NCBI RefSeq assembly: GCF_017353515.1
Contig: NZ_JAFMPY010000001.1
Location: forward strand, 310,001-374,000
Length of the DNA: 64,000 nt
Source: Jiella sonneratiae
Lineage (GTDB): Bacteria; Pseudomonadota; Alphaproteobacteria; Rhizobiales; Rhizobiaceae
Direction: 5' to 3'
In this document: positions 1 to 64,000 of the stretch, one piece after another
Layout of the letters: every line of letters begins with the position of its first letter
Numbering within the stretch: the first letter of the stretch is position 1
Notes under the pieces: model-generated
What the model saw: the letters and a program-made list of their open reading frames with translations, nothing else
Databases searched by the model: none
What the model was told of the DNA's origin: nothing
Made by a program: the position numbers and the translations under genes

Positions 1-1185
1 CGACCCGGCGCCGGAACCGCGCCCCGGCCCGACCGGAATGTCGTGGGACTTCGCCCATTTGATGAAGTCCGAAACGATCAGAAAGTAGCCGGGAAACTTC
101 ATCCGCTCGATGATGCCGAGCTCGAATTCCAGCCGCTCGCGATACGCCTCCTCGGAGACGCCCGGCGCGCAGCCGAGCTTCGACAACCGGCTGGCCAGCC
201 CCTCGAAGGCCTGCCGCCTGAGCTCCGCCGCCTCGGCGGCCTCGGCGGCGACGGGATCGGCGTCGGCGCCGGCAAAGCGCGGCAGGATCGGCGCGCGGGT
301 GCGCGGGCGGTAGGAGCAGCGGCGGGCGATCTCGACGGTGTTTTCCAGCGCCTCGGGCAGATCGGCGAAGAGCGCCGCCATCTCCTCCTTGGTCTTCAGG
401 CAGTGATCGCGGGTCAGCCGTCGGCGGTCCTCGTGGCTGACCAGCCGGTTGCCGGCGACGGCGAGCAGCGCGTCATGGGCTTCGAAGTCGTCGGGGCAGG
501 AGAAGTAGGGCTCGTTCGTCGCGACCAGCGGCAAAAGGAGGTCGTAGGCGAGCGCAACGGTCTCGGCCTCGACCCGCGCGCTGAAGCCGGACTGGCGCTG
601 CAGTTCGACGTAGAGCCGGTCGCCGAACACCGCCGCCAGCCGTTCGAGACGCCCCCTGGCGATCGCCGGCCGGTCGGCGGCGATCGCCGCGCCGACGGCA
701 CCCAGCGGCCCGCCGGTCAGCCCGATGACCCCCGCGCTCCGCTCTTCCAGCCACTCCGCCTTGACGACCGGCCGGTGGTTCTCGGGATCGCCGAGATAGG
801 CAAGCGAGACGATCTCGACGAGATTGGCGTAGCCGCCGGCGTCGGCGGCGATCAGCACCAGCTGGCCGAGCGGCGACAGGCCGCGGTCGGCGCGTCCGGG
901 ACGGGTGTCGACCTCGGAATCGGCGAAGTCGACCTCGATCTGGCAACCGACGATCGGCTGGATTCCCGCCTTCGAGGCCTTCTCGGAAAATTCCAGCGCG
1001 CCGAAGAGGTTGTTGGTGTCCGCGATGCCGATCGCCGGCGCCGCGTCGGCGGCGGCGAACTTGATGATCTGATCGAGCCGAAGCGCGCCTTCGAGCAGCG
1101 AGAAGGAGCTGTGGACGCGCAGGTGCACGAAGGGAAGAGCCGCCATGCCGCCCGGCCCGGCCGGGGTGTCCGTCGATTGTGTCAT
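1..1185 (-). CDS. dnaE: DNA polymerase III subunit alpha, N-terminal part (runs off the left edge)
   Basis: Catalytic subunit of the replicative DNA polymerase; only the first 395 codons are in the window. The N-terminal PHP domain is plain: the stretch [17 protein letters not shown] at about residues 18-34 is the usual start of bacterial PolIII alpha, and an SRLSK...[11 protein letters not shown] region near the edge is the beginning of the polymerase core. I start at the ATG whose A is at 1185 because GAGG lies 6-7 bases upstream; a second in-frame ATG at 1146 is possible. The PHP motif resembles the replicative DnaE1 type rather than the mutagenesis-associated DnaE2. It lies 213 bp downstream of the LexA-controlled micro-ORF and could receive some transcription from it. 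Confidence 0.95.
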
Positions 1186-1398
1186 CGCAAGTCCTCGCAT
1201 GCCGGCATCTGCCGCAGGAACGCACGGCCGGCCTTTCGCGAGCATCGAAGATGCCGGGGGCCGGAAGCCATGCCCTGCGCCGATTACGGGTAAGAGGCGG
1301 AACCGCCCGAGGGAAGGACCGGCCGGGCTGCGTCCCCAGGAAAGGCGGCTTCGTCCACCGGCCCGAGGCCGAGCCGGCGGGCGGACGGCGGAGCCCCG

Positions 1399-1485
1399 TC
1401 AGACGGCCTGGATGACGACGCCGAGGGCGAAGAGGAAGGAGGAAATGGCGAGAAGCGACAGGACGTCCTTGGTGACGGCGAGCAT
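1399..1485 (-). CDS. 28-residue predicted membrane peptide under LexA control
   Basis: A very short gene: ATG at 1485, TGA at 1399-1401, 28 residues. The first eight residues are mildly polar (MLAVTKDV); residues 9-28 are an almost uninterrupted hydrophobic stretch rich in Leu, Ile, Val, Phe and Ala, enough for one membrane helix with only a Gln near the end. A GGGAG ribosome site sits 8 bases before the start, and a promoter with an embedded LexA box lies about 45-60 bases upstream. SOS-induced single-helix peptides of this size are known in alphaproteobacteria (SidA of Caulobacter, 29 residues, which blocks division through the FtsW/FtsN complex). I infer a similar role from size, topology and regulation only; I do not claim sequence homology. 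Confidence 0.72.
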   Translation of the reverse strand: MLAVTKDVLSLLAISSFLFALGVVIQAV

Positions 1486-1526
1486 GGCGGATCTCCCTTC
1501 GGATCGGTGTTTTTGCTAACGTCCCC

Positions 1527-1555
1527 ATTTGTTCTTTTTTTGTTCTGTCCGTCAA
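1527..1555 (-). promoter_or_regulatory. SOS promoter with LexA box GTTC-N7-GTTC inside it
   Basis: A perfect alphaproteobacterial LexA operator, GTTC TTTTTTT GTTC on the plus strand, occupies 1531-1545. Read on the minus strand, a -35 TTGACG (1550-1555) and a -10 ACAAAT (1527-1532) are 17 bases apart, so the operator covers the spacer and touches the -10 element. This is the arrangement expected for LexA repression. It points at the 28-residue peptide gene at 1399-1485. There is no credible gene on the plus strand for it to serve. Confidence 0.8.
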
Positions 1556-1586
1556 GCGCGTACAGCCATACCGTCCCACGATTTAC

Positions 1587-1598
1587 GTAGCTGGCTAC
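1587..1598. repeat. 12-bp palindrome GTAGC-TG-GCTAC, possible operator
   Basis: An inverted repeat between the end of lolD and the LexA promoter. It is followed on the plus strand by TATAGT. It could be a dimeric-repressor operator, but no regulator gene lies next to it and the function is unknown. Confidence 0.3.
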
Positions 1599-1709
1599 AT
1601 ATAGTTTCGATGAGCGATTCGACCCGACGCATCGACGCGGTTCGAGCCGCAAGGTGCCGGTCGTCGCCGCGCGCCGCGCCGCGGCACGAGGGCCGGCAGC
1701 GCCCGTCGA

Positions 1710-2405
1710 TCAGGTCATGTCGAGGGGAACGATCTTGCCGGCTTCGAGGGTGATCACGTGATCCATGCGGCGCGCGAGATCGTGATTGTGGGTGGCGATC
1801 AGCGCCGCGACGCCGGACTGCCGCACCAGGGCGGTCAGGGCGTCGAAGACGTAGCCCGAGGTCGTCGGGTCGAGATTGCCCGTCGGCTCGTCGGCGAGCA
1901 GGAGATGCGGCGAGTTGGCGACGGCGCGGGCGATGGCGACGCGCTGCTGCTCGCCGCCGGAGAGCTCGGCCGGGCGGTGCTCGGAGCGGGCGCCGATGCG
2001 CATGTAGTCGAGGAGTTCCTGCGCCCTGACGGCGGCGTCCCGGCGCGGCAGGCCGCCGATCATCTGCGGCAGCATGACGTTTTCGAGCGCCGAGAACTCC
2101 GGCAGCAGATGGTGGAACTGGTAGACGAAGCCGATCGCCTGGCGGCGCATCGCCGTGCGCTTCTCGTCGCCGAGGGTGCCGCAGGCGACGCCGCCGACAT
2201 GCACCTCGCCGCGATCCGGCCGGTCGAGCAGGCCGGCAATGTGCAGGAGCGTCGACTTGCCGGCGCCGGACGGCGCGACGAGCGCCACCATCTCGCCCGG
2301 GGCGATCGTCAGTTCGGCCTCGTCGAGGATGACCAGCCGGTTCTCGCCCTGATGGTATTCCTTGCCGACGGCGGCGAGCCGCAGCGCATGATTGTCTGCC
2401 ATCAT
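1710..2405 (-). CDS. lolD: Lipoprotein-releasing ABC transporter, ATPase LolD
   Basis: ATPase of the inner-membrane LolCDE-type complex that extracts outer-membrane lipoproteins for transfer to LolA. The protein of 231 residues has a Walker A (PSGAGKST, about 45-52), the ABC signature LSGGEQQR, Walker [13 protein letters not shown] and an H-loop ATHNHD, all typical of the LolD/MacB group. Tandem ATGs at 2405 and 2402 are both usable; the first overlaps the stop of the upstream permease gene as ATGA, indicating translational coupling. The order proS-lolC-lolD-dnaE is common in Hyphomicrobiales. Confidence 0.95.
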
Positions 2406-3694
2406 TCGTAACGCAAGGCCTCGACGGGATCGAGCCGGGAGGCCCGCCAGGAGGGAAGGATCGTCGCGAGGAAGGACAGGCCGACGGCCATGGCGACGAC
2501 GAGGACGACCTCGCCCGGATCGACCTCGGCGGGGAGCTGGCTGAGGAAATAGAACTCGGGATTGAACAGGACGACGCCGGTCAGCCAGGAGAAGAACTGG
2601 CGGATGTTCTCGATGTTGATGCAGAACAGGAGGCCGAGGATGAAGCCCGCCAGCGTGCCGGTGAAGCCGATCGAGGCGCCGGTGATCAGGAAGACGCGCA
2701 TGACGGCGCCCTTGGTGGCGCCCATCGTCCGCAGGATGGCGATGTCGCGGCCCTTGTCCTTCACCAGCATGAACAGGCCGGAGATGATGTTGAGCGCGGC
2801 GACGAGGACGATCAGCGTCAGGATGATGAACATCACGTTCCGCTCGACGTTGAGCGCCGAGAAGAAGCTCTGGTTCTGGGTCTCCCAGGTCACCGTGTAG
2901 ACCGGCCGCCCGGCCGCCTTCTCGATCTCCGGCTGCAGCGCCTTCACCTGATCGGGACGATCGACGAACACCTCGATCGACTGCACACGGTCTTCCTGGT
3001 TGAAGTAGAGCTGGGCCTCCGACAGCGGCATGTAGACATAGGCCGCGTCGTATTCCGACATGCCGATCTCGAAGATCGCGGTGACGGGATAGGCCTTCAC
3101 CCGCGGGCTGGTGCCGAAGGCGGTGACGTCGCCCTCGGGGGATATGAGGGTGATCATGTCGCCGATGCCGATGCCGAGCGAGGAGGCGAGCCGGCTGCCG
3201 ACCGCCACCCCCTCCCCGGCGTCGAAGCCGTCGAGCGTCCCGAGCTTGACGTTGCCAGAGACCGGCGCGAGCTTCTTCAGGTCGCCCAGCCTGACGCCGC
3301 GTACGAGCGCGCCGGTCGAGCCGGTGTTCGGGCCCTGCGCCAGCACCTGGCCCTGGACCATCGGCATCACGAACTGAACGCCGTTCACCTTGGAGATGCG
3401 GTCGGCGATGTCGGCGTAGTCGGTCAGCGGCTGGTCGATCGGATAGAGGATGACGTGGCCGTTGACGCCGAGGATGCGCATCAGGAGTTCGCCGCGGAAG
3501 CCGTTCATCACCGACATGACGATGATCAGCGCGGCGACGCCGAGCATGATGCCGACGAAGGAGAAGCCGGCGATGACCGAGACGCCGGCGTCGCGGCGGC
3601 GCGAGCGCAGGTATCGTCCGGCGATCATCCATTCGAAGCGCGAAAACGGCCGGCTGCCGCGGGCCGCCTCCGCCGCATTCTCGGGCAGGCTCAT
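2402..3694 (-). CDS. lolC: Lipoprotein-releasing ABC transporter permease, LolC/LolE family
   Basis: Membrane subunit of the lipoprotein-releasing complex, 430 residues. It shows the family layout: one membrane helix near residues 30-55 ([23 protein letters not shown]), a large periplasmic domain of the MacB-like type, and three further helices in the C-terminal third ([18 protein letters not shown], then two more), ending ...[10 protein letters not shown], the usual terminus of FtsX/LolC permeases. As in other alphaproteobacteria a single permease gene appears to stand for both LolC and LolE. The ATG at 3694 overlaps the proS stop (ATGA) and its own stop overlaps the lolD start. Confidence 0.95.
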
Positions 3695-5013
3695 GCCGCC
3701 ACCCGGGCGGCCACGGCGGCGAGCGGGATCGTCTCGCGCTCGCCGGTGGCGCGCAGCTTGATCTCGGCCTCGCCGGCCTTGGCGCCGCGCGGCCCGACGA
3801 TGACCTGCACCGGCAGTCCGATCAGGTCCATCGTCGCGAACTTCGCGCCGGCGCGGGTGTCCTGGTCGTCGTAGAGGACGTCGAGGCCGGCCCGGCCGAG
3901 CTCGGCATAGAGCGTCTCGCAGGCGGCGTCGCAATCGGCGTCGCCGGGCTTCATGTTGATCAGCCCGACGTCGAAAGGCGCCACCGACTTCGGCCAGACG
4001 ATGCCGGCCTCGTCGTGGGACGCCTCGATGATCGCGGCGAGCAGCCGGCTCGGGCCGATGCCGTAGGATCCCATGTGGACCGGCACGTCCTTGCCGTCGG
4101 GGCCGGTGACGACGGCGTTCATCGGCTCGGAATATTTGGTGCCGAAATAGAAGATGTGGCCGACCTCGATGCCGCGGGCGGCGAGCCTGTCGTCGGCGGA
4201 AAGCGCGTCCCAGGCCGCGGTGTCGTGCATCTCGTCCGTCGCGGCGTAGGGCGTCGTCCAGTCCCGGACGATCGCCGCGAGGGCGCCGGCGTCGGCAAAG
4301 TCGACGTCTTCGCCGGGAACGGTGAGGCCGAGGAAGTCGCGGTGGCAGAACACCTCGCTCTCGCCGGTCGAGGCGAGGATGATGAATTCATGCGATAGGT
4401 TGCCGCCGATCGGCCCGGTGTCGGCACGCATCGGGATCGCCTGCAGCCCGCAGCGGGCGAAGGTGCGCAGATAGGCGACGAACATGCGGTGATAGGCGAT
4501 CTGCGCCGCCTCGAAGTCGAGATCGAAGGAATAGGCGTCCTTCATCAGGAACTCGCGCGAGCGCATCACACCGAAGCGCGGCCGCACCTCGTCGCGGAAC
4601 TTCCACTGGATGTGGTAGAGGTTGAGCGGCAGGTCCTTGTAGGAGCGCACCGAGGACCGGAAGATGTCGGTGACCATCTCCTCGTTGGTCGGGCCGAAGA
4701 GCAGTTCACGCTCGTGCCGGTCCGCGATCCGCAGCATCTCCTTGCCATAGGCCTCGTAGCGGCCGCTCTCGCGCCACAGATCGGCGGACTGGATGGTCGG
4801 CATCAGCAGCTCGATCGCGCCGGAGCGGTCCTGTTCCTCGCGGATGATCGCGCAGACCTTGTCGAGAACGCGTTTGCCCAGCGGCAGAAACGAATAGATG
4901 CCCGCCGCCTGCTGGCGGATCATGCCGGCGCGCAGCATCAGCCGATGCGAGACGATCTCCGCCTCTTTCGGATTTTCCTTCAGAATGGGCAGAAAAAACC
5001 GCGACAGGCGCAT
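3691..5013 (-). CDS. proS: Prolyl-tRNA synthetase (short alphaproteobacterial type)
   Basis: Charges tRNA-Pro with proline. At 440 residues it is the compact form found in alphaproteobacteria, without the roughly 180-residue editing insertion of the E. coli enzyme. Class II motifs are visible: the N-terminal [19 protein letters not shown], motif 2 around [28 protein letters not shown], and motif 3 near [16 protein letters not shown]; the C-terminal anticodon-binding domain ends at VAA. The ATG at 5013 gives the standard N-terminus. First gene of a coupled proS-lolC-lolD unit. Confidence 0.97.
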
Positions 5014-5224
5014 CCGGTGGTCCGATCCGAGAGAATATTTCGCGGAACATCAGTTCCGGACCGGCTCATAACCGGTCGGCAGGCCGATGAAAAGACGCAG
5101 AGTTCGGCCGGCGGAGGCCAATCGCCGCGCCGCCGGCCCGACGGCGGTGGCTCGGCTCGCCCGGCGGAGCGTTTCGCAACGAGGACCGGCGGCACCGTCT
5201 GCCGTTCGTCGAAACGGCATGCCG

Positions 5225-6382
5225 TCAGCCCTTTCCGTGGGTCAGCATCAGATTGGCGAGAAGCGCCAGGCGGGCGGCGAGCGAATCCGTCAGGATGTGC
5301 TCCGAAAGCGTGTGGGCGCCCGCACCGTCGGCGCCGAGCCCGTCGAGGGTCGGCACGCCGAGGGCCGCGGTGAAGTTGCCGTCGGAGCCGCCGCCGGTGG
5401 TCTGGCCCTTGAGATCGAGCCCGAGATCCGAGGCGAGGAGCGCCGCCTTGTCGAACAGCCGCCGCGCCGCTGCGCTCTGGGTGAAGGGCGGCCGGTTGAG
5501 CCCGCCCGTCTGCTCGATCGCGATCTCCGGATCGCCCGGCCGCAGCGCCGCGACGGCGGCGAGGACCGCGGCCGCGGCTTCGGCGTCGGGCAGGCGGATG
5601 TCGACCTCCATGCGGCATTCCGCCGGCACCACGTTGCGGCCGGTCCCGCCGCGGATCGTGCCGACGGTGACGCTGATGCCGCGCAGCGGATCGTTCATCG
5701 CTTCCAGCCGCAGCACCAGCCGCGCCGCCTCGCGGATCGCGCTGCGCCCGTCCTGCGGCCGCGTGCCGGCATGGGAGGCGCGGCCGCGCACCAGGATGTC
5801 GATGATCGCAACGCCCTTGCGGGCGACGACGATCTGGCCGCCGTCGCGCGCCGGCTCGACGACGAGGACGTGGCTCGCCCGCCGGGCCGCCGCCTCGATG
5901 GCGGGGCGCGAGCTCCGACTTCCGACCTCCTCGTCCGAAACGAACAGGATCTCGACCGGTGGCATCGCCGCGCCGGCCCGCTCGCTCGCGAGTTCGAGGG
6001 CCCGAAGCGCCATCAGAGCGCCGGACTTCATGTCGTAGATGCCGGGACCGTAGACCCGCCCCTTACCGTCGTCCCGCCAGGGCAGATCCCCCGCGAGCGT
6101 GCCGGCCGGGTGGACCGTGTCGAGATGGGCGAGCACCAGAAGCCTTCCGCTCTCGGCGGCCGGCTGCGCGGCGACACAGAGGAGGTCGCCATAACCCATC
6201 GTCCCGGGCGTCCGCCGGACCGACAGTCCGCCGGATCGGGCCCTTGCCTCGACACGGTCGGCCAGCGCGTCGACGCGGCCGGGCTCCGCCGACGGCGTCT
6301 CGATCTCGACCCATGCCCGCAATTCGGCAAGGAAGGCGGAAAGATCGACGTCCGCCGGGGTGAGGAGCGGCACGCCGGTCAT
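5225..6382 (-). CDS. M20-family metallopeptidase (carboxypeptidase G2-like)
   Basis: Predicted cytoplasmic di-zinc amidohydrolase of 385 residues that removes a C-terminal amino acid or an N-acyl group. Metal ligands expected for M20 are in place: His86 and Asp88 in AHLDTVHP, Asp117 in GIYDMK, the Glu151-Glu152 pair in SDEEVGS, Glu176 in VVEPAR, and a C-terminal GAHTLSEH. The inserted dimerisation domain includes GRASHAGTRPQDGRSA. No signal peptide is seen. The ATG at 6382 overlaps the stop of the acylase gene upstream (ATGA), so the two hydrolases are translationally coupled and probably act in sequence on a compound imported by the linked ABC transporter. Exact substrate unknown. Confidence 0.88.
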   Translation of the reverse strand: MTGVPLLTPADVDLSAFLAELRAWVEIETPSAEPGRVDALADRVEARARSGGLSVRRTPGTMGYGDLLCVAAQPAAESGRLLVLAHLDTVHPAGTLAGDLPWRDDGKGRVYGPGIYDMKSGALMALRALELASERAGAAMPPVEILFVSDEEVGSRSSRPAIEAAARRASHVLVVEPARDGGQIVVARKGVAIIDILVRGRASHAGTRPQDGRSAIREAARLVLRLEAMNDPLRGISVTVGTIRGGTGRNVVPAECRMEVDIRLPDAEAAAAVLAAVAALRPGDPEIAIEQTGGLNRPPFTQSAAARRLFDKAALLASDLGLDLKGQTTGGGSDGNFTAALGVPTLDGLGADGAGAHTLSEHILTDSLAARLALLANLMLTHGKG

Positions 6383-8751
6383 GCCGGTCGCCTCGCCTTG
6401 CCGGCCGGAACGAGGCTGATCAGCGTTTCGGTCGCCTCGGCGATCCGGGCTGCGCTGTAGAGCAGCGGAACGTAGGTGCCCGCCGCCCAGAGCGGCGCGA
6501 GATCGCGGTAGTGCGGCGACGCCGGGTCGCCGGACTGGCCGGGCGTGTTGACGCAGATGCTGTCGTCCCAGTTGCCGACGTCCATGACGAGGCGCACCGA
6601 AGCCCCGGCGATCACCCGGAAGTCGCTCATCCGGTAGCCGGCATGCGCCGGCGTCGATCGGCTGCCGCCCAGCGGCAGCGGACCGACGTCCCAGCCCGTG
6701 TCGCCTTTCGCCTTCAGCGCCGTCGCGGCATGTTCGAAATAGGCCCGGTGCAGGGCGCCCCAGCGCCAGCTCCCTGGATCGTCGCCGAGCCGCCGGCGAC
6801 AATCTTCGAAGGCGGCGGCGAGCGTTTCGAAGAGCATCCGGTCGCGCACCGACGCGGGATCTTCGCCGAAGCGGCCGTCCGGTGCTTCCAGCAGCGCCGC
6901 GAGGCTTTCGCCGTGGCCGGGCGCCAGCAACGCCCTGACGGCAGGGTCCGGCGCCATCGCCGCAAGCAGCGCCGGCCGCAGATGCTTCATCCACCAGACC
7001 TCGAAGAGCGCCGCCAACCCGCTTGCCGCCGCGAGGCTCCCGTCCCAGCCGTCGAGGAGATCGAGCGCCGCGGCAGCGTCGCCCTCGGCCTTGCCGGCAC
7101 GCGCCGCCGCTGCGACCAGCCGGCAGAGCCGGACCGCCGGCAGCGACAGGACGTCGTTCTGCAGCCGGCCGGCGGCTTTAAGCGAATGCGCCGGGTCGCC
7201 CCGCAGCACCGCCTTGATCCGCTCGGCCCGGCTCGGCTCGACCCATTCGTGGCCGATGCCCGGCGCATCCGGCGCGCGGTCGCCGGGCAGGTTCATCTCG
7301 TTGGCCGTGGCGACGAAGCCTTCCGGCGGATTGACGAGCTGCGGCAGATCCTGCGCGGCGAGGAAGCCGGCCCATTCGTGGCGGCCGTCGCCCGGCACCG
7401 GCAGGAGGCCGTTCCAGTTGCGGCGGACGGGCGTGAAGCCGGCGGCATACCAGGCGACGTCGCCGGCCGTGTCGGCACAGACGTGGTTGACCGAGGGCGT
7501 GCCCCAATGGGTCAGGGACGCGCCGAATTCGGCGACGCTCGTCGCCCGCATGGCCGAGAGGCTGCCGAGATAGGCCGAGGCGCCGGGTTCCAGCCAGACC
7601 GAGCGGAGGGCGACCGCGCGGCGCTTCTCCGCGTTCTCGTCGAGCACCGGCCCGTGCCGGGTGAAGGACAGGGTCAGCTCCTGCGGGCCGTGCCCCTTGA
7701 CGTCGAAGTTCTCGGCGATCCGCCGGATCGGCTCCCAGCCGCCCGCGTAGCGATAGAGATCCGGCTCGCCGGGCCTGGTCTCGTAGACATAGACGTCCTC
7801 CTGGTCGGCGCCGAAGATCGTCAGGCCGAAGGCGGTTGTGCCGTTATGGCCGATCGAAATGCCCGGCGCGGAGGGCTCGCCCGCGCCGATGGCGTCGAAG
7901 CCGGGCGCGGAAAGATGCACGATATAGCGCAGCGAGGGGACGGCATGCGCCCGGTGCGGATCCGACGCCACGAGCGGCCGGCCGGTCGCGGTGCGCGAGC
8001 CGTGCACGACCCAGTTGTTCGACCCCTCCTCGATCGTCGCGCGGACGATGTCGCCGAGATCGGTCACCTCGGTCCAGCGCCAGGCGTCTTTGAGGCCGGC
8101 GCCGAGGCGCTCCGGCTCGAAGGTAACCGGCGCGGTGGCGAGCTTGAACAGGCGCAACGCTTCGAGCGGCACGTCGGCGAGGTCGAGGCCGGGGGCGGGA
8201 GCGAGATCGGTCGGCGGGTCGACGCGGCTGCGCAGCGCGTCGGTCTCGATGTCGCTGCGGGCCATGACGTTCGCCCTGAGGATTTCGGACACGGCGTTGC
8301 GGGTGAGCGCATGGGTGCGGATGCGCACGACGTCCTCGGCCCGCCACGGCGCCGGGCGCGTGCCGAAGAGCGAGAATTCCGGCGGAAGGCGCCGCGGCTC
8401 GCGCGCGGTCAGCGCGACATAGGCGTTGATCCCGGCGGCGAAGGCCCGGCAGATCGCCTCGGCGTCGTCGCCGTAGGCGGCCCATTCCGCCGCCATGTCG
8501 CCGCGGTAGAGGAAGTGGCGGGCGGCATGGTCCTGCGCGAGATAGCCCGGGCCGAAGTCGGCGGACAGCAGCCCGAGGCCGCGCTTGCGCCAGAGGTCGA
8601 TCTGCCAGAGGCGGTCGCGGGCGGCGTTGAAGCCCTGCAGGAAGAACAGGTCCGCCTCGTTCGCGGCCCTCAGATGCGGGATTCCCCAGCGGTCGATGCG
8701 GATCTCGGCCGCCTCGCAAAGTCCGTCGAGGTCGAGCGTTTCGGTCTTCAT
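6379..8751 (-). CDS. Penicillin acylase family Ntn hydrolase, apparently cytoplasmic
   Basis: Self-processing amide hydrolase of the penicillin/AHL acylase family (790 residues, normal length for the precursor). The nucleophile Ser at about residue 244 follows Gly in EEGSNNWVVHGSRT, the classic site where the alpha and beta chains separate and the new N-terminal Ser becomes catalytic; the downstream ASDPHRAH motif also fits. Most relatives carry a signal peptide, but this one begins with an acidic, non-hydrophobic N-terminus, so it probably acts inside the cell on imported substrate. The ATG at 8751 has GAGG 6 bases upstream; the TTG at 8754 is less likely. Sits between the transporter ATPases and the M20 peptidase. 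Confidence 0.9.
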   Translation of the reverse strand: MKTETLDLDGLCEAAEIRIDRWGIPHLRAANEADLFFLQGFNAARDRLWQIDLWRKRGLGLLSADFGPGYLAQDHAARHFLYRGDMAAEWAAYGDDAEAICRAFAAGINAYVALTAREPRRLPPEFSLFGTRPAPWRAEDVVRIRTHALTRNAVSEILRANVMARSDIETDALRSRVDPPTDLAPAPGLDLADVPLEALRLFKLATAPVTFEPERLGAGLKDAWRWTEVTDLGDIVRATIEEGSNNWVVHGSRTATGRPLVASDPHRAHAVPSLRYIVHLSAPGFDAIGAGEPSAPGISIGHNGTTAFGLTIFGADQEDVYVYETRPGEPDLYRYAGGWEPIRRIAENFDVKGHGPQELTLSFTRHGPVLDENAEKRRAVALRSVWLEPGASAYLGSLSAMRATSVAEFGASLTHWGTPSVNHVCADTAGDVAWYAAGFTPVRRNWNGLLPVPGDGRHEWAGFLAAQDLPQLVNPPEGFVATANEMNLPGDRAPDAPGIGHEWVEPSRAERIKAVLRGDPAHSLKAAGRLQNDVLSLPAVRLCRLVAAAARAGKAEGDAAAALDLLDGWDGSLAAASGLAALFEVWWMKHLRPALLAAMAPDPAVRALLAPGHGESLAALLEAPDGRFGEDPASVRDRMLFETLAAAFEDCRRRLGDDPGSWRWGALHRAYFEHAATALKAKGDTGWDVGPLPLGGSRSTPAHAGYRMSDFRVIAGASVRLVMDVGNWDDSICVNTPGQSGDPASPHYRDLAPLWAAGTYVPLLYSAARIAEATETLISLVPAGKARRPA

Positions 8752-8775
8752 CAAATGCCTCGGGCGGGTGGCGGG

Positions 8776-9753
8776 TCAGGCGTGGTGGCAGGCGACGCGG
8801 GCGCCGTCGGGACGCGGCGTCAGTTCCGGCCGCTCGGCGAGGCAGATCTCAGTGGCGAGCGGGCAGCGGGTGTGGAAGGGGCAGCCGGGCGGAATGTTCG
8901 CCGGGCTCGGCAGCTCGCCCGAAAGCACGTAGCGCATCTTGCCGCGCTGGACGGCCGGGTCGGCCTCCGGGACGGCCGACATCAGCGCCCTGGTGTAGGG
9001 GTGCTTCGGATCGGCGAAGAAGGTCTCGCGTCCCGCCTCCTCGACGATCCGACCGAGATACATCACCACCACGCGGTCGGCGATGTGGCGGACGACGGAC
9101 AGATCGTGCGAGACGAACAGGTATGCGACGCCGGTGCGCCGCTGCAGGGCGACGAGAAGGTTCAGGATCTGCGCCCGCACCGAGACGTCGAGGGCCGAGA
9201 CCGGTTCGTCGCAGATGACGAGTTCGGGCTCCAGCGCCAGCGCCCGGGTGATGACGACGCGCTGCCGCTGGCCGCCCGAGAACTGGTGCGGATAGCGCTC
9301 GGCGTGTTCTGGGCGAAGCCCCACCTGCGTCAGGAGTTCGGCCACCCTGCGCTTCAGCTCCGCGCCGCGGGCGATGCCGCGCACCAGCAGCGGTTCGCCG
9401 ACCGTCGCGCCGACCGTCGCGCGCGGATCGAGCGACAGCGCCGGGTCCTGGAAGATCATCTGCACCCGGCGGCGGATCGCCCGCAGCCGGCGCCGGCTCG
9501 CGCCGTTCACCTCCTCGCCGGCGATCCTGATGCTGCCGCGCGTCGGCGGCTGCAGGCCGACGATGGCGTTCGACAGGGTGGACTTGCCGCAGCCGGACTC
9601 GCCGACCAGCGCCACGGTCTCGCCGGCCGCGATGACGAGATCGACGCCGTTGACCGCCTTGACCGTCGGGGCCGGCTTGCCGAACAGGCCGGCGCGGCCG
9701 GGAAAATGCACCGCGACGTCCCGCGCCTCGAGAACCCTCGCCCCCTCCGTCAC
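8776..9753 (-). CDS. Oligopeptide/dipeptide ABC transporter ATPase (DppF/OppF type)
   Basis: Second ATPase of the peptide-type importer, 325 residues. Walker A GESGCGKST at 51-59, signature FSGGQRQR, Walker B ELVICDEPVSALDVS, and the C-terminal Oppf-type extension with the Cys motif PPGCPFHTRCPLATEIC that marks peptide-transporter ATPases. The start is a GTG at 9753 overlapping the stop of the previous gene (GTGA). Substrate cannot be read from the ATPase. Confidence 0.92.
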   Translation of the reverse strand: MTEGARVLEARDVAVHFPGRAGLFGKPAPTVKAVNGVDLVIAAGETVALVGESGCGKSTLSNAIVGLQPPTRGSIRIAGEEVNGASRRRLRAIRRRVQMIFQDPALSLDPRATVGATVGEPLLVRGIARGAELKRRVAELLTQVGLRPEHAERYPHQFSGGQRQRVVITRALALEPELVICDEPVSALDVSVRAQILNLLVALQRRTGVAYLFVSHDLSVVRHIADRVVVMYLGRIVEEAGRETFFADPKHPYTRALMSAVPEADPAVQRGKMRYVLSGELPSPANIPPGCPFHTRCPLATEICLAERPELTPRPDGARVACHHA

Positions 9754-10745
9754 GCCGCCGCCCTCGTGATCTCGCCGACGCGCTCGCGGTGCCAGCAGGC
9801 GGTGCGGTGGCCGGGGCGCTCCTCGAAGAGCGGCGGCTGCTCGGTCCGGCACCGGTCGGAGACCAGCGGGCAGCGGCCGGCGAACCGGCAGCCGGCGCCG
9901 AATTCCTGCGGCGATGGAACCGTGCCGTCGATCGTCGCCAGCTCGGCCTTCGGCGCGACGTCGAGCCGCGGCACGCTGGCGAGCAGCAGCGCCGTGTAGG
10001 GATGGGCGGGCCGCGCGAAGAGATCGTCGACCGGCGCGATTTCGGCGATCCGGCCGGCATACATGACCGCGACGTGGTCGGCGATGTCGGCGACGACGCC
10101 CATGTCGTGGGTGATGAGCACGATCGAGGTGCCGCGCTCGGCGACGAGGCGCTTCATCAGATCGAGGATCTGCGCCTGGATCGTCACGTCCAGCGCCGTC
10201 GTCGGCTCGTCGGCGACGAGCACCCGCGGCCCGCAGATCAGCGCGACCGCGATCATGACGCGCTGGCACATGCCGCCGGAGAGCTCGAACGGATACTGGT
10301 GCAGCCGCCGGTCGGGATCGGGAATGCCGACGGCATCCAGCATGGCGCGGGCCCGCGCCATCGCCTCGCCGCGGGAGACCTTCTCGTGCTGGCGAAGCGC
10401 CTCGGCGATCTGCGAGCCGACGGTGGTCAGCGGATCGAGCGAGGCGCTCGGCTCCTGGAAGATGATCGAGACGTCCTTGCCGCGCGCCTTGCGCAGGGCG
10501 CGTTCAGGCAGGGCGGCGAGATCGGTGTCGCCGAGGAGCACGCGGCCGCTGGTCAGCCGCGCGACGTCCGGCAGGAGGCCGAGGAGCGCGTGGGAGGTCA
10601 GCGACTTGCCGCAGCCGGACTCGCCGACGAGCGCCAGCACCTCGCCGGGCCTGACGGCGAAGGAAACGCCGTCGACCACGCCGGCGCCGTCGATCTCGAT
10701 GGTGAGGTTCTCGACCGACAGGAGCGGCCGGTGGATGTCCGACAT
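9750..10745 (-). CDS. Oligopeptide/dipeptide ABC transporter ATPase (DppD/OppD type)
   Basis: First ATPase of the peptide-type importer, 331 residues. Walker A GESGCGKS at 41-48, signature LSGGMCQRV, Walker B RVLVADEPTTALDVT, and the C-terminal Cys-rich segment GAGCRFAGRCPLVSDRC. It begins with an ATG at 10745, just after the SDR gene, and its stop overlaps the GTG start of the partner ATPase. Together with the two permeases and the binding protein upstream it makes a complete five-subunit importer. Confidence 0.93.
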   Translation of the reverse strand: MSDIHRPLLSVENLTIEIDGAGVVDGVSFAVRPGEVLALVGESGCGKSLTSHALLGLLPDVARLTSGRVLLGDTDLAALPERALRKARGKDVSIIFQEPSASLDPLTTVGSQIAEALRQHEKVSRGEAMARARAMLDAVGIPDPDRRLHQYPFELSGGMCQRVMIAVALICGPRVLVADEPTTALDVTIQAQILDLMKRLVAERGTSIVLITHDMGVVADIADHVAVMYAGRIAEIAPVDDLFARPAHPYTALLLASVPRLDVAPKAELATIDGTVPSPQEFGAGCRFAGRCPLVSDRCRTEQPPLFEERPGHRTACWHRERVGEITRAAA

Positions 10746-10759
10746 CGGCGCCGCCTCGC

Positions 10760-11548
10760 TCAGGCCGTTCCCGGCGTCTTGCCGAGTTCGCCGCTCTCGT
10801 AGGTTCCGATCGAATTGCCGCCGTCGACCGAGAGCACCGCACCGGTGACGAACGACGCCTTGTCGGAGCAGAGATAGGCGATGGCCGCGGGCGCGTCCTC
10901 CGGCCCGCTGGTGCGGCCGAGCGGGATGCGCTTCTTCATCCGCTCGACATAGTCGTCGGAGAGCGTCGAGACCTCCGAGCCCGGCGCAAATCCCGGCTCG
11001 ACGACGTTCACCCGGATGCGGTGCGGCGCGAGCTCGAGCGCCAGCCCCTTGGAGAGCCGCTCCAGCGCGGTCTTCGAGGTGCAGTAGGCGACCGAACCAT
11101 TGCGCATCTGGCGGGCGGCGCCCGACGAGATGTTGACGATCGAGCCCTGGCGCCCTTCGGCGATCATCAGCTTCGCCATCTCGCGGGAAATCAGGAACGG
11201 CGCCCTGAGATTGACACCGAAGATTCGGTCCCAGTCGGCGACGTCGATGTCGAGGAGGCCGTATTTCGGATAGAGGCCGGCATTGTTGACGACGATGTCC
11301 GGCGCGCCCCAGCGCTGCTTCACCAGCGCCGCGAGATCGAGGATCGAGGCGGCGTCGGTGAGTTCCGTCGCGTGGGTGAGCGTTGTCTCCGGATCGAGCT
11401 TCAGTTCCGCGACCACGGCCTGCAGCTGGTCGGCGCGCCGGTCGGACAGGCAGAGCACCGCCCCCTCCCTGGCGAAATGCGCCGCGATCCAGCGGCCGAA
11501 CACGCCGGCGGCACCGGTGACGACGACGGACTGGCCTTTGAATTCCAT
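10760..11548 (-). CDS. SDR-family oxidoreductase
   Basis: Classical short-chain dehydrogenase, 262 residues. NAD(P)-binding TGAAGVFG at 11-18, NNAG at 88-91, and the catalytic YxxxK at Tyr155/Lys159 (SVAYCTSKTAL) are present, with Ser near 141-142. I start at the ATG at 11548 because the Rossmann fold begins at once (MEFKGQSVVVTGA); a longer frame upstream would overlap the permease gene. It is embedded between permease and ATPase genes of one transporter, so it probably reduces or oxidises the transported compound or a product of it. Substrate unknown. Confidence 0.9.
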   Translation of the reverse strand: MEFKGQSVVVTGAAGVFGRWIAAHFAREGAVLCLSDRRADQLQAVVAELKLDPETTLTHATELTDAASILDLAALVKQRWGAPDIVVNNAGLYPKYGLLDIDVADWDRIFGVNLRAPFLISREMAKLMIAEGRQGSIVNISSGAARQMRNGSVAYCTSKTALERLSKGLALELAPHRIRVNVVEPGFAPGSEVSTLSDDYVERMKKRIPLGRTSGPEDAPAAIAYLCSDKASFVTGAVLSVDGGNSIGTYESGELGKTPGTA

Positions 11549-11558
11549 GAACAGAGCC

Positions 11559-12425
11559 TCAGCGGATTCGGGAGCGGGGATCGAGCCGGTCGCGCAGCCA
11601 GTCACCCAGGACGTTGACGGATAGGACGAGGAGAACGAGGCAGCCGCCCGGGAAGGCGACGATCCACCAGGCGCGCTCGACGAACTGCCGGCCGACGCTC
11701 ATGATCGAGCCCCAGCTCGATGCCGGCGGCTGGATGCCGAGCCCGAGAAAGGAGAGGCCCGCCTCGAACAGGATCATCAGGCCGAATTCGGAGGTCGCGA
11801 CGATGAGGATCGGCCCGGCGATGTTAGGCAGGACGTGGCGGAAGAGGATCCGCATCGCCCCCGCCCCCGCGAGCTCCGACGCCTTGATGAAGGGCAGGTT
11901 CGCCACCTGCAGGGTCTGGGCGTAGGCGACCCGGGTGTAGCGCGGCCAGCGCGTCAGGCCGAGCACCAGCACCAGCTTGAAGAAGCCGGGGCCGAGCACC
12001 GCGACGGTGAGGACCGCGAGCAGGATCGCCGGGATCGACAGCATGACGTCGACGAGCCGCATCACGACGACGTCGACCCAGCCGCGGAACCAGCCGGCGA
12101 TCATGCCGAGCGTCACTCCGACGAGCGTCGAGACGAAGACCGAGAGCAGCGCGACGCCGAGCGACACGCGCGCGCCGTAGAGGATGCGCGAGAGAAGGTC
12201 GCGCCCGAGGTCGTCAGTGCCGAGGAGATAGGTCACGCCGCCGCGGCCGATGGTGCCGGGCGGCTTCAGCCGCGACAGCAGCGCCTGGCGGTCCGGATCG
12301 GCCGGCGCGATCCAGGGCGCGAGGATCGCCGCGGCGACGATCACCGCGATGATGACGGCGACGATCAGGATCGAGACGGGGACGCGCGACGTCCGGCGGC
12401 GGATGGCGGCGAGGGCGTTGGTCAT
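11559..12425 (-). CDS. Peptide-type ABC transporter permease (DppC family)
   Basis: Inner-membrane permease of 288 residues with an N-terminal helix (about 15-37, SILIVAVIIAVIVAAAILAPW), the periplasmic loop containing YLLGTDDLGRDLLSRILYGARVSL that is diagnostic of DppC/OppC, and five further helices with the EAA-type contact motif in the GAGAMRILFRHVLPN region. The ATG at 12425 is chosen because it lies 10 bases after the stop of the partner permease; a longer frame from 12473 would overlap that gene. Confidence 0.92.
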   Translation of the reverse strand: MTNALAAIRRRTSRVPVSILIVAVIIAVIVAAAILAPWIAPADPDRQALLSRLKPPGTIGRGGVTYLLGTDDLGRDLLSRILYGARVSLGVALLSVFVSTLVGVTLGMIAGWFRGWVDVVVMRLVDVMLSIPAILLAVLTVAVLGPGFFKLVLVLGLTRWPRYTRVAYAQTLQVANLPFIKASELAGAGAMRILFRHVLPNIAGPILIVATSEFGLMILFEAGLSFLGLGIQPPASSWGSIMSVGRQFVERAWWIVAFPGGCLVLLVLSVNVLGDWLRDRLDPRSRIR

Positions 12426-12435
12426 GAGCGGCGCC

Positions 12436-13356
12436 TCACCGCGCGAGCCTGATGCGCGGGTCGATCGCCGCATAGGCGAAGTCCGCGGCGACGCTGGTCG
12501 CGACGTAGATGAAGGAGATCAGGAGAACGATGACCTGCACCACCAGGAAGTCGCGCGACTGGATCGACTGGATCGCCAGCTGGCCGATGCCGGGCCAGGC
12601 GAAAACCGTCTCGACGATGACGGCGCCGGCGAGGAGATTGCCGATCTCCAGCGCCGCGACGGTGATCACGGGGATCGCCGAATTGCGCAGGACGTGGCGC
12701 ATAACGACGGCGCGCATCGACAACCCCCTCGCCCGCGCCGCGCGGACGTAGTCCTTGCCGAGTTCGTCGACCATGGCGATCCGCATCATCCGCGCAAAGG
12801 TCGACATCGACAGGGCGCCGAGCGCGATGGACGGCATGATCAGCGCGCTCAAGCTGCCGACGCCGGAGGTCGGCAGCCAGCGCAGCTCGACGGCGAATAT
12901 CAGAATCAAAAGGATGCCGGAGAGAAAGGTCGGCACGCTCTGGCCCGTGAGGACGACGGCCGCCAGCGCGCGCTCGACGAGCGTGCCCTTGTTGGCGGCC
13001 ATCAGAATGCCGACCGGGATGCCGGCGCCGACGGCGACGGTGAGCGCCCCGGCCGCGAGATAGATCGTATAGGGCAGCCGCGACAGGACGATGTCGATCG
13101 CCGGCACCCGCTGCACGACCGAGATGCCGAAGTCGAAATGCGCAAGGCCGGCGAGATAGGCGAGATACTGCGTCAGGATCGGCTGGTCGAAGCCGAGCTG
13201 GTGGCGCAGCGCCGCGATCTCCTCGGCCGAGGCTCCCTGCGGCACCAGGAGCAGCGTCGGGTCGCCGGAGACGTGCATCACCACGAAGACGATGGTGATG
13301 ACCCCGAAGACCGCGACCGCCGCCTGGATCAGCCGGCCGATGGCATAGCGAAGCAT
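12436..13356 (-). CDS. Peptide-type ABC transporter permease (DppB family)
   Basis: Inner-membrane permease of 306 residues. It starts MLRYAIGRLIQAAVAVFGVITIVFVVMH, the usual first helix of DppB, has the HQLGFDQPILTQYLAYLAGLAHFDFGIS segment of the family, and the cytoplasmic EAA loop AARARGLSMRAVVMRHVLRN. A good ribosome site (AAGGG) precedes the ATG at 13356. It follows the binding-protein gene by 22 bases. Confidence 0.93.
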   Translation of the reverse strand: MLRYAIGRLIQAAVAVFGVITIVFVVMHVSGDPTLLLVPQGASAEEIAALRHQLGFDQPILTQYLAYLAGLAHFDFGISVVQRVPAIDIVLSRLPYTIYLAAGALTVAVGAGIPVGILMAANKGTLVERALAAVVLTGQSVPTFLSGILLILIFAVELRWLPTSGVGSLSALIMPSIALGALSMSTFARMMRIAMVDELGKDYVRAARARGLSMRAVVMRHVLRNSAIPVITVAALEIGNLLAGAVIVETVFAWPGIGQLAIQSIQSRDFLVVQVIVLLISFIYVATSVAADFAYAAIDPRIRLAR

Positions 13357-13378
13357 GGCGGCCCTGCCCTTCCCGCGC

Positions 13379-14872
13379 CTATTGCTGCCAGCTCATGTCC
13401 ATGACAAACATCGACTCGTTCGGCGTCGGCTGCCATTTCAGATGGCTGTTCGCGCCGTAGAGCGCATAGTCCTGGTAGAGGCCGATGCCCGGCACGTCCT
13501 CGCGCAGAATCTTGTAGGCGGTGACGTAGTCCTTCTGCCGCTCGTCCTTGTCGAGCGTCGAGCGGGCGGCATCGACCGCCGCGTCGAAGTCGGGGTTGGA
13601 GTATTTCGCCCAGGTGCTGCCGGTGCGGAACAGCGGATAGATGATGCCGTCGGCGTCCTGGCAGGCGCAGGACCAGCGGCCGAAGGCGATGCTTGCGGCG
13701 TTCGCCGGGTCGCCCTGCCGGCGCTTCAGGAAGGTCGCCTGATCGCTCGAGACGATCTCGGTGTCGAGACCGACGTCGTTTAGCATCTGCTGGATCGCCT
13801 CGACCATCGCCCGGCTGTAGGAGGGCGAGGTCAGGAACTCGATCTTGGCCCCTTCGGCACCGGCTTCCTTGACCAGTTCCTTGGCCTTTTCAGGGTCGTA
13901 GTCGTAGCCCTTCACGTCCTCGGTATAGCCGAAGACCGGCGGCGCGCCGATGACGTCGACCGGCTTGCCATAGCCTTCGAGCAGCGCTTCGACGAGGCCC
14001 TGCCTGTCGATGGCATAGGCGATCGCCTTGCGCACCCGGACGTCCTTGGTGGGACCGGCCTCGGCGTTGATGTAGAGGTAGCCGACGCGCTCGGTCGGCA
14101 CCGAGAGGATCTGGACGTTCGGTTCGTCCTTGAGGGTGACGGCCTGATCCGGCGGAACGTCGCGCACGAGATCCGCCTGCCCGGTCCTCAGATCGGCGAT
14201 GCGGGTGGAGACGTCCGGCACCGCCCGGAAGGTGACGTGCTTGAACGGCGGCGTGCCGCCCCAGTAGTCCTCGTTGGCGTCGAGCTCGGTGCGCACGCCG
14301 TCCTGATGGCTGACGAACTTGTAGGGCCCGCTGCCGATCGGCTTGGCATTGAAGCCCGCATCGCCGACCTTCTCGACATAGGCCTTCGGCACGATCGACA
14401 GCTTGACGAGCTGCGCCAGCAGCGCCGGATAGGGCGACTTGGTGGTGATCCGCACCTTGCCGTCCTCAAGCGCCTCGGCCTTCTCGATCTGGCTGAACTG
14501 GGAGAACTGCGGGCTCTTCAGTTCGGGATCGATGATCCGGTTGACGCTGTAGGCGACGTCTTCCGCAGTGAGCTTGCTGCCGTCGTGAAAGGTGACGCCC
14601 TCGCGGATGTCGAAGTCGAGCGTCTTGTCGTCGACGTATTTCCAGGCCGTGGCGATCTGCGGGACGACCTTGCCGTCGGCGTCGCGGGTGACGAGATTGT
14701 CGAAAATGTTGCGGTAGACCGAGTAGCTGTCGGTGTTCCACTGCAGGTGCGGATCGAGGGTCGCCGCGTCGTTCGGCAGGTCGATCGTCAGGGTTTCCTT
14801 CCCCGACTGGGCGAAGGCCGGTGCGGCGAGGATGCCCATGGCGAGGGCGGTTGCGGCTAGCAATCTGAGCAA
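13379..14872 (-). CDS. Extracellular solute-binding protein, family 5 (peptide-type)
   Basis: Periplasmic receptor of the importer, 497 residues. A Sec signal peptide ends at AAPAFAQ near residue 22, followed by TLTIDLPNDAATLDPHLQWNTDS, the standard opening of SBP family 5 (DppA/OppA). The best start is a TTG at 14872: AAGGGA lies 7 bases before it and translation gives a compact signal peptide (MLRLLAATALAMG); longer upstream frames would add a non-signal leader reaching towards the deacetylase gene. Ligands of this family range from di- and oligopeptides to opines, sugars and nickel, so the neighbours, not this protein, hint at the substrate. Confidence 0.92.
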   Translation of the reverse strand: MLRLLAATALAMGILAAPAFAQSGKETLTIDLPNDAATLDPHLQWNTDSYSVYRNIFDNLVTRDADGKVVPQIATAWKYVDDKTLDFDIREGVTFHDGSKLTAEDVAYSVNRIIDPELKSPQFSQFSQIEKAEALEDGKVRITTKSPYPALLAQLVKLSIVPKAYVEKVGDAGFNAKPIGSGPYKFVSHQDGVRTELDANEDYWGGTPPFKHVTFRAVPDVSTRIADLRTGQADLVRDVPPDQAVTLKDEPNVQILSVPTERVGYLYINAEAGPTKDVRVRKAIAYAIDRQGLVEALLEGYGKPVDVIGAPPVFGYTEDVKGYDYDPEKAKELVKEAGAEGAKIEFLTSPSYSRAMVEAIQQMLNDVGLDTEIVSSDQATFLKRRQGDPANAASIAFGRWSCACQDADGIIYPLFRTGSTWAKYSNPDFDAAVDAARSTLDKDERQKDYVTAYKILREDVPGIGLYQDYALYGANSHLKWQPTPNESMFVMDMSWQQ

Positions 14873-14918
14873 CGGTATTCCCTTTCGTCCTTCGTGGTGG
14901 ATTGTCGTCAGCAAGGTC

Positions 14919-15848
14919 TCAGCCGGCGGACAGGCCGGCCTCTGCCGCGCAGAAGCGCGCGACGTCGGCATGGGTGGCGAACCAGACGCCCGCCTTGGCC
15001 CTGGCGAGGCGGATGATCTCGTCGAGGATGAAGATGCGCGAGCGGTGGCCGACGTGATGCGGGTGCAGCGTCACCTGGAACAGGCCGCCCTCCTCATAGG
15101 CGAGGTCGAGTTCCCGCCGCAGGATGTCGAGGAGCATCGCCGGCCCGCCATAGGGGCGCGCGCTCGCCGCGCGGTCCATGTTGAAATAGGGCGCGTCGTC
15201 CCGGATCCACTCGACCGGTATCTCAACGACACCCGTCGCCTCGCCGTTTTCCATGAGTTCGTAGGGTTCGTCGTCCGCCATCAGCGAGGAATCGTAGAGG
15301 AGGCCCATCTCGCGGATGATCGCCAGCGTGTGCGGCGAGAAATCCCAGGACGCGGTGCGCATGCCCACCGGCCTGACGCCGCAGATGCCCGCAAGCGCGT
15401 CCGCCGCGCGCAAGGAAAGGTCGCGCTCGGTCGCGTGGTCGAGGACCGAATTGAATTCGTGGATCCAGGAGTGGATGCCGATCTCGTGGCCGGCGCCGGC
15501 GACCCGGCGGACCTCCTGCGGATGCAGCATCGCCGAGACCGCGGGCATGAAGAACGACGCCGGGACGCCGTGGCGCTCCAAAGTGCCGAGAATGCGGGGC
15601 ATGCCGGAGCGGGCGCCGTACTGCCCCTGGCTCATCCTGCCGGCGGAGGCGCCGCCGTTGCGCAGGTCGATGGTCTCGTGATCGGAATCGAAGGACAGCG
15701 CCACCGCCATCCGCGCCCCGTCCTTCCAGGCCGCGGGCTTCAGCGAACGCCCCGCCCGCACCTTCGCGACGCGCTCGCGCCAGACCGGCTCCGGCCAGGT
15801 CCACGGCGTCTTCGGATCGGCGGTCTCTGGCGGCATCGTCGAGGGCAT
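14919..15848 (-). CDS. Polysaccharide-deacetylase-fold hydrolase (PuuE/allantoinase-like group)
   Basis: NodB-fold metal-dependent hydrolase of 309 residues. The metal site is visible: Asp-Ser-Asp at 54-56 (LSFDSDHET) and the His pair in GIHSWIH (His126, His130); the C-terminal HPHHVGHRSRI resembles the HP..(G)..SR motif of the cytoplasmic PuuE-like group, whose members cleave cyclic or linear C-N bonds, rather than true secreted chitin/peptidoglycan deacetylases. No signal peptide. First gene of the minus-strand transporter/hydrolase block, divergent from the IclR gene. A role in opening an imported amide is inferred from context. Confidence 0.85.
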   Translation of the reverse strand: MPSTMPPETADPKTPWTWPEPVWRERVAKVRAGRSLKPAAWKDGARMAVALSFDSDHETIDLRNGGASAGRMSQGQYGARSGMPRILGTLERHGVPASFFMPAVSAMLHPQEVRRVAGAGHEIGIHSWIHEFNSVLDHATERDLSLRAADALAGICGVRPVGMRTASWDFSPHTLAIIREMGLLYDSSLMADDEPYELMENGEATGVVEIPVEWIRDDAPYFNMDRAASARPYGGPAMLLDILRRELDLAYEEGGLFQVTLHPHHVGHRSRIFILDEIIRLARAKAGVWFATHADVARFCAAEAGLSAG

Positions 15849-15956
15849 TCTGGTCCGTCCACTGAGGGGCGCCGACTATCGGCTTGGTCCGGTGCCGCAG
15901 CGTCGCCACAGTCCCGGCAAGGCGTTGGCCCGCCTCTGGTGCTTGTCTGTGCAGTC

Positions 15957-15985
15957 AGGTTATGAGCCCAGGAATAGGTCAGCAA
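15957..15985 (-). promoter_or_regulatory. Possible promoter of the deacetylase-transporter block
   Basis: On the minus strand TTGCTG (15980-15985) and TAACCT (15957-15962) are exactly 17 bases apart, about 105 bases before the deacetylase start, in the 140-156 bp gap shared with the divergent IclR regulator gene. The IclR protein would be expected to bind in this gap; I could not pick out a convincing palindrome for it. Confidence 0.4.
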
Positions 15986-16004
15986 CCGGGTGGCGTTCAC
16001 ATAC

Positions 16005-16760
16005 ATGAACTCCGAGGTGAAGAGCGCGGGTCGGATCCTCGACCTTCTGGAGCATCTCGCTTCCTGCCGCGAGCCGGTGACGTTCAGCGCCATCGTCGGC
16101 GCCCTCGGCTTTCCCAAGAGCAGTGCCCACGCGCTGCTGCAGACGCTGATCGCGCGCGGCCACGTCGTCCAGGACCGCGAGGGCCGCTATCTTCTCGTCG
16201 AGGCGAGCCGTCACGGCTTTCCCTTCCGGCCGAGCGAGGAGCCGCTGGTCGCGCGGGCGCGGCCGGTCATGGAGCGGCTGCGCGACGCGTCGGGCGAGAC
16301 GGTGCTCCTGTCGACGATGAACGCGCGCGGCGACATCCGCCGCCTCGCCAAATGCGTCAGCCGCCAGGCGGTGCGCTACGACGTCGACCTGCAGTCGCCG
16401 ATCGCCGCCTACTGTACCGCGACCGGCCGGGCGCTCCTCGCCTTTCGCAGCGAAGACGAGATCGCGGCCTATCTCGACCGGGTGAGCCTGCTCTCCTACA
16501 CCGGCTTCACCATCACCGACCGGGAGGCGCTGCTGGCGCTGCTCGCCGAGGTGCGGGGGCGGGGCTATGCGGTGAACGACCAGGAATTCATCACCGGCTC
16601 GACCGGCATCGCCGCCCCGGTGCGCGACGCGGGCGGCGGCGTCGTCGCGGCGATCAATCTCGGCACCCTGACCAGCCGGTTCCGCGAGCGGGAAAGCGAC
16701 CTGTGCCGCCTCGTGGTCGAGGCCGCGGCGAGCCTTTCGGCCGGCGAAGGGCGTGGCTGA
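16005..16760 (+). CDS. IclR-family transcriptional regulator
   Basis: DNA-binding regulator of 251 residues: N-terminal winged helix-turn-helix (VKSAGRILDLLEHLASCREPVTFSAIVGALGFPKSSAHALLQTLIARG, about 5-53) and a C-terminal GAF-like effector domain with the family features PIAAYCTATGRALLA and GSTGIAAPVRDAGG. The ATG at 16005 gives the typical MNSEVKSAGR opening; an in-frame GTG at 15990 would add five residues. It is transcribed divergently from the deacetylase-transporter-acylase genes and is the natural candidate for their local, ligand-responsive regulator. Confidence 0.92.
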   Translation: MNSEVKSAGRILDLLEHLASCREPVTFSAIVGALGFPKSSAHALLQTLIARGHVVQDREGRYLLVEASRHGFPFRPSEEPLVARARPVMERLRDASGETVLLSTMNARGDIRRLAKCVSRQAVRYDVDLQSPIAAYCTATGRALLAFRSEDEIAAYLDRVSLLSYTGFTITDREALLALLAEVRGRGYAVNDQEFITGSTGIAAPVRDAGGGVVAAINLGTLTSRFRERESDLCRLVVEAAASLSAGEGRG

Positions 16761-16829
16761 GGCCTGCCCGGCGGCGAGACGTCGAACGTGCAGGAGGCCC
16801 AGGTTCGGAGAGCGCCCTGGCGGCGATCC

Positions 16830-17777
16830 TCAGGCGCCGGTCGGCAGGCCCTTCACCCTCTCCTCGGTCCGGGCGATCAGCCGCATCAGCTCGGCCTCGT
16901 CGATCGGCCCGAGCTTCGGCCCCGGCGACCTGGTGCGGGCGCAGGCGATCGCCCCCCGGTGCCGCAGCACCGCCTTGCGCACCGCAAGCCCGTAGCCCGG
17001 CTGCTGTTCGTATCTGAGAATGGGCAGATAGGCGTCGAAGACGTCCTCGGCCCGGTCGACCTCGCCGGCACGGTGGGCGCGCACCACCTCGACCAGCATC
17101 TCCGGATAGGCGAAGCCGGTCATCGCGCCGTCGGCGCCGCGCGAAAGCTCCTGCGGCAGATAGAGGCCGCCATTGCCGCAGAGGATCGAGATGCGCGGCG
17201 TATCGGCCGTGCCGGAGCCGGTGCGGACGGCGGAGAGCTTGGCGAGACCCGGACAGTCCTCGTGCTTCAGCATGACGATCTGCGGGCATTCGCGCGTCAG
17301 CGTCAGGATGGTCGCGGCCGAGATCGGCACGCCCGTCGTCTGCGGAAAGTCCTGCAGGCAGACCGGCACGTCGGGGCCAAGCGCCTCGCAGAGCTGATGG
17401 AAATAGCCGCGCACCCGGTCCTCGACCGAAGGTCCCGGCGTCGGCGCCACCATGATGCCGGCAGCGCCCTGGTCCATCGCGAAATGCGCAAAGCTCCGCA
17501 GATTGTCGAGGCCCGCCGCGGAGGCCCCGACGATCACCGGCACCCTTCCGTCGACCCGCGCGAGCACCTGCGCGGCGAAGCCCCGCGCCTCCTCCGGCGT
17601 CAGCTTGTTCGCCTCGCCGAGGATGCCGAGGATCGTCATGCCGGTGACGCCATGGCCGAGATAGAAGTCGACGAGCCGGTCGGTGCTCGCCGCGTCGACC
17701 GCCCCCGTCTCGGTGAAGGGCGTCGCCGAGATGATGAACACGCCGCTCGTCTCGCGGCCGATATTTCTGGTGGCCAT
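16830..17777 (-). CDS. Dihydrodipicolinate synthase/NAL-family aldolase-like protein
   Basis: TIM-barrel Schiff-base enzyme of the DapA/N-acetylneuraminate lyase family, 315 residues. The Schiff-base Lys171 (QIVMLKHEDCPG) and the substrate-binding GxxGE motif (GILGEANKL, 51-59) are present. The LYNVP motif that supplies the catalytic Tyr in DapA is replaced by LQDFP (about 141-145), so it is unlikely to be lysine-pathway DapA and more likely cleaves or dehydrates a 2-oxo acid. GGGGGA before the ATG at 17777 is a good ribosome site. It is convergent with the IclR gene, so it may belong to the same catabolic locus. Confidence 0.85.
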   Translation of the reverse strand: MATRNIGRETSGVFIISATPFTETGAVDAASTDRLVDFYLGHGVTGMTILGILGEANKLTPEEARGFAAQVLARVDGRVPVIVGASAAGLDNLRSFAHFAMDQGAAGIMVAPTPGPSVEDRVRGYFHQLCEALGPDVPVCLQDFPQTTGVPISAATILTLTRECPQIVMLKHEDCPGLAKLSAVRTGSGTADTPRISILCGNGGLYLPQELSRGADGAMTGFAYPEMLVEVVRAHRAGEVDRAEDVFDAYLPILRYEQQPGYGLAVRKAVLRHRGAIACARTRSPGPKLGPIDEAELMRLIARTEERVKGLPTGA

Positions 17778-17956
17778 GTCGTATTCCCCCTGCCCTGCGC
17801 TTCCTTCTTTCGCCGACGGCGCCGCGCCGGCTAGCCGGATCGCTGCGGCCGTGACTTCCGTCGTCGGGCAGATAGCGGCCGGAAACACGATGGCCACGCG
17901 CCGCGGCGGGATGGCCGAACGGAGCGAAGGCGTGTCTCGGCCCGCGTTTTCCGCGC

Positions 17957-18661
17957 TCAGGCGCCGCCGCACATGTGCTGCGAATCCGGCAGCGTCCAGC
18001 TCTCGCCGGTCCGCTGGTTGGTGGCGAGGTAGAAGCGGCCGCGCTCGTCGCCGGGCGGACAGTCGTGCGGGATCGAGACGAGGCACATGACCACCGTATC
18101 GCCCGGCTTCGAGCGAAGGAGCGCCGCTTCCCGCTCGTAGGAAACGCCGTAGCCGCCGTTGTCGTATTCGACGCCGGTCCCGAAATCGTAATCCGCGTCC
18201 TTCGGCGGCGAGCCGTCGCCGAGCCGCGGATGGATGCCGGCGATCGTCGTCGTGACGCAGGCGCCGATCGATTGCGGCAGCTTGCCCGAACGCGGCGCGT
18301 CGCCGGCCGCGATGGTCTGTGCCGAGACACTGCCCGGCGCCGCATTCGGGGCGCCGAGGTTCTGCAGGCTCTGCAGCACGCCGACATAGGCCGCGAGGAT
18401 ACAGCCCTTGTCGCTGCCGCATTTCGCGCGGACGGCCTGGAAGTTGCGGGCCGTGCCTTTCGCCTCGTCGGCGAAGTCGCCGGCCTTCGTCACCGCGGCA
18501 TATGCCTTGCCGAGCCGGCCGTCGAGTTCGGAAAGGAGGAGATCGCCGCAGACGATCTTCTCCGCCGGCGTCGCCGCCTTGCGGCAGTCGAAGCTCGCCG
18601 CCGCGGCCGGGCCTGCGGCAACGACAGCGGCAAGAAGACCTGCGACGACGACGAGACGCAT
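17957..18661 (-). CDS. Secreted protein with LprI-like (DUF1311) domain
   Basis: Exported protein of 234 residues with a signal peptide (MRLVVVAGLLAAVVAAGPAAA). The mature N-terminus SFDCRKAATPAEKIVCGDLLLSELDGRLGKAY is the Cys-containing motif of the LprI/DUF1311 family, some members of which bind and inhibit lysozyme. The C-terminal half (about 130-234) holds further paired Cys residues (CVTTT, CLVSIPHDC, MCGGA) and no domain I recognise. GGGGAGGA lies just before the ATG at 18661. It stands alone, so function is open. Confidence 0.75.
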   Translation of the reverse strand: MRLVVVAGLLAAVVAAGPAAAASFDCRKAATPAEKIVCGDLLLSELDGRLGKAYAAVTKAGDFADEAKGTARNFQAVRAKCGSDKGCILAAYVGVLQSLQNLGAPNAAPGSVSAQTIAAGDAPRSGKLPQSIGACVTTTIAGIHPRLGDGSPPKDADYDFGTGVEYDNGGYGVSYEREAALLRSKPGDTVVMCLVSIPHDCPPGDERGRFYLATNQRTGESWTLPDSQHMCGGA

Positions 18662-18723
18662 GCAACATCCTCCCCGATGAGCGTCAGAGACGGCCTACCG
18701 CCGAGTTCCTCGGATCGCCCGGC

Positions 18724-20205
18724 CTACCACCACTTTTCCGGCGTGAAGCGGCCGGCGGCCTTTTCGACGACGGAGCCGAGCGCAAACAGCGTCTCCTCGT
18801 CGAAGGGCCGGCCGATGAGCTGCAGGCCGAGCGGCAGGCCGCCCGCGTCGAGCCCGGCGGGAACCGCGATGCCGGGCAGGCCGGCCATGTTCACCGTCAC
18901 GGTGAAGACGTCGTTGAGATACATCTTCACCGGATCGGAGGCCATGTCCTGATCCCCGATCCCGAACGCCGCCGAGGGCGTCGCCGGGGTCAGCAGCGCG
19001 TCGATGCCGTCGGCATAGACCGTCTCGAAGTCGCGCTTGATCAGCGTGCGCACCTTCTGGGCCTGCAGGTAATAGGCGTCGTAATAGCCGGCCGACAGCA
19101 CGTAGGTGCCGATCATGATGCGGCGCTTGACCTCGCGGCCGAAGCCTTCCGCGCGGGTCTTTTCGTACATGTCGGCAATGTCCCTGCCGGGCACGCGAAG
19201 GCCGTAGCGGACGCCGTCATAGCGGGCGAGATTGGACGAGGCCTCGGCCGGGGCGACGATGTAATAGGCCGGCAGGGCGTATTTCGTGTGCGGCAGCGAG
19301 ACGTCGACGATCTCCGCCCCGGCGTCCTTCAGCCAGGAAATGCCGGTCTGCCACAGGGTCTCGATCTCCTGCGGCATGCCCTCCATCCGGTATTCCTTCG
19401 GAACGCCGATCCTCAGGCCCTTCACCGAGCGGCCGACCGCCGCCTCGTAGTCCGGCACCTCGCGGTCGACGGAGGTCGTATCCTTCGGGTCGACGGAGGC
19501 CATCGACTTCAAAAGGATCGCCGCGTCGCGGACGTCGCGGGCGATCGGGCCGGCCTGGTCCAGCGACGAGGCGAAGGCGACGATGCCCCAGCGCGAGCAG
19601 CGGCCGTAGGTCGGCTTGATGCCGACGGTGCCGGTGAGCGCCGCCGGCTGGCGGATCGAGCCGCCGGTGTCGGTCGCCGTGGCGCCGGCGCACAGATGCG
19701 CCGCGACGGAGGCCGCCGAGCCGCCGGACGAGCCGCCCGGCACGAGATCCATGTTCGAGCCGCGTTTGCGCCAGGGGTTCTTCACCGGCCCGTAATAGGA
19801 GGTCTCGTTGGACGAGCCCATGGCGAACTCGTCCATGTTGAGCTTGCCGAGCATCACCGCCCCGTCGGCAAAGAGGTTCGCCGTCACGGTCGATTCGTAG
19901 CGCGGCTCGAAGCCGTCGAGAATGTGCGAGGCGGCCTGGGTATGGACGCCCTCGGTCGCGAACAGATCCTTGATGCCGAGCGGAATGCCTTCCAGCGGCC
20001 CGGCCTCGCCCCCGGCGATCCTTTCGTCGGAGGCCTTCGCCATCGACCGCGCCTTGCCCTCGGTCACCTTCACATAGGCGTTGATCTGCGGGTTGGCCGC
20101 CTCGATGGCAGTGAGATAGGCCTCGGTCAGTTCGGCGGCGCTCACCTCCTTCTTCGACAGCTTCTCGCGGGCCTCGGCGATGGTGAGGGCGGTGAGGTCG
20201 CTCAT
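18724..20205 (-). CDS. gatA: Asp-tRNA(Asn)/Glu-tRNA(Gln) amidotransferase subunit A
   Basis: Amidase subunit of GatCAB, which converts misacylated Glu-tRNA(Gln) or Asp-tRNA(Asn) to the amide form. The amidase-signature triad is complete: Lys79 (PLGIKDLF), cis-Ser159 ([10 protein letters not shown]) and nucleophile Ser183 ([10 protein letters not shown]). Length 493 residues is normal. I use the ATG at 20205 ([11 protein letters not shown]); a TTG at 20211 would add two residues. An acetyltransferase gene separates it from gatC, and gatB is not in the window. Confidence 0.97.
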
Positions 20206-20207
20206 GA

Positions 20208-20672
20208 TCAAAGGCTCTTTTCGTAAAATCGGCTGAATTCGGAATCGGGATAGTCGAGGACGGCGGGGCAGACGCTGAAGCCGCCGCGCTCGTAGAGTGC
20301 CCAGGCAGGCTCGAAGCCGGGCGTCGCGCCCGTCTCGAGGACGAGGCGCTGCAGCCCGACGTCGCGCGCCCGCGCCTCGATGGCCGTCAGGATCGCCCGG
20401 CCGATGCCCCTGCCCCTGAAGTGCGGCTCGCAGAACATCCGCTTGACCTCGCCGGTCTTTTCGTCGTGGACCTTCAGGGAGCCCATGGCGATCGCCGTGC
20501 CGTCGTCGTCGCGCGCGACGAACACCGTGGCGTCGGCGCCGGCCATCTGTTCCACCGTCAGCTGGAACTGGAACTCCGGCGGCGACAGCGGGGTCAGATA
20601 GGCGTTCAGCTTGGCGACCATCTGCCGGATATCGTCCTGAAGCGGCGTTTCGACGGCGATCGGTGGAGCCAT
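20208..20672 (-). CDS. GNAT-family N-acetyltransferase
   Basis: Small acyl-CoA-dependent N-acetyltransferase of 154 residues. The GNAT core is clear: motif A around [29 protein letters not shown] (the RGRGIG acetyl-CoA loop near 86-91) and motif B in [13 protein letters not shown]. It lies between gatC (3-base gap) and gatA (2-base gap after its stop), so it is co-transcribed with the tRNA amidotransferase genes. Substrate unknown; position does not prove a role in tRNA amidation. Confidence 0.9.
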
Positions 20673-20675
20673 GGC

Positions 20676-20963
20676 CTATTCGACAACCTTCGGCACCATG
20701 AAGAAGTGGTCCTCGCTCGCCGGCGCGTTGGCGACGATGTCGTCGGCCTTGTCGCCGTCGGTGACGGCGTCCTGGCGCTTCTTCATCGCCATGGGGGTCA
20801 CCGAGGTCATCGGCTCGACGCCGGAGACGTCGACCTCGGAGAGTTGCTCGACGAAGCCGAGAATGGCATTCAGCTCGGCCTCCATCGCCGCCACGTCCGT
20901 GTCGCTGACGGCGATCCGGGCGAGCTTGGCGACGCGGCGCACGGTGGCGGAATCGACGGACAT
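20676..20963 (-). CDS. gatC: Asp-tRNA(Asn)/Glu-tRNA(Gln) amidotransferase subunit C
   Basis: Stabilising subunit of GatCAB, 95 residues. It shows the family pattern [21 protein letters not shown], the [21 protein letters not shown] centre and the C-terminal [11 protein letters not shown]. First gene of gatC-GNAT-gatA; a promoter is visible upstream. Confidence 0.96.
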
Positions 20964-20999
20964 CTTGTCTCCGGCGGCAGGTTCATCTGGATTTGCCGT

Positions 21000-21028
21000 G
21001 CTATAACGGCGCCATCCGCGGGTGGCAA
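21000..21028 (-). promoter_or_regulatory. Probable promoter of gatC-GNAT-gatA
   Basis: On the minus strand TTGCCA (21023-21028) and TATAGC (21000-21005) are separated by 17 bases, about 37 bases upstream of the gatC ATG. Both hexamers are close to the sigma-70 consensus used in alphaproteobacteria. Confidence 0.55.
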
Positions 21029-21098
21029 CGGGCGCGGGCGAGCCCGGCCGGGTCGCGGACTTCGCCCCGCGCGCGGCGCATGAACACGACGCCGCCGT

Positions 21099-21446
21099 TC
21101 ACGTCTTGATGACGTAATGCTTCTTCGTCGGCTCGACGACGCGCCACCGGCCCTTGAAGCCGGGGCGGATGACGAAGCTGTCGCCGGCCTTCAGCTTGAC
21201 CGGCTCGCCGCCCTCCTCGGTCAGGATCGAGACCCCTTCGATGATGTGGAAGAACTCCCACTCGCTATAGTCGACCAGCCACTCGCCGGCGGTCGATTCC
21301 CAGATGCCGGCGTAAAGGCCGTTGCCGTCGTCCTCGAGGTTCCAGCTCCGGTTGGTCGGCCGGCCGCTCGTCACCTTTTCCTTGGCCGGCGCGCCGGCCT
21401 CGGGCTCGACGCCCTCCTTGTCGAAGCGGATGAAACGGTCGGTCAT
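21099..21446 (-). CDS. Cupin-domain protein (DUF861-like)
   Basis: Single-domain cupin of 115 residues. The fold is indicated by GLYAGIWESTAGEWLVDYSEWEFFHIIEGVSILTEEGGEPVKLKAGDSFVIRPGFKGRWRVVEPTKKHYVI, typical of the (S)-ureidoglycine aminohydrolase-like cupin group. Metal-binding His residues are sparse (one in FFHIIEG), as in many DUF861 proteins, so catalytic activity is uncertain. ATG at 21446. It lies downstream of metY with a 176-base gap that shows no obvious signals. Confidence 0.85.
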   Translation of the reverse strand: MTDRFIRFDKEGVEPEAGAPAKEKVTSGRPTNRSWNLEDDGNGLYAGIWESTAGEWLVDYSEWEFFHIIEGVSILTEEGGEPVKLKAGDSFVIRPGFKGRWRVVEPTKKHYVIKT

Positions 21447-21622
21447 GGTCGCGTCCTCGCTGGCGATCGGTCGGGCGGCCCCGAGGCGTTCGCATCCTTG
21501 CCCGCCTCGGGCCTCGCCAGCAATGACCGGCCTCGAGCTTCGTTCCGCACTGCAGCAAACAAGGCGCCGGAGCCGGCCGTCGCCCGTCGCCCTGGTCGGT
21601 CGTCCCGCGGCGCGTCCGCCGA

Positions 21623-22900
21623 TCAGGCCTTGGCGAGCGCCTGGTCGAGGTCGGCGATGATGTCGGAGGCCTCCTCGATGCCGATCGACAGCCGCACCAC
21701 GTCGGGCCCGGCGCCGGCCGCCGTCTTCTGCTCGTCCGAGAGCTGGCGGTGGGTGGTCGAGGCGGGGTGGATCACCAGCGAGCGCGTATCGCCGATATTG
21801 GCGAGGTGGGAGAACAGCTCCAGCGCCTCGACGAACCTGACGCCCGCGTCGAAGCCGCCCTTCAGCCCGAAGGTGAAGACGGCGCCGGCGCCCTTCGGGC
21901 AGTATTTCATCATCCGCTCGTGCGACAGGTCGCCCTCGAGGCCGGCATAGGAGACCCAGGAGACCTTTTCGTGGCTCTGGAGGTGTCCGGCGACCTTCAG
22001 CGCATTGTCGGAATGGCGCTGCATCCTCAGCGGCAGCGTCTCGATGCCGGTGAGGATCATGAAGGCGTTGAAGGGCGAGATGGCCGGGCCGAGATCGCGC
22101 AGGCCGAGCACCCGGCAGGCGATGGCGAAGGCGAAGTTGCCGAAGGTCTCGTGCAGGACGATGCCGTTGTATTCCGGCCGCGGCTCCGACAGCATCGGAT
22201 AGCGGTCGTCCGCCGACCAGTCGAAGCTGCCGCCGTCGACGATGACGCCGCCCATCGAATTGCCGTGGCCGCCCATGAACTTGGTCAGCGAGTGGACGAC
22301 GATGTCGGCGCCGTGTTCGAGCGGCCGGCAGAGATACGGCGTCGCCATGGTGTTGTCGACGACCAGCGGCAGCTTGTGGCGATGGGCGATCTCGGCGATC
22401 GCCGCGATGTCGAGGACGACGCCGCCGGGATTGGCGATCGATTCGATGAAGATCGCCTTGGTCTTGTCGGTGATCTGCGCCTCGATGTCGGCGAGGTCGA
22501 ACGGATCGGCCCATTTCACGCGCCAGTCGAAGGACTTGAAGGCGTGTCCGAACTGGTTGATCGAACCGCCGTACAGTTTCCGCGAGGCGACGAATTCCTC
22601 GCCCGGCCGCATCAACGCCTGGAACACGATGAGCTGGGCGGCGTGGCCCGAGGCGACGGCGAGCGCCGCGGTGCCGCCTTCGAGCGCGGCGACGCGCTCC
22701 TCCAGCACCGCCTGCGTCGGATTCATGATGCGGGTGTAGATGTTGCCGAACTGCTGGAGGCCGAACAGCGAGGCCGCGTGGTCGACATTGTCGAACACGA
22801 AGGACGTCGTCTGGTAGATCGGCGTCGCCCGCGCCCCCGTGGCGGGGTCCGGCTGCGCGCCGGCATGGATCGCCAGCGTTTCGAATTTCGGTGCGTTCAT
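21623..22900 (-). CDS. metY: O-acetylhomoserine aminocarboxypropyltransferase (sulfhydrylase)
   Basis: PLP enzyme that makes homocysteine from O-acetylhomoserine and sulfide. 425 residues, with the MetY-type opening [31 protein letters not shown], the PLP Lys in [12 protein letters not shown] (about 208) and the long C-terminal domain ending in [18 protein letters not shown]. The length and the [12 protein letters not shown] motif favour MetY over the shorter MetB/MetC enzymes. I looked for a SAM-II riboswitch in the 170-base divergent leader and did not find its conserved core. Confidence 0.94.
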
Positions 22901-23074
22901 TGCCTGCCTCCCTGTCGCGCCGGCGGATGATTATTCGGCTGGCCGGCTTTTCGCATGTCCCGCCCGCCTTATCATGTCAGCCGATCGCCCGACGAGTGGG
23001 CGCCGATCCGTTTTTCGGCCGGTTCGGAGGAAGTCCGTCCCGCCATTTTGAATTTGCCGACAGGGAGCGCCGCC

Positions 23075-24178
23075 ATGCCGAGCCTCGAAGGAAAAATCCG
23101 CTACGCCGTCGTCGGCGGCGGCTGGATCTCGCAGGCGGCCTTCATGCCCGGCGTCGGCCAGACCGCGAATTCGCTGATGACCGCCATCGTCACCGGCGAC
23201 CGCGACAAGGGCGCGGCGCTCGCGCGGCAATACGGGCTCGACGTCTACGGCTACGACGAATACGACAAGATGCTCGAGAGCGGCACGGTCGACGCCGTCT
23301 ATGTCGCGACGCCGAACTTCCGCCATCGGGAATTCGCCGAGCCGGCGCTGAAGGCCGGCATCCACGTGCTTCTCGAAAAGCCGATGGAGGCGAGCCTCGA
23401 AGACGCCGAGGCGATCGAGGCGGCAGCCAGGGCCTCGGGCGCGAAGCTGATGATCGCCTATCGCCTGCACTGCGAGCCCGGCACGCTGGCGATCGTCGAC
23501 GCCGTGCGCAAGGGCGCGATCGGCAAGCCCCGCTTCTTCACCTCGACCTTCTCGCAGACCGTCAAGGCGTCCAACCATCGGGCGACCAGCGGCTACTGGG
23601 CGGGCCCCGTCCCCGACATGGGCACCTATCCGATCAACGCCGTGCGCAACCTCTTCGAGGCCGAGCCGATCGAGGTCATGGCCTTCGCCTCGCGGACCGA
23701 CCGCGATCTCGGCTGCGACGACACGGTCAGCGTCGTCCTTCGCTTCACCGAAGGCCGGCAGGCGAGCTTCACCCTTTCCTATTCGGCCGAGAGCGTCGAC
23801 CAGTTCTACCTCGTCGGCACCGACGGCGCGATGAACGTCTCCCCCGCCTTCGGCTTCGGAGACGGCACGGGGATCACCTACGACCTCACCCGGGACGGCG
23901 AGACCTCGACCCACGAGGCGCCGGTGGTCGACCAGTTCGCCGGAGAGACGGCATATTTCTCCGACTGCATCCTCGAGGACCGGCAGCCGGAGCCGGACGG
24001 CGAGGAAGGCCTCCTCGACATGATCGTGCTCGCCGCCATCGAGCGGGCGATCGAGACCGGAACGACGCAGCGGCTCGAGCCCCGAAAGCGCATGCGCCGC
24101 CCGGGCCCCGACCAGAAGCGCGAACTCGACCTCGCGGCGACGCCGGAACTCGTCGGCATCGAACTGCCGATGGAGTGA
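23075..24178 (+). CDS. Gfo/Idh/MocA-family oxidoreductase
   Basis: NAD(P)-dependent sugar- or polyol-type dehydrogenase, 367 residues. Rossmann motif VVGGGWISQ near residue 12, the conserved EKP (LLEKPMEASLEDAEA, about 103-105), and the C-terminal alpha/beta domain with GPVPDMGTYPINAVRNLFEAEP, matching this family. A GGGAG ribosome site precedes the ATG at 23075; an in-frame ATG at 22955 gives an N-terminal extension unlike the family. It is divergent from metY. Substrate not predictable. Confidence 0.92.
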   Translation: MPSLEGKIRYAVVGGGWISQAAFMPGVGQTANSLMTAIVTGDRDKGAALARQYGLDVYGYDEYDKMLESGTVDAVYVATPNFRHREFAEPALKAGIHVLLEKPMEASLEDAEAIEAAARASGAKLMIAYRLHCEPGTLAIVDAVRKGAIGKPRFFTSTFSQTVKASNHRATSGYWAGPVPDMGTYPINAVRNLFEAEPIEVMAFASRTDRDLGCDDTVSVVLRFTEGRQASFTLSYSAESVDQFYLVGTDGAMNVSPAFGFGDGTGITYDLTRDGETSTHEAPVVDQFAGETAYFSDCILEDRQPEPDGEEGLLDMIVLAAIERAIETGTTQRLEPRKRMRRPGPDQKRELDLAATPELVGIELPME

Positions 24179-24331
24179 CCGCCCCCGCCGACTCGATACC
24201 CGCCGAAGCCGCCGGGGAAAAGCGAACGCTCGTCGGCTAAGTGTATGATACGGAACAATGAATGCCGCATGTCTCTTGAGGTCGAAAGCCGGCGGGATTT
24301 TTCCCCGGCTCCGAACTCCGGGAGATCTTCC

Positions 24332-24913
24332 GTGAAGCGCACCACTTTGATCAGCACCGCTGCCGCCGCCCTTCTCGCCGCGTCGGTGCCGGCTTTCGCC
24401 CAGTCCTCCGGCAACGGCACCACCGGCAAGGCCATGGGCGAAAACGCCATGGACACCGACAAGGCGCCGGCCCCGGCTCCCGAGAACGTCAAGTCGGCGA
24501 AGAACTTCGTGCCGATGGCCGCGACCGGCAACACCTTCGAGATCGACTCCTCGAACCTCGCCTTGACCAAATCGACGGACGACGCCGTCCGCAGCTTTGC
24601 CAAGCGCATGGTCGAGGACCATTCGGACGCCGCCACCGGGCTGAAGGAGGCCGTTCGGGGGTCGAAGACGGACGTTGCCGTTCCGACCGGGCTCGACGCC
24701 AGGCACCAGCAGATGATGGACACGCTCAACGCCGACGACGAAAGCGCCTTCGACGCGGACTACGTCGCCATGCAGCACCAGGCGCATGTCGAGACGGTCG
24801 CGCTTTTCGAAGCCTATGCGAAGAACGGCGAGGACGGCCCGATCAGGACATTTGCGGAGAAGACGCTGCCGACGCTCAAGGAGCATCTGCAGATGGTCGA
24901 GAAACTGAAGTGA
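24332..24913 (+). CDS. Exported DUF4142 protein
   Basis: Periplasmic protein of 193 residues with a signal peptide (MKRTTLISTAAAALLAASVPAFAQ). The mature part is a ferritin-like four-helix DUF4142 domain: FVPMAATGNTFEIDSSNLALTKSTDDAVRSFAKRMVEDHSDAA and a C-terminal HVETVALFEAYAKNGEDGPIRTFAEKTLPTLKEHLQM. Start is a GTG at 24332 with GGGAG upstream; the longer frame from 24245 would hide the signal peptide. Proteins of this family are often stress-induced; that is family knowledge, not shown here. Confidence 0.88.
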   Translation: MKRTTLISTAAAALLAASVPAFAQSSGNGTTGKAMGENAMDTDKAPAPAPENVKSAKNFVPMAATGNTFEIDSSNLALTKSTDDAVRSFAKRMVEDHSDAATGLKEAVRGSKTDVAVPTGLDARHQQMMDTLNADDESAFDADYVAMQHQAHVETVALFEAYAKNGEDGPIRTFAEKTLPTLKEHLQMVEKLK

Positions 24914-25130
24914 TCACCGCGCGTTAGGGAGATGGCGCCGGGAGCCTCCCGCTTCGCAGGGGCGGCAGCGGGCCGGCCTGCCCTCCGCACCGCGTGGCGC
25001 GGCCGGACCGCGGATCCTTGCACGGCAACGGTCCGCGCGCCGCCCCAGCCATCCAGACCATCGTCCGCTCGCCGAGCGGGCGATGCTGTCATTCGATTCA
25101 ACGGACATTCATCGATCGGAAAAACGACCA

Positions 25131-25586
25131 ATGGTATCTGAAACCGCCGGGGTCAGGACGACCCCTCTCGCCCAGCCGATCGCCAATCTGCTCGTGCCGT
25201 TCCCGGCCGTCTGCTTTACCCTCACCCTCGCCAGCGACATCGTCTACTGGCAGACGGCGAACCTGATGTGGCAGAATTTTTCGGCCTGGCTGCTCTTCGT
25301 CGGCGAGGTGATCGGCGGACTTGCCCTGATCGTCGGCGTGATCGAGCTCCTGACGCGCCGGAGCGTGCGCCTTGCCGGCCCCGGCTGGGGCTATGTGGTG
25401 CTCGGGCTGATCGTCCTCGTCGTCGCCTTCTTCAACAGCCTCGTCCATGCCGGCGACGGCTGGACGGCCGTCGTGCCCTGGGGGCTCGTCCTTTCCGCCA
25501 TCACCTTCCTCCTCGTCCTCGTGACCGCGGCCGTCGGCCGCGCGGCGACGGGCCGGCGCCTCGCTGGAGTCTACTATCATGACTGA
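25131..25586 (+). CDS. DUF2231 inner-membrane protein
   Basis: Membrane protein of 151 residues with four predicted helices, including the family-typical opening RTTPLAQPIANLLVPFPAVCFTLTLASDIVYW and NFSAWLLFVGEVIGGLALIVGVIELLTRR. Its stop overlaps the start of the sorbosone-dehydrogenase-like gene (ATGACTGA), so the two are translationally coupled; this pair recurs in many rhizobial-type genomes. The role may be to provide or sense redox at the membrane for the exported dehydrogenase, but this is inference. Confidence 0.85.
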   Translation: MVSETAGVRTTPLAQPIANLLVPFPAVCFTLTLASDIVYWQTANLMWQNFSAWLLFVGEVIGGLALIVGVIELLTRRSVRLAGPGWGYVVLGLIVLVVAFFNSLVHAGDGWTAVVPWGLVLSAITFLLVLVTAAVGRAATGRRLAGVYYHD

Positions 25587-27267
25587 TCGCCCCATCCTCC
25601 GTTCCGCAGCGCTCGCCGCCGCGAGCTGTCTGGCGCTCGTCGCCGCGACGCCCGGCCTCGCCCAGGACGGCGGCTCCGACTTCGACATCTCCAAGCAGAT
25701 CGGCCCCGATCCGGTGCTGCCGGAGCCCTCTCGATCGCTCCTTCCGAGCATGAAGGTCGCCGAGGTGATCGGCTGGCAGGACGGCGAGACGCCGAAGGTG
25801 CCGGACGGGCTGAAGGTGACGGCCTATGCCAAGGACCTCGTCAATCCGCGCTCGGTCCACACCCTGCCGAACGGCGACGTCCTCGTCGTCCAGTCGCGCG
25901 GTCCCGCCGGCGAGCCGCAGAACCGTCCGAAGGACATCATCCGCGGCTGGATCATGTCGATCGCCCATGGCGGCGGCAGCGGGCCGCAGAAGCCCAGCAA
26001 CATCGTCACGCTGCTGCGCGACACCGACCGGGACGGCACGGTCGACGAGCGTTTCGACCTCCTCACAGGGCTGGACTCGCCCTTCGGCATCGCCTGGGCG
26101 GACGACACGCTCTACGTCGCCGCCACCGACGCGATCCTCGCCTATCCCTACCGGCTCGGCGACACCGAGATCACCGCCGAACCCAAGGTGCTGACGCCGC
26201 TGCCGGGCGGCCCGATCGACCACCACTGGACCAAGGATCTCGCGCTCGGCCCGGACGGGAAATATCTCTACGCCTCGGTCGGCTCCAACTCCAACATCGT
26301 CGAGAACGGCATCGAGGCCGAAAAGGGCCGCGCGGCGATCTGGCAGGTCGACCGGCAGACGGGGGCGGCGCGGGTCTTCGCCTCCGGCCTGCGCAATCCC
26401 AACGGCCTCACCTTCCAGCCGGAGACCGGCGAGCTCTACGCCGTCGTCAACGAACGCGACGAGCTCGGCCCGAACCTCGTGCCCGACTACATGACCTCGG
26501 TGAAGGACGGCGGCTTTTACGGCTGGCCCTGGAGCTATTACGGCAACCACGTCGATCCGCGCGTTCATCCGCAGCGCCCGGACATGGTGGCAAAGGCGAT
26601 CGCGCCGGACTACGCGCTGTCGAGCCACGTCGCGCCCCTCGGCATGACCTTCTCCTTCGGCACCGCGATGCCGAGCCGCTTCGCCCACGGCGCCTTCGTC
26701 GGCGAGCACGGCAGCTGGAACCGCAGCTTCTTCAACGGCTACAAGGTCGTCTACGTGCCGTTCGAGAACGGCAAGCCTGCGGGCAAGGCGCAGGACGTCG
26801 TCACCGGCTTCATCGACGGCGATGAGGCGCACGGGCGGCCGGTGGGCCTTGCGATCGACGGGACCGGCGCGCTGCTCGTCGCCGACGACGCCGGCAACAC
26901 CGTCTGGCGGGTGGCCTCGGCGGACGGGACGGTGTCGGAGCGGCCGATCGGCTCGGACGGCCGGACCGCCGCCGCGTCGCCGGCAAGTACCGGGGCCGGC
27001 GCCGGCGAGGGCAACGCCGCGGCCGCCGCGGGCGGGAACGGCGCGGCGTCGCAGGCGACCGGCGTCGCCAGTCCGGATGCGGGCGGCGCCTCCTCCGGCT
27101 TGGGCACCTCTCCCGCGGCGTCGAGCGACGAGTTGATCACCGGCGAGGCACCGGCCGCGCGTCCGGACGCCTCGGCGCCCGATCCGTCGCAGACCGAGAT
27201 CGCGCCGTCGGCGCTGCCGAACGGTGCAGGCGAAACCGGCGCCACTGCGCCGAACGGCCCGCAGTGA
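25579..27267 (+). CDS. Exported sorbosone dehydrogenase-like beta-propeller with Ala/Gly/Pro-rich tail
   Basis: Periplasmic six-bladed propeller of the L-sorbosone dehydrogenase/PQQ-glucose-dehydrogenase-like family, 562 residues. Signal peptide ends near PGLAQ (about 29). Propeller motifs include LVNPRSVHTLPNGDVLVVQS, KDLALGPDGKYLYASVGSNSN, GLRNPNGLTFQPETGELYAVVNERDELG and GAFVGEHGSWNR. From about residue 455 onward there is a roughly 110-residue low-complexity tail dominated by Ala, Gly, Ser and Pro that the family does not need. Follows DUF2231 with overlapping start. PQQ dependence is family knowledge; the actual aldehyde or sugar substrate is unknown. Confidence 0.87.
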   Translation: MTDRPILRSAALAAASCLALVAATPGLAQDGGSDFDISKQIGPDPVLPEPSRSLLPSMKVAEVIGWQDGETPKVPDGLKVTAYAKDLVNPRSVHTLPNGDVLVVQSRGPAGEPQNRPKDIIRGWIMSIAHGGGSGPQKPSNIVTLLRDTDRDGTVDERFDLLTGLDSPFGIAWADDTLYVAATDAILAYPYRLGDTEITAEPKVLTPLPGGPIDHHWTKDLALGPDGKYLYASVGSNSNIVENGIEAEKGRAAIWQVDRQTGAARVFASGLRNPNGLTFQPETGELYAVVNERDELGPNLVPDYMTSVKDGGFYGWPWSYYGNHVDPRVHPQRPDMVAKAIAPDYALSSHVAPLGMTFSFGTAMPSRFAHGAFVGEHGSWNRSFFNGYKVVYVPFENGKPAGKAQDVVTGFIDGDEAHGRPVGLAIDGTGALLVADDAGNTVWRVASADGTVSERPIGSDGRTAAASPASTGAGAGEGNAAAAAGGNGAASQATGVASPDAGGASSGLGTSPAASSDELITGEAPAARPDASAPDPSQTEIAPSALPNGAGETGATAPNGPQ

Positions 27268-27655
27268 CGGCCCTCCCGAGCGGGGGTCAGGCGGAAGATC
27301 GTTCGAAGGTAATGGGTCGCCGGCGACGCTGCGGTCTTTCCCCTTGCGCGGAAGATGTGTGACGACCCGGGTGGGGTGTTGCAGCCTCCGGCCTGCCCTC
27401 GCTTGGGAATCCGCGAAACCCACGATGCCGGGCGATCCCGATTCTCCCGTGACGCCGCCGGTCCGGCGCTTCTCTGGTGATGACCGTCCGATGATACGGC
27501 AGCAGCGATTGCCATGCGGCCGGCCGTCTCGCTAAAGTCGGATGGCTCGCCGGAAACGTGCGGGCGCGCGTCGAAGTTGAGACCTGCTTAACGAACGGGT
27601 GATACCAGCCCGGCATTGGCGAGCCGGCGATTGGAATCCGTGGCGGGGACGTCGA
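27268..27655 (+). other. Intergenic region, 388 bp, promoter only
   Basis: Between the sorbosone-dehydrogenase-like gene and the GGDEF gene. Apart from the promoter at 27577-27605 I see no gene, repeat or clear terminator in it; open frames here are short, basic and lack ribosome sites. Confidence 0.5.
27577..27605 (+). promoter_or_regulatory. Probable promoter of the GGDEF gene
   Basis: TTGAGA (27577-27582) and TGATAC (27600-27605) with a 17-base spacer, about 50 bases before the GTG start at 27656. Confidence 0.5.
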
Positions 27656-28807
27656 GTGACCGACCAGATCAGTATGTTCGCAGCGGTGTCCATCCTGACG
27701 GTGGCCCTCGCAGTGTTGTGTGCGCTGATCAACTGCGGATTCCGCCGGAAATCGCTGCTTCTGTGGCTCGCGACGGCCCTTCTCTGTGCCGGGATGGAAG
27801 TCGCGCTGCTGCGGCCCGGCGTCGACAGCTTCCTGCAGGCGGTCGGCGAATCCGTCCTCATGCCCCTCGCCTATTTCTGCGCCGGTCAGGCCGTCCGCTT
27901 CCTCGTCGGACGCCCCCAGGCGGACGTCACCTTCGTCGCGGCGATCGCGACCTTGTCGTCGGTCTCCGTCGTGCTTGCCGGCCTCGGCTTCGAGAACCTC
28001 TACCAGACCCTGCCGTTCAAGGCCGCCGCTGCCCTGGCGCTCGCCGACGGCATCGTCACGCTGGCGGGGAAGAAGGAAAAGGACTCGCTCGATCTCGCGC
28101 TGCTCGTCGCCTATTGCGGCCTCTCCGCGATCTTCCTGCTGCGGCTTCCCGTCTATCCGAGCATCGGCGACGACGTTCCGTCGATCTACGGCTTGCGGCG
28201 CAGCGAGATCGCGGTGGTGCTGCTCGCCCTCGTCACCCTGCTGCTGCCGGCGGTGGCGTTTCTGGTCGTCGCGAAGATCGTCCGCGAGACGATCCTCGGC
28301 TATCGCAGCAAGTCCGAGCGGGACAGCCTGACGAACCTCCTCAACCGCCGGGCGTTCGAACAGGTCGCCGAGGAGATGCGGCACGGCGGCGGCGCCGTGG
28401 TGCTCTGCGACCTCGACCACTTCAAGGCGATCAACGACAGGTTCGGCCATCTCGCCGGCGACGACGTCATCCGCAGCCTGGCGGCGCTGCTGCAGGAGAC
28501 CGGCGGTTCCGCGGCGCGGCTCGGCGGCGAGGAATTCGCCTTGCCGCTGCCGCATGCGAGCGTCGCCGAGGCGGCGGCGATCGCCGATTCCGTCCGCGAG
28601 CGGTTCGCGTCCCTCGGCCACCTGAAGCTCGGCGAAGGCTGCCGGGTGACGGCGAGCTTCGGCGTCGCGGCGTTTCAGCCGCAACGGCCGGTGAACGCCA
28701 CCATCGCCGCCGCGGACCGCGCCCTCTACCGCGCCAAACGCGCCGGCCGGAACCGGGTGGAGGTCGAACTGGGCGACGACGCGTCCGAGACGTGGCGGGC
28801 GGCCTGA
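27656..28807 (+). CDS. Membrane-anchored GGDEF diguanylate cyclase
   Basis: Predicted c-di-GMP synthase of 383 residues. The first 210 residues hold about six membrane helices with no recognised sensor domain; a GGDEF domain follows (about 220-370) with DSLTNLLNRRAFE, CDLDHFKAINDRFGHLAGDDV and the active-site GGEEF at 290-294. The RxxD inhibitory site expected just before GGEEF is ETGG here, so product inhibition is probably absent. Start: GTG at 27656 preceded by GGGGA; an earlier GTG at 27599 falls inside the promoter. Confidence 0.92.
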   Translation: MTDQISMFAAVSILTVALAVLCALINCGFRRKSLLLWLATALLCAGMEVALLRPGVDSFLQAVGESVLMPLAYFCAGQAVRFLVGRPQADVTFVAAIATLSSVSVVLAGLGFENLYQTLPFKAAAALALADGIVTLAGKKEKDSLDLALLVAYCGLSAIFLLRLPVYPSIGDDVPSIYGLRRSEIAVVLLALVTLLLPAVAFLVVAKIVRETILGYRSKSERDSLTNLLNRRAFEQVAEEMRHGGGAVVLCDLDHFKAINDRFGHLAGDDVIRSLAALLQETGGSAARLGGEEFALPLPHASVAEAAAIADSVRERFASLGHLKLGEGCRVTASFGVAAFQPQRPVNATIAAADRALYRAKRAGRNRVEVELGDDASETWRAA

Positions 28808-28918
28808 CGGCACGGCGCCCCGACGCTTCGCCCCACCCCGTCCTTTATCAATGGCCACTGTCGGAGGCTTGCGAGGGGCGCTCGCCGCCGGCGGTACCAG
28901 CGCCAACGCCGCAGAGGA

Positions 28919-29485
28919 TCAGCGGCGGGTGTTGATGCCGAAGCTCTGATAGCCCTGGCCGAGCTTCGGCTTCTTCGACGACAGGATCCGCGAATTGACG
29001 CCGTTCCAGCCGATCTCGCCGGACAGGCGCCCATATTCGATCTTCGGGCAGCGATCCATGATCACCGTGATGCCAGCGGCCTCGGCCCGCGCCGCGGCCG
29101 CGTCGTTGCGCACGGAGAGCTGCATCCACACCACCTTCGGAAGCGGATCGAGCGACAGGGCCGCCTCGACGACGCCCGGCACCGCGTCGGAGGACCGGAA
29201 GATGTCGACCATGTCGACGGGGCGCGGGATCGCGGCAAGGTTCGGATAGACCGTCTGGCCGAGGATCGCCCTGCCGGCAAGGCCGGGATTGACGGGAATG
29301 ACGTCGAAGCCCTTGGCCAGCAGATATTTCAGGACGAAATAGGACGGCCGCACCTCCCTGGCGCTGGCGCCGACCATGGCGATGGTCTTCGTCTCGGAAA
29401 GGATCCGGCTGATCATTGCGTCAGGATAGGCAAGCGGCGCGGCGCCGTTCGCCACGCCGCCGCCGGTCTCGGTCGGGCCGGTCAC
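28919..29485 (-). CDS. CoA-binding domain protein (YccU-like)
   Basis: Small Rossmann-fold CoA-binding protein, 188 residues by my start. The core reads RILSETKTIAMVGASAREVRPSYFVLKYLLAKGFDVIPVNPGLAGRAILGQTVYPNLAAIP, then VDIFRSSDAVPGVVEAAL and CPKIEYGRLSGEIGWNG at the C-terminus. I place the start at the GTG at 29485, which overlaps the crotonase stop (GTGA) and has GGAG 6 bases upstream; an internal ATG at 29416 would cut into the domain. Role unknown; these proteins often sit near acyl-CoA genes, as here. Confidence 0.85.
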   Translation of the reverse strand: MTGPTETGGGVANGAAPLAYPDAMISRILSETKTIAMVGASAREVRPSYFVLKYLLAKGFDVIPVNPGLAGRAILGQTVYPNLAAIPRPVDMVDIFRSSDAVPGVVEAALSLDPLPKVVWMQLSVRNDAAAARAEAAGITVIMDRCPKIEYGRLSGEIGWNGVNSRILSSKKPKLGQGYQSFGINTRR

Positions 29486-30303
29486 TCGTGGCTCCAGTCC
29501 GGCTTGCGCTTGTCGAGAAAGGCGCCGATGCCCTCCTCGGCATCGCGGGCGAGCATGTTCTCGACCATCACACCGGCGGCGTAGTCGTAGGCGGCCGCAA
29601 GCCCCATTTCGGCCTGGGCGTAGAAGGCTTCCTTGCCGATCTTCACCGTCGCCGCCGATTTCGAAGCGATCGTCGTCGCGTATTTGCCGACGATCGTGCC
29701 GAGATATTCCGGCGGCACGACCCGATTGACCAGGCCGAAGTCGCGCGCCGTGCGCGCATCGATCCGCTCGCCGGTGAGCAGCATCTCCATCGCGTGCTTG
29801 CGGGTGAGATTGCGCGACAGCGCCACCATCGGCGTCGAGCAGAACAGGCCGATATTGACCCCCGGCGTCTGGAACTGCGAATCCTCCGAGGCGATGGCGA
29901 GGTCGCATGAGGCGACGAGCTGGCAGCCGGCGGCGGTCGCCAGCCCGTTCACCTCGGCGATGACCGGACAGCGGTGCCGGACGATCGCCTGCATCAGCGC
30001 CGAACACTGGCGCATCGTCGTCTCGAAGAAGGCCCGGCCGCGGTCCTCGTCCGACCGATGGGCGGTGAGTTCCTTCAGATCGTGCCCGGCCGAAAACACC
30101 TTGCCATGGGCGGCAAGCACGACGACCCGGCACTCCCTGTCGTCGGCCGCCTCTTCGAGCGCCGCCGCAAGCGCCGCCATCGTCGCGATCGACAGGGCGT
30201 TGGCCGGCGGATTGGACAGGGCGATGCGGGTGATGCCCGGCGCCTTCTGCACCTCGATCGGGTGCGGCAGCGTGTCTGGCTTCATTTCGAGGATCTCGGC
30301 CAT
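29482..30303 (-). CDS. Enoyl-CoA hydratase/isomerase family protein (ECHDC3-like)
   Basis: Crotonase-fold enzyme of 273 residues acting on acyl-CoA thioesters. The oxyanion-hole segments are visible: VFSAGHDLKEL and EVNGLATAAGCQLVASCDLAIASEDSQF. The catalytic-Glu region reads TPGVNIGLFCSTPMVALSRNL, which matches the ECHDC3-like subgroup where the usual hydratase glutamates are not conserved, so a hydratase reaction should not be assumed. Coupled to the CoA-binding gene downstream and divergent from the thioesterase gene. Confidence 0.88.
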   Translation of the reverse strand: MAEILEMKPDTLPHPIEVQKAPGITRIALSNPPANALSIATMAALAAALEEAADDRECRVVVLAAHGKVFSAGHDLKELTAHRSDEDRGRAFFETTMRQCSALMQAIVRHRCPVIAEVNGLATAAGCQLVASCDLAIASEDSQFQTPGVNIGLFCSTPMVALSRNLTRKHAMEMLLTGERIDARTARDFGLVNRVVPPEYLGTIVGKYATTIASKSAATVKIGKEAFYAQAEMGLAAAYDYAAGVMVENMLARDAEEGIGAFLDKRKPDWSHE

Positions 30304-30546
30304 GCGACTTTCAGCTTCGGGTCGGGAGACGGAACGGGATCGCGACGGTGCCGGCGGATCATGGAGCCCGCCCGCGACGGGAGACCCGGACGGCCACGGA
30401 ACGCCAAGCGTCGTCGGGCGCGCTCATCATCGACGCCATCCGCACGTCCTCCTTGCCGCCGCCTTCGGTTCCATGGTCTGAACATAGTCGGGAGAGCCGC
30501 CTGCGCCAATGCTTCGCGACGGCGGCGGGGAACGGGAGAATGCGCC

Positions 30547-31044
30547 ATGCAACCGGTCATGACGGTCGAGGCCCTGCGGGAATTCCTCCGCGACGGGTTC
30601 CCGCAGGTGATGGGGCCGGACAGCGGCTTTTCCGTCGACAGGGTCGGCGAGGGCTTCGTGGTGATGAAGCTCCTTGCCGCCGAACGCCATCTGCGGCCAG
30701 GCGGCACGGTTTCCGGGCCGACGCTGTTCACCCTCGCCGACGTCGCCGCCTATGTCGCGATCCTCGCCCATATCGGGCCGGTGGCGCTCGCGGTGACCAC
30801 CAACATGTCGATCAACTTCCTCATCAAGCCGCCGCCGGGAACGCTCGTCGCCAAGGCCTCGATCCTCAAGCTCGGAAAACGCCTCGCCGTCTGCGAGGTG
30901 GCGATCGCCGGCGAAGACGACGGCACCACCGTCTGCCACGCGGTCGCGACCTATTCGATCCCGCCTAGTGGATCGAATTTGACATTTGAGTCCCGATCGG
31001 GTGAGGCGTCGTATCAAGTGTCAAATTCAAAAAATCCACTATAA
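30547..31044 (+). CDS. PaaI-like hotdog thioesterase with repeat-derived C-terminus
   Basis: Acyl-CoA thioesterase of the PaaI group, 165 residues. The hotdog core is complete: HLRPGGTVSGPTLFTLADVAAYVAILAHIG, then AVTTNMSINFLIKPPPGTLVAKASILKLGKRLAVCEVAIAGEDDGTTVCHAVATYSIPP. Usual family members end about here. The last 25 or so residues, from Ser at the PPS junction, are translated from the palindromic element at 30966-31041 and have the odd composition SGSNLTFESRSGEAS..., and the stop codon lies just beyond it. ATG at 30547 after GGGAGAATGCGCC. The tail probably does not disturb the fold but may affect stability. Confidence 0.85.
   Translation: MQPVMTVEALREFLRDGFPQVMGPDSGFSVDRVGEGFVVMKLLAAERHLRPGGTVSGPTLFTLADVAAYVAILAHIGPVALAVTTNMSINFLIKPPPGTLVAKASILKLGKRLAVCEVAIAGEDDGTTVCHAVATYSIPPSGSNLTFESRSGEASYQVSNSKNPL
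30966..31041. repeat. 76-bp palindromic element with TA ends (MITE-like)
   Basis: Imperfect terminal inverted repeats of about 24-28 bp: left arm TAGTGGATCGAATTTGACAT (30966-30985, continuing TTGA) and right arm, read on the minus strand from 31041, TAGTGGATTTTTTGAATTTG followed by ACACTTGA. They differ by a short insertion and one base. The centre holds a perfect CCCGATCGGG palindrome (30992-31001). The element is AT-richer than its surroundings, begins TA and ends TA, and covers the last codons of the thioesterase gene. It looks like a non-autonomous mobile or REP-type unit; no transposase is nearby. Confidence 0.7.
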
Positions 31045-31059
31045 TCAAAAAGTTGGCTC

Positions 31060-31129
31060 GTGGTCTTTCGATTCCGACATTTGCTGCGCGGTCTCCACAG
31101 GTCGGTGCCAAATGTCGGAACCAGACCAC
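31060..31129. repeat. 70-bp palindromic element related to its neighbour
   Basis: Arms GTGGTCT...TTCCGACATTTG (31060-31083) and, inverted, CAAATGTCGGAA..AGACCAC (31109-31129). The arm motif GTGG-(T)-N-GACATTTG resembles the arms of the 76-bp element 18 bases upstream, so the two are probably members of one repeat family inserted side by side. Confidence 0.6.
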
Positions 31130-31237
31130 TGGCTGAGCCCGCCGCCGGGGACGGGAATTTGTGCGGTATTATGATACCGTCTCCGCCTATCCCCTGCATT
31201 ACAGGGATCACCGGGGCGGCTTGCGACGCTTTCGGCG

Positions 31238-31266
31238 TTGACAGCCAGCCGTTCCGTCCTTATGCA
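31238..31266 (+). promoter_or_regulatory. Promoter of rplM-rpsI
   Basis: Consensus TTGACA (31238-31243), 17-base spacer, TATGCA (31261-31266), giving a leader of about 85 bases before the rplM ATG. A strong promoter is expected for ribosomal-protein genes. Confidence 0.7.
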
Positions 31267-31358
31267 GACGCCCACGAAGAGCGGCCGCCGGCCGCCCTTT
31301 TCGTATGGCGGCCCGCGATGGCTTGCCTCGAAACCAGAACAACATCCAGGGGCAACCC

Positions 31359-31823
31359 ATGAAGACCTTCTCGCAGAAGACCGAGACGGTGGAGAAGAAG
31401 TGGATCCTGATCGACGCCCAAGGGCTCGTCGTCGGCCGCCTCGCCTCCCTCGTCGCGCTTCGCCTCCGGGGCAAGCACAAGGCCACCTTCACCCCGCATG
31501 TCGACGACGGCGACAACATCATCATCGTCAATGCCGACAAGGTGGTCCTGACCGGCAAGAAGTACTGGAACAAGACCTACTACTGGCACACCGGCTATGC
31601 CGGCGGCATCAAGGAGCGCAAGGCGCGCGAGATCCTCGAGGGGCGCTTTCCCGAGCGCGTCGTCGAGAAGGCCGTCGAGCGCATGCTGCCCCGCGGCCCG
31701 CTCGGCCGTCGCCAGCTGAAGAACCTCCGCGTCTATGCCGGGCCCGAGCATCCGCACCAGGCGCAGAACCCCGAGGCGCTCGATGTCCGTGCGCTGAACT
31801 CCAAGAATGCGAGGGCCGCATAA
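31359..31823 (+). CDS. rplM: 50S ribosomal protein L13
   Basis: Large-subunit ribosomal protein, 154 residues, normal length. Characteristic segments: [29 protein letters not shown], the [35 protein letters not shown] region and [31 protein letters not shown] at 31359 after AGGGG. Its TAA overlaps the rpsI ATG by one base. Confidence 0.98.
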
Positions 31824-32305
31824 TGTCCCAGCTCTCTTCCCTCGAAGAACTCGGCTCGGCCGCGAACGTCCCCGCTCCGCAGCCCGACGCTCCGGTCCAC
31901 GTCCAGAAGCTCGACAAGTACGGGCGCGCCTATGCCACCGGCAAGCGCAAGGACGCCGTCGCCCGCGTCTGGGTGAAGCCCGGCTCCGGCAAGATCGTCG
32001 TCAACGACAAGGACTACACGGCCTATTTCGCCCGTCCGGTCCTGCAGATGGTGCTGCGCCAGCCGATCGTCGCGACCAGCCGCGACGGCCAGTTCGACAT
32101 CATCGCGACCGTCACCGGCGGCGGCCTCTCCGGCCAGGCCGGCGCGGTGCGCCACGGCATCTCCAAGGCGCTGACCTATTACGAGCCGGCGCTGCGCGCG
32201 ATCCTGAAGAAGGGCGGCTTCCTCACCCGCGATTCGCGGACCGTGGAGCGCAAGAAGTACGGCAAGGCGAAGGCCCGCCGCTCCTTCCAGTTCTCCAAGC
32301 GCTGA
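31823..32305 (+). CDS. rpsI: 30S ribosomal protein S9
   Basis: Small-subunit ribosomal protein, 160 residues. The conserved body runs from [26 protein letters not shown] to the invariant C-terminus [18 protein letters not shown], whose last Arg reaches the P-site tRNA. The N-terminal 30 residues are the acidic/Pro-Ala extension common in alphaproteobacteria. Translationally coupled to rplM (TAATG). Confidence 0.98.
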
Positions 32306-32339
32306 TCCGCCATCACCCGATCCCGAATGGGTACTCGAT

Positions 32340-32372
32340 GGCCGCGGACGTTTCGTCCGCGGCCGTTTTTTT
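32340..32372 (+). terminator. Intrinsic terminator after rpsI
   Basis: An 11-bp perfect GC-rich stem (GGCCGCGGACG / CGTCCGCGGCC) with a TTT loop at 32340-32364, followed by GTTTTTTT. It closes the rplM-rpsI operon. Confidence 0.9.
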
Positions 32373-32523
32373 GGCGTGCGCCGCACCGACGTGCCGGCTC
32401 GCTCAGCGGTCGCCGCGAGGCTTGACCTCACAGGCGCGTGATCCGCCCGCTCGAATGCGAAACGTCATCTTCCCGCCGTCCGAATCTGGCACATATCGCC
32501 TGCCATCAACGAGGACGATGACG

Positions 32524-32736
32524 ATGGTTTCGTTAGCCAATTCAGAACCTTTCGAAAGTTTCTTCGACCATGTCGAACGGCCGGCCGGCGCGCGGCCCGG
32601 CCTGTCGGAGGACTGCATGACCGGCGAGCCGACGCTGGAGGAACTTCTCGCCGAGCCGATCGCCCGGCTGCTGATGGCGCGCGACAGGGTCGATCCCGAT
32701 CTCCTTGAGGAACTCGTCCGCCGCCGGTTCGCCTGA
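32524..32736 (+). CDS. Conserved small protein, unknown function
   Basis: An acidic protein of 70 residues: an N-terminal SEPFESFFDHVER segment and a C-terminal helix GEPTLEELLAEPIARLLMARDRVDPDLLEELVRRR. The C-terminal pattern is familiar from small unannotated rhizobial proteins, but I know no function. ATG at 32524 with GAGG 9 bases upstream (an ATG two codons earlier is too close to it). It has its own terminator downstream. Confidence 0.65.
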   Translation: MVSLANSEPFESFFDHVERPAGARPGLSEDCMTGEPTLEELLAEPIARLLMARDRVDPDLLEELVRRRFA

Positions 32737-32849
32737 CGGCCGCAGGCAAGTCGCCGCAAGGACCGCGCAGCACCGGTCCGGCCGCTTGCCTTCTTCCCGC
32801 CGGCGGCCCGGCGGCGCAGGTGGGAACGCTGCTCCCGAAACGACGAGAT

Positions 32850-32885
32850 CCGGCGCGGAGGCGATCCGCGCCGGGTCTTTATTTT
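32850..32885 (+). terminator. Probable intrinsic terminator after the 70-residue protein
   Basis: A 10-bp stem CCGGCGCGGA / TCCGCGCCGG (32850-32874, loop GGCGA), followed by GTCTTTATTTTG. The T-rich side is on the plus strand, so it serves the small gene at 32524 and not the convergent chemoreceptor. Confidence 0.7.
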
Positions 32886-32949
32886 GTTGGCTCCCTCGAC
32901 AGTTCGGCCGATCGAGGGCGGTCGGCGGCGGGCGCAGCCGCCGCGCCGC

Positions 32950-34923
32950 TCAGAATTCCTGCCAGTCGGCGTCCTCGCTCGCCTCGGCCACCGGCTTCAG
33001 CGCAGCGTTTCCGACCGACTGCAGCCGGGGCGTGGAGGCGGGCTTCGGCTTGCGCGGCGATGTCGCGACGGCTGCCCGGCGGGGCGCAGAGGCGAGTTCG
33101 AACTGGCCGATCAGCCGGGCCAGTTCGTCGGCCTCGCTCAACAGATGGTTGGCGGCCGCCGTCGATTCCTCGACCATCGCTGCGTTCTGCTGGGTCATCT
33201 GGTCCATGTTGGTGACGGCGGTGTTGACCTCGGAAAGGCTCGCGGCCTGCTCCTCGGACGAGGCGGCGATCTCACGGACGATGCCGTTGATCGTCGCGAC
33301 GTGGTCGGCGATCGCCTTCAGGGACTTGCCGGCTTCGCCGACGAGGTGGACACCGTCCGCCACCTGATCCGCCGAACGGCCGATGAGCGCCTTGATCTCC
33401 TTGGCCGCTTCCGCCGAGCGCTGGGCGAGCGCACGGACTTCCTGGGCGACCACGGCGAAACCCTTGCCGGCTTCGCCCGCCCGGGCGGCCTCGACGCCGG
33501 CATTCAGCGCCAGGAGGTTGGTCTGGAAGGCGATCTCGTCGATGACGCCGATGATCTGCGAGATCTGCTGCGACGAATTCTCGATGTTGCCCATCGCGGC
33601 GATCGCCCCGTCGACGACGCTGCCGGACTGTTCGGCCTCCTGCTTCGCCCGGGCGACGGCGTTGCGTGCATTGCCGACGCTTTCGGCCGTGCGCCGGATG
33701 CCGTCCGTCACCTCGCCGAGCGCTGCCGCGGTCTCCTCGAGGCTCGCCGCCTGCTGTTCGGTGCGTCGCGACAGGTCGTCGGTCGCCTGGAACATTTCGC
33801 GCGAGCCGACGCGGATCTGTTCGCCGCCGAGCGAGATCGTCGCCATCGTCCGGTCGAGCGTCGCGACGGCCGAGTTGAAATCGGCCTTGAGGCCCTCGTA
33901 GGCGGCCGGGAACGCCGCCTCGATCCGGTAGGCCAGCCGGCCGGCCGAAACCGCCGAGAGCCCCTGCCCGATCTCCGCGACGACCATCGCCTGTTCCCGG
34001 GCGGTCACGGCCTGGAACTTCGCGGCGCGGTCGCGCTCGGCATCGGCCTCGTCGCGGCGGGCATTGGCCTCGCTTTCGAGCCGTGCCTTCTCTTCGGCGG
34101 CGCGCTTGAAGGCCTGGAAAGCGCGTGCGAGATCGCCGACCTCGTCACGGCGCCCGGCCTCGCTGAGATCGTCCACTCGCTCGCCGCGGGCGAGCCGGTC
34201 GAGGGCGTCGGTGACGTGGTCGAGCGGCGCCATCAGGCGGCGGCGCGTGAACAGGATGAGCGCGAGGCCGGCCACGATCGTCATCAAGCCCATGGCGATC
34301 GACAGCGCGGAGGCGACGTCGGCCTTCGCCGCTGCGTCGGCCGCGACGTCGTTCTGCTGGGAGGCGAGCCTTTCGAGGAGGGTGTCGATGCTGGCCTCCG
34401 ACTTGTCGACCGCCTCGCCGAGGCGCTGCGCCGTGGCGTCGAAGTCGCCCATCAACAGGTTTCCGCCGGCCGGACCTTCGGCGACATAGGCCTGCGCCAT
34501 CCTCTGGCCGAGGGCGTAGAAGGGCGGGAACGCCTCCTTGAGTTCGTCGAGGGTCGCCAGCGTCTCCTTGGCGTCGAGGCTGACCGCCAGATCGCGGGCA
34601 GCGGCGAGATTGCCGGCGAAGGACTCGGCATGTTCCTTGGCCAGATCGAAACCATCGGACAGACCGTCGAGGGCGCGCGTCGCGGAGACGTCGGTCAGGA
34701 ACTGCTGCACCTGGACGACGTCGATCTGGATCTTCTTCTGCAGGACCGCGAGGTCGAGAGACTTGCGTGCGAATGCGAGTTCCGAAGCCGTCGTCTCCTG
34801 CAGGAGGGCGGTGTTCGCTTCATGCATCCGGTCGACGACGATTTCGCCGCAGAGGATTGCGGCGATCGCCGAAACGATGGCGATCGAGATGGTCTTCTGA
34901 AGGCGCTTCGATCTGGCGCTCAT
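32950..34923 (-). CDS. Methyl-accepting chemotaxis protein
   Basis: Membrane chemoreceptor of 657 residues. First helix at about 11-29, a mainly helical periplasmic sensing region to about 205, second helix near 210-226 ([20 protein letters not shown]), HAMP ([28 protein letters not shown]), a second HAMP-like segment near 310-365 and the signalling hairpin with the conserved tip [54 protein letters not shown]. It ends DADWQEF, a tether pentapeptide of the kind bound by CheR/CheB. No che genes are adjacent; ligand unknown. Confidence 0.95.
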
Positions 34924-35234
34924 GCGTCGTCCCTCGTCCCTTTGGCGAAACAGAAATTCAAGGCCCCACTACATCCGAAGCCTTACCCGGATTTTACTTG
35001 CATTCAGTCCAACTTTAACCAACCCAATAAATGGTTTGGATTTAAGATTTGGTATCGTTAGCAATAATTGCATTGACGTAAAGTACGCGCGATTTATAAG
35101 CAGAAGTTACATTGCGGCGCCGGTGTTGCGGGAGGTGGTGGAACGAAGCCCCGGGCCGCTGGTTAGCGCTCGAGGCGCCGGGCCGGAGGAAAGCTCCGGA
35201 AGGGCGACAACCAGCGGCAAGGAAGGACCGGACG
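34924..35234. other. AT-rich divergent intergenic region, 311 bp
   Basis: Shared upstream region of the chemoreceptor (minus) and the 72-residue protein (plus). About 34980-35110 is markedly AT-richer than the rest of the window, as expected of promoter DNA. A clear plus-strand promoter lies within it (35072-35099); I could not settle the chemoreceptor promoter. Confidence 0.5.
35072..35099 (+). promoter_or_regulatory. Promoter of the 72-residue protein gene
   Basis: TTGACG followed by a 16-base spacer and TATAAG, close to sigma-70 consensus. It gives a transcript with a leader of about 130 bases before the ATG at 35235. Confidence 0.6.
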
Positions 35235-35453
35235 ATGAGCAACGCGCCGGACAAATTCGACAACCAGCAGAATCGCGCCGACGAACAGGACCGCGATCAG
35301 GACATGAGCTACCGCCAGAACGCTCCGAAGGCGCGGCCGAGCGAGGACAACCCCTTCGACCGCCCCGGCAGCGTCGATCGGCTGGGCGGAGAAGCCGAGC
35401 GCCGGCCGGCCGAGAGCGTTGCGGCCGACGAAGACGAAAATCCCCGCAATTAG
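35235..35453 (+). CDS. Small hydrophilic, probably disordered protein
   Basis: A 72-residue protein made almost wholly of charged and polar residues plus Pro (FDNQQNRADEQDRDQDMSYRQNAP..., ending DEDENPRN), with no hydrophobic core and no Cys. It has a good ribosome site (AAGGA) and its own strong promoter, so it looks real. Such hydrophilic small proteins are often stress-induced protectants; I have no family assignment. Confidence 0.6.
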   Translation: MSNAPDKFDNQQNRADEQDRDQDMSYRQNAPKARPSEDNPFDRPGSVDRLGGEAERRPAESVAADEDENPRN

Positions 35454-35608
35454 CCCCCCTGGCCAGACTGAAATACGAGAAACCGGGGCCGGACGCGCGA
35501 TGTCGCGTCCGGCCCTATTCCGTCATGGCGGCCGTTTCTTACCGGCCGCCCGCGCGGCCGAACAGCCGGACGCTCGCATCCGGCCGCCGATCGCCCTAAG
35601 CTCTGCGC

Positions 35609-36799
35609 ATGTTCCTGACCTTCTTCCTCCAGCTCAAGGCCGCCGGCGTCCCGGTCACGCTGCGCGAGCATCTGCAGCTCCTCGAGGCGATGCGCGCCGA
35701 CCTCGTCACCTACGACGTCGAGGGATTCTACTATCTGGCGCGCGCCGCGCTGGTGAAGGACGAGCGCTTCGTCGATCGGTTCGACCGCGTCTTCGCGCAG
35801 GCCTTCAAGGGCGTCGAGGCCGTCGCCGGGTCGGCGGAGGGAGAGATCGCCGCCCGCGAGCTGCCGGAGGAATGGCTGCGGCGGCTCGCCGAAAAGCACC
35901 TCACCGAGGACGAAAAGAAGCTGGTCGAGAGCCTCGGCGGCTTCGACAGGCTGATGGAGACGTTGAGGCAGCGGCTGGAGGAGCAGAAGGGTCGCCATCA
36001 GGGCGGCTCGAAATGGATCGGCACCGGCGGCACCTCGCCCTTCGGCGCCTATGGCTACAATCCGGAAGGCGTCAGGATCGGCCAGCACGAAAGCCGCCAC
36101 CGTCGCGCGGTGAAGGTCTGGGACCGCAGGGAGTTCAAGGATCTCGACGACGACGTCGAACTCGGCACCCGCAACATCCGCATTGCCATGAAAAGGCTGC
36201 GCCGCTGGGTGCGCCAGGGCGCGCGGGAGGAGTTCGCGCTCGACGAGACGATCACGTCGACCGCGCGCAAGGGCTATCTCGACGTCAGGACGCGGCCGGA
36301 ACGCCACAACGCCATCAAGCTCCTGCTCTTCCTCGACGTCGGCGGATCGATGGACGATCACGTGCGCGAGGTGGAGCAGCTTTTCTCGGCGGCACGCGCC
36401 GAATTCAAGCATCTCGATTTCTTCTACTTCCACAACTGCCCCTACGAGCGCCTGTGGAAGGACAATCGCCGCCGCCACGCCGAGACGATCCCGACCGACG
36501 AGGTGATCCGCACCTTCGGGCCGGACTACAAGGCGGTGTTCGTCGGCGACGCGGCGATGAGCCCCTACGAGATCGCCATGCCCGGCGGTTCGGTCGAGCA
36601 CTGGAACGCCGAGCCGGGGCGCATCTGGCTGGACCGGCTGACGGCGAAGTGGCCGAAGGCGGCCTGGCTCAATCCCTCGAACCAGCGCTACTGGGACTAT
36701 ACCCAGTCGGTCGCGATGATCCGCGAGGCGATGGACGGCCGGATGTTTCCGCTGACGCTTGCCGGCATCGAGGCGGCGACCCGCGAACTCGCCCGCTGA
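35609..36799 (+). CDS. VWA-domain protein, CoxE-like
   Basis: Cytoplasmic protein of 396 residues with a C-terminal von Willebrand A-like domain. The MIDAS region reads LFLDVGGSMDDH, i.e. DxGGS in place of DxSxS, which is normal for this unannotated CoxE-related group. The N-terminal half is helical with LREHLQLLEAMRADL and a linker rich in charged residues. CoxE-like proteins usually partner a MoxR AAA+ ATPase in metal-cofactor or complex maturation; no MoxR gene is visible here, so it is an orphan in this window. Confidence 0.85.
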   Translation: MFLTFFLQLKAAGVPVTLREHLQLLEAMRADLVTYDVEGFYYLARAALVKDERFVDRFDRVFAQAFKGVEAVAGSAEGEIAARELPEEWLRRLAEKHLTEDEKKLVESLGGFDRLMETLRQRLEEQKGRHQGGSKWIGTGGTSPFGAYGYNPEGVRIGQHESRHRRAVKVWDRREFKDLDDDVELGTRNIRIAMKRLRRWVRQGAREEFALDETITSTARKGYLDVRTRPERHNAIKLLLFLDVGGSMDDHVREVEQLFSAARAEFKHLDFFYFHNCPYERLWKDNRRRHAETIPTDEVIRTFGPDYKAVFVGDAAMSPYEIAMPGGSVEHWNAEPGRIWLDRLTAKWPKAAWLNPSNQRYWDYTQSVAMIREAMDGRMFPLTLAGIEAATRELAR

Positions 36800-37019
36800 C
36801 GGGTGCCGCGCGACGAGGGTCCCGTCTCTTCGTCGACGATCGAAAGGACCGGCCGGGGCCGATCGCCGCGCGGCCTTGGCGCAGTGCCATCACTTCGATA
36901 CAGTTTTGAACGATTCTTAACTTGCCGGGCGATGCGCATCGCTGCCAAGGACTGAGGCAACTGCGCTGCGGCACCGGCTCGTGTCGCCCCGCCCGGCCAG
37001 ATCGAAGGATGATCCGCCA

Positions 37020-37532
37020 ATGTCCGTTTCCGCTCCTCGTTCGCAGGGCTGGTCCACTCTCAGCGTCGCCCTGCACTGGACGATCGTCGTCCTCATCGTC
37101 GTGCAGTTCGTCGACCACGAGTGGATGGTGGCGATGTGGCGAGCGACGCGCCGGGGGACCGAGATCGACCCGGCGACGGAGACCTGGGGCTGGGTGCACA
37201 TCATCGCGGGAACGCTGGTTCTGCTCGCCGCGCTGGTGCGGCTCTGGGACCGCTACAGCCATGGCCGGCCGCCCTATCCCGCCGAGGAGCCGACCTGGGC
37301 CTCGTGGCTCGCCCGGATCACCCACGGGCTGATCTACGCGATCCTGATCCTGATGCCGGTCACCGGCCTGATCGCCTGGTTCGGCATGATCGGCGAATTC
37401 GGCGAATTCCACGAGATCATGTGGAACCCGCTACTGGTGCTCGTCGCGCTGCATGTCGCCGGGGCGCTCGTCCAGCAGTTCTGGTTCAAGACCAACGTGC
37501 TGAAGCGGATCTTCGTGCCCGGGACGGTGTGA
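37020..37532 (+). CDS. Cytochrome b561 family protein
   Basis: Four-helix membrane di-heme cytochrome of 170 residues. Helices start at SVALHWTIVVLIVVQF, WGWVHIIAGTLVLLAALVRLWDR, ITHGLIYAILILMPVTGLIAWF and NPLLVLVALHVAGALVQQFW; His ligands occur in ALHW, WVHI, THGL and ALHV as expected for b561 (CybB-like). AAGGA precedes the ATG at 37020. Probably moves electrons from quinol or another donor; partner unknown. Confidence 0.9.
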   Translation: MSVSAPRSQGWSTLSVALHWTIVVLIVVQFVDHEWMVAMWRATRRGTEIDPATETWGWVHIIAGTLVLLAALVRLWDRYSHGRPPYPAEEPTWASWLARITHGLIYAILILMPVTGLIAWFGMIGEFGEFHEIMWNPLLVLVALHVAGALVQQFWFKTNVLKRIFVPGTV

Positions 37533-37583
37533 CCTTCGCCGAGCGGCCGGCCCGCCGCCCGCGGTCCAGCTCGTCCCGTCGGC

Positions 37584-37919
37584 TCACAGGCCCAGCGCCC
37601 GCAGCCCCGCGACGAGCGCCGTGCCGATGACCACGACGACGATGAGCGGCAGGCGGAAGCTCGCGATCAGGCAGAGGACGATGGCGATCCGCTCCGCCCA
37701 GTCGCCGGAGACGAGCACCGGCGCGACGATCGCCGTCATCACCGCCGCCGGCACGGCATCGAGCGCTGCCGAGGCGCGCGGCGGGATGGTGCCGAAGAGC
37801 GACATCAGAAGGTGGCCGCCGAAGCGCGTCAGATAGGTCAGCGCACCGGCCGCGAGGATCACGACCCAGATCGAACCGACCGACCAGGCGCCTTCGGAAA
37901 GAAGCGGGGCGGCGTTCAC
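37584..37919 (-). CDS. azlD: Branched-chain amino acid export protein, AzlD family
   Basis: Small subunit (111 residues, about four helices) of the AzlCD exporter for branched-chain amino acids. Typical segments: WVVILAAGALTYLTRFGGHLLM and DAVPAAVMTAIVAPVLVSG. GTG start at 37919 overlaps the azlC stop (GTGA). It ends 52 bases from the convergent cytochrome b561 gene. Confidence 0.9.
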   Translation of the reverse strand: MNAAPLLSEGAWSVGSIWVVILAAGALTYLTRFGGHLLMSLFGTIPPRASAALDAVPAAVMTAIVAPVLVSGDWAERIAIVLCLIASFRLPLIVVVVIGTALVAGLRALGL

Positions 37920-38692
37920 CGGCCTTCTCCTTCCATGCCGCCGGGCCCGCCGCCCGCCCCGTTGCGCTGCGGACCGAGCAGCGCCGCGACGGCGATCCCC
38001 GCGAGGCCGCCGAGGCTGACGTGCCAGGGCGGACCGGCGATGCCGTAGACGACGACCGAGACGAGGAGGCTGGTGCCGGCGACGGGGTAGAACGAGCCGC
38101 GCTTGCGAAAGCTCATGACGAGGCCGAGGAAATAGACCGGCAGCACGAAGTCGAGCCCGAAGGCCTCTGGGTCGGCGATCAGCTTGCCGAAGCTCGCCCC
38201 GGCGAGCGTTGCCAGCTGCCAACCGGCATACATCGTCAGACCGTAGGTGAAGTAGAAGGCCGGGGTCAGCCGCGTCCGCGCCGCCCTCACCTCGGCTGCC
38301 CCGAACAGCGGGTCGACGAGGACGAAGAAGGCGAGCGCCTTGCGGGCCGGCGAGAACGCCCCGAGATGCCGGCTGATCGAGGCCGAATAGAGCACGTGGC
38401 GGAAGTTCAGCGCGAACACCGTCAGGAGCACTGCCCAGATCGGCGCGCCGATGCCCATCAGCTGCAGCGCCGCGAGCTGCGAGGCGCCGGCGAAGACCAC
38501 CGCCGAAAAGCCCATCGCCTCGGCGACGGTCAGGCCTTCCTGCACCGCGACGGCGCCGTAGACGATGCCGAAGGGCAAGACGGCGAGCAGCACCGGCATG
38601 AGGGCCCGGATGGCCGCAGCGGCTTCGGCACGCCTGCCCACCTCCTCGCCGTCGCCCGCGCGGCCCTCGGGATCCACGAGCCGCCCGCTCAT
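37916..38692 (-). CDS. azlC: Branched-chain amino acid export protein, AzlC family
   Basis: Large membrane subunit of the exporter, 258 residues from the ATG at 38692. Family motifs: LLAVLPFGIVYGAVAVQEGLTVAEAMGFSAVVFAGASQLAALQLMGIGAP, and NFRHVLYSASISRHL. An in-frame GTG at 38725 would add 11 residues; neither site has a strong ribosome signal. The first 35 residues before the first helix are unusually long and charged for AzlC. Confidence 0.9.
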   Translation of the reverse strand: MSGRLVDPEGRAGDGEEVGRRAEAAAAIRALMPVLLAVLPFGIVYGAVAVQEGLTVAEAMGFSAVVFAGASQLAALQLMGIGAPIWAVLLTVFALNFRHVLYSASISRHLGAFSPARKALAFFVLVDPLFGAAEVRAARTRLTPAFYFTYGLTMYAGWQLATLAGASFGKLIADPEAFGLDFVLPVYFLGLVMSFRKRGSFYPVAGTSLLVSVVVYGIAGPPWHVSLGGLAGIAVAALLGPQRNGAGGGPGGMEGEGR

Positions 38693-38800
38693 CCCGCGAT
38701 CCGCCGGAGCCGAGTTGCCGGACACGACGCCCGTCGAGGCCGCCAGTCGTAGCGCGCGCCTGCCCCCGCGTCTCCTCCGCCCTCGACCGGCACGGCGGCG

Positions 38801-39313
38801 CTACCGGCCCGCCTGGTCGAGGACGTTGCGCGGGAACTCCGCCAGCGTCACGGTCCAGCGGTCGAAGAGATCGGACAGCCGTTCACGGGTGAGGTCGGTG
38901 TTCGAGGCGTTCAGCTCGATCACCGGCATGCCGTCCTCGGTCAGATAGGCCTTGTTGTAGGCGCCGGCGGCGTTCCAGCGGTTGACGAGGTCGAGCGAGA
39001 CGTCGGCGGTGTCCCAGATCGCATAGAAGTTCAGGGTGCGGCAGTCGCGGTTCTTTCGGCAGTCGAGAAAGAACAGCTGATAGGCGGCGCCGTTGATGTC
39101 GCCGGCGACCACCGGATCGCCGCTTTCCGTTCGGGTCAGTTCGGCCTCGCCATAGCCCTTCGCGACGTCGAGGACCGCGGCGAAATCGTTGCGGTCGATC
39201 GGGTGGGAATTCGCCCGCGCCTCGGTGGCAAAGGCGGCGGAGCCGGCCGGAACGGCGAGAAAGGCGGCGGCGAGTAGAACTGCGGGAAGGCGCCGCGTCG
39301 AACGGTCGAGCAT
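38801..39313 (-). CDS. Exported YbjN-domain protein
   Basis: Exported protein of 170 residues: signal peptide LPAVLLAAAFLAVPAGSAAFA, then a YbjN-like (type III chaperone fold) domain with VLDVAKGYGEAELTRTESGDPVVAGDINGAAYQLFFLDCRKNRDCRTLNFYAIWDT and VNRWNAAGAYNKAYLTEDGMPVIELN. One Cys pair (DCRKNRDC) could form a disulfide. ATG at 39313. Function unknown; it stands alone between azlC and ligA. Confidence 0.8.
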   Translation of the reverse strand: MLDRSTRRLPAVLLAAAFLAVPAGSAAFATEARANSHPIDRNDFAAVLDVAKGYGEAELTRTESGDPVVAGDINGAAYQLFFLDCRKNRDCRTLNFYAIWDTADVSLDLVNRWNAAGAYNKAYLTEDGMPVIELNASNTDLTRERLSDLFDRWTVTLAEFPRNVLDQAGR

Positions 39314-39444
39314 GATGTGTCCGTGTGGTCGAAAGATCGGCCGACGCTGCGGCCCCGTGGTCGTCAAAGCAATAGCCGGCGAGCAAGGCCCGGAGCTTTC
39401 GCGAGGGCCCGTGATCATTCTGCACCGCACGCGGGCGCCGCCGC

Positions 39445-41898
<2,454 letters not shown>

Positions 41899-41916
41899 TC
41901 AAACGCCACCCGCCTC

Positions 41917-43020
41917 TCAGAGCCATTCCGGCTGCGGCAGGTCAAGGGCGAGCAGCCGCTCGGCGATCCGGCGCCCGACGAAGGGAACGCCGGTCGCGAG
42001 CGGCATGACGTAGCGCAGCAGCGGGCCGAGATAGGCGGGCGGATCGTCGAGGGTCTGCGTCCCGGCGAACGTCTGGTCGAGGACGGTCTTGACGACCGGC
42101 AGGCGCTTCGATTCGTACTCGGTCTCGCGATGCTCGGAAAACAGCCAGGCGAAGGTCGCGACGTCCCAGATTCCGAGATTCATGCCGCGCCCGCCGACCG
42201 GCGAATGGACGTGGGCAGCGTCGCCGGCGAGAAACACCCAGCCGCGCGACATCCGCTCCGCTCGGCGGAAGGCGACGTGGAAGGTCGACTGCCAGATGAC
42301 GCGCTCGACGTTCTTCGCCGCCGCGACGAGCCTTTCCGGCGAGTCGTGGAAGCCGATGAGCCGGCCCGTCCGGTCGCTCATCGGCACCAGCGCATGCGAG
42401 GTGCCGGCGGGGGATCCAAGCGAGAAGCGCGCCCGGTGGGGATCGATCGGCACGGAAAAGGCGACGTCGGCGAGAGCGAAGATCCCCGGGTAGCCCTCGC
42501 CGACCCAGGGCACGCCGATCTCCTCGCGGACCTTCGAATGGCCGCCGTCGCAACCGAGGACGGCCGTCGCCGCCACCTCCTCGCCGGTGCCGAGCCGAAC
42601 CGTCGGCCGGCGCGTGTCGCCGACCGCCTCGACCGGGACGTTCCACTCCACCGCGACGTTCCTCGCCCCCAGCCATTCGATCATCAGCCGCTCGGTCTTG
42701 CCCTGGGGCAACGACAGGATGAAGGGGTACGGCGTTCGGGCGCCGGAGAGATCGAGCGAGACCACCTTCTTCTCCCCGATCGAAAGATCGGCGCCGCCGA
42801 CCGTCGTTCCGGCGGCCAGGAGCTTTTCCGACAGGCCCGAGGCTTCGAGGATCCGCAGCGTCTGCGGCAGGACGCCGAGCGCCCGGGACTGATCGGCGGG
42901 CGTCGGCCCGGCATCCCGGTCGGCGATGCGCACCGGCACGCCCCGCCGGGTCAGCTCGACGGCCGCAGCGAGACCGACCGGCCCCGCCCCGGCGATGAAA
43001 ACCAGATCCTCGCGCGCCAT
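41917..43020 (-). CDS. FAD-dependent monooxygenase (PheA/TfdB-like)
   Basis: Flavoprotein hydroxylase of 367 residues, shorter than the 500-600 of the full PheA/TfdB group. FAD-binding GAGPVGLAAAVEL at 11-23, the DG motif LGCDGGHSKVREEIG and the GD motif FLAGDAAHVHSPVGGRGMNLGIWD are intact. A strong AGGGG site precedes the ATG at 43020. It interrupts the recN-ligA pair, which is otherwise commonly adjacent in Hyphomicrobiales. Substrate unknown; probably an aromatic or polyketide-like compound. Confidence 0.88.
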   Translation of the reverse strand: MAREDLVFIAGAGPVGLAAAVELTRRGVPVRIADRDAGPTPADQSRALGVLPQTLRILEASGLSEKLLAAGTTVGGADLSIGEKKVVSLDLSGARTPYPFILSLPQGKTERLMIEWLGARNVAVEWNVPVEAVGDTRRPTVRLGTGEEVAATAVLGCDGGHSKVREEIGVPWVGEGYPGIFALADVAFSVPIDPHRARFSLGSPAGTSHALVPMSDRTGRLIGFHDSPERLVAAAKNVERVIWQSTFHVAFRRAERMSRGWVFLAGDAAHVHSPVGGRGMNLGIWDVATFAWLFSEHRETEYESKRLPVVKTVLDQTFAGTQTLDDPPAYLGPLLRYVMPLATGVPFVGRRIAERLLALDLPQPEWL

Positions 43021-43183
43021 CGCAGCCCTTCCCCTTCCCGGTCCGACCGGCCGTCGGCCGTCAACCGGGATCAGCTCCCGCACACGCCGACCGTCGCATC
43101 AAATCGCCCGGCGCGCCATCGCCGCGTCGCCATCACTCCGCGTCCGCCGGGCGGCAGGCCCCTGCGACGGCGGAGCGACGCCC

Positions 43184-44854
43184 TCAGCGCCCGGCGCCGA
43201 TCAGCCGCGCGGCCGCCGCCCGCGCCTCCTCCGTCACGCTCTCGCCGGCCAGCATGCGCGCGATCTCCTCGCGGCGCCCGTCGACGTCGATCGTCGCGAC
43301 CTGCGTCGCGACGCGATCCTCGCCGCCGACGCCCGCCTTGGAGATGAGGAGATGGGTCGCGGCGCGGGCCGCCACCTGCGGCGCATGGGTGACGGCCAGC
43401 ACCTGGACGGAATCCGCCAGCCGCGCGAGCCGCCGACCGATGGCATCGGCGACGGCGCCGCCGACCCCGGTGTCGATCTCGTCGAAGACGAGGGTCGGGG
43501 CCGAGCCGCGGTCGGCCAGCGCCACCTTGAGGGCGAGGAGGAAGCGGGACAGTTCGCCGCCGGAGGCGACCTTCATCATCGGGCCGGCGCGGGTGCCGGG
43601 ATTGGTGCGGACGTGGAATTCGACCCTGTCGATGCCGGAGGCGTCGCGCCGGGACGGGTCGGTGTTCATTTCGACCATGAAGCCGGCGCGCTCGAGCTTG
43701 AGGTCCGGCAGTTCCGCCATCACTGCCGCCTCCAGCATCCGCGCCGCGACCCCGCGCTTCTCAGACAGCGTCGCCGCAGCCGCGTCGAACCGCTCGCAGC
43801 GCTCCTCGACCTCGCGCTCCAAGACGTGCAGCCGCTCCTCGCCGGCGTCGAGTTCGGCGAGATCGCCGATCATCGTCGCCGTAAGCTTCGGCAGGTCGTC
43901 GGGCGCGACGTTGAACTTGCGGCCGGCGGCCCGCAGCGCGAAGAGCCGCTCCTCGGTCGACTCCAGCGCCCGCGGATCGAATTCGAGGCTCCTCAGCGCC
44001 GATTCGAGCGAACTCTGGGCGTCGGAGAGTGCATCCAAGGCGACGTCCAGCCGCTCGATCGCCTCGTCGAGAAGGCCGGGAAGCTCGTCCCGCTTGCGGT
44101 CGAGGCGCTTCAGCAGATTGGCGAGGCCGGGAATCGGCGAAGCGGGTCCCGAGAGTTCCTCGTTGGCGTCGTTGACGTCGGTCGAGATCTTCTCCGACCG
44201 CATCATCACCTGCCGCCGCTCTGCCAGTTCCTCCTCCTCGCCGGCGATCGGCTGCAGCTCGGAGAGTTCGTCGACGGCGCTACGCAGGAAGTCCGCCTCG
44301 CGGGCCGCGGCCTCGACCTTCGCGCGGTGCCTGGCGAGCGCATCCCGGGCGCCGCGCCATTCGCCATGGTATCGCGCGAGCGCCGCGGCCTCGGGCTCGA
44401 GCCCGCCGAACTCGTCGAGAAGCGTCCGATGGCTCTCCGTGTCGACCAGCGCGCGGTCGTCGTGCTGGCCGTGGATCTCGACGAGAGCAAGGCCGATCTG
44501 GCGCATCAGCGCGACGCTGGAGGGCCGGTCGTTGATGAAGACGCGCGTCCGCCCGTCGGCGTTCTGGACCCGGCGCAGCACGACGTCGCCGTCGTCGTCG
44601 AAGCCGTTTTCGGAAAGCAGCCGCCGCGCCGGATGGTCGAGGGCGACGTCGAAGGCGGCGCTGACCTCGCCCTGCTTCGCGCCGTGGCGGACGAGGCCGC
44701 CGTCGCCGCGCCCGCCGAGTGCCAGCGAAAGCGAATCGAGGAGGATCGACTTGCCGGCGCCGGTCTCGCCGGTGAGCACCGACAGGCCGGTGCCGAGCGA
44801 CAGGTCGAGGCGCTCGATCAGCACGATGTCGCGGATGGAAAGATGGACCAGCAT
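43184..44854 (-). CDS. recN: DNA repair protein RecN
   Basis: SMC-like ATPase for double-strand break repair, 556 residues. Walker A GETGAGKS at 29-36 (VHLSIRDIVLIERLDLSLGTGLSVLTGETGAGKS), a coiled-coil middle, the signature region KVASGGELSRFLLALKVAL and Walker B PTLVFDEIDTGVGG. The ATG at 44854 gives the standard N-terminus. A near-consensus LexA box lies just upstream, fitting the usual SOS control of recN. Confidence 0.96.
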   Translation of the reverse strand: MLVHLSIRDIVLIERLDLSLGTGLSVLTGETGAGKSILLDSLSLALGGRGDGGLVRHGAKQGEVSAAFDVALDHPARRLLSENGFDDDGDVVLRRVQNADGRTRVFINDRPSSVALMRQIGLALVEIHGQHDDRALVDTESHRTLLDEFGGLEPEAAALARYHGEWRGARDALARHRAKVEAAAREADFLRSAVDELSELQPIAGEEEELAERRQVMMRSEKISTDVNDANEELSGPASPIPGLANLLKRLDRKRDELPGLLDEAIERLDVALDALSDAQSSLESALRSLEFDPRALESTEERLFALRAAGRKFNVAPDDLPKLTATMIGDLAELDAGEERLHVLEREVEERCERFDAAAATLSEKRGVAARMLEAAVMAELPDLKLERAGFMVEMNTDPSRRDASGIDRVEFHVRTNPGTRAGPMMKVASGGELSRFLLALKVALADRGSAPTLVFDEIDTGVGGAVADAIGRRLARLADSVQVLAVTHAPQVAARAATHLLISKAGVGGEDRVATQVATIDVDGRREEIARMLAGESVTEEARAAAARLIGAGR

Positions 44855-44876
44855 GTCCGAATCGGCGGTCAGGTCA

Positions 44877-44891
44877 GAATAAAGCGGGAAC
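44877..44891 (-). promoter_or_regulatory. Near-consensus LexA box upstream of recN
   Basis: On the minus strand GTTC CCGCTTT ATTC: the GTTC-N7-GTTC pattern with one mismatch in the second half, 23-37 bases before the recN ATG. Position and gene identity make it plausible; the mismatch means LexA binding needs testing. Confidence 0.5.
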
Positions 44892-45064
44892 AATGTCGGT
44901 CGCGCATCGTCGTTTCGCAACCCGCCGCAGTCCCGCCCCGCGGCGAACGGCGCCCGCCTCCGGTGCGATGCGCCTCACGAAAAGGGCGACGCCGAGGCGC
45001 CGCCCACGAATTCCCGGTCGAGGTGACCTGCCCGATACCGGAGGACCGGCCACGGCGGGACCGG

Positions 45065-45949
45065 TCAGGAGGCGCCGGTGATCTTCTTCGTCGCTTCCGC
45101 GAACCACGAGCCCGATGCGCCCTCGCGCGGTTCCAGGCCGTGACCTTTCAGCAGCGTGTAGCTGTCGTGATACCACGGCGAGTCGGGGAAGTTCTGCCCG
45201 AGCACCGAGGCCGAGGCCTGGGCCTCGCGGATCAGGCCCATGGCGTAATAGGACTCGGTCAGGCGGGCGAGCGCCTCCTCGACCTGGCGGGTGTCGGGAT
45301 AGACGTCGACGACGTTCTTGAAGCGGTTGATCGCGGCGAGATAGTCGCGGCGCTCGAGATAGTAGCGCCCGACCAGCATCTCCTTGCCGGCGAGCTGGTC
45401 GCGGGCGATCCGCAGCTTCGACTTGGCGTCCTCGGCATAGGCGGTGTCCGGGAAGCGCTCCATCAAGGCCCGCATCGCCGTCGCGGTATAGGCGGCCTGC
45501 TTCTGGTCGCGGGTGACGTCGGGGATCTGGCGATAGTGCGACAGGCCGACGATGTATTCGGCGTAGGCGGCGTCATCGGAGTCGGGATAGAGCGCGATGT
45601 AGCGCTTCGCCGCGGTCTCGGCGTCGTCGTAATTGCCGCCGCGGTAGCTGGCGAAGGCCTGCATGATGAGCGCCTTGCGCGCCCACTCCGTATAGGGGTG
45701 CTGGCGGTCGATCGCCTCGAACTTCTTCGAGGCCTCGCCCAGCCGGCCGCCTTCGAGATTGGCGAGGCCCTGGTTGTAGAGAACGTCCGGCGGATCGGTC
45801 TCGGCGGCCAGCGCCAGGACGTCGACGTCGTTGTCGCCGCCCGACATGCAGCCGGAAAGGCCGAGCGTCGCCGAAAGGACCGTCCCGACCATCGCCAGGC
45901 GGAAGGCCGATTTGAGTGGTCCGGCAAGATGCCGCGTCGCGTCGATCAT
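45065..45949 (-). CDS. bamD: Outer-membrane assembly lipoprotein BamD
   Basis: Lipoprotein of the BAM complex, essential for folding beta-barrels into the outer membrane. 294 residues; signal peptide with lipobox LSGC (Cys34), then TPR-like repeats such as [87 protein letters not shown]. It sits between recN and lpxC, the standard rhizobial order. Confidence 0.95.
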
Positions 45950-46229
45950 GTCGTAAAGGGTCCCCTGCCCCCGTTCGTCCTGCGAGCGTCTTCACTATCC
46001 CCCGAGCGAAGCCCGAACAATGCCGAAGCCCGAGCATGGCGCCTTTTTTGTGGCCGGGGCACCGGATTCGGCTTGCCGCTTGCGGTTCGGTGCGGGATTG
46101 TTGCCGCTGCGTCACCGCCGATGACGGCCGTCATCCGCAGTGACCGACCGCCACCATGGCGGCGCGGCCGAAGCCCGGCCGCCGCCGTCGTCCCGGCTGC
46201 ACCAGGGCAAACAGATACGGAAAGTCCGA

Positions 46230-47168
46230 TCAGAGAACCTGCGGCCCGAAGGCGGGCGCCGCGACCGCGACCAGCGGCGCGTGACGGACCGGATCGACCC
46301 GGCGCGAAGGCATCTCGACGATCTCGTAGGCCTTGCGGTCGGCGAGAAGCGCGCGCAGCGCCAGGGCATTCAGCCGATGGCCGCCGCGATAGGAGCGGTA
46401 GCAGCCGAGGATACGCAGGCCCGCCAGCGCCTGGTCGCCGACGGCGTCGAGCGCCTTGTGGCGGACGAATTCGTCGGCAAAGCGCAAGCCTTCCGGATTG
46501 ACGACGCCGCCGTCGTCCGACAGCACCACCGAATTGTCGAGCGAGGAGCCGAGCGCGTAGCCCGCTGCCCAGAGCCGCTCGACATCGGCCATGAAGCCGA
46601 AGGTGCGGGCCCTGGCGAGATCGCGGGTGAAGCGCGACGCCGTCAGGTCGCCGCAATAGAGCTGGCGGCCGATGGCCGGATTGGCAAAGTCGATCTCCAC
46701 CTCGAACCGCGTGCCGGCATAGGGGCGGTACTCCGCCCGCGCCCCGCCCGATTCGACCGAAACCGGCTTCAGGACCCGCAGGTAGCGGCGCCTGGAGGCC
46801 TGGGCGACGACGCCCGCCTCGGCGATGCCACGCACGTATTCGGCCGAGCAGCCGTCGAGGATGGGCGTCTCGCGGGCGTCGATCCGCACCACGACGTTGT
46901 CGACGCCCATGGCGTAGAGCGCGGCCATCAGATGCTCGATCGTCGACACGGACGAACCGGCGGGGTCGCCGACGACCGTCGACAGGTCGGTCAGCGCCGA
47001 GTTCGCCGACACGGCGGCGATCTCGTGGACCAGTCCGTCCTGGCCAAAGAGATGGAAGACGATACCCGTATCGACCTCGGCCGGCAGCAGCGCCAGCCGA
47101 ACCGGCAGACCGCTGTGCACGCCCACGCCGGCGAAATCGACACGCGAGGCAATCGTCTGCTGGAACAT
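46230..47168 (-). CDS. lpxC: UDP-3-O-acyl-N-acetylglucosamine deacetylase
   Basis: Zinc enzyme for the committed step of lipid A synthesis. 312 residues. Zinc ligands His79 (STIEHLMAAL), His237 and Asp241 (EFVRHKALDAVGD) and the catalytic His264 region (YRGGHRLNA) are present at the same numbering as E. coli. I start at the ATG at 47168 (MFQQTIASRVDFAGVGVHSG), which gives the family N-terminus although the ribosome site is weak; the gene follows ftsZ with about 300 bp between. Confidence 0.96.
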   Translation of the reverse strand: MFQQTIASRVDFAGVGVHSGLPVRLALLPAEVDTGIVFHLFGQDGLVHEIAAVSANSALTDLSTVVGDPAGSSVSTIEHLMAALYAMGVDNVVVRIDARETPILDGCSAEYVRGIAEAGVVAQASRRRYLRVLKPVSVESGGARAEYRPYAGTRFEVEIDFANPAIGRQLYCGDLTASRFTRDLARARTFGFMADVERLWAAGYALGSSLDNSVVLSDDGGVVNPEGLRFADEFVRHKALDAVGDQALAGLRILGCYRSYRGGHRLNALALRALLADRKAYEIVEMPSRRVDPVRHAPLVAVAAPAFGPQVL

Positions 47169-47474
47169 CAACACGTCAGGACAACCTTTCCCCACCCGGT
47201 ATGCCGGCTCAAGCGGCCGCCGGGCCCGTTCACACACAAAATCCGACCGCTCTCCGACCGACGCCCCCCGGCGAGGAATCCCCCGAGATTCCCATTTTCT
47301 TGTGATTGTTGGTAAATCGCCGGCTCAAATCGGCAAAATCACGCTTTCTATCCTTGTGTTAAAGAAAACGCGTGACACCAATCTCAAATCCTATTCCTAT
47401 CAATGGCTTAAATGAAAGTGCCCGCCGGATTTCTCCGACGGGCAGTGTCACGTGCGCGCAACATCGGCGCGCGA
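47169..47474 (-). other. ftsZ-lpxC intergenic region, 306 bp
   Basis: Carries a hairpin just after ftsZ (47420-47443) and then a relatively AT-rich stretch (47280-47410) that probably contains the lpxC promoter. No protein or RNA gene is visible. Confidence 0.5.
47411..47443 (-). terminator. ftsZ: Hairpin terminator after ftsZ
   Basis: A 10-bp stem GCCCGTCGGA / TCCGGCGGGC (one mismatch) with loop GAAA, followed on the minus strand by ACTTTCATTT. The T-tract is weak, so termination may be partial, leaving some readthrough to lpxC. Confidence 0.55.
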
Positions 47475-49034
47475 TCAGTTCGCCTGACGGCGAAGGAAAG
47501 CGGGGATCTCGAGCTGGTCCTCCTCGCTCGCCGGGCGCGAGGCCGTCGCCGGACGGGCGGCCGACTCGGAGGCGACGCGGCGCGGCGCGTAGGGATTCGG
47601 CTCGACATGGGCGCGGCGGGCCGGTTCGGCCGCCTGATGCTCTTCCTCCTCGCGGCGCGACAGGCCGGTGGTCAGGCGGCGCAAGAGACCCATGGCACCG
47701 CGCTCGTCGACCGGCTGCTCCGCGGCGGCGGCGCGCTGCTCCATCTCGCCGCGCACCACCGGCGGAAAGTCCTCGACGCGGGGCATGCGCGGCTGCTGGA
47801 CCGGCGCCATCGTCGTCTCGGCGGTCGGAACCGCCGGCCGGGCGGCCGGCTGCGGCGCGACCTGGGCGATCTCCGCGGCGAGAGCGGCGGTGAAGGCGTC
47901 CTCGATCTCGCCTTCCTCCTCGGCGGCCTGCGCGGCGGCGGGCTGCTGCACCGTCGCGGCGACCGGCGCCGGCTGCGGCGCGGGGGCGGGCTGCGGCGCG
48001 ACGCGCTGCTGCTGGGCGACCGCCGCATGGTTCATCGCCATCGCCGGACGCGCGGCCATCTCGGCCTCGCTCTTGTCGATGCCGGTCGCGACCACGGAGA
48101 CGCGGATCACGCCCTCGAGATTTTCGTCGAAGGTCGCGCCGAGGATGATGTTGGCGTCCTGGTCGACTTCCTCGCGGATGCGCGTCGCCGCCTCGTCGAC
48201 CTCGAAGAGGGTGAGGTCGCGGCCGCCGGTGATCGAGATGAGCAGGCCCTTGGCGCCCTTCATCGAGGTCTCGTCGAGAAGCGGGTTGGCGATCGCGGCC
48301 TCGGCCGCCGCCATCGCGCGGCCCTCGCCCGAGGCCTCGCCGGTGCCCATCATCGCCTTGCCCATCTCGCGCATCACCGAACGCACGTCGGCGAAGTCGA
48401 GGTTGATGAGGCCTTCCTTGACCATCAGGTCGGTGATGCAGGCGACGCCCGAATAGAGCACCTGGTCGGCCATCGCGAAGGCGTCGGCGAAGGTGGTCTT
48501 GTCGTTGGCGATGCGGAAGAGGTTCTGGTTCGGAATGACGATCAGCGTGTCGACGTTCTTCTGCAGTTCCTCGATGCCCTGTTCGGCGATGCGCAGCCGG
48601 CGCTGGCCCTCGAAATGGAACGGCTTGGTGACGACGCCGACGGTGAGGATGCCCTTTTCGCGCGCCGCGCGGGCGACCACCGGGGCGGCGCCGGTGCCGG
48701 TGCCGCCGCCCATGCCGGCGGTGACGAAGCACATGTGCGAACCGAGCAGGTGATCGCAGATCTCGTCGATCGATTCTTCGGCGGCAGCCCGGCCGACTTC
48801 CGGCTGCGAGCCGGCGCCGAGGCCCTCGGTGACGGCGACGCCCATCTGGATGATGCGCTCGGCGCGCGAGGAGCGCAGCGCCTGGGCATCGGTGTTGGCG
48901 ATCACGAAGTCGACCCCCTCGAGGCCGGCACTGATCATGTTGTTGACCGCGTTGCAGCCGCCACCGCCGACGCCGAAGACGGTGATGCGGGGCTTCAGTT
49001 CGGTGATGTCAGGCTTCTTCAAGGTGATGCTCAT
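47475..49034 (-). CDS. ftsZ: Cell division protein FtsZ
   Basis: Tubulin-like GTPase that forms the division ring. 519 residues. GTP-binding [10 protein letters not shown] at 21-30, the tubulin signature [10 protein letters not shown] at 109-118 and the T7-loop region [26 protein letters not shown] are intact. A long Pro/Ala/Gln-rich linker (about 335-505) ends in the conserved tail [11 protein letters not shown] that binds FtsA and other partners. One copy only is in this window; some rhizobia carry a second, shorter ftsZ elsewhere. Confidence 0.98.
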
Positions 49035-49058
49035 GCCCTCATTCCTCTTTCAACTCGC

Positions 49059-49083
49059 AAAAAGGCCGTTTTGCCGCGCGGCC
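49059..49083 (-). promoter_or_regulatory. Terminator-like hairpin in the ftsA-ftsZ gap
   Basis: On the minus strand GGCCG...CGGCC (with an inner GCCGCGCGGC palindrome) followed by TTTTT, ending about 25 bases before the ftsZ ATG. It could attenuate transcription from ftsA into ftsZ, or be a chance structure in GC-rich DNA. Confidence 0.3.
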
Positions 49084-49162
49084 GTTCGTTGCCATTCTCT
49101 CAAGGCGCGCGGCGCGCACCGTTGTCCTTCTTCCGGCGCGGCGGACCGGCCGCGCCCAGTCC

Positions 49163-50491
49163 TCAAAGCGCTCGGCGCAGCCAGGAGCCGAAGCGTCCCC
49201 CCTCCATCGCCTTTTCGATCGCCTGCGCGGCGATCGAGCGCTCCGCGAGGTATTCGCGATGCGCCACCTGCGGGTAGATCAACAGGCCGACGGAGGTCGA
49301 AAAGCCCGGCCCCTTGCTCGACGGATTGAGACCGGTAACACCCAGCGGTCGCCCGAGCCTGACGTTGCGCTGCAGGACGGTCCGCGCCGTCTCGGCGAGG
49401 CCGGCGAGCTGGCTGGCGCCGCCGGTGAGGACGACGCGCTTTCCGATGACGTGACCGAGGCCCGAGGCGTTCAGCCGGTCGCGCACGAGCTCCAGCGTCT
49501 CCTCGACCCGGGGGCGGATGATCTTGGTGACCAGCGAGCGCTTGACGACGATCGGATGGGCGTCGCCGGTCTCGCCGAGCGGCTGCACCATGATCGGCTC
49601 GCCGCTGTCGTCGAGCAGCTCGGCGAGCGTCGAGCCGTGCATGACCTTGATCCGCTCGGCGTCCGCCGGGCTGATCGACAGGCCGCGCGCGAGGTCCATG
49701 GTGATGTTGGCGCCGCCGAGGGCGATCTGGTCGGCATAGACGAAGCGGCCGTTGTGGAAGATCGCGATGGTCGTGGCGCCCGACCCCATGTCGATGCAGG
49801 CAGACCCCATCTGGGCCTCGTCCTCGACCATGGTCGCCAGGGCGCTGGCATAGGGCGTGGCGACGAAGGCCTCGACCACCAGCTGCGCCCGGTTGATCGC
49901 CGCCTCGAGGTTGCGCAGCGGCGCGATCTCGGCGGTCAGCGCATGGAGATTGGCCGAAAGCCGCTCGCCGCTCATGCCGACGGGATTGTCGAGGCCCGAA
50001 TCGTCGTCGAGCTGGATGTCGTAGACGGTCGAATGCAGGGCGATGCGGCCCTCGTCGAGGGGCATCTTCGCGGCCCTGTCGCTGACCCGCGAGAGGTCGG
50101 CGACCGAGACCTCGCCGACGACGTCGGTCTCGGCGCGGCGGCGCACGCTCTTCAGCCGGCCGGCGGTGAGCGAGACGATCAGCGATTCGACGGTCAGCCC
50201 GGCCATCCGCTCGGCCGCGTCGACGCACTGGCGGATGGCCATCTCCGCCGCGGCGATGTCGACGACGGCGCCGGCCTTGATGCCGCGCGAACGGTGATGG
50301 CCGACGCCGATCACCTCGATGGCATGGGTGCGCTCGGGCAGCATCTCGCCGGCGATGCGCGGGCGCAGCCTGGCGATCAGGCAGGAGATCTTCTCGGAGC
50401 CGACGTCGAGCACCGAGATGACGCGCGAGCGCTTCGGCGACAGCGCCTTGATCCTGGGCAGGTCGGATTTGCCGAAACCGAACACACTCAT
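49163..50491 (-). CDS. ftsA: Cell division protein FtsA
   Basis: Actin-like protein that anchors FtsZ to the membrane. 442 residues. ATPase phosphate loop near VISVLDVGSEKISCLIA (about 24-40), the SHS2 insertion QCVDAAERMAGLTVESLIVSLTAGRLKS, second phosphate motif GSACIDMGSGATTIAIF and a C-terminal amphipathic tail GRFGSWLRRAL. ATG at 50491 overlaps the ftsQ stop (ATGA). Confidence 0.97.
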   Translation of the reverse strand: MSVFGFGKSDLPRIKALSPKRSRVISVLDVGSEKISCLIARLRPRIAGEMLPERTHAIEVIGVGHHRSRGIKAGAVVDIAAAEMAIRQCVDAAERMAGLTVESLIVSLTAGRLKSVRRRAETDVVGEVSVADLSRVSDRAAKMPLDEGRIALHSTVYDIQLDDDSGLDNPVGMSGERLSANLHALTAEIAPLRNLEAAINRAQLVVEAFVATPYASALATMVEDEAQMGSACIDMGSGATTIAIFHNGRFVYADQIALGGANITMDLARGLSISPADAERIKVMHGSTLAELLDDSGEPIMVQPLGETGDAHPIVVKRSLVTKIIRPRVEETLELVRDRLNASGLGHVIGKRVVLTGGASQLAGLAETARTVLQRNVRLGRPLGVTGLNPSSKGPGFSTSVGLLIYPQVAHREYLAERSIAAQAIEKAMEGGRFGSWLRRAL

Positions 50492-51396
50492 ACGGGCTTG
50501 TCCTTGGCGAGGCGCTTGATCAGCTTGGCCCGCTCTTCGAGGCGCTCCTTGCGCCGCTTCAGCGAATCGTCCGTCAGCCGGACCACGACGCGATCGGAAA
50601 GCCGCATGTCGACCATCGCGATGTCGCGATCGAGCAACGTGTTCTGCCTTTCCATGCGCACGACTTCCGCCACCGCCTCGATGGGCTTTTCCTCCGGCAG
50701 GCGGATGACGACGCCGTTCTTCAGTTCGAGATCCCAGCGTCGGCCGCCGACCCGAATGTAGGCCCTCACCCTTGCGCGAAGCTCGGGATAGGCCTCCATG
50801 TCGTCGATAATGCCGGCCGCAGAGCCTGCGGCGCCGGTGCCGACGACGACCGGCAGCGCATCGAAGCGGCCCGGCAGGTATGGGACGATCTTCTTGCCCT
50901 CGCGGTTGACCACGAAGAAGGCGCCGTCGCTCTGCCAGATCGCGTAGGGACGATGCTCGTCCAGATTGATCTCCACCCTGTCCGGGAAGATCTTCGAGAC
51001 CGAGGCGCGGTCGATCCACGGCATCGCCTCGAGGGTCTGGCGGGCCGCCGTCGGATCGAGGGAGAGGAGCGTCTGCGAGCCGGTCTGCCAGAGCGCCTGG
51101 AGGACGTCGATCTCCGAGGTCTCGCTGTTGCCGTGAACCGCCACCTTGTCGATCGCAAAGCCGAGGGGCTGGCCGAAGCCGTCGAGCACCTCGCCGGTAT
51201 GCCCGCCGACGACGACGCCGTAGACGACGGCGCTGCCGACGACCGCGAAGGCGACGGCGCCGAAGCGCGGCAGCGAGAGCTGCGAGGCGCTCGCCGTCAG
51301 CGCCTGCAGGCGGCGGCTCGTGCGGCCGAAGAGCAGCGCCAGCCGCCCAGGGCCGCGGTCGAGCAGGATGTCGGAGCGGGGGCTCAGCGGCCGCAT
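50488..51396 (-). CDS. ftsQ: Cell division protein FtsQ
   Basis: Bitopic divisome protein of 302 residues. Cytoplasmic N-terminus, one membrane helix (about 45-64, [21 protein letters not shown]), then the POTRA domain ([74 protein letters not shown]) and the FtsQ beta domain. Its start lies inside the 3' end of ddl (13-base overlap), and its stop overlaps ftsA. Confidence 0.95.
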
Positions 51397-52307
51397 GAGG
51401 CGTCCTCCACCATCCAGGCGATCAGGTCGTCGAAGCCGTGGCCGGCGGCGCGGGCGATGTCGGGAACGAGCGAGGTGGGGGTCATGCCGGGCTGGGTGTT
51501 GACCTCCAGCCAGACGAGTTCGCCGCCCTCGCCGAAGCGGTCGTCGTAGCGGAAGTCGGAGCGGGTCACGCCGCGGCAGCCCATCGCCTTGTGGGCGGCG
51601 AGCGAATGCTCCTGGACGAGGCGGGCGACGCGCTTCGGCAGTTCCGCCGGCACGACGTGCCGCGAGCCGCCGGGCAGGTATTTCGAATCGTAGTCGTAGA
51701 AGGCGTGGCCTTCCGGCACGATCTCGCAGACGTCGAGGGCGACGTCGCCCATGACGGCGCAGGTCAGCTCGCGCCCGGCGACGTAGCGCTCGACCATGAC
51801 GGTATCGCCATAGGGCCAGTCCGCCGAATAGAGCTGCTGCGGCGGCGTCGACTGGTCCTCGCGGACGATCAGCACGCCGAAGCTCGAGCCCTCGGCGACC
51901 GGCTTGATGACGTAGGGCGGCGGCATGACGTGGGCGGGCGCCGCATCGAGCCGGTGCAGCACCTTCGCCTCGGCGACGGGAACGCCGGCGGCCCTGGCGA
52001 CGATCTTCGCCCGCTGCTTGTGCATCGACAGTGCCGAAGCGAGGACGCCGGAATGGGTGTAGGGGATCTTCAGATATTCGAGGATGCCCTGGATCGTGCC
52101 GTCCTCGCCGAACGGACCGTGCAGCGCGTTGAAGGCGACGTCCGGCGACAGTTCGGCGAGCTTCGCCGCGACGTCGCGCCCGACGTCGAGGCGCGTGACG
52201 CGGTGGCCGAGCCGCTCGATGGCGCCGGCGCAGGCATCGCCCGAGGAGAGGCTGACCGGCCGCTCCGACGACAATCCGCCCATGAGGACCGCCACATGCT
52301 TAGCCAT
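51384..52307 (-). CDS. ddl: D-alanine--D-alanine ligase
   Basis: ATP-grasp enzyme making the D-Ala-D-Ala end of peptidoglycan precursors. 307 residues. Opening [24 protein letters not shown]-binding [15 protein letters not shown], and [26 protein letters not shown] at the magnesium site. Here it is the first gene of the division operon, directly beneath a CtrA box, whereas murC and murB would normally precede it. Confidence 0.96.
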
Positions 52308-52364
52308 CGCACCCGCTATCCGAGATTAACAAAGGGTTTGAATCAATCTTTCGCAGATCGATGG

Positions 52365-52380
52365 TTAAGCGACGGTTAAC
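52365..52380. promoter_or_regulatory. CtrA box TTAA-N7-TTAAC upstream of ddl-ftsQ-ftsA-ftsZ
   Basis: A perfect full-site CtrA motif: TTAA (52365-52368), seven bases, TTAA (52376-52379) and C. It is 58-73 bases before the ddl ATG. CtrA is the alphaproteobacterial cell-cycle master regulator and controls division genes such as ftsQA and ftsZ in Caulobacter and rhizobia. Confidence 0.75.
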
Positions 52381-52582
52381 CGACTGTGGCGAAAGCAAGA
52401 AATTTGAAAGGGTATCGGCCGGAGGGGCGCGCGGCGGGCGCGTCCCCGCGCCGAACGCCGGCGTCCCGCGGACAAGGCCGGCCTGCGGACCCGCCGCCCG
52501 GGAGGCTGTCTCGATCTTCGCTTCCGGGGCGATTTCGCCCCTTGCGAAACGGCAGCCGTATCAGTAGGTAGAGCGCCGGTGA

Positions 52583-52656
52583 GGCCTCGTGGCGGAGTGG
52601 TTACGCAGAGGACTGCAAATCCTTGCACGCCGGTTCGATTCCGGCCGAGGCCTCCA
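52583..52656 (+). tRNA. tRNA-Cys (GCA)
   Basis: 74 nt including encoded CCA. Acceptor stem GGCCTCG / CGAGGCC with discriminator T; anticodon loop CTGCAAA (anticodon GCA); T-loop GGTTCGATTCC. It lies between the divergent ddl operon and purC. Confidence 0.95.
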
Positions 52657-52921
52657 AATTCTTCGACAGCGACTGCGCGACGATGCCCGCAAGGCTCGGT
52701 GACGACCGGCGGGGATGCCGGCCCGGCAGCGCCCGGGCGTTATTCAGGCGCAGGGCGCCCCTTATCCTGGCAATCGCCGCGCGAGTCACCACATCCTTCG
52801 TCGCAACGGCCGGGCCGATTGTGAACAAGGGGCTTTTGGTCTATTCAGCCGCACGATGGGCGCCCGCCCCGGGTCGATTCCCGCCCGGCCGGTGGCGCTT
52901 TACCACGATAGAGTATTTCTG

Positions 52922-53686
52922 ATGACACGTCGCCGCCGCATCTATGAAGGCAAAGGCAAGATTCTTTACGAAGGCCCCGAACCCGGCACTCTCGTCCAGT
53001 TCTTCAAGGACGACGCCACCGCCTTCAACAAGAAGAAGCACGAGATCGTCGACGGCAAAGGCGTACTCAACAACCGCATCTCGGAATACATCTTCTCGCA
53101 TCTGAACAAGATGGGGATCCCGACGCACTTCATCCGGCGGCTCAACATGCGCGAGCAGCTGATCAAGGAGGTCGAGATCATCCCGCTCGAGGTGGTGGTG
53201 CGCAACGTCGCCGCCGGCTCGCTGGCCAAGCGCCTCGGCATCGAGGAAGGCACGGTGCTGCCGCGCTCGATCATCGAGTTCTACTACAAGGCCGACGCGC
53301 TCGACGATCCGCTGGTCTCCGAGGAGCACATCACCGCCTTCGGCTGGGCGAGCCCGCAGGAAATCGACGATATCATGGCCCTGGCGATCCGGGTCAACGA
53401 CTTCCTCTCCGGCCTGTTCCTCGGCGTCGGCATCCAGCTCGTCGACTTCAAGATCGAGACCGGCCGTCTCTTCGAGGGCGACATGATGCGGATCGTCGTC
53501 GCCGACGAGATCTCGCCGGATTCGTGCCGGCTGTGGGACGTCCAGACCAACGACAAGCTGGACAAGGACCGCTTCCGCCGCGACATGGGCGGCCTCGTCG
53601 AGGCCTATCAGGAGGTGGCCCGCCGCCTCGGCATCATGAACGAGAACGAGCCGCCCCGCCCTTCCGGGCCGGTGCTGGTCAAGTGA
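52922..53686 (+). CDS. purC: Phosphoribosylaminoimidazole-succinocarboxamide synthase
   Basis: Purine synthesis enzyme joining CAIR and aspartate. 254 residues. [50 protein letters not shown], and [33 protein letters not shown] are standard SAICAR synthase signatures. The ATG at 52922 is preceded only by a weak purine run (AGAG). First gene of purC-S-Q-L. Confidence 0.97.
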
Positions 53687-53785
53687 AGCGGCGAAGGCCC
53701 GTGAAGCAGCCGGCACCGGCTTTGAAGTTGGTATATTCCAGGGACCGCCGCGGTCCGGCGAAAAAGGACGCATGACGAAGCTCCC

Positions 53786-54028
53786 ATGATCAAGGCCCGC
53801 ATCATCGTCACGTTGAAGACCGGCGTCCTCGACCCGCAGGGCAAGGCGATCGAATCCGCCCTCGGCAATCTCGGCATCGACGGGGTCGGCGCCGTTCGCC
53901 AGGGCAAGGTCTTCGACGTGACCCTCGAAGGCGACGACGCGGCGGGCGCCAGGGCCAAGCTCGACGCCATGTGCGAGCAGCTTCTCGCCAACACAGTGAT
54001 CGAGAACTATTCCGTCGAGATCGCCTAA
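53786..54028 (+). CDS. purS: Phosphoribosylformylglycinamidine synthase subunit PurS
   Basis: Small bridging subunit of the three-part FGAM synthase (PurSQL), 80 residues: [47 protein letters not shown]. Lies 99 bases after purC and 11 bases before purQ. Confidence 0.95.
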
Positions 54029-54039
54029 AGGACGTTCCG

Positions 54040-54720
54040 ATGAAAACCGCCGTCGTCCTTCTTCCCGGCCTCAACCGCGACCGCGACATGATCGCGGCTT
54101 TGACGACCATCACCGGCAAGGCGCCGCAGACCGTCTGGCAGACGGAGACGACGCTTCCCGACGTCGACCTCGTCGTCGTGCCCGGCGGCTTCTCCTTCGG
54201 CGACTATCTGCGCTGCGGCGCCATCGCAGCCCGCTCGCCGGTGATGCGCGCCGTCGCCGCGGCGGCCGAAAAGGGCGTTCCGGTGCTCGGCGTCTGCAAC
54301 GGCTTCCAGATCCTCTGCGAGGCGGGTCTTCTCCCCGGCGCGCTGATGCGCAACGCCGCGCTGCGCTTCGTCTGCCGCGAGGTGAAGCTCGAAGTGGTCA
54401 ATGCCGAAACGCGCTTCACCGGCGCCTATCGGCAGGGCCAGGTCATCCGCTGCCCGGTCGCCCATCACGACGGAAACTATTTCGCCGACGCGGCGACGTT
54501 GAAACGGCTTCAGGACGAGGGGCGGATCGTCTTCCGCTATGCCGAGGGCACCAATCCGAACGGCGCGATCGCCGACATCGCCGGCATCGTCAACGAGGCC
54601 GGCAACGTCCTCGGCATGATGCCGCATCCGGAGAACCTCGTCGAAGCGGAGCATGGCGGCACCGACGGCCGCGGCATCTTCGAGAGCGTCCTCGGCATGT
54701 CGCCGAGTCTTGCGGCCTGA
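54040..54720 (+). CDS. purQ: Phosphoribosylformylglycinamidine synthase subunit PurQ
   Basis: Glutaminase subunit of FGAM synthase, 226 residues. Class I amidotransferase triad: Cys86 in [11 protein letters not shown] and the C-terminal [12 protein letters not shown] at 54040 after AAAGGACGTTCCG. Confidence 0.97.
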
Positions 54721-54730
54721 GACCTTCCCC

Positions 54731-55132
54731 ATGCCTTTCCACCCCGGCCGCGCAACCGTCGCGCTCGTCTTCCTCGCGGCGCTCAGCGCCTGTGCCGGGC
54801 GCCCCGGCGCGACCGCAGGAAAAGCCGCCGACACCGGTCTCGACCGGATGGAACGGCTGACGCTCAACGCCAATCGCTGCTGGTTCAAGTCGAAGGACCC
54901 GGCCTTTTCCGCCTATTCCCTGGCGCCGGAACTCTCCTCCTTCTCGGGCCGCCCGCGCTTTCTCCTGGTGCCGAAGGGCAAGCCCGAGGCCCGGCCGCTC
55001 CTCGTCGTCGAGGGCCGCAGCGGTTCGGCGTCCGTCGACACCTACGGTTCTTTGACGGGTCAGCCGGTCGGCGCCCGCATTGCCGCCGACGTCGCGCGCT
55101 GGTCCGCCGGCGACGACGGCTGTTCCGCCTGA
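54731..55132 (+). CDS. Predicted lipoprotein within the pur operon
   Basis: 133 residues with a short signal and lipobox LSAC (Cys21). The mature part, ANRCWFKSKDPAFSAYSLAPELSSFSGRPRFLLVPKGKPEARPLLVVEGRS..., is compact with three Cys in all and no family I can name. It begins 10 bases after purQ and ends 6 bases before the next gene, so it is co-transcribed with purQ. A direct role in purine synthesis is not likely. Confidence 0.75.
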   Translation: MPFHPGRATVALVFLAALSACAGRPGATAGKAADTGLDRMERLTLNANRCWFKSKDPAFSAYSLAPELSSFSGRPRFLLVPKGKPEARPLLVVEGRSGSASVDTYGSLTGQPVGARIAADVARWSAGDDGCSA

Positions 55133-55138
55133 GGCGCC

Positions 55139-55675
55139 ATGATCCGGCAGGCACTCCACGCCGCGGCGATCCTGACGTTGTTGACCGCATCCGGCTGCGC
55201 CGGCAGCGATTCCGCGCGGGCGCTGTCGCTCTCGCCGGCACCGTTACCGGGAACACCGGAAACACCGCTGGCAACGCCTGCGGCATCGGCCCAAGCTGAT
55301 GCCGGAACCGGCCTGTCCGGCCCCACGAGCGACGCCGCACCGGCGGCGGAGCCGTTTCAAACAGCCAGCATCGAAGCGCGGCCCTCGGCGGCGGAGATCA
55401 CCTATGCCAACGCCACCGCCGCCGGCATCTTCCGCCGCCGCAAGGCCGAACGCGCGACGACCTTTCTCCCGGCCGGCACGGTGGACGGCTACGGCCTCTG
55501 CCTGCGTGCGCCGGCGCGGAGCGGCAAGGGCTACGATTACGCCCTCATCCTCCTGCAGAACCGCCTGAGCGGCGGCGCCATCAGCCAGGTGGACGACGAG
55601 ACGCCTGTGATGCGGCGGCCGGCGGACGCCGCCCCCTGCGCGAGGGCGTCGCTCGGCTGGACCAGAGCCGGCTGA
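55139..55675 (+). CDS. Second predicted lipoprotein within the pur operon
   Basis: 178 residues. Signal peptide with Cys20 after TASG (a loose lipobox); a Pro/Ala/Thr-rich linker (about 28-75), then a small domain [68 protein letters not shown]. No family recognised. It follows the first lipoprotein gene closely and precedes purL by 107 bases. Confidence 0.7.
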
Positions 55676-55782
55676 CCGCGTCGTCCACACCCGGAAAGGC
55701 CAAGGGAAGCGCCGCCTTTTGCCCTCGCCCCGGGGATGCTAACAGGCACGACGTTGCCATCGCCCATCGGGACACCGCCGAC

Positions 55783-58008
55783 ATGACCGCCGAACCCGCC
55801 ATCACGCCAGAGCTCGTCGCCGCCCACGGGCTGAAGCCCGACGAATACGACCGGGTGCTCTCGCTGATCGGGCGCGAGCCGACGCTGACCGAGCTCGGCA
55901 TCTTCTCGGCCATGTGGAACGAGCACTGTTCGTACAAGTCCTCGAAGAAATGGCTGCGCACCCTGCCGACCAAGGGCGAACGGGTGATCCAGGGGCCCGG
56001 GGAGAATGCCGGCGTCGTCGACATCGGCGACGGGCTCTGCGTCGTGTTCAAGATGGAGAGCCACAACCACCCCTCCTATATCGAGCCCTATCAGGGCGCG
56101 GCGACCGGCGTCGGCGGCATCCTGCGCGACGTCTTCACCATGGGCGCCCGGCCGATCGCGGCGATGAACGCGCTCAGATTCGGCGCGCCGGACCATCCGA
56201 AGACCAGGCATCTCGTCGCCGGCGTCGTCGCCGGCGTCGGCGGCTACGGCAATTCGTTCGGGGTGCCGACCGTCGGCGGCGAGGTGAACTTTCATTCGCG
56301 CTACAACGGCAACTGCCTCGTCAACGCCTTCGCCGCCGGCCTCGCGAAGACCGACGCGATCTTCTATTCCAAGGCCGAGGGCGTCGGCCTGCCGGTGGTC
56401 TATCTCGGCGCCAAGACCGGCCGCGACGGCGTCGGCGGCGCCACCATGGCCTCGGCCGAATTCGACGAGACCATCGAGGAGAAGCGGCCGACGGTGCAGG
56501 TGGGCGATCCCTTCACCGAAAAGTGCCTGCTCGAAGCCTGTCTCGAACTCATGCAGACCGGCGCGGTCATCGCCATCCAGGACATGGGCGCCGCGGGCCT
56601 CACCTGCTCGGCGGTCGAGATGGGCGCCAAGGGCGATCTCGGCATCGAGCTCGACCTCGACGCCGTTCCGGTCCGCGAGGCGCGGATGACCGCCTACGAG
56701 ATGATGCTCTCGGAGAGCCAGGAGCGGATGCTCATGGTTCTCGATCCGGACAAGCGCGCCGAGGCCGAGGCGATCTTCGTCAAATGGGGGCTCGACTTCG
56801 CCGTCGTCGGGCGCACCACCGACGACCTGCGCTTCCGCGTCCTGTGGGAGGGGCGCGAGGTCGCCGACCTGCCGATCAAGAAGCTCGGCGACGAGGCGCC
56901 GGAATACGAGCGCCCCTTCGTCGCGCCGAAGCAGAGGCCGCTGATCGACGCCGCCGAGGTTCCGGCGCCGGAGGACTGCGGCGCCGCCCTGCTCTCGCTG
57001 CTCGCCTCGCCGGATCTCTGCTCCCGGCGCTGGGTGTTCGAGCAGTACGACACGCTGATCCAGGGCAACTCGCTGCAGCGGCCGGGCGGCGACGCCGGCG
57101 TCGTGCGCGTCGACGGCCATCCGGCGAAGGCTCTCGCCTTCTCCTCCGACGTGACGCCCCGCTATTGCGAGGCCGACCCTTATCGAGGCGGGGCGCAGGC
57201 CGTCGCCGAATGCTGGCGTAACCTCACCGCCGTCGGCGCCGAGCCCCTGGCGGCGACCGACAACCTGAATTTCGGCAATCCGGAAAAGCCCGAGCTGATG
57301 GGCCAGTTCGTCAAGGCCGTCGAGGGCATCGGCGCCGCCTGCACGGCCCTCGCCTTCCCGATCGTCTCCGGCAACGTCTCGCTCTACAACGAGACGCAGG
57401 GACAGGCGATCCTGCCGACCCCGACCATCGGCGGCGTCGGGCTGATCGAAGACCGGACGAAGACCGCGCGGGTCGATTCGCTGAAGGCGGGCGACGTCCT
57501 CTTCCTCGTCGGCCGCGACGGCGGCCATCTCGGCGCCTCCGCCTATCTCGCCACCATCGAAGGCCGGGAGGAAGGCGCGCCGCCGCCGGTCGATCTTTCC
57601 GAGGAAAGGCGCCACGGCGACTTCGTCCGAGGCTTCATCCGTGCCGGCACGATCAGAACCTGCCACGATCTCTCCGACGGCGGCCTCGCCGTGGCGCTGG
57701 CCGAGACCTGCATGGCCTCTTGCGTCGGCGCAGCGATCGAGGCCGGCGACGGGCCGGACCATGCCATCCTCTTCGGCGAGGACCAGGCGCGTTACCTCGT
57801 CGCGCTTGGCGAGGCGGATACCGCAGGCTTCGAAGCGGCGGCGCGGCAGGCCGGCGTGCCGCTTCGTCGGCTCGGCGTCGCCGGCGGCGAGCGCCTGACG
57901 ATTGCCGGACGCCTCGACCTGACGGTGCGGGCGATGACCGTCGCCCATGAGAGCTGGCTGCCGAGCTACATGTCCGGCTCGCTGGTCGAGGCCCCCGCCG
58001 CCGCCTGA
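55783..58008 (+). CDS. purL: Phosphoribosylformylglycinamidine synthase subunit PurL
   Basis: Synthetase subunit of FGAM synthase, 741 residues, the small bacterial type that needs PurS and PurQ. Motifs: [65 protein letters not shown], and [18 protein letters not shown]. Standard N-terminus [31 protein letters not shown]. Confidence 0.97.
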
Positions 58009-58045
58009 GACGCTCGGCGCGCCTGCGGACCATATCGGACGCCGA

Positions 58046-58074
58046 TTGCCGGGAGACTCCCCGGCCTCTATCAT
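58046..58074 (+). promoter_or_regulatory. Promoter of bolA-grxD
   Basis: TTGCCG (58046-58051), 17-base spacer, TATCAT (58069-58074), inside the 188-bp purL-bolA gap and about 120 bases before the bolA ATG. Confidence 0.55.
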
Positions 58075-58196
58075 CGCGCTTCGACCGACCTCGCTCCCGC
58101 TGCGGAATGCGGCAGGTGCCGCGCCTTCGAGGGGCGATGCGAAGACAAAGAGAGCGGGACCCGCAGGGCCCCCGCCGAGCAAAGCCGGAGACGACG

Positions 58197-58430
58197 ATGC
58201 CGATGAATGCCCGAGACATCGAACGGATGATCAAGGACGAGATTCCCGATGCCGTCGTCTCGATCCGCGATCTCGCCGGCGACGGCGACCACTATGCGGC
58301 GGAAATCGTCTCCGAGAGCTTCCGCGGCAAGTCCCGCGTGCAGCAGCATCAGATGGTCTACAAAGCCCTGCGCGGCAACATGGGTGGCGAGCTGCACGCT
58401 CTTGCGCTGCAGACCAGCGCACCTAAGTAG
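58197..58430 (+). CDS. bolA: BolA-family protein
   Basis: Small protein of 77 residues that pairs with monothiol glutaredoxins in iron-sulfur handling. Family features: IKDEIPDAVVSIRDLAGDGDHYAAEIVSESFRGKSRVQQHQMVYKAL, with the conserved His in QQHQMVY that would bind the shared cluster. GGAG precedes the ATG. It is grouped with grxD two genes later, matching the known BolA-Grx partnership. Confidence 0.94.
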   Translation: MPMNARDIERMIKDEIPDAVVSIRDLAGDGDHYAAEIVSESFRGKSRVQQHQMVYKALRGNMGGELHALALQTSAPK

Positions 58431-58435
58431 GCGCC

Positions 58436-58744
58436 ATGAGTGAGCCGGACACGGTTGCGAGCCACACTTTGGAATATCTGCGGCGGCTTGACCGTCGGCA
58501 GTCGGAGTTCAGCGGGCTGCTCCTTCGCCAACAGCAATTGATCGGCCGGTTGGAGCGCACGATGCGGGAGGGTCTCGTGTCCGTGCAGCGCGACTTGTCG
58601 GAAATCAAGGGCGACATCGCTCTTCTCGAAAATCGGATTCTCAATCGCTTGAACGTCGAAATGGAGTTGTCGGACAGGCTCGGTCGCCTTGAGCGACGCG
58701 AGACCACCGACGCGGACGAGATGGCGCATACCCCCAAGGAGTAA
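58436..58744 (+). CDS. Coiled-coil protein between bolA and grxD
   Basis: 102 residues, mostly heptad-like helix: LEYLRRLDRRQSEFSGLLLRQQQLIGRLERTMREGLVSVQRDLSEIKGDIALLENRILNRLNVEMELSDRLGRLERRE. No signal peptide, no Cys. It starts 5 bases after bolA and stops 3 bases before grxD, so the three are one transcript. I know no function; codon usage and GC are slightly lower than in the neighbours. Confidence 0.75.
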   Translation: MSEPDTVASHTLEYLRRLDRRQSEFSGLLLRQQQLIGRLERTMREGLVSVQRDLSEIKGDIALLENRILNRLNVEMELSDRLGRLERRETTDADEMAHTPKE

Positions 58745-58747
58745 GAA

Positions 58748-59095
58748 ATGGACAGCATCAACGAGTGGATCGACAGCGAGGTGAAGTCCAACGACGTCGT
58801 CCTGTTCATGAAGGGCACGCCGTCCTTCCCGCAATGCGGCTTCTCGGGACAGGTCGTCCAGATCCTCGACTACCTCGGCGTCGAGTACAAGGGCGTCAAC
58901 GTCCTGACGTCCGACGAGCTGCGCCAGGGCATCAAGGCCTATTCCGAATGGCCGACGATCCCGCAGCTCTACGTCAAGGGCGAATTCGTCGGCGGCTGCG
59001 ACATCGTGCGCGAGATGTTCCAGGCGAACGAGCTGAAGGGCTTCTTCGAGGAGAACGGCGTTTCGACCAGCCAGGCCGCCGCTGCCAACGGCTGA
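58748..59095 (+). CDS. grxD: Monothiol glutaredoxin, CGFS type
   Basis: 115 residues. Active site CGFS with Cys30 ([24 protein letters not shown]), glutathione-binding [27 protein letters not shown] glutaredoxins carry [2Fe-2S] clusters and hand them on with BolA; the adjacency here supports that. AAGGAGTAAGAA precedes the ATG. Confidence 0.97.
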
Positions 59096-59520
59096 CCCTG
59101 CCCTGCAAAGGGCCGCGGCATGTCGCCAAGACCGGTCATTCCGGGCCACAGCTGCGCTCGTATCGCTGATCTGAACGGCCTCGGCTTGGTGGCACCGCGC
59201 ATGATGGAGGACACCCCGGCGCCTGGCTGTTTCCGGCGTCGGCTGCCACCGGCGGCACCATAGGGCCGCGTCGCACCGCATTCCTCCGGCCTGTATCACT
59301 CCGCCCCGCATCGCTCCCATGCGCCGTCAGGGCGTGGCCAGGGGCGATGCATCCGCTATGTGTCGCGGTGGACAGTTCTCGTTCGCACCCTCGCATTCCT
59401 GGCCGGCATCGGCCGTTCCGAGGGTCGCGGACGCTCCGCACAATTCGTCGCCCTCCCGCCTCGTCTCGCCCGACGCGGTGGTGGCGGCGCTTTCCGTCTC
59501 GAAAAGCCTTGAGGATTCCA
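59096..59520. other. Intergenic region, 425 bp, nothing recognised
   Basis: Between grxD and the efflux gene. Open frames on both strands are Arg/Pro-rich without ribosome sites and look like chance frames; I see no tRNA, repeat or good terminator. Confidence 0.5.
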
Positions 59521-60801
59521 ATGGCTGCGCCGGCTCAGAAATCCGACACGCACGGGCTGCCCTATTGGGAGCTCGTCTTGATGGTCGCCTGCATGATGGC
59601 GATGAACGCCGCGGCGATCGACATCTTCATCCCGGCGCTGCAGGACATCGGCAGCGCCCTCGACGTCGGCGACGTCAACCAGCGGCAGTTCGTCATCACC
59701 GCCTATCTGCTCGGCTTCGGCGCCGGGCAGATCGCCTACGGCCCGCTCAGCGACCGCTACGGCCGGCGCAGGGTGCTGCTCTTCGGCATAGCCGTCTATG
59801 TGCTCGCGGCGGGCATCGCCACCTTCTCGACGACCTTCGCCATGTTGCTGACGATGCGCGCGATCCAGGGCCTCGGAGCGGCGGCGACCCGGGTCATCGC
59901 GATCTCCGTCGTGCGCGACTGCTTCGGCGGCCGGCGCATGGCGAGCGTCATGTCGCTGGTGATGATGGTGTTCATGGCGATCCCGGTGGTCGCGCCGAAC
60001 ATCGGCCAGGGCATCATGCTGTTCGGGAGCTGGCGCGAGATCTTCGTGATCATCTGCCTGTTCGGTGCCGGCGTCGGCATCTGGGCGGCGCTGCGCCTGC
60101 CGGAGACGCTCGCCCCACAGAACCGCCGCGAACTGACCGGCAAGCGCGTCGCCGAAGCGTTCCGCATCGTCCTGACCAACCGCGTCGCCTTCGGCTACAC
60201 CGTCGCAACGGCGATGATCTTCGGCGTGCTCTTCGGTTTCATCAACCAGGCCGAACAGATCTATACCCAGGCCTACGGGCTCGGACCGTATTTCACGCTG
60301 GTCTTCTCGGCGACGGCGATCTTCATGGCGATCGCCTCCTTCGCCAATTCGCGGCTGGTGGAGCGCTTCGGCATGCGGCGCCTGTCGCACGGGGCGCTCA
60401 TCGTCTTCATGGCGACGGCCCTCGTCCATCTCGTGGTGGCGTGGCTGTCGGGCGGTCAGGCGCCGCTGTGGTTCTTCATTCCGGTGATGACCTTCAACTT
60501 CTGCATCTTCGGCTTCATCGGCACGAACTTCAACGCGCTGGCCATGGATCCGCTCGGCCACGTCGCCGGCACGGCCTCGTCGGTGCTCGGCTTCATGCAG
60601 ACCTTCGTCGGCGGCGTCCTCGGGGCGGTTCTCGGCTATCTCTACGACGGCACGCTGATCCCGCTGCTCTGCGGCTTCATCACCCTGTCGGTGCTGTCGA
60701 CCTTCTGCGTCTTTCTCGCCGAAGGCCGGCTGTTCGAGGCGAAGTACGACGCGGTGACGGGGCCGCATCCCGAGCGCGCCAGACCGAGCGCCGCCGAGTG
60801 A
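59521..60801 (+). CDS. MFS drug-efflux protein, Bcr/CflA family
   Basis: Twelve-helix major-facilitator exporter of 426 residues. Diagnostic motifs: AAIDIFIPALQDIGSALDVG, GFGAGQIAYGPLSDRYGRRRVLLFGIAVYVLAAG (motif A) and AIQGLGAAATRVIAISVVRD. GAGG precedes the ATG at 59521. The N-terminal HGLPYWELVLMVACMMAMNAAAID is normal. Substrate unknown; related proteins export drugs or small peptides. Confidence 0.92.
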   Translation: MAAPAQKSDTHGLPYWELVLMVACMMAMNAAAIDIFIPALQDIGSALDVGDVNQRQFVITAYLLGFGAGQIAYGPLSDRYGRRRVLLFGIAVYVLAAGIATFSTTFAMLLTMRAIQGLGAAATRVIAISVVRDCFGGRRMASVMSLVMMVFMAIPVVAPNIGQGIMLFGSWREIFVIICLFGAGVGIWAALRLPETLAPQNRRELTGKRVAEAFRIVLTNRVAFGYTVATAMIFGVLFGFINQAEQIYTQAYGLGPYFTLVFSATAIFMAIASFANSRLVERFGMRRLSHGALIVFMATALVHLVVAWLSGGQAPLWFFIPVMTFNFCIFGFIGTNFNALAMDPLGHVAGTASSVLGFMQTFVGGVLGAVLGYLYDGTLIPLLCGFITLSVLSTFCVFLAEGRLFEAKYDAVTGPHPERARPSAAE

Positions 60802-60840
60802 GCGGGAGCGGGAGCGGCGTCAATGCCGCGGGACGATCCC

Positions 60841-60862
60841 GGCCGGCCGGTACTGGCCGGCC
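60841..60862. terminator. Hairpin between convergent genes
   Basis: An 8-bp perfect stem GGCCGGCC with a six-base loop, between the efflux gene (plus) and the phosphatase gene (minus). There is no T-tract on either side, so it is at best a weak bidirectional terminator. Confidence 0.35.
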
Positions 60863-60895
60863 GTCGGCGTTGCTTCGCTCTCGCCGGGATCGCCC

Positions 60896-61723
60896 TCAGG
60901 CGTCCGAGAACAGCGCCTCGCGCGCCGCATGCCAGCTCTCTTCGCTGGCGGCGGCGATCAGCGTCCCCTCGCGATCGCGGGGCGTATAGGCCGATCCGTC
61001 GATCTTGCCGACATGGCCGCCGGCCTCCTCGGTGATCAGCGCGCCGGCCAGATGGTCCCAGGGCATCAGCTTGGAATAGACGCAGAACTGCGCGCCGCCG
61101 GATGCAAGCAGCCGGTATTCGTGGCCGGCGCAGCGATAGTTGCCGGTGACCTTGACCCGTTCGAGCCGCGGCAGCACGGCGCGTTTCAGAACCCCCGGAA
61201 AATAGGTGTAGCTGACGCAGCCGACCGCTGCCGACAAAGGCAGAGGCGGTGCGACCCGGAGCGTCGTTTCCTCGCCGGAGGGCAGCCGACGCCGCGCGCC
61301 GCCGCCTCGTTCCGCCAGCATGCAGTCGTCGCCGAGCGGGTCGTAGATCAGGCCGGCGGCGGTCTCGCCGCGCACGACCACCGACATCATCACCGCAAAG
61401 AGCGGCACGCCGGCGGCAAAGTTCGCCGTCCCGTCGACGGGGTCGACCACGACCGCGAGATCGGCCGCGTCGAGCGCATGGAGCAGCGACGGATCGGCCG
61501 CGACCGATTCTTCGCCGACGAACAGCGCGTCCGGCATGATCTCCCGGCAGCCGCGGGCGATGAAGCGTTCCGCGGCCTCGTCCGCCTCGGTCACGAGATC
61601 CGTCGCCGAGGTCTTTTCGCGGATGTCGGCCTCGGAGAGATTGCGGAAGCGCGGCAGGATTTCCCTCCGCGCCGCCTCGCGCAGGAGGTCGGCGAGGCGG
61701 GCGACGTCGATGGTGGGGGTCAA
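60896..61723 (-). CDS. Inositol-monophosphatase family phosphatase
   Basis: Magnesium-dependent phosphatase of 275 residues. Metal-binding GEES at 70-73, DPVDGT at 94-99 and the C-terminal [15 protein letters not shown] are intact. It could act on inositol phosphate, histidinol phosphate or PAP; the sequence does not decide. The start is a TTG at 61723 that overlaps the ttcA stop (TTGA) with AAGGA 8 bases upstream; no ATG or GTG lies in a better place. Confidence 0.88.
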
Positions 61724-62613
61724 AAGTCGGGTCCTTGGGGTTCGAGCGACAGGCCCGCGAAGTCGAAGGCTTGCGGATCGACGAGGTGGCCGGGCCGGAC
61801 ATTGGCGAGCGCCCGCATCATGACGTTCTTGCGACCGGGATAGCGGGTCTCGATCTCGTCGAGCATCTGCTTGGTCAGATTGCGCTGCAGGCCGTCCTGG
61901 CTGCCGCAGAGGTCGCAGGGAATGATCGGAAAGCGCATCGCCTGCGCGAAGCGTTCGAGGTCGCTTTCGGCCGACTGGATCAGCGGCCGCAGCACGAAGA
62001 GATCGCCCTCGTCGTTGACGAGCTTGGCCGGCATCGCCGAGAGGCGGCCGCCATGCAGGAGATTCATGAAAAAGGTCTCGAGGCAATCGTCGCGGTGATG
62101 GCCGAGAACCAGCGCCTCGCACCCCTCCTCCCGGGCGATGCGGTAGAGATGGCCGCGGCGGAGCCGCGAGCAGAGCGAGCAGTAGGTCGCGCCTTCCGGC
62201 AGCTTGTCGGTGACGATCGAATAGGTGTCCCGATACTCGATCCGATGGGCGATGCCGTTCCCGGTCAGCCAGTCGGGAAGCACGTTCTTGGGAAAGTTCG
62301 GCTGGCCCTGGTCGAGGTTGCAGGCGAGGAGATCGACCGGCAGCAGCCCGCGCCACTTGAGATCGTGAAGCAGCGCGAGCAGCGCGTATGAATCCTTGCC
62401 GCCGGAGATCGCCACCAGCCATCTCGCGCCCGGACGCACCATGGCGAAGCGCTCGATGGTCTCGCGCATCTCGCGCACCAGACGCTTGCGCAGCTTCTTG
62501 AACGAAACCGAGCGTGGCGCCCCGGCAAACAGCGGATGGGCGGCTTCCTCCGCCTCGCTTTCGATGGCGACGTCCGTCTCGGCAAGCGCCGGCTGATCGC
62601 GTTCGTCCAGCAT
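61720..62613 (-). CDS. ttcA: tRNA 2-thiocytidine synthetase TtcA
   Basis: Thiolates cytidine 32 in certain tRNAs. 297 residues. PP-loop SGGKDS at 70-75 and the two CxxC pairs that hold the iron-sulfur cluster, Cys145/Cys148 ([11 protein letters not shown]) and the later [15 protein letters not shown] at 62613 with AAGGGG six bases upstream; the frame opens further to 62637 but lacks a better site. Confidence 0.94.
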
Positions 62614-62808
62614 CGTCGACCCCTTCTCTCTCGGCACCCGGCCTCTCTAACGGCTTCCCGGCGCGAAGGTAAGCAGGCATTTCCGCCGCCGTGACCCCGC
62701 AGGAACCGTCGGCGCCGGCCGCCGGCATCGGCTTCATGGTCGACGCCGATCTTCCCCTGCGGTATGTTTGCGGCGGCGTCTTGCCTTCCTCACGACGCGA
62801 GAACAGCG

Positions 62809-63408
62809 ATGCCTTTTTCTCCGAAGCCGAGACCGGTGGTCGTTGACGGCGCGACGCTGGAGCTCGTCGCCTTCTACTATCCCGGCAGCAACACGCCCTG
62901 GGACGACGTCTACGACGCGCCGTTCCTCGGCAACTTCTGGCTCACGACCGTGACCATGACGGTCGGCGGGACGAGCGGCACGTTCCACACCGCCGAGGCG
63001 GCATTCCAGGCGACGAAGTGGTGGCACGACGCGGCGGCGCGCCAGGCGTTCGAGAACGCGCCGGACGGCGACGCCGCCTACCACGTCAAGCGGCAGTTGC
63101 AGCGGGACGGTGTGGCGCCGGATTACGGCTATGCCGGGCTCGGCCGCGACGGCGCGATGCGGCACGTGCTGGCGGCGAAGTTTTCAGGCAAGGACCTCGC
63201 CGACGGCCTGATCGAGACGAAGGAGGCCTATCTTCTCGAACACAACGCCAGGACCGGCCGCGACGACTATTGGAGCGACAATGCCGACGGCACGGGCAGG
63301 AACATGCTCGGCCTGATGCTGATGGCCCTGCGCAGCGATCTCGGCGGCTGCCCGGATCCGGCGCCGAACGCGCCCGTCGCCGACTTCACGCGGCAGGTGG
63401 AGAACTGA
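62809..63408 (+). CDS. NADAR-family protein (YbiA-like)
   Basis: 199 residues. NADAR features: FLGNFW (39-44), the TAEAAFQATKWW helix (61-72), and the C-terminal LLEHNARTGRDDYWSDNADGTGRNMLGLMLMALR. E. coli YbiA removes damaged riboflavin intermediates as an N-glycosidase, and other NADAR proteins act on ADP-ribosylated or NAD-derived molecules. This copy has FLGNF instead of the common LSNF loop and an N-terminal beta extension. It stands alone, not in a defence cluster. Confidence 0.85.
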   Translation: MPFSPKPRPVVVDGATLELVAFYYPGSNTPWDDVYDAPFLGNFWLTTVTMTVGGTSGTFHTAEAAFQATKWWHDAAARQAFENAPDGDAAYHVKRQLQRDGVAPDYGYAGLGRDGAMRHVLAAKFSGKDLADGLIETKEAYLLEHNARTGRDDYWSDNADGTGRNMLGLMLMALRSDLGGCPDPAPNAPVADFTRQVEN

Positions 63409-63723
63409 AGAGCGCTCTGCGAGGCCGATGTGGCCAAGGGATGAACGCGGAACAGCGCGCCGTTTCCCGTTCCCAGGCGCGACGCCATTGCGCGGAGGTG
63501 GCGGCTAGGTGTTGTGGGATTCGGGCTCGCGACGTCCCTCGCCCTTTTGAGGCTTGCCTCGCCGCGCTCGGCTCGCACCTCAGGATGAGAGACGTCGGAC
63601 GATGCGCCGCGAGACCATCCGTGTCATGCGCTGCGAAGTCCCTCCCGCCCCTCCGCCAACGAAAAAGGCCGCCCCGGGGGGCGGCCTTTCCAAAACTTCG
63701 AACGGATCGACCGGTCGGCCGGA
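63409..63723. other. Intergenic region between NADAR gene and rpsD, 315 bp
   Basis: Contains the rpsD terminator at its right end (63662-63689). The rest shows no credible gene; a CCTCAGGATGAG-type stretch near 63580-63592 is similar to short intergenic motifs common in this bacterial order. Confidence 0.45.
63662..63689 (-). terminator. Intrinsic terminator after rpsD
   Basis: GC-rich hairpin GGCCGCCCC / GGGGCGGCC, followed on the minus strand by TTTTT (AAAAA at 63662-63666 on the plus strand). CCTTT on the other side may also give it some plus-strand activity. Confidence 0.85.
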
Positions 63724-64000
63724 TCAGCGCGAATAGAACTCGACGACGAGGTTCGGCTCCATCTGCACGGCGTAAGGAACGTCGTGGAGACCGGGGATGC
63801 GCTGGAAGGTCGCGACCATCTTGTGGTGGTCGACCTCGATGTAGTCCGGCACGTCGCGCTCGGCGAGCTGCGTCGCCTCGATGACGGCGACGTTCTGCTT
63901 GGACTTCTCGCGCACCTCGATCACGTCGCCCGGCTTGCAGACGTAGGACTGGATGTTGGTCCTGACGCCGTTGACGTTGACGTGGCCGTGATTGACGAAC
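63724..64000 (-). CDS. rpsD: 30S ribosomal protein S4, C-terminal part (runs off the right edge)
   Basis: The last 92 or so codons of S4. The S4 RNA-binding domain is in view: [35 protein letters not shown], then ending in the usual [14 protein letters not shown]. The start lies outside the window. Confidence 0.96.

Follow-up and report, generated by a model that had tools for sequence, protein, structure and literature searches.

The interval between lolD and the replicative polymerase gene dnaE of Jiella sonneratiae raises the question of whether a reading frame of 28 codons behind a LexA box is a gene, and what its product would do. A sequence-only reading of the window, by which is meant the whole 64,000-nucleotide stretch of DNA analyzed here, had proposed a LexA-controlled membrane peptide resembling SidA, the division inhibitor of Caulobacter. 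The perfect LexA box and the micro-ORF with its ribosome site are all present as proposed, on the minus strand, which that reading left unstated, and the micro-gene has lolD upstream and the replicative dnaE downstream. The features are listed below, the promoter, ribosome-site, and micro-ORF entries by direct reading.

1710..2402, minus strand: upstream neighbor, a lolD-like ABC transporter ATPase (Pfam ABC_tran) with a homologue in many relatives' loci
1550..1555, minus strand: -35 element TTGACG
1531..1545, minus strand: predicted operator, a perfect LexA box GAAC-N7-GAAC, GAACAAAAAAAGAAC
1527..1532, minus strand: -10-like element ACAAAT, overlapping the second LexA half-site
1493..1497, minus strand: Shine-Dalgarno-like GGGAG, 7 bases 5' of the ATG at 1485
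1485 to 1399, minus strand: micro-ORF of 28 codons with ATG start and TGA stop, a candidate SidA orthologue
1333..1341, minus strand: non-coding TYCTGGGGA motif in the interval from micro-ORF to dnaE, found in 12 of 12 near relatives
1..1185, minus strand: N-terminal part of dnaE, the replicative DNA polymerase III alpha; the window begins inside the gene

The promoter had been described as a -35 and a -10 element at 17-base spacing. TTGACG and the 17-base spacer, which contains most of the LexA box, bear this out, but ACAAAT is a weak -10, agreeing with the textbook hexamer in just 3 of its 6 bases, and no promoter site was called in 1100-1720 by a strict sigma-70 consensus scan. Two perfect boxes were found in the 64-kb window against 1.74 expected by chance. 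The second, at 48555-48569, sits within the ftsZ ORF (47475-49034, minus strand) and is therefore probably a chance occurrence; this ORF is part of a division cluster at 47475-52307 (minus strand), about 46 kb from the micro-gene, in which ftsZ, ftsQ, and ddl were recognized by Pfam, with an ORF at the place of ftsA between them. Since a lone perfect box is at chance level, conservation has to carry the case, and together with the negative strict sigma-70 scan this means that the window sequence alone would not settle the matter. Across the genome there are 97 occurrences of the box pattern and 52 of a reversed control pattern. A single match to the Pfam domain for LexA DNA binding was obtained in the genome. 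This lexA has a perfect box of that type shortly before it, as autoregulation would predict, so the operator type fits the host LexA.

The micro-ORF encodes the peptide MLAVTKDVLSLLAISSFLFALGVVIQAV, whose best 17-residue segment has a mean Kyte-Doolittle hydropathy of 2.52, in agreement with the membrane-helix type of segment that had been proposed. With this peptide as the query against 101 whole genomes (own and relatives, E up to 1), matches were obtained in 18, namely the own genome, nine other congeneric genomes, and eight further ones, and the relatives' peptides in this set are 28-32 residues long. A perfect box lies upstream of the micro-ORF start in all 18 loci (own included), beginning 19-60 bases 5' of the ATG. 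The surroundings of the box are also kept: TTGAC occurs within 40 bases 5' of it in 17 of 18 loci, at 9-10 bases in 14 and at 21 in three, and upstream of it in 24 of 30 wider loci of the order, and the base directly after the second GAAC is an A in 17 of 18 and 28 of 30 loci, respectively. Some relatives have more than one box before the micro-ORF, either two overlapping perfect ones in the arrangement GAAC-N7-GAAC-N7-GAAC (L022, L023, L030, L031) or two separate perfect ones (L011, L012). Among the 10 congeneric sequences, pairwise differences at codon positions 1, 2, and 3 number 269, 100, and 436, and the pooled pN/pS is 0.34; the micro-ORF is under purifying selection at the codon level. 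The relatives were checked for a broken frame or a missing hydrophobic pattern, and neither was seen. Comparative sequence evidence confirms that the LexA-box-linked 28-residue peptide gene upstream of dnaE is real.

How far does this arrangement extend? A profile of 16 members of the window family was run over 397 genomes of the order; a perfect box stands beside the match in 20 of the 28 newly fetched loci, and in most of the loci from this search tblastn places lolD on the upstream side, dnaE on the downstream side, or the two together. When the window-family profile by itself was run across the class (190 genomes), it gave nothing convincing outside the order, the best foreign E being 0.02, and the search was therefore switched to a position-based one that starts from dnaE. 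The regions before dnaE, up to 1.1 kb each, were examined in a further 60 genomes of the order, most families being represented once, for a unit defined as a perfect box with a hydrophobic ORF of 24-47 codons behind it. The unit is present in 30 of the 60; it was found zero times in 20 rounds of dinucleotide shuffles and zero times on the reverse strand, and the 6 matches in 116 pieces of other loci are each the unit itself by position. An HMM adds four genomes, three with one-mismatch boxes (L290, L314, L316) and one with no box near (L292), with at most 6.6 bits on the reverse strand of the order regions. By census or HMM criteria, 26 of the 60 have no unit; in the census L292, L294, and L304 showed a perfect box with no qualifying ORF, of which L292 was later matched by the HMM. 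Outside the order, a perfect box with a hydrophobic micro-ORF occurs in 10 of 40 dnaE regions, from seven families, and the other 30 have no such unit by the criteria used; these 40 were picked from 132 non-own genomes with a dnaE match, larger genomes being preferred. In one family outside the order (f56), 30 of 57 matches were fetched and 28 of these 30 loci carry the unit, two of them at 0.5 and 1 kb from dnaE. Judged from sequence, the box-and-peptide slot before dnaE is old.

The same slot is occupied in Caulobacter by SidA. Named Caulobacter genomes were reached with PopZ as a probe, and 19 were chosen from 80 loci; the resulting set comprises Caulobacter, Phenylobacterium, and one MAG titled CAULO1, and dnaE was located in 18 of the 19. 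A SidA-like ORF of about 29 residues lies upstream of dnaE in all 18, a count for which the HMM drew on the peptides from the 11 loci with a perfect box, so that only the 7 loci whose box has one mismatch are independent. The ORF starts 126-173 bases before the dnaE match. All 10 distinct Caulobacter/Phenylobacterium slot peptides are recognized by the NCBIfam model NF033228, 'cell division inhibitor SidA' (best E 6e-21), which as a positive control matches in Caulobacter vibrioides, and the slot peptide of C. vibrioides OR37 scores 72.7 bits over its full 29 residues, where the cut-off is 35. In OR37, the divergent gene beyond sidA encodes a nucleoside hydrolase (Pfam). The literature gives the locus tags CCNA_02004 for sidA (PMC10769358), CC1926 for dnaE (PMC1839093), and CCNA_02005 for a nucleoside hydrolase (PMC3667746), which imply that sidA and dnaE are adjacent in Caulobacter. 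The sequence-only reading had held that such a gene next to dnaE was not described; no explicit statement of the adjacency appears in the literature as far as it was searched, but it is implicit in these tags.

Likeness to SidA is accordingly supported beyond the analogy first drawn, by position as well as by profiles that point to common ancestry. The two peptides agree in size (28 residues in the window, 29 in the SidA of Caulobacter crescentus, CCNA_02004, NF033228), in having one hydrophobic stretch, in the LexA box upstream, in the slot directly upstream of dnaE, and in an alignment that requires no gaps. Unlike SidA, the window peptide has no FVWMMC core and is not called by NF033228, and the other neighbor differs, being lolD in the window and the divergent nucleoside hydrolase in OR37. 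DidA of Caulobacter (71 residues) is likewise a small single-helix division inhibitor, damage-induced and acting on FtsW/I/N (PMC4211646); it differs in being longer, and is described as SOS-independent (DriD) and as binding FtsN. YneA, SosA, SulA, TisB, and other SOS arrest proteins share SOS induction and an arrest of growth or division, and are set apart by size, fold, or mechanism.

The sequence relationship to SidA was assessed at the level of pairs, profiles, and a short motif. Aligned with OR37 SidA, the window peptide needs no gaps; the two have 7 of 28 residues identical and M1, [KR]6, [DE]7, L9, L11, F17, and Q26 in register, and as a pair they score 37.5 where shuffles average 9.7 (sd 5.6), with other pairs of window-family and SidA peptides ranging from clearly above shuffles down to no better. 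For profile comparison, alignments were made of 16 distinct of 18 window-family peptides, 10 distinct of 11 SidA peptides, and 17 of 28 f56 peptides. With hhalign, the window family matches SidA at 82% and E 1e-5 over 24 gapless columns, and the order-wide slot peptides match the window family (95%, E 4e-8), SidA (86%, E 5e-6), and the f56 family (88%, E 3e-6). The window and f56 families gave no match to each other directly, by profile comparison or HMM, and are joined only through the order-wide profile.

This order-wide profile has 24 rows, 23 of the 30 order slot peptides and L033 from the search of 397 genomes, and contains none of the window's 16 peptides and no SidA. Four rows (L297, L302, L307, L322) were shortened so as to begin at an internal ATG. 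Six peptides with a weak motif were left out by eye (L312, L324, L338, L344, L347, L348), as was L318, which is identical to L017 of the window-family alignment. The window's own family contributes one row (L293), and two others belong to a family with one row in the window alignment. An HMM of these 24 rows scores 16 of 16 window-family, 10 of 10 SidA, and 15 of 17 f56 peptides above the 99th percentile of 4000 shuffled peptides. The repeat, which used all 29 order peptides at full length with no row chosen, gave the same result, with 16 of 16, 10 of 10, and 14 of 17, respectively, and 8 of 10 class peptides. The window peptide alone reaches 11.5 and 12.5 bits with the 24-row and 29-peptide HMMs, above the 99th percentiles of 6.8 and 7.4, but is outscored by the top shuffle of the 4000 in each case (13.2 vs 11.5 and 13.4 vs 12.5 bits); the best of 204 hydrophobic 30-mers from long window ORFs scores 9.9 with the 24-row HMM. 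The motif [DE]-x9-F is present in 16 of 16 window-family peptides (1.2 expected from shuffles), 10 of 10 SidA (0.4), 16 of 17 f56 (1.1), and 24 of 30 order peptides (3.5), and in only 3 of 10 class peptides (0.9).

Against homology stand the low identity to SidA and the composition that single-helix peptides share. NF033228 and all other NCBIfam models give no match to the window peptide at E 10, which leaves it below the equivalog cut-off of 35 bits, and Pfam gives nothing for it. The same model finds none of the 16 window-family peptides at E 1, none of the 24 order peptides, and none of the 17 f56 peptides, and across 385 class genomes sampled evenly over families it places one above its cut-off and five at E 0.01. 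Profile comparison supports common ancestry of the window peptide and SidA; the homology comes forward through profiles and appears weak between single sequences. By the letter of NF033228 the peptide is not a SidA, and by slot, operator, size, and profile it would be classed as a SidA orthologue.

The reading that best accounts for the locus, to which we give a probability of roughly 0.74, sees in the micro-gene a divergent orthologue of the Caulobacter gene sidA, encoding a LexA-induced one-helix peptide that stalls FtsW/FtsI/FtsN. We infer that the gene is LexA-induced in this organism, that its product enters the membrane, which target it has, and that division is arrested. In unstressed cells, LexA would occupy the box between the -35 and -10 elements and keep the micro-gene off. 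DNA damage would activate RecA, LexA would be cleaved, and a short transcript would yield the 28-residue peptide, which would insert into the inner membrane as one helix, with a short N-terminus carrying K6-D7, placed by its charge at the cytoplasmic edge, followed by about 20 hydrophobic residues. By the precedent of SidA, the peptide would bind the late divisome (FtsW, perhaps FtsN), and FtsW/FtsI/FtsN would be held inactive so that septation is delayed until repair is done. Work on SidA provides this precedent for holding FtsW/FtsI/FtsN inactive (PMC4211646), and Caulobacter cells without LexA are described as filamenting because of sidA (PMC12700426, PMC13384398).

A small SOS-induced peptide with one hydrophobic stretch could also act on the membrane itself. 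TisB is a small SOS-linked single-helix membrane peptide, a depolarizing toxin under antisense-RNA control, and DinQ is described as a toxic single-transmembrane SOS peptide (PMC3567139). Size class, single hydrophobic stretch, and LexA box are shared with this type, for which the expected effects would be inner-membrane depolarization and slowed growth (dormancy) with the divisome untouched. The window peptide, however, is tied to SidA by sequence and slot, it has no NCBIfam match at E 10 (the presence of a TisB model among the NCBIfam models was not confirmed), and the conserved F and [DE] stand in a fixed register, which suggests a protein contact rather than a generic pore. We regard a peptide of the TisB/DinQ type as unlikely.

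The position of the micro-ORF invites another reading, in which it would be an SOS leader peptide or upstream ORF that mainly induces or tunes the downstream, same-strand dnaE. The micro-ORF adjoins dnaE in many genomes, no terminator-like site was found in 1100-1720, and the dnaE start, which is uncertain among in-frame ATGs at 1245, 1200, 1185, and 1146, falls 153-252 bases past the micro-ORF stop. Genomes in which the two genes are separated speak against it. In 8 of 8 genomes from the window's own taxonomic family with dnaE on another contig or far away, the box stays with the micro-ORF, and the 1 kb before the dnaE match contains no perfect forward box in any of the eight, one having a box at -1238; since the box remains with the micro-ORF when dnaE is elsewhere, the unit kept by evolution is the box and the peptide. 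Selection on the amino acids also appears to exceed what a leader would need, and we hold this reading to be very unlikely, while partial read-through into dnaE where the two are adjacent is possible alongside the SidA-type division inhibitor. In genomes with dnaE elsewhere, a convergent gamma-glutamyltranspeptidase gene follows the lolD-micro-ORF unit (L276:5795-7615, minus strand, by Pfam), and an ORF in L278 is similar by eye to the L276 gene. The TYCTGGGGA motif downstream lies 12-109 bases past the micro-ORF stop in the 12 of 12 near relatives, with GGTGGA before it in 7. Among 60 order genomes, 4 have CTGGGGA in the 300 bases before dnaE and none has it at 600-900 bases; where dnaE lies elsewhere, 1 genome of 8 has it in the 500 bases before that gene. 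The motif is possibly a dnaE promoter or leader of the near-relative group.

An SOS membrane peptide of SidA ancestry could further have a different envelope target here, such as the Lol machinery encoded upstream or the polar growth synthases. Hyphomicrobiales elongate from one pole with different growth machinery, so the target may have shifted, and lolD is the upstream neighbor in many loci. Parsimony weighs against this, and FtsW, the target of SidA, is a conserved divisome protein; a shifted target seems to us very improbable. One perfect box is expected by chance in 64 kb, but a chance ORF behind a chance box is in practice refuted by the pairing of box and ORF at all 18 loci, by the unit in 30 of 60 order genomes against zero in shuffles, and by the pN/pS of 0.34.

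With the micro-gene read as a divergent sidA, the kind of gene is already known, and the wider spread of the window-peptide family has no report in the literature as far as it was searched. By title or abstract, no report of a SidA relative in Hyphomicrobiales/Rhizobiales was found there, which leaves absence from the literature unproven, and the same sources gave no answer to what stops division during SOS in Hyphomicrobiales. Beyond the single locus, we lean, with less assurance than for the micro-gene itself, toward the view that SidA is the local form of an ancient alphaproteobacterial SOS checkpoint peptide, a dnaE-slot gene of 28-47 residues with a LexA box between -35 and -10 and mostly the [DE]-x9-F signature, which would serve Hyphomicrobiales and several further orders as their chief brake on division under SOS and whose transcript could often run into dnaE. 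If true, such run-on would couple division arrest to the resupply of the replicase. The natural variants suggest which SidA residues matter, with [KR][DE] and F17 first, and the fixed slot, operator, and signature provide a concrete candidate gene in Hyphomicrobiales and other orders beyond the current SidA model.
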